Below, piece after piece: positions 1 through 14,493 of a stretch of DNA of 14,493 bases (the first letter of the stretch is position 1; each line of letters starts with the position of its first letter). The notes under the pieces were generated by a model. That model searched no databases. It was given only the letters and a program-made list of their open reading frames with translations, and was not told the DNA's origin. A program made the position numbers and the translations under genes. Source of the stretch: Methylovulum sp. (lineage in GTDB: Bacteria; Pseudomonadota; Gammaproteobacteria; Methylococcales; Methylomonadaceae); NCBI GenBank assembly GCA_028713595.1, contig JAQTNZ010000015.1, positions 1 to 14,493 of the forward strand, in the 5' to 3' direction.

Positions 1-513
1 GATGGTCTGGGAAAACATGCCATATTCATAACGTAGGCCATAACCAATGACGGGCAAGCCCAAGGTGGCGCAACTGTCAATGAAGCAGGCGGCCAGCCGC
101 CCTAAACCACCATTGCCTAGACCGGCATCGGCTTCACTGTCAATCAGCTCTTCCAATGCCAAGCCCAGGTCATACATGCCCTCATCAACACTATTGCTGA
201 TGCCCAGATTCAGGATGGCGTTGGTGAGGGTGCGCCCCATCAAAAATTCCATTGACAAGTAATAGGTTTTTCTACAGTCTTGGTTTTTATACGCGTTATA
301 AGTCCGTCTCCAGCACTCGGTGAGCCTGTCGCCGATGGCTAATGACAGGGCCTGATAGGCGTAATTGAGGGTGCGGCAATTCTCATCCCTGCCTAACCTA
401 TGGCTGTAATAGCGTTTGAAATCGGCATTTAAATGCTCACTGTCCATACCTAGGTTTGGCAGTGAGGTGATATGCAATATAGGTTGGCTTTTTTTAAAAC
501 GCTTGGTTGGCAT
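1..513 (-). CDS. glgP: Glycogen phosphorylase, N-terminal part (runs off the left edge)
   Basis: Glycogen/maltodextrin phosphorylase releases glucose-1-phosphate from alpha-1,4-glucans with phosphate and PLP, in the cytoplasm. The reverse strand is open from an ATG at 513-511 to base 1 (171 codons, no stop). The translation carries the family N-terminal signatures: YYLSMEFLMGRTL at about residues 91-103, then EELIDSEADAGLGNGGLGRLAACFIDS, then GYGLRYEYGMFSQ near the edge. These align directly with E. coli GlgP. The PLP lysine and most of the catalytic domain lie outside the window. The ATG is the first start after an in-frame TAG at 549-547. The ribosome-binding site is weak (AAAAGAAA just upstream). 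The gene is divergent from prfB. GlgP and MalP cannot be separated from this fragment alone. Confidence 0.93.
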   Translation of the reverse strand, partial: MPTKRFKKSQPILHITSLPNLGMDSEHLNADFKRYYSHRLGRDENCRTLNYAYQALSLAIGDRLTECWRRTYNAYKNQDCRKTYYLSMEFLMGRTLTNAILNLGISNSVDEGMYDLGLALEELIDSEADAGLGNGGLGRLAACFIDSCATLGLPVIGYGLRYEYGMFSQTI

Positions 514-977
514 GGTTTCTTTTGATTTTTCTGGGCGCGGCAGCGGCTAACAGCTTAAAAAAATAGCTTTCAGCATAGCCCTTCCCATTGCGCAAACATG
601 GGTTTGGCGCGTCTGCGATAACTTTGGCTGTATTATGCCGAGAGTGATAGGCTTCGCAGTATACAAACAGGACACCTCCAGGGCAAGCGCATATACATCG
701 CCAATCAGGCAGACAATGAATTTTTATATAAATCCGTATCATGGCGTTAAGTTTACCGGGCGGGCTACTCATGGTTGGAAGGCCTGCGTATCTGCCTTAA
801 GTGGCAAATTTAGGGAAAAGGTGATTTTCTCCTGATAGTTATAGGGGCTTGTCTTATTCGATTGCGTTGGGTGTGAACTGTCTTTTGAAATTAGGATATA
901 ATTAGCGTCTTTTTTTCAAATTATTAAGATTAGCCTATCCGGCATAACGGTATGGCTGTCAGGATACCCTACACATC
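514..977. other. Divergent intergenic region between glgP and prfB
   Basis: About 460 bases separate the two divergent starts. Short open frames exist here (66 codons at 635-835 on +, 92 codons at 772-494 on -). Neither has a convincing ribosome-binding site or a recognisable protein, and the second overlaps the glgP start. Apart from a likely prfB promoter at its right end, I see no RNA gene, repeat or clear terminator. The length leaves room for regulatory sites of both genes. Confidence 0.5.
873..902 (+). promoter_or_regulatory. Probable sigma-70 promoter of prfB
   Basis: A perfect -10 hexamer TATAAT lies at 897-902. The best -35 is weak: GTGAAC at 873-878 with an 18-base spacer, or TGAACT at 874-879 with 17. 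The site is 75 bases upstream of the prfB ATG. The assignment rests mainly on the exact -10 and its position. Confidence 0.5.
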
Positions 978-2076
978 ATGCAAGAAATAAATCCGATAAA
1001 AAACAAGATTACCGACCTAAAAAGCCGTGGCGACGCGCTGAGGGGGTATCTTTGACTTCGATAACAAAAGTGAACGATTGGTTGAAGTTTTAAGGGAATT
1101 GGAAAACCCGAAAATCTGGGACAAACCCGAACAAGCACAGGCGTTGGGCAAAGAGCGCGGACAACTGGAGTTGGTAGTCAACACCATCCTCGAATTGGAG
1201 CGTGGCTTGGCCGATGCCGAAGAACTGTTGTTGATGGCGGTCGAAGAAGACGACGAGGATACCGTCGCTACTGTGGTCGAAGATTTGGACGGCTTTGAGA
1301 AACGCGTCGCCGATTTGGAATTTCGGCGCATGTTCTCCGGCGAAATGGATGCCTGTAACGCCTTTTTGGATATCCAGTCCGGTTCCGGCGGTACTGAGGC
1401 GCAAGATTGGGCTTCCATGATCGAGCGCATGTTTTTGCGTTGGGGCGAACGCCGGGGCTTTAAGACCGAACTGATCGAAGAATCCGATGGCGATGTCGCG
1501 GGCATCAAAAGCGCCACCATCCGCTTTGAAGGTGAATATGCCTTCGGTTGGCTGCGCACGGAAACCGGCGTGCACCGTTTGGTCAGAAAATCACCGTTCG
1601 ATTCCGGCAACCGCCGCCATACTTCGTTCGCGTCCGTGTTCGTGTCGCCAGAAATTGACGATGACATCGCCATCGACATCAATCCCGCCGATTTGCGTAT
1701 TGACGTGTACCGTGCCAGCGGCGCGGGCGGCCAGCACGTCAACCGGACCGAGTCCGCCGTGCGTATCACCCATAACCCAACCAACACCGTTGTGCAATGC
1801 CAGAGTGACCGTTCGCAGCACAAAAATAAAGACACCGCCATGAAGCAGCTTAAAGCCAAGCTGTACGAACTGGAAATGCGCAAACGCAGCGCCACCCAAC
1901 AGGCTTTGGAAGACAGCAAATCGGATATTGGCTGGGGCAGCCAAATCCGCTCTTATGTATTGGATCAGTCACGGATTAAGGACTTGCGCACCGGCGTGGA
2001 AACAGGCAACCCACAAGCGGTATTGGATGGCGATTTGGATATGTTTATTGAGGCGAGTTTGAAGAGCGGGTTATAG
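978..2076 (+). CDS. prfB: Peptide chain release factor 2, made by +1 programmed frameshift
   Basis: RF2 recognises UGA and UAA in the ribosomal A site and triggers peptide release. The zero frame starts at ATG 978 ([11 protein letters not shown]..., like E. coli MFEINPVNNRI) and meets TGA at 1053-1055 after 25 codons. Shifting +1 at CTT-TGA continues as [22 protein letters not shown] to the TAG at 2074-2076. That gives 365 aa, the same length as E. coli RF2. The stop-recognition SPF motif lies in VRKSPFDSG. The catalytic GGQ is at residues 250-252, exactly the E. coli numbering, in the context [21 protein letters not shown]. Residue 246 is Ala, as in most RF2 proteins, not the Thr of E. coli K-12. 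An ORF caller that ignores the shift would start falsely at TTG 1078. Downstream, an AT-rich cassette and phr separate it from lysS. Confidence 0.97.
1041..1056 (+). promoter_or_regulatory. RF2 +1 programmed ribosomal frameshift site
   Basis: The sequence AGGGGG-TAT-CTT-TGA-C is the canonical prfB autoregulation signal. It has an internal Shine-Dalgarno-like AGGGGG (1041-1046), a three-base spacer, the slippery CTT (1050-1052) and an in-frame TGA followed by C (weak stop context). In the known mechanism, low RF2 makes ribosomes pause at UGA and slip +1 to read GAC, so RF2 controls its own synthesis. Confidence 0.97.
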
Positions 2077-2080
2077 GTTA

Positions 2081-2126
2081 TTGCAAATAAGCAGTTTGGG
2101 AAATTATCGTACGCTAATAAGCAATT
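2081..2126 (+). promoter_or_regulatory. Possible promoter and direct repeat upstream of the cassette
   Basis: The short gap after prfB holds TTGCAA (2081-2086) and TATCGT (2105-2110) with an 18-base spacer, a weak sigma-70-like pair. It also has two near-identical 11-mers, AATAAGCAGTT at 2086-2096 and AATAAGCAATT at 2116-2126. Their starts are 30 bases apart, close to three helical turns, and they differ at one base. They could be an operator or chance in AT-rich DNA. Confidence 0.3.
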
Positions 2127-2145
2127 AGAAAATACAGAGGGCTTA

Positions 2146-2853
2146 ATGAGAAAAATAATTGTCACTGATTTAACAAGATTTTCTAATTTGGATATCGTTT
2201 GTATTGCAGGTATAGATATTGTTAATGGAGATTGCATTAGGCCAATGCCCTATCTTAAAACTTCGCGATGCAAAGAATTAAATTTGCTACCGGGTGCAAT
2301 TCTAGCCGGAAGTTTTAGTAAATCACCAAACATTGAACTCCCGCACACTGAAGACATGAATTATCAAAATTTGCGGTTACTTAGACATTGTTCAGATGCA
2401 GAATTTAAAGAAATTTTATCTAATTCATCTTGTCAAAGTATCGAATGCGGTTTTAATGTGTACTTGGAGGAGCGTCAAAAACACATACTGCCAAACTTAA
2501 GGCCTTTAAAATCTTTGATTACTGTTTCGGTAAATCCCAATAACATTAACATTGTTCAGGATCAATTTGATTCAAAAAAAATGAAAATCCATTTCACTGA
2601 TAATGATAATAAAGAATATAACTTTTTACCCATTACTGATCTTGGTTTTTATGGTTATGCTGAGGAACACTATTCAACAGCAAATAATTACAATGAAATT
2701 AATTCTGTAATTCGAAGCCAAAAAGAAGTTTTTCTTCGAATTGGTTTGAGTCGTTTTCACAAAAGCCCTCAGAATAAAGAGGGTTTCTGGATAAAAGTGA
2801 ATGGTATTTATAGTTTTCCTGACTATTTTAAGGATGTCAGAAGGTATAGGTAA
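2146..2853 (+). CDS. Dual OB-fold-like protein, first gene of the accessory cassette
   Basis: A 235-aa soluble protein with no signal peptide or membrane segment. The start MRKIIVTDLTRFSNLDIVCIAGIDIVNGDCIRPMP, followed by LLPGAILAGSF, resembles by recall the uncharacterised dual-OB-containing domain family (DuOB), predicted from its fold to bind nucleic acid or nucleotides. No catalytic motif is evident. The ATG has a fair ribosome-binding site (AGAGGG, 2135-2140). Its stop directly abuts the ATG of the DUF488 gene (TAAATG), and the ribosome-binding site of that gene lies inside this one, so the two are co-translated. The gene is much richer in A+T than prfB: by hand count 2581-2640 has 14 G/C in 60 bases, against 36 in 60 at 1441-1500 of prfB. 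Function is unknown and the family name is from memory. Confidence 0.72.
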   Translation: MRKIIVTDLTRFSNLDIVCIAGIDIVNGDCIRPMPYLKTSRCKELNLLPGAILAGSFSKSPNIELPHTEDMNYQNLRLLRHCSDAEFKEILSNSSCQSIECGFNVYLEERQKHILPNLRPLKSLITVSVNPNNINIVQDQFDSKKMKIHFTDNDNKEYNFLPITDLGFYGYAEEHYSTANNYNEINSVIRSQKEVFLRIGLSRFHKSPQNKEGFWIKVNGIYSFPDYFKDVRRYR

Positions 2854-3291
2854 ATGCAGACTTTTACAATAGGATTTACCCAAAAGACTGCTGAGAAATT
2901 TTTTTCGATAATTAAAAACAACAACGTCAGTCGTGTAGTTGATGTGCGTTTAAATGTTACCTCACAATTGGCTGGTTTTACCAAAAAAAACGATCTGGGT
3001 TATTTTCTTAGGGAGTTGTGTCAGGCTGATTATGTCCATGTGATTGATTTGGCTCCGACTAAGCCCATGCTTGATGCCTACAAAAACAAAGATATTAGCT
3101 GGGAAAGCTATGCTGACAAGTTTATAAACTTAATGTCACAACGTAACATTGAAAGAATTATAGATAAATCTTTAATTGATAATGGTTGCTTATTATGTAG
3201 TGAACATCAGCCGCACCAATGTCATAGGCGGCTCGTAGCTGAGTATCTTAATAAGCAATGGGATGAAAATATCAAAATTGTACATTTGTAA
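2854..3291 (+). CDS. DUF488 family protein
   Basis: A 145-aa protein with the DUF488 pattern throughout: TIGF near the N-terminus, VVDVRLNVTSQLAGF (D30, R32), YFLREL, VIDLAPTKPMLDAYK, W83..Y86, and the C-terminal signature GCLLCSEHQPHQCHRRLVAEYL. C112, C115, E117, C123, H124, R125, R126 and E130 are the probable functional residues. DUF488 has no established biochemical activity. The conserved Cys/His/Arg set suggests an enzyme acting on a phosphorylated or nucleic-acid substrate, which is inference. The ATG directly follows the preceding stop, with AAGG at 2841-2844 as a likely ribosome-binding site. The TAA overlaps the next ATG by one base (TAATG), a translational-coupling arrangement. It shares the AT-rich composition of its two neighbours. 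Confidence 0.88.
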   Translation: MQTFTIGFTQKTAEKFFSIIKNNNVSRVVDVRLNVTSQLAGFTKKNDLGYFLRELCQADYVHVIDLAPTKPMLDAYKNKDISWESYADKFINLMSQRNIERIIDKSLIDNGCLLCSEHQPHQCHRRLVAEYLNKQWDENIKIVHL

Positions 3292-3887
3292 TGAGTATTC
3301 AAGAAATCCCAACAGTTTTTATAGCGTATCCTCATGACTTTTCATGTTATGGGAAGTTTGAAAGGAAAATTACCAAAATCCTGTCAAATCTAAATAATTT
3401 TTCTTTAACCTATATAGATGATTATATGGGATTTATTGAAAAAAAATTAGGTTCTGATAAACGGGTTTGCGACAGTGTGCCTCTATCTGATAACAAACGA
3501 ATTTTAGATGAAATTAGTTATGCTATCATTTTTAATGATAGCGAAAGTTTTTCTGGGCTTATCACTGACCTTTCAAGTAAGAAAATTCCCACAAGGCTTA
3601 TAGAAACAAGGATAACCAAAGTTGCCAATGTCGATAAAAAAGAAAAATATGATGTTTATATAGGCAGAGGTTCAGACTGGGGGAACCCTTATGTCATAGG
3701 CATAGATGGCGATAGGGACGAAGTTATCAGAAAATATCAATATGATTTTGAGCGCGGCTATCTTAAAAGTAGCAAAGAGCAATTGTTACAGTTACGCGGT
3801 AAGGTGTTAGGTTGCCATTGTAAGCCATCTGCGTGTCATGGTGACGTTTTAGCGAATTACTTAAATTCGCTTGATGATGGTAAATGA
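3291..3887 (+). CDS. SLOG-like / DUF4326 fusion protein
   Basis: A 198-aa protein with two apparent parts. Residues about 1-110 look like a small Rossmann-type domain. VFIAYPHDFSCYGKFE opens it, and YAIIFNDSESFSGLITDLSSKKIPTRLI (77-104) has the form of the SLOG/DUF2493 segment 'FWDGkSrGTkhmidlAkk..iPvrvi', associated with nucleotide-ligand binding. Residues about 118-195 match DUF4326: VYIGRGSDWGNPYVIG (G125, R126, W130, G131, N132, P133), then EVIRKYQYDF, then LRGKVLGCHCKPSACHGDVLANYL (C175, C177, C182, H183, D185). The C-terminal Cys/Cys-His pattern parallels that of the neighbouring DUF488 protein. No clear ribosome-binding site is visible; the one-base overlap suggests coupling. DUF4326 assignment is strong, the SLOG-like assignment moderate, and the activity unknown. 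Confidence 0.82.
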   Translation: MSIQEIPTVFIAYPHDFSCYGKFERKITKILSNLNNFSLTYIDDYMGFIEKKLGSDKRVCDSVPLSDNKRILDEISYAIIFNDSESFSGLITDLSSKKIPTRLIETRITKVANVDKKEKYDVYIGRGSDWGNPYVIGIDGDRDEVIRKYQYDFERGYLKSSKEQLLQLRGKVLGCHCKPSACHGDVLANYLNSLDDGK

Positions 3888-3904
3888 TAAATATTCAGCT
3901 ATGA

Positions 3905-5263
3905 ATGCCCCACTATAACACCGCCCTGTTCCTATTCCGCCGGGATTTGCGCCTAATCGACAATACGGCGTTAAATGCGGCATTGCGTTCAGCCGAGCGG
4001 GTAATTGCAGGATTTGTGTTTGACGGACGGCAAATCAATCCGCATCCTTACCAAAGCCAGCCCGCTTTGGGATTTATGGTGCAAGCGTTGGCGGATTTGA
4101 CGGCGCAGTTTCAGGCTATGGGTGCAGATTTGGCGTTGTTCCAAGGTTCGCCTGTGCAGGTGATCGGCGATTTATGCCGACAACATAACATCCAAGCGGT
4201 GTTTATTAACCGTGATTACACCCCGTTTAGCCGCCAACGTGATGCGGAGATTGCCAAGCTGTGCCAGCAATTGCAGATTATGTTGCATAGTTTGCCGGAC
4301 GCGTTGCTGACCGAACCGGAGCAAGCACTCAAGCAAGATGGCAGTACCTATAAAGTGTTCACGGCTTTTTATAACAACGCTAAAAAAATACCCGTAGCCC
4401 CCCCGCAAGCTTTGGCAGAAGGCCATTTTTTACGGGTGGCCTCGACCGCGACGTTGGACAGTATTGCTGTTTCTGGTAAGGGCTTTGCGCAAGGTGGCCG
4501 CACGGCGGGATTGCAAAGGCTGGCGCGACTGAAAGATTGCGCCAACTATGCGCTGGAACGCGATTTTCCGGCCTTGTCAGCGACCAGCCAATTGTCGGCG
4601 CATTTAAAATTTGGCACGGTGTCGGTACGCGAAGTGTTTTACGCGCTGATCCAGCAATTCGGTGCCGAACATCCCTTGGTGCGGCAATTGTATTGGCGTG
4701 ATTTTATGACCCATATCGCGTACCATTTCCCCAAGGTGTTCGGCCATGCGTTTATTGATAAATTCGATAGCCTGGTTTGGGATAATGACCCTGTTTATTT
4801 TCAAGCTTGGACGGATGGGCAAACGGGGTTTCCCATTGTCGATGCGGGTATGCGTGAGCTAAACGCCACGGGGCTTATGCACAATCGGGTACGGATGATT
4901 ACGGCCACATTTTTGGTTAAAGATTTACGCATTAGCTGGCAGTGGGGAGAGCGGTATTTCGCCCAGCATTTGCTCGATTATGATCCATGCGTCAACAACG
5001 GCAATTGGCAATGGGCGGCCTCGACAGGGTGTGATGCCCAGCCCTATTTTCGGATTTTTAATCCGTGGTTACAGCAACAAAAATATGACCCCAAAGGTGA
5101 TTACCTGTATCGCTGGTTGCCGGAATTGCGTTCCATGCCGATTAAAACCCTCCATCAATGGCAACATCGGCATTATGGCGACTTTTATCCCGCGCCGATA
5201 GTTGACCATAGCGCCGAGGTACAGATCACTAAGGCGCGTTTTCAAGCGGCTAAAGTGCCGTAA
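3905..5263 (+). CDS. phr: Deoxyribodipyrimidine (CPD) photolyase, class I
   Basis: A 452-aa light-driven flavoenzyme that splits cyclobutane pyrimidine dimers in DNA. The N-terminal antenna domain starts LFLFRRDLRLIDNTAL. The C-terminal FAD domain carries LYWRDFMTHIAYH, TGFPIVDAGMRELNATGLMHNRVRMI, FLVKDLRISWQWGERYF and NNGNWQWAASTG followed by PYFRIFNPWLQ. The electron-transfer Trp triad is intact: W292, W345 and W368, matching E. coli W306/W359/W382. W264 corresponds to substrate-contacting W277. Length matches the family (E. coli 472). The antenna cofactor, MTHF or 8-HDF, cannot be decided by eye. The start is the ATG at 3905; an ATG at 3901 is out of frame and soon hits a stop. It lies 17 bases after the AT-rich cassette but has the host-like composition of lysS, so it is probably older than the cassette at this site. 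Confidence 0.95.
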   Translation: MPHYNTALFLFRRDLRLIDNTALNAALRSAERVIAGFVFDGRQINPHPYQSQPALGFMVQALADLTAQFQAMGADLALFQGSPVQVIGDLCRQHNIQAVFINRDYTPFSRQRDAEIAKLCQQLQIMLHSLPDALLTEPEQALKQDGSTYKVFTAFYNNAKKIPVAPPQALAEGHFLRVASTATLDSIAVSGKGFAQGGRTAGLQRLARLKDCANYALERDFPALSATSQLSAHLKFGTVSVREVFYALIQQFGAEHPLVRQLYWRDFMTHIAYHFPKVFGHAFIDKFDSLVWDNDPVYFQAWTDGQTGFPIVDAGMRELNATGLMHNRVRMITATFLVKDLRISWQWGERYFAQHLLDYDPCVNNGNWQWAASTGCDAQPYFRIFNPWLQQQKYDPKGDYLYRWLPELRSMPIKTLHQWQHRHYGDFYPAPIVDHSAEVQITKARFQAAKVP

Positions 5264-5344
5264 TGGCTGCCAGCACCCTGTTTTTGCATTTACCCTATAA
5301 AATATAGCACCACACTTTAATCCTAAATTCTAAACATTAAAATC

Positions 5345-6841
5345 ATGTCCGACATACAACAAGACGAACAAGAACAAATCAAGCAACGCCGTAGCAAGCT
5401 CAATGAGTTACGTGAACAGGCCATTGCGTTTCCCACCGATTTTCGCCGTGATGCCATAGCGGGTGAATTGCTGGCCCAATACGGTGGCAAAACCAAAGAA
5501 GAGCTGGAAATCGAGCCTGTGCATGTAAAACTGGCGGGACGGATAATGACTCGGCGGGTTATGGGTAAGGCGAGCTTTTGCCATATCCAGGATATGTCCG
5601 GTAAAATCCAATTGTATGTGACCCGCGATGCGTTGCCAGAAGGGCTTTATAACGGGCAATTCAAAAAATGGGACATCGGTGACATTATCGGTGCCGAAGG
5701 CGTGTTGTTTAGGACCCAGACTGATGAGTTGAGCGTCAAGGTCGATGCTATCCGTTTGCTGACCAAAGCCCTGCGCCCGTTGCCGGAAAAATTCCACGGC
5801 ATTGCCGATCAAGAAATCAAATACCGCCAGCGCTATTTGGACTTGATTATGAGCCAGGAGTCACGCAACACCTTTTTTATCCGCTCCAAAATTGTCGCTT
5901 ATATCCGCCAATTCCTGATTGAACGCCAGTTTTTGGAAGTGGAAACGCCGATGATGCAGGTGATTCCCGGCGGGGCGACCGCCCGTCCGTTCACCACCCA
6001 TCATAATGCCTTAGACATGAATATGTTTTTGCGCATCGCGCCAGAATTGTATTTAAAGCGGCTGGTGGTCGGGGGCTTTGAGCGGGTGTTTGAAATCAAC
6101 CGCAACTTCCGTAACGAAGGTCTTTCGACTCGCCATAACCCCGAATTTACCATGCTGGAGTTTTATCAGGCCTATTCTGAATATCAGGATTTGATGGACT
6201 TGACCGAAGCTATGTTACGCGGTATTGCCGAAGAAGTGGTCGGGCAGACGGTCATCAGTTATCAGGGTGAGGAATACGATTTTGGCAAGCCTTTCCAGCG
6301 CATGACGGTGGTCGAATCTATCCTGCATTTTAATCCTGACTTGACCGCGGCTGATCTTGCCAGCCGCGAAGCGGCGGCGGTGGTGGCTGAAAAATTGCGC
6401 CTGCCCGTTAAAGACAGCTATGGCTTAGGCAAAATCCAGATTGAAATTTTTGAAAAAACCGTTGAAAGCCGTCTGATGCAGCCGACCTTCATCACCGCTT
6501 ATCCGGTGGAAGTCTCGCCGCTGGCCAGACGCAACGACATTGACCCGCACGTCACCGACCGTTTTGAGTTTTTTGTCGGCGGGCGCGAAATTGCCAACGG
6601 CTTCACCGAGTTGAACGATGCCGAAGACCAAGCAGCGCGTTTCCAAAAACAAGTGGCGGAAAAAGAAGCGGGCGATGATGAGGCCATGCACTTTGATGCC
6701 GATTATATCGTGGCCTTGGAGCACGGTATGCCGCCAACGGCAGGCGAGGGCATTGGTATCGACCGTTTGGTGATGCTGTTCACCGATTCGCCTTCCATCC
6801 GTGATGTGCTATTGTTCCCGCACATGCGGCCTAAGCTTTAG
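5345..6841 (+). CDS. lysS: Lysyl-tRNA synthetase, class II
   Basis: LysRS charges tRNA-Lys using ATP. The 498-aa product has an N-terminal OB-fold anticodon-binding domain ([32 protein letters not shown]) and a class II catalytic core. The core has a motif 1 region ([30 protein letters not shown]), motif 2 ([18 protein letters not shown] from F255, with R256 as the ATP-contacting arginine) and motif 3 ([13 protein letters not shown] from G467, then [13 protein letters not shown]). Length is as expected (E. coli LysS 505). The 81-base gap after phr contains TATAAAAT at 5296-5303 without a good -35. No clear ribosome-binding site precedes the ATG. It often follows prfB directly; here four genes lie between them. 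Confidence 0.97.
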
Positions 6842-7054
6842 GCGTTCCGCAGGGCAAATGCTATCCGGCATGAAGGTCGGTGTTGGCAAGTCCACCACCT
6901 CCTTCATGGCGGAAAAGTGCGGTAAACATACCCAGCCACACGTTTATCATGGCCTCTTATGTTTAATTGGCAACGCACCAATATAAAGATAGGGGTATCC
7001 TGATAGTGCGCGTACAATGCTTGGCAATTATTTAATTTTAAAAGGAAAATGATT

Positions 7055-7441
7055 GTGAAGAATTTAGCGGGCGTGATGGCGGTAGTGGTTTTAAGCGTAT
7101 GGGCAAGCTTTGTTTATGCCGATATCCCATTGGAATCGAAAGATGACATGCACGGGACTTGGAAGCTGCAATATACCAAAAATTCTTTGACCGCCAAAGA
7201 AACGGTGCCGCGAGAAGATTCGTGGGTATTTAATGGTGGCAAAGTGACCATCATCAATATTGCCCGTGAAGGCGGACATTATGACCAAGTGCCGCTGAAT
7301 TATGAAATTGATAACGGTAAGTTAAAAGTACCGTTTGTAGGCCGTTCAGGGTTTGATACCTTCACCTTAGTGGAGCGCACGGCTGACACTATGACCTTAA
7401 AAGGGAAATTCGGCGAGCTGTATTATTTTGTCAAGAAATAG
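7055..7441 (+). CDS. Small exported protein, lipocalin-like, unknown function
   Basis: The start is probably GTG 7055. AAGGA at 7042-7046 sits 8 bases upstream of it, whereas the ATG at 7049, two codons earlier, would be only 2 bases from it. The 128-aa product starts MKNLAGVMAVVVLSVWASFVYA, a typical signal peptide with a likely cut after VYA, leaving about 106 residues in the periplasm or outside. The mature part begins with a GTWKL motif and alternates short polar and hydrophobic segments ending in KGKFGELYYFVKK, as in small lipocalin-like beta-barrels. No cysteine or lipobox is present. I do not recognise the family. It lies 213 bases beyond lysS and converges with clpB, and appears to be its own unit. 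Confidence 0.75.
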   Translation: MKNLAGVMAVVVLSVWASFVYADIPLESKDDMHGTWKLQYTKNSLTAKETVPREDSWVFNGGKVTIINIAREGGHYDQVPLNYEIDNGKLKVPFVGRSGFDTFTLVERTADTMTLKGKFGELYYFVKK

Positions 7442-7490
7442 CTAGGGATTGTCGCAACGGCTGGGTTAAAGCTTGCCGCCAAGTAAAGGG

Positions 7491-7519
7491 GTAGGGACGT
7501 TGCGTGGCAACGTCCCTAC
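7491..7519. repeat. Perfect 13-bp palindrome, REP-like
   Basis: GTAGGGACGTTGC (7491-7503), loop GTG, then GCAACGTCCCTAC (7507-7519) forms a perfect 13-bp stem with a 3-base loop between two convergent genes. There is no T-run on either side, so it is not a textbook terminator. It looks like a dispersed palindromic (REP/MITE-type) element, but only this copy is visible. Confidence 0.7.
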
Positions 7520-7539
7520 AAGGTAAAGGCTAGACTTTG

Positions 7540-7571
7540 GGTGCTGGAGTTAAGGATTTAATTCCAGCACC
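7540..7571. terminator. Long hairpin at the clpB 3' end
   Basis: GGTGCTGGAGTTAA (7540-7553), loop GGAT, and TTAATTCCAGCACC (7558-7571) pair over 14 bases with one G-T mismatch. The hairpin lies 11 bases beyond the clpB stop and is downstream of the exported-protein gene on the other strand. No U-tract follows on either strand, so it may act as a transcript-end stabiliser or a non-canonical bidirectional terminator. Confidence 0.5.
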
Positions 7572-7581
7572 GCCAGTAAAG

Positions 7582-10167
7582 CTAGGCTTGCTGTTTAGAA
7601 AAAACCAACTGCCCTTCATCGTTGACCGCCACGTTTATCACGTCACCGCCGACAAAATGCCCCGCCAAAATATCTTGGGCCAATGGGTTTTCCAGATGTT
7701 GTTGGATGGCCCGCTTCATAGGCCTTGCGCCATAAACCGGATCAAAACCCGCTTCACCCAATAAGTCCAAGGCCGCGTCGCTGATGACAAAACCAATATC
7801 ACGGTCTTGCAGGCGTTGGCGTAAGAAATCGATTTGGATGCCGGAGATGGCACGGATTTGTTCGCGTCCTAAGGGGTGGAACACGACCGCTTCATCAATG
7901 CGGTTGATGAATTCAGGGCGGAAATGTTGGCTGACTTTTTCCATCACCGCCGATTTCATGACCGGATACAAAGTTTCGCCCGCCAATTCTTGGATGATGT
8001 CCGAGCCTAGGTTAGAGGTCATGACAATCACGGTGTTCCTAAAATCCACCGTCCGGCCTTGGCCATCGGTCAAACGCCCGTCATCCAAGACTTGCAACAA
8101 GACATTGAAGACATCAGGATGGGCTTTTTCAATCTCATCCATCAGGATCACCGAATAAGGCCTACGCCGTACCAGTTCGGTCAAATACCCGCCTTCTTCG
8201 TAACCGACATAGCCAGGAGGTGCGCCGATTAGCCGCGCCACCGAATGCTTTTCCATAAACTCGGACATGTCGATACGCACCATCGCGTCGGTGGTGTCAA
8301 ACATAAACTCCGCCAAGGCCTTGCACAATTCGGTCTTACCGACACCCGTAGGCCCCAAAAACAGGAACGAACCGTTCGGGCGGTTGGGGTCGGATAAGCC
8401 GGCGCGGGAGCGGCGTATGGCGTTGCTGACCGCTTTTAGGGCTTCCGGTTGGCCTATCACCCGTTTGCTTAAGGACTCTTCCATACGCAACAATTTGTCA
8501 CGTTCACCTTCGAGCATTTTCGAGACGGGGATACCCGTCCATTTCGACACCACTTCGGCGATTTCCTCATCGGTGACTTTGTTGCGTAACAAAGTCATTT
8601 TTTTGGTTTCCGCAGGTACTGTTTGGTTTAGCTGCTGTTCCAACGCCGGAATAATGCCGTATTGTAATTCGGCTTGCCGTGCCAAATCATTGGCGCGGCG
8701 GGCGGCCTCCAGTTCGGTTTTGGCATGTTCCAATTTTTCTTTGATAGAGGCGGAACCTTGCAGCGATGATTTTTCGGCTTTCCAGATTTCTTCCAAATCG
8801 GAATATTCCTTTTCCAGATCAGCAATTTCGTCTTCAAGGATTTCCAAGCGTTTTTTCGAGGCGTTGTCCTTTTCCTTTTTCAGCGCGACTTGCTCAATTT
8901 TTAACTGGATCAACCGCCGGTGCAGCCTGTCCATCACTTCCGGTTTGGAATCAATTTCCATGCGGATACGGCTGGCGGCTTCATCTATCAAATCAATCGC
9001 CTTGTCAGGCAATTGCCGGTCAGCAATATAACGGTACGACAAGGTGGCGGCGGCAACGATGGCGGGGTCGGTAATTTCCACGCCGTGATGCACCTCGTAT
9101 TTTTCTTTCAGGCCGCGCAAAATGGCGATAGTGTCTTCAACCGAAGGCTCATCCACCAGGACTTTTTGGAAACGGCGTTCCAAGGCGGCATCTTTCTCGA
9201 CATATTTGCGGTATTCATCCAATGTGGTGGCACCGACACAGTGCAGCTCGCCACGGGCCAATGCAGGTTTTAGCATGTTGCCCGCATCCATCGCCCCTTC
9301 GGCCTTACCCGCCCCGACCATGGTATGCAGTTCGTCAATAAAGAGGATGACTTGGCCTTCTTGTTTAGCCAAGTCATTTAACACCGCTTTCAGGCGCTCT
9401 TCAAATTCGCCCCGGAATTTTGCCCCGGCAATCAACGCCGCCATATCCAAGGCCAGCACTTGTTTGTGCTTCATGCCTTCCGGCACTTCACCGTTGACAA
9501 TGCGTTGCGCCAAGCCTTCAACTATCGCGGTTTTGCCAACCCCTGGCTCACCGATCAGCACCGGATTGTTTTTGGTGCGCCGTTGCAACACTTGGATGGT
9601 GCGGCGGATTTCATCGTCACGGCCAATCACAGGGTCGAGCTTGCCTTGTTCGGCGCGTTCGGTCAGGTCAATGGTATATTTTTTTAAGGCTTGGCGTTGG
9701 TCTTCGGCATTGGCATCGTTGACCGCAGCACCCCCGCGCATGGCATCAATGGCCTGTTCCAATAAGGCCTTAGTCACACCGTATTTTTTCAGCAACTCAT
9801 TCAGCACGCCTTTTTCCTCGCAAGCGGCGAGCAGGAACAATTCGCTGGAAATGAACTGGTCTTGGCGTTTTTGTGCCAGCTTATCCATTAGGTTAAGCAA
9901 GCGTGTCGATTCATTGGAGAGCTGGACATCGCCGCCGGAACCGCTGACGGTGGCGATACGGTCGAGCATTTTGCCCAAGTCCTGGCGTAAGGGGGCGGTG
10001 TTGACATTAAGTTGGGTCAAAAGCGGCTTGACGCTGCCGCCTTCCTGATCGAGCAACGCACCCATGATATGAATCGGTTCTATAAATTGGTGGTCTTTAC
10101 CCAAAGCCAAGCTCTGGGCATCGGCAAGTGCGGATTGGAACTTGCTGGTTAATTTATCCATGCGCAT
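7582..10167 (-). CDS. clpB: ClpB disaggregase (Hsp104 family AAA+ chaperone)
   Basis: ClpB is a hexameric cytoplasmic ATPase that, with DnaK/DnaJ/GrpE, threads and rescues aggregated proteins after heat stress. The 861-aa product aligns along its whole length with E. coli ClpB (857 aa). It has the Clp-N repeat domain ([34 protein letters not shown]), and NBD1 Walker A GEPGVGKT at about 206-213 with Walker [16 protein letters not shown] and the pore loop KYRGEFEER-type segment. The coiled-coil middle domain (about 410-525; [13 protein letters not shown] precedes it) is followed by NBD2 Walker A GPTGVGKT near 607 with [13 protein letters not shown] and the pore motif [13 protein letters not shown]. 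No IGF/L ClpP-docking loop is seen, consistent with a disaggregase and not a protease partner. Start ATG 10167 matches E. coli MRLDRL. An internal start for the short form is likely but not pinned down. Confidence 0.98.
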
Positions 10168-10203
10168 AGTGATAGCCTGTTAAGTGTGTTTTATCAGTTG
10201 CTA

Positions 10204-10232
10204 ATATGGGGGGGCTTGGCAGGGGTTTCAAG
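10204..10232 (-). promoter_or_regulatory. Sigma-32 (RpoH) heat-shock promoter of clpB
   Basis: On the reverse strand CTTGAAA (10232-10226), a 14-base spacer, and CCCCATAT (10211-10204) match the E. coli RpoH consensus (CTTGAAA, 13-15, CCCCATNT) at every defined position. It sits 37 bases before the clpB start, the right place for a short leader. It predicts heat-shock control of clpB. Confidence 0.92.
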
Positions 10233-10459
10233 CAAGTAAGGAAATATTTACAGGCATAATTTAATTATTTCTGCCAAAGAGTCGGTTAATATAACCAGAA
10301 TTGTTCCGATGTTTTAGCCAATGGCCGCCGATTGCGCCCGCCTTGTCCTGGGTGCGTATAAGGTGGTGCTATGGCGATGGCGGGAGAAGAATGGTTTCCA
10401 GAAAAATGTGCACGATATCGAGTCTTTTTTTAACCCACTAAATTTAAGAGAAACTGTTT

Positions 10460-11530
10460 ATGGCTGAAAAACCTGCAATGCCCAAACATCCTTATAAAGA
10501 ACAGCCAGATAAGGCTTTTTGGAAAAAAGTTGTCAGTGACACCTACCCTTTGGATATCAGCGAATGGTATGTAAAAAAATTTCCTATCTCTGATAGGCCC
10601 ATTGCCACGGCAGGCAGTTGTTTTGCCCAGCATATCGGCAAACAGCTTAAGGATCAGGGCTTTAATTTTATGGATGTCGAACCGGCACCGGAATTTTTGG
10701 ATAAGGCCAGCCATCTTGATTTTGGTTATGGCATGTATTCGGCCCGTTATGGCAATGTCTACAGTTCAAGGCAATTGGTGCAATTATTTCAAAGGGCTGT
10801 CGGTGAGTTTATGCCAGAAGAAGCCTTTTGGCATAAAGACGGCGGTTATGTTGACCCTTTTCGTCCGACTATTGAGCCAGTGCCCTTTGTCAGCATAGAG
10901 GAGCTTACTATCCATAGGGATTATCATTTGCAGTGTGTCAGGACATTGTTTAAAGATGCCCAAGTTTTTGTCTTTACATTAGGGCTAACAGAAACGTGGG
11001 TCTCTAAACGGGATGGTTCAGCGTATCCGGTAGCACCTGGTGTTTCAGGTGGTGTGTATGATCCTGACAAATATCAGTTGTTGAACTTGTCATGCGAAGA
11101 TGTTATCCGGGATATGGAAACTTTCTTTAAAATGGTCAGGCAACTCAATAATAAAATGCGCTTTATTCTGACGGTTTCTCCTGTCCCATTAATGGCGACT
11201 GCTACGGATGCCCAAGTAGTTGTGGCGACCATGTATTCTAAGTCGGTATTGCGTGCCGCTGCGGGTTTCCTTGCGGATAAGTACCGTTTTGTCGATTACT
11301 TTCCGTCTTATGAAATTATTTCTGCTCCAGTCATGCGTGGACAATTTTATAATCCTGATATGAGGACAGTATCACATTATGGCGTTGAACATGTGATGAA
11401 ACAGTTCTTTAAAGAACATCAACCCCCAAAAGGCGGCAAGCTAAAAAAAGGCAATCAGGCTGGACAAAAAGATGAAGTCGATGATGATGTGCGTTGTGAT
11501 GAAGAATTATTGGCCGTTTTTGGAGATTAA
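10460..11530 (+). CDS. GSCFA domain protein
   Basis: A 356-aa protein with the GSCFA signature IATAGSCFAQHIGKQL (G52-A56, with H58), the segment VFVFTLGLTETWVSKRDGSAYPVAPG, and ILTVSPVPLMAT. GSCFA is an SGNH/GDSL hydrolase-superfamily branch whose substrate is not established; members are often near polysaccharide or surface-glycan genes. S53 would be the block I nucleophile equivalent. A Lys/Gly-rich linker (PPKGGKLKKGNQ) precedes an acidic tail ending EELLAVFGD. No signal peptide is seen. The ribosome-binding site AAGAGA is 8 bases before the ATG. The next gene starts three bases after its stop, so the two form an operon. The clpB promoter diverges from it. Confidence 0.87.
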   Translation: MAEKPAMPKHPYKEQPDKAFWKKVVSDTYPLDISEWYVKKFPISDRPIATAGSCFAQHIGKQLKDQGFNFMDVEPAPEFLDKASHLDFGYGMYSARYGNVYSSRQLVQLFQRAVGEFMPEEAFWHKDGGYVDPFRPTIEPVPFVSIEELTIHRDYHLQCVRTLFKDAQVFVFTLGLTETWVSKRDGSAYPVAPGVSGGVYDPDKYQLLNLSCEDVIRDMETFFKMVRQLNNKMRFILTVSPVPLMATATDAQVVVATMYSKSVLRAAAGFLADKYRFVDYFPSYEIISAPVMRGQFYNPDMRTVSHYGVEHVMKQFFKEHQPPKGGKLKKGNQAGQKDEVDDDVRCDEELLAVFGD

Positions 11531-11533
11531 TCG

Positions 11534-12253
11534 ATGAAAGCCATCATTATTGGGGATTCGCATACGGCCGCCCTTAAGTTAGGTGCTGATATACTAAAGG
11601 GCCAAGAGGACTGGCCTTCGGAATATCAAGTTGAGGTGGAAAGATTGGGTGGTGCAAATAGCATGGTGAACCCGTACTTCATCGACAGGGGCGATTACGC
11701 CGAAATTATCAATGAAAAGCAGGCAAAGAATATACAAAGGCTGCCGTTTGTCGAAGAAGGGAGCCAGTGCGCCTATTATGGCTTTTCTGGGCCGTTACAT
11801 GCGAGCAGGTTATGGCGGCGGCAAATGAATTGGCCAAATTTTACGCCATTTGCACCAAAAGGAAACCAAGCTCCGATTTCAACCGGCTTATTGAAGCATG
11901 TTGTTTTTCAGGAACAGATTTATACCATGCAATTGGTTGAACTGCTAAAGCGTGTGGGTATTAAGCTTTTTGTCATTGAAGCGCCAAAACCATACAGGCA
12001 TCATCGCATATTGGAAAAGGTAAGTCCTGACATCATTTCTTATATCGATAGGTTTTACAAAAATGCCATGAAAGACTGGTTAGAATCGAAAGGTGTGCCT
12101 ATCATAAGCATACCCAGCCATTGTTATGATGCGGATGGGTTTATGTATGACACCTTTAGAAATGAGGCGTTGGATGATGGATTACATGCAAGCAAAGAAT
12201 TTGGGGCATTAATGATTAATGAAGTTATCAAGTTCCTGAAATCACAGGGCTGA
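11534..12253 (+). CDS. SGNH/GDSL-type hydrolase
   Basis: A 239-aa protein opening MKAIIIGDSHTAALKLGAD. G7-D8-S9-H10 is a block I GDS nucleophile motif with His in place of Leu. D215-G216-L217-H218 (LDDGLHASKEFG) is the block V Asp-x-x-His pair, so Ser, Asp and His of the triad are present. The middle blocks are not clear by eye; FVIEAPKPYRHH follows a strand and might supply other contacts. No signal peptide is present, so it should be cytoplasmic. It is three bases from the GSCFA gene and certainly co-transcribed. An esterase, acetyltransferase-like or deacylase role on a glycan is inference. Confidence 0.8.
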   Translation: MKAIIIGDSHTAALKLGADILKGQEDWPSEYQVEVERLGGANSMVNPYFIDRGDYAEIINEKQAKNIQRLPFVEEGSQCAYYGFSGPLHASRLWRRQMNWPNFTPFAPKGNQAPISTGLLKHVVFQEQIYTMQLVELLKRVGIKLFVIEAPKPYRHHRILEKVSPDIISYIDRFYKNAMKDWLESKGVPIISIPSHCYDADGFMYDTFRNEALDDGLHASKEFGALMINEVIKFLKSQG

Positions 12254-12275
12254 TTGGATTCATAAATATTGCCCG

Positions 12276-12317
12276 TCATTGCGGCAATCCACTATCCTGA
12301 TGGGATTGCCGCAATGA
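12276..12317. repeat. 15-bp perfect inverted repeat (REP-like or terminator)
   Basis: TCATTGCGGCAATCC (12276-12290) and GGATTGCCGCAATGA (12303-12317) are exact reverse complements around a 12-base loop. It lies between the SGNH gene stop and the third SGNH-superfamily gene. No T-run follows closely. It resembles REP/MITE-type dispersed palindromes, and could also attenuate transcription into the downstream gene. Confidence 0.7.
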
Positions 12318-12356
12318 TTGTCATTTATCCAAGAAAATAGGCAAAGAGTTGGGCTT

Positions 12357-13046
12357 ATGAAAAATCTTATTTATTTAGTCCTGTTATTGTGGGGCAATAT
12401 CGTCATGGCCGCTGAAGATCCGGCATTGCGTAAATCCCGCTTGTTTATACTCTCCGGGCAATCGAACATGGTCCGCCTCGACCCTGGTTTAACGTTTACA
12501 CCAACGTTAAAAAAAGCTTTTCCAGACGATGACATTGTCGTAATTAAAGATGCCAAAGGAGGGAAACCGATTAGCCGCTGGTATAAAAAAGCAGTACCTG
12601 AAACCGGTGATAAGGCTGCTGGGATAGGCGATCTTTATGATCGGTTAATCGGCAAAGTAAAGGCCGAAATTGACAAAAAACAATTTAGCACCATAACTTT
12701 TGTTTGGATGCAGGGCGAGAGTGATGCCAAAGATGGTCATGGGGATCAATATGAAAGCGAATTGCGTGGTGTGATTGGCCAGTTAAAGCAAGATATGCAA
12801 CGAGATGACCTTTATGTGGTGCTGGGGCGTATCAGTGACTTTGGTTTACAGCACCAAAAACTCAAAAGTGATTGGGAAAAGGTGCGCAATGCCCAGATGC
12901 ACATAGCCGAAACTGAACCTTACACAACGTGGGTTGACACGGACGACCTTAATGGCGATAACGATAGGCTGCATTATACTGATGACGGCTATCTGAAATT
13001 CGGTGCCAGGCTGGCGCAAGCGGCTATTGCCCTGCTGAAGAAATAA
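12357..13046 (+). CDS. Exported SASA / CE6-type carbohydrate esterase
   Basis: A 229-aa protein. The chosen start is ATG 12357, with GAG 8 bases upstream. An earlier TTG at 12318 is in frame but would add 13 residues ahead of a good signal peptide (MKNLIYLVLLLWGNIVMAA, cut near residues 18-19). The mature domain matches the sialate O-acetylesterase/acetylxylan esterase family: LFILSGQSNM with S36 as nucleophile, FVWMQGESDA (Q119, G120, E121, D123), and D203-R-L-H206 as the Asp-His pair. All catalytic residues seem present. It probably removes acetyl groups from a glycan in the periplasm or outside. It follows the two other SGNH-superfamily genes but is separated by the inverted repeat, so it may be a separate or attenuated unit. 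Confidence 0.85.
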   Translation: MKNLIYLVLLLWGNIVMAAEDPALRKSRLFILSGQSNMVRLDPGLTFTPTLKKAFPDDDIVVIKDAKGGKPISRWYKKAVPETGDKAAGIGDLYDRLIGKVKAEIDKKQFSTITFVWMQGESDAKDGHGDQYESELRGVIGQLKQDMQRDDLYVVLGRISDFGLQHQKLKSDWEKVRNAQMHIAETEPYTTWVDTDDLNGDNDRLHYTDDGYLKFGARLAQAAIALLKK

Positions 13047-13071
13047 CGCTTAATTTTCACTGACAAACGGC

Positions 13072-13122
13072 ATGACAAGCACTATCTACCACGCCATCCC
13101 CGGTTATCGGCAACTGAAATAA
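13072..13122 (+). other. Short ORF in frame with, and just before, the zeta-toxin gene
   Basis: ATG 13072 begins a 16-codon frame (MTSTIYHAIPGYRQLK) that ends at TAA 13120-13122. The same frame then continues open for the rest of the window. This looks like the original N-terminus cut off by a nonsense change (for example GAA to TAA between LK and LR), but a sequencing error or an unrelated leader cannot be excluded. No ribosome-binding site is obvious before the ATG. Confidence 0.45.
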
Positions 13123-14493
13123 TTGCGCACCGCCTTGGCGATTGCCCAAGGCTGTGTGCTGTTAAGCGCCTTGCAGCGCGAGATTGAGAATACGGTGTCG
13201 CAAGACCAGGCAAAGCGGGTGACGTATTTGACCGAGCTGTTCTCGCGTATCCATCGGGAAATATTTTTTGATTGGAGAGAGCAGGCCACGGTCAGCCATA
13301 GGCCGGGCAACATGCCCGATGCCGCCAAGCGCAAGCTGTTTCGGGAAACCATAGAATGGCTGGTGTTGGACGGTGATGACAATAAGGACACCGCGATTTT
13401 TGACAATAACGGCTTTGTCATCCGGACCGACAACATTGCCGAACGTTTGAGCGTGTTTTACCAAAAAATGCGGGCGGTCAGGCCGTTCACCTACGGCAAC
13501 CGTATCACGCTGGATTTGTTTATGGTGGCTTTGGGCAAACTGCCCGCCTTTAAGGCCGTTTATGAACAAGGCATTGATTTTCGGCGGTTGGCAAAGCATG
13601 ACCCGATGGCTTTGCACCATCAAGACAGCCACCTTGCCGACATTACCCGGGCTTTTCAACACGCTTTAGATCCGGCGCGGAGCCGCAGCTTGCAAAATGT
13701 CGCCAATGGTTATGGCAAGTGGCCGGAAAACAAAAAATTTGTGTTGGGCATCCCGTTTTTGTCGCATAAAACCTCGGATGGCATCGATTGTCTGGTTACG
13801 GTCAACGGTGGCCTGGTCCCCTTAGCCAGCATTCGGGAAGAATTGTTTTTGCCCGGTAAGCAATTCGCCGATTATCCCTTAAGCCTGTCCGCGCAGGTGA
13901 TTGCTTACTTGCCCGATACTGAGGCCTTACGCCCGGCGCGGGCCATTGAAATTGACGGTATCTGTATCGGCGAAAATGGCTTGGCGCCGTTATTCTGCCT
14001 GGATGTCAATATCTTGACGGGCTTGCGCGCCCCTGGGCATACCGAGTTGGTCGAACTCATCAAACAGTGTGCGGGTGAAGGCGTGACCATTTACAAGCTG
14101 GCCCATAACGAAGCTTTAAAACAGCAATTGTTACAGGCGGCGGAAGGCGATGAGCGTTTGTACCGTGGGGTGGAGATTGCCTATCAGCGCATCTGCAAGA
14201 TGACCGACAAACTGGAAAAGGCCAGAAGCGACATTTTTGAAGGCAAAACCCCCGATGCCAACCCTAAGCTGTTTATGAGCATGGGCGGGGCGGGTTCTGG
14301 CAAAACGGCGGTCGAAGAGATTGCCGCTGCCCAGTGCGGCGACAATTTTGTCATCGCCTCGTTGGATGAGTTCCGTAAGCTCAGCGACTTATATACAGTG
14401 CTGACCGCCGCCAGCCATCACAGTGATGATTATGTGTTTGTCGAACCGTTCGCCAACCGCTTGCGCGGGGTCGTTTCCGATTATGCCAGGGCC
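13123..14493 (+). CDS. Fic-like / zeta-toxin P-loop protein, partial (runs off the right edge)
   Basis: The frame is open from 13123 to the window end (457 codons). The N-terminal part contains FYQKMRAVRPFTYGNRITLDLFMVALG, resembling the Fic helix-loop core (HPFxxGNGRxxR) but with Arg for the catalytic His (R120) and one glycine missing (GN-R, 125-127). If Fic-derived it is degenerate. Near the right edge FMSMGGAGSGKTAVEEIAA carries a Walker A (G388-T395 counted from TTG 13123), followed by VIASLDEFRKLSD and DYVFVEPFANRLRGVVSDYARA. This is the layout of zeta-toxin/UDP-GlcNAc-kinase-type P-loop proteins. Start codon is uncertain: TTG 13123, or GTG 13156 with AAGG at 13148-13151, or the upstream ATG 13072 if the TAA at 13120 is not real. 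Its toxicity and partner antitoxin are not visible. Confidence 0.68.
   Translation, partial: MRTALAIAQGCVLLSALQREIENTVSQDQAKRVTYLTELFSRIHREIFFDWREQATVSHRPGNMPDAAKRKLFRETIEWLVLDGDDNKDTAIFDNNGFVIRTDNIAERLSVFYQKMRAVRPFTYGNRITLDLFMVALGKLPAFKAVYEQGIDFRRLAKHDPMALHHQDSHLADITRAFQHALDPARSRSLQNVANGYGKWPENKKFVLGIPFLSHKTSDGIDCLVTVNGGLVPLASIREELFLPGKQFADYPLSLSAQVIAYLPDTEALRPARAIEIDGICIGENGLAPLFCLDVNILTGLRAPGHTELVELIKQCAGEGVTIYKLAHNEALKQQLLQAAEGDERLYRGVEIAYQRICKMTDKLEKARSDIFEGKTPDANPKLFMSMGGAGSGKTAVEEIAAAQCGDNFVIASLDEFRKLSDLYTVLTAASHHSDDYVFVEPFANRLRGVVSDYARA

Follow-up and report, generated by a model that had tools for sequence, protein, structure and literature searches.

A candidate defence cassette of DuOB, DUF488 and mSLOG-DUF4326 genes in the prfB-lysS slot of a Methylovulum genome

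Three small genes in a Methylovulum sp. contig (JAQTNZ010000015.1; the analysed stretch of 14,493 nucleotides is called the window below) encode a dual OB protein (DuOB), a DUF488 protein, and a minimal SLOG domain fused to DUF4326 (mSLOG-DUF4326, here gene 3). We hold with moderate confidence that they form one complete, horizontally moving, defence-type cassette related to PDC-M45, which occupies a prfB-lysS hotspot and would work on nucleic-acid ends or nucleotides. Below we report the gene order and co-inheritance of the three genes, the residues they conserve, the purifying selection acting on them, and their mobile and defence-rich context. A preliminary description had proposed a sensing or modification module, perhaps for defence; that context now speaks for the defence part of the proposal, while the function and chemistry stay at the level of prediction.

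Results

Layout, composition, and selection

The three genes are packed end to end on the forward strand (Table 1). The DuOB stop codon (2851-2853) stands directly before the DUF488 ATG (2854), and the DUF488 TAA (3289-3291) overlaps the ATG of gene 3 (3291) by one base. Together they are an AT-rich insert between prfB and the photolyase and lysS genes, with a GC content of 31–39% against 51–54% in the flanking genes (54% in the PrfB-like ORF upstream, 51% in the photolyase and LysS-like ORFs downstream) and a GC3 of 24–35% against 56–65%. We take the two border ORFs to be PrfB and LysS. These coordinates and GC values agree with the preliminary description of three small AT-rich genes joined by an abutting stop and start and a one-base overlap. 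The mSLOG, DUF488, DUF4326, and DuOB families each had one match in the window's own assembly, which is 76.6% complete.

Values of dN/dS were computed with our own Nei-Gojobori script, with synonymous sites often near saturation. The four estimable comparisons ranged from 0.02 to 0.20, three others being saturated in dS: against the related locus L014, DUF488 gave 0.02 and gene 3 gave 0.07, and against L015, DuOB gave 0.20 and gene 3 gave 0.11. These low values indicate purifying selection on the cassette genes.

Table 1. Features of the cassette and its borders in the window
Feature	Position	Strand	Basis
Left border, PrfB-like ORF, TTG start as listed	1078..2076	+	Context
Exchangeable cargo segment	2079..3632	.	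blastn: L035 without detectable homology, carries other genes
Gene 1, DuOB, 235 aa, divergent subfamily, predicted nucleic-acid-binding subunit	2146..2853	+	PF22557
Gene 2, DUF488, 145 aa, 'active N3a' type, PDC-M45C-like	2854..3291	+	PF04343, PF22751, PADLOC
Putative active-site loop of DUF488, C112-x2-C115-S-E117-...-C123-H-R125	3187..3228	+	Invariant residues
Gene 3, minimal SLOG fused to DUF4326, 198 aa	3291..3887	+	PF22565 + PF14216
mSLOG domain, candidate nucleotide-binding part, residues 7-111	3309..3623	+	Profile match, 96.6 bits
DUF4326 domain, residues 115-188, kept where the rest of the cassette differs in relatives	3633..3854	+	
Putative active-site loop of DUF4326, C175-x-C177-x-P179-x2-C182-H-G-D185	3813..3845	+	Invariant residues
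DNA photolyase, context, outside the system	3905..5263	+	PF00875/PF03441
Right border of slot, LysS-like ORF	5345..6841	+	Context

Domain families and conserved residues

All families named in the preliminary description (dual OB, DUF488, SLOG-like plus DUF4326) were recovered as Pfam matches above cut-off. The DuOB gene scored 34 bits with PF22557 (cut-off 27), the DUF488 gene 80.6 bits with PF04343 (1.9e-22), and gene 3 both 95.3 bits with mSLOG PF22565 (cut-off 27, 3.1e-27) and 83.2 bits with DUF4326 PF14216 (cut-off 25, 2.1e-23). The DUF488 protein was placed in the 'active' subclade DUF488-N3a by a profile score over cut-off (PF22751, 41.9 bits vs 27, 1.4e-10) and by its conserved Cys/His/Arg loop; its score with the inactive N3i profile, 15.6 bits, was below cut-off. 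Residues D30, R32, C112, C115, S116, E117, C123, H124, and R125 were invariant in all 64 aligned DUF488 proteins, and R126, N132, P133, R142, C175, C177, P179, C182, H183, G184, and D185 in all 66 aligned gene-3 proteins, the window being included in both sets. An hhalign comparison of the DUF488 and DUF4326 alignments, made in view of the putative RapZ-C-DUF488-DUF4326 clade of the rhodanese-phosphatase superfamily, gave a weak signal of kinship (19 columns, probability 31.6%).

The DuOB search (VIA table) returned OB-type rows, BRCA2 and RPA among them, and a few rows of other kinds, such as NigD-like and NlpE; a weak PADLOC match to RTasMBL (1.2e-4) was also seen. Profile searches of solved structures returned no match for DUF488 and three rows for gene 3 at E 1.1–3.5, a sequence search of solved structures was unproductive for all three genes, and none of them matched NCBIfam.

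Linkage of the three genes across genomes

Scanning genome contigs with a gene-3 profile identified 192 relatives, and because only the best 80 were retained, the sample leans to close relatives; it also includes near-duplicates (e.g., L015/L016 and L038/L039). Triads were called by profile searches on stop-to-stop frames. DuOB, DUF488, and gene 3 were found in the same order and on the same strand at 64 of these 80 loci (best 80 of 192 gene-3 relatives), with near-full coverage of all three genes in 59 triads. The remaining five triads were partial or frame-broken: an internal deletion takes most of DUF488 in L025, and frame breaks occur in L017, L030, L053, and L091. Outside the triads, one locus (L066) had all three genes with DuOB inverted, one (L022) had DUF488 with the contig ending beyond it, two (L026, L054) were without DUF488 and DuOB despite available flanking sequence, and four (L032, L088, L092, L093) began at a contig end. 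The last eight carried the DUF4326 piece alone, adjacent to lysS, as an open free-standing ORF in seven and as a fragment in L074. The preliminary description had suggested looking for the three families as neighbours across genomes, and at these best gene-3 loci the triad indeed occurs above chance. Record titles of the gene-3 relatives named Gammaproteobacteria, Zetaproteobacteria, Desulfobacula, Halodesulfovibrio, Sulfurimonas, Sulfurovum, Magnetococcales, and one Breznakibacter MAG. Upstream ORFs missed by the first DuOB profile were rescanned (46 of 50, leaving out the short or fragmentary L031, L044, L053, and L091), and all 46 matched both PF22557 DuOB and PDC-M45A.

Two further queries, with DUF488 and with DuOB, gave loci that partly overlap those of gene 3. 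The DUF488 query, built from patterns of the close subfamily and not of all DUF488, found 20 loci in viral contigs, some of them near-duplicates. DuOB was present at 19 of the 20, L273 beginning at a contig end, and mSLOG-DUF4326 at 17, the L279 copy being partial at a contig end, before DuOB. At the other three loci (L276, L280, L281) DuOB was accompanied by a weakly scoring and a strong DUF488. The DuOB query matched 11 of the 274 genomes of the class, own genome included, at loci partly shared with the gene-3 set (L007 = L024, L008 = L047, L010 = L027, L011 = L025). DUF488 was found in the fetched flank of 10 of these 11 genomes (none in L005, a fragment alone in L011), gene 3 in five, and a weak-plus-strong DUF488 pair in three. 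Thus, most complete cassettes combine DuOB with a strong DUF488 and one further enzymatic partner, which is mSLOG-DUF4326 or another DUF488; the two enzymes may form a mixed pair of active sites. Matches to mSLOG were observed in 4 of the 398 genomes of the phylum, own genome included, and the distribution of the cassette is therefore patchy.

Comparison with known systems

HEC and PDC are PADLOC names; PDC stands for phage-defence candidate and reportedly goes back to Payne and colleagues. The cassette appears to resemble PDC-M45 in its working without being a strict member, as it has a match to M45C and none to M45A or an M45B-type gene. The window DUF488 matches M45C at 3.3e-67 over residues 1–144 of 145 and M45B far more poorly, at 2.5e-13. 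The window DuOB has no M45A match at E<=1, in contrast to the 46 related DuOB proteins scanned. No second DUF488 of M45B type was found, the window's being the sole DUF488 match in its assembly (76.6% complete); the mSLOG-DUF4326 gene, itself without a PADLOC match at E<=1, replaces it. PDC-M19, a DUF488 fusion with the partner M19B, also uses DUF488 and sits in the same prfB-lysS slot (L140, L161), but its DUF488 part covers only residues 150–269 of 280 and, unlike the window, these slots held no DuOB, mSLOG, or DUF4326.

Both enzymatic families, and the Pfam names DuOB, mSLOG, and DUF488-N3, reportedly go back to Burroughs and Aravind 2023, where some members are said to be predicted as DNA-end-processing enzymes in conflict systems. 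In E. coli islands, the RefSeq annotation already lists a 'dual OB domain-containing protein' beside DUF488 and DUF4326. Since the families are all known and RefSeq names them as neighbours, this kind of cassette is already known or predicted. Our literature search, whose coverage lay outside Burroughs and Aravind 2023, found no description of the DuOB-DUF488-mSLOG/DUF4326 triad and no phage test of it, and the main text of DefensePredictor contains no DUF488, DUF4326, SLOG, or PDC. Fusions of SLOG and DUF4326 in phages and large DNA viruses, described in PMC9503650 and PMC7824862, share the two-domain idea with gene 3.

The prfB-lysS slot

PrfB was found in 113 of the 121 genomes of the window's family. 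The stretch after prfB was surveyed in 112 genomes, own excluded; both borders were reached in 94, and 18 had no lysS within reach. The slot was empty (<300 bp between borders) in 58 of the 94 and wider in 36, a 313-bp slot without an ORF (L205) being counted among the wider ones. The cargo of the wider slots was mostly unrelated between genomes, and PADLOC scans covered the cluster representatives and the L143 ATPase. Nine AAA_21-type ATPases were present; the scanned L129 ATPase and its DUF4276 partner matched HEC-01 at 4e-190 and 3e-71, and the L143 slot ATPase matched HEC-04 at 9e-45. Six 138-aa genes with a partner were weakly HEPN-like, a homologue reaching PF05168 at 0.014, below cut-off, and PADLOC PDC-M28A at 1e-5. 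Other cargo comprised five photolyases, five DUF433/DUF5615 PIN-type pairs (one scanned), two PDC-M19A/B pairs (L140 scanned, L161 clustered with it by BLAST), two RelB-type pairs (one antitoxin scanned), and one Mrr restriction enzyme. One triad was seen in the surveyed slots (L177, on the contig of L014). A free DUF4326 gene occurred twice: in L155 (contig of L038), where it is accompanied by a HEPN gene and by a GmrSD_N protein that matched both NsnA and PD-T4-2_A, and in L141 (contig of L050) before a photolyase. The slot is best read as a hotspot that often holds defence genes; a full-text literature search found no paper on a prfB-lysS defence hotspot.

The photolyase gene starts 17 bases past gene 3, and OB folds are found in repair proteins, as in the BRCA2 and RPA rows above, so the three genes could be DNA-repair or stress genes that belong with it. 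However, L127, L130, L162, and L164 have a photolyase but no triad in the slot, L014/L177 and L017 have the triad but no photolyase, and the GC content differs sharply between the two. We consider this reading very improbable, and the photolyase was rejected as a fourth member of the system on the same loci.

Exchange at the DUF4326 boundary

The nearest of eight loci by blastn was a Methylovulum MAG (L035) with flanks 96–97% identical to the window. Identity was 97.2% up to position 2078, two bases past the prfB stop, and resumed at 3633 with 95.7% over 6.7 kb, blastn finding nothing in common in between. Base 3633 falls at the start of the DUF4326 domain, in codon 115 of gene 3. In place of DuOB-DUF488-mSLOG, L035 carries two genes of 140 and 154 aa, followed in our listing by a free-standing DUF4326 that is 91% identical; the 140-aa gene looks HEPN-like by eye, from its resemblance to an L057 gene. 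Homology to the window resumed only at 3781 in L127, where a remnant of DUF4326 seems to stand ahead of the photolyase, and at 3858 in L130.

Six free-standing DUF4326 genes had pairwise dN/dS values of 0.04–0.20, with one pair saturated. Free and fused domains were intermixed in the tree, the free L050 copy grouping with the fused L017 copy (support 98/94), and the starred branches force at least two state changes; the bootstrap of this tree had not stabilised. The free-standing genes look like functional genes derived from, or ancestral to, the fused ones, and transitions between the two states have possibly occurred more than once.

In a different, rather unlikely reading, DUF4326 would be a portable, constant core to which sensor or effector modules are attached by recombination at the domain boundary in a chromosomal defence slot. 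With equally low confidence, the modules would be DuOB-DUF488-mSLOG, GmrSD_N/DUF262 with HEPN, and HEPN-like pairs. The arrangement would be akin to a shared cassette end serving exchangeable variants, and if this were true, defence modules of differing mechanism would share one small Cys-His domain. No paper on the methanotroph prfB-lysS slot or on exchange at the DUF4326 domain boundary was found in the literature search.

Mobile elements and defence neighbourhood

Relatives of gene 3 were found in 46 records of a plasmid collection, 20 of them at >=80% coverage, and relatives of DUF488, not all belonging to this system, in 137 records, of which 82 were typed conjugative. All three genes are present on a 4,167-bp Citrobacter plasmid, with DuOB running across the record start, together with two other annotated small ORFs, which suggests that little else is needed in cis. 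The triad of a Klebsiella plasmid adjoins a NotI-family restriction-modification pair, and three E. coli triads lie on islands beside ffs with an integrase and a recombinase. Among 5,426 E. coli genomes, two DNA queries matched 12 and 4, in no case covering more than 80% of the query, and close relatives are therefore rare there. A conserved fourth gene downstream was also considered and rejected. The small plasmid has a 156-aa gene and two E. coli islands have 150-aa genes; the former bears no relation to the latter, which are 67% identical to each other, and none of the three had a match at 1e-3 among the locus ORFs compared.

Neighbouring proteins of 150–900 aa, at most two per locus, were scanned, excluding 12 loci that were mainly prfB-lysS. 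The PADLOC table counts families, not proteins. Near neighbours (within 1.5 kb) matched 39 PADLOC families at 1e-40 among 106 of 133 proteins, including Gabija GajB, Thoeris ThsB, Lamassu LmuB, Cas1, and Cas10. Far neighbours (>6 kb) matched 47 among 77 of 110 proteins, including Zorya, Drt5, Csm3, and type I and II R-M. The baseline gave one family for 99 ORFs, drawn from 15 stretches in genomes other than these, and it is biased low, given that 15 of 20 stretches were used, the genomes were unmatched, and the ORFs were picked mechanically, some being probably spurious at high GC. The far neighbours being equally rich, the near-versus-far contrast gave no support for a tight association, and only the random-ORF baseline separates; without a gradient from near to far, the cassette is associated with islands. 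The cassette is thus found within defence islands or a hotspot as well as on mobile elements, the setting looked for in an anti-phage system.

A very small plasmid, integrase islands, and a slot that also takes toxin-antitoxin-type pairs would also suit a module for plasmid or island maintenance, acting by addiction or competition instead of anti-phage defence. We regard this as improbable: the three genes include no toxin or antitoxin family recognised by Pfam, and the broken copies described above (L017, L030, L053, L091, and L025) would be unexpected if losing a part were lethal.

Discussion

From the families, the invariant residues, and the genomic context, we infer a defence function, a ligand for DuOB, the chemistry, and the pairing of the enzymes. 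In the mechanism we favour, DuOB would grip single-stranded or end-exposed nucleic acid of the invader, and mSLOG would bind a nucleotide or NAD-derived ligand and place or gate the reaction. DUF488 and DUF4326 would act as paired Cys-His domains, the second partner in sister systems being another DUF488, and could remove or transfer a phosphate or ribosyl-phosphate at a nucleic-acid end or on a nucleotide. Phage replication would stall as a result. A published inference is that DUF4326 processes terminal phosphates on the ribose of ADPr-type molecules, and an archaeal protein in which DUF488-HTH is fused to a CTP-binding ParB-type fold is noted in PMC12704722.

If the cassette is a defence system, it would link nucleotide chemistry to nucleic-acid recognition, and methane-oxidising bacteria would have a defence hotspot in the prfB-lysS slot. 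Its function is directly testable, given the tiny triad plasmid and a slot holding different modules in two close genomes.

The same domains could serve a nucleotide-signal system, in which DuOB acts as the trigger by recognising nucleic acid of the invader and mSLOG is the sensor of an NAD- or ADP-ribose-derived molecule that DUF4326, together with DUF488, synthesises or breaks down, so that defence would run through a soluble nucleotide and not through end processing. The many phage records that match gene 3 would fit a shared small substrate. Yet Pfam recognised no signal synthase, NADase, or separate killer effector among the three genes, none is annotated on the 4.2-kb plasmid, and DuOB beside both enzymes suits a nucleic-acid substrate at least equally well. 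We therefore rate the soluble signal as possible but somewhat unlikely, and continue to favour processing of nucleic-acid ends or nucleotides.

DUF488 and DUF4326 are, going by their names, domains of unknown function. DUF488 matches occurred in 6 of 14 control genomes, and 1,785 of 50,697 records in a phage collection matched gene 3. The same collection gave no match to the window DUF488 or DuOB at 1e-5. If the cassette is indeed for defence, DUF4326 would act on both sides of the phage-host conflict. Among the matches listed, the phage matches were mainly to the DUF4326 half, and only 3 of the 1,785 records covered >=80% of gene 3.

Free-standing DUF4326 genes and other cargo of the prfB-lysS slot

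A DUF4326 ORF that is not fused to mSLOG was observed in two further settings (coordinates are in the table). In the first, it accompanies GmrSD_N (DUF262, NsnA/PD-T4-2_A-like) and HEPN_MAE_28990, in loci L038, L039, L042, and L155. This set lies between prfB and lysS in L038, L039, and L155, and occurs without prfB in L042; L155 is the contig of L038, and the family matches for the GmrSD_N/HEPN set come from the L038 genes only. The three genes are a possible defence module. In the second setting, the free DUF4326 follows a 138–140-aa, weakly HEPN-like gene and a 154–161-aa gene with no Pfam match (the near relative L035, L045, in which the first gene was not called, and L057). This pair was also found without DUF4326 in L130, L135, L136, L142, L154, and L157. 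In L140 and L161, the slot that holds the triad in the window is taken by a different DUF488 system, PDC-M19A/B.

Variant and mobile forms of the triad

Variant architectures comprise tandem DuOB genes (two, one per subfamily) preceding DUF488 and mSLOG-DUF4326 in Halodesulfovibrio, a permuted order in a viral contig, and mSLOG-DUF4326 without DUF488 and DuOB in L026 and L054; in L026 it lies near a putative DNA cytosine methyltransferase gene (likeness judged by eye). On the small plasmid pA172 (L240), DuOB is split by a stretch of DNA carrying ISEcp1, a CMY beta-lactamase gene, and sugE, while DUF488 and gene 3 remain open. In two E. coli islands, a convergent 150-aa gene adjoins the triad; the two copies share 67% identity and, by eye, a ParB-like 'DGRHR' motif.

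The window DuOB matched the PADLOC model RTasMBL, of a DRT-associated protein, weakly (1.2e-4, model positions 222–320), perhaps through an OB part common to both.

A second difference from the near relative

Outside the slot, the window and L035 differ in a region of swapped gene order, downstream of a gene we take to be ClpB-like. By blastn, the swapped genes are 77% and 74% identical, against 96% and 91% for the flanks. On sequence comparison, this is a second local exchange between closely related genomes.

Coordinates of features in the window and compared loci
Feature	Locus	Positions
GmrSD_N, HEPN_MAE_28990, free DUF4326	L038	8227-10297
Weakly HEPN-like gene, partner, free DUF4326	L035	508-1733
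Same	L057	9055-10273
PDC-M19A/B	L140	4682-6369
Tandem DuOB, DUF488, mSLOG-DUF4326	L051	8235-10618
mSLOG-DUF4326 (partial), DuOB, DUF488	L279	1-1790
mSLOG-DUF4326	L026	10001-10594
150-aa gene	L244	12962-13414
150-aa gene	L245	10298-10750
DuOB	window	2146-2850
Swapped region	window	10302-12951
Swapped region	L035	8144-10089
GSCFA-domain gene (swapped)	window	10460-11530
Next gene (swapped)	window	11534-12253
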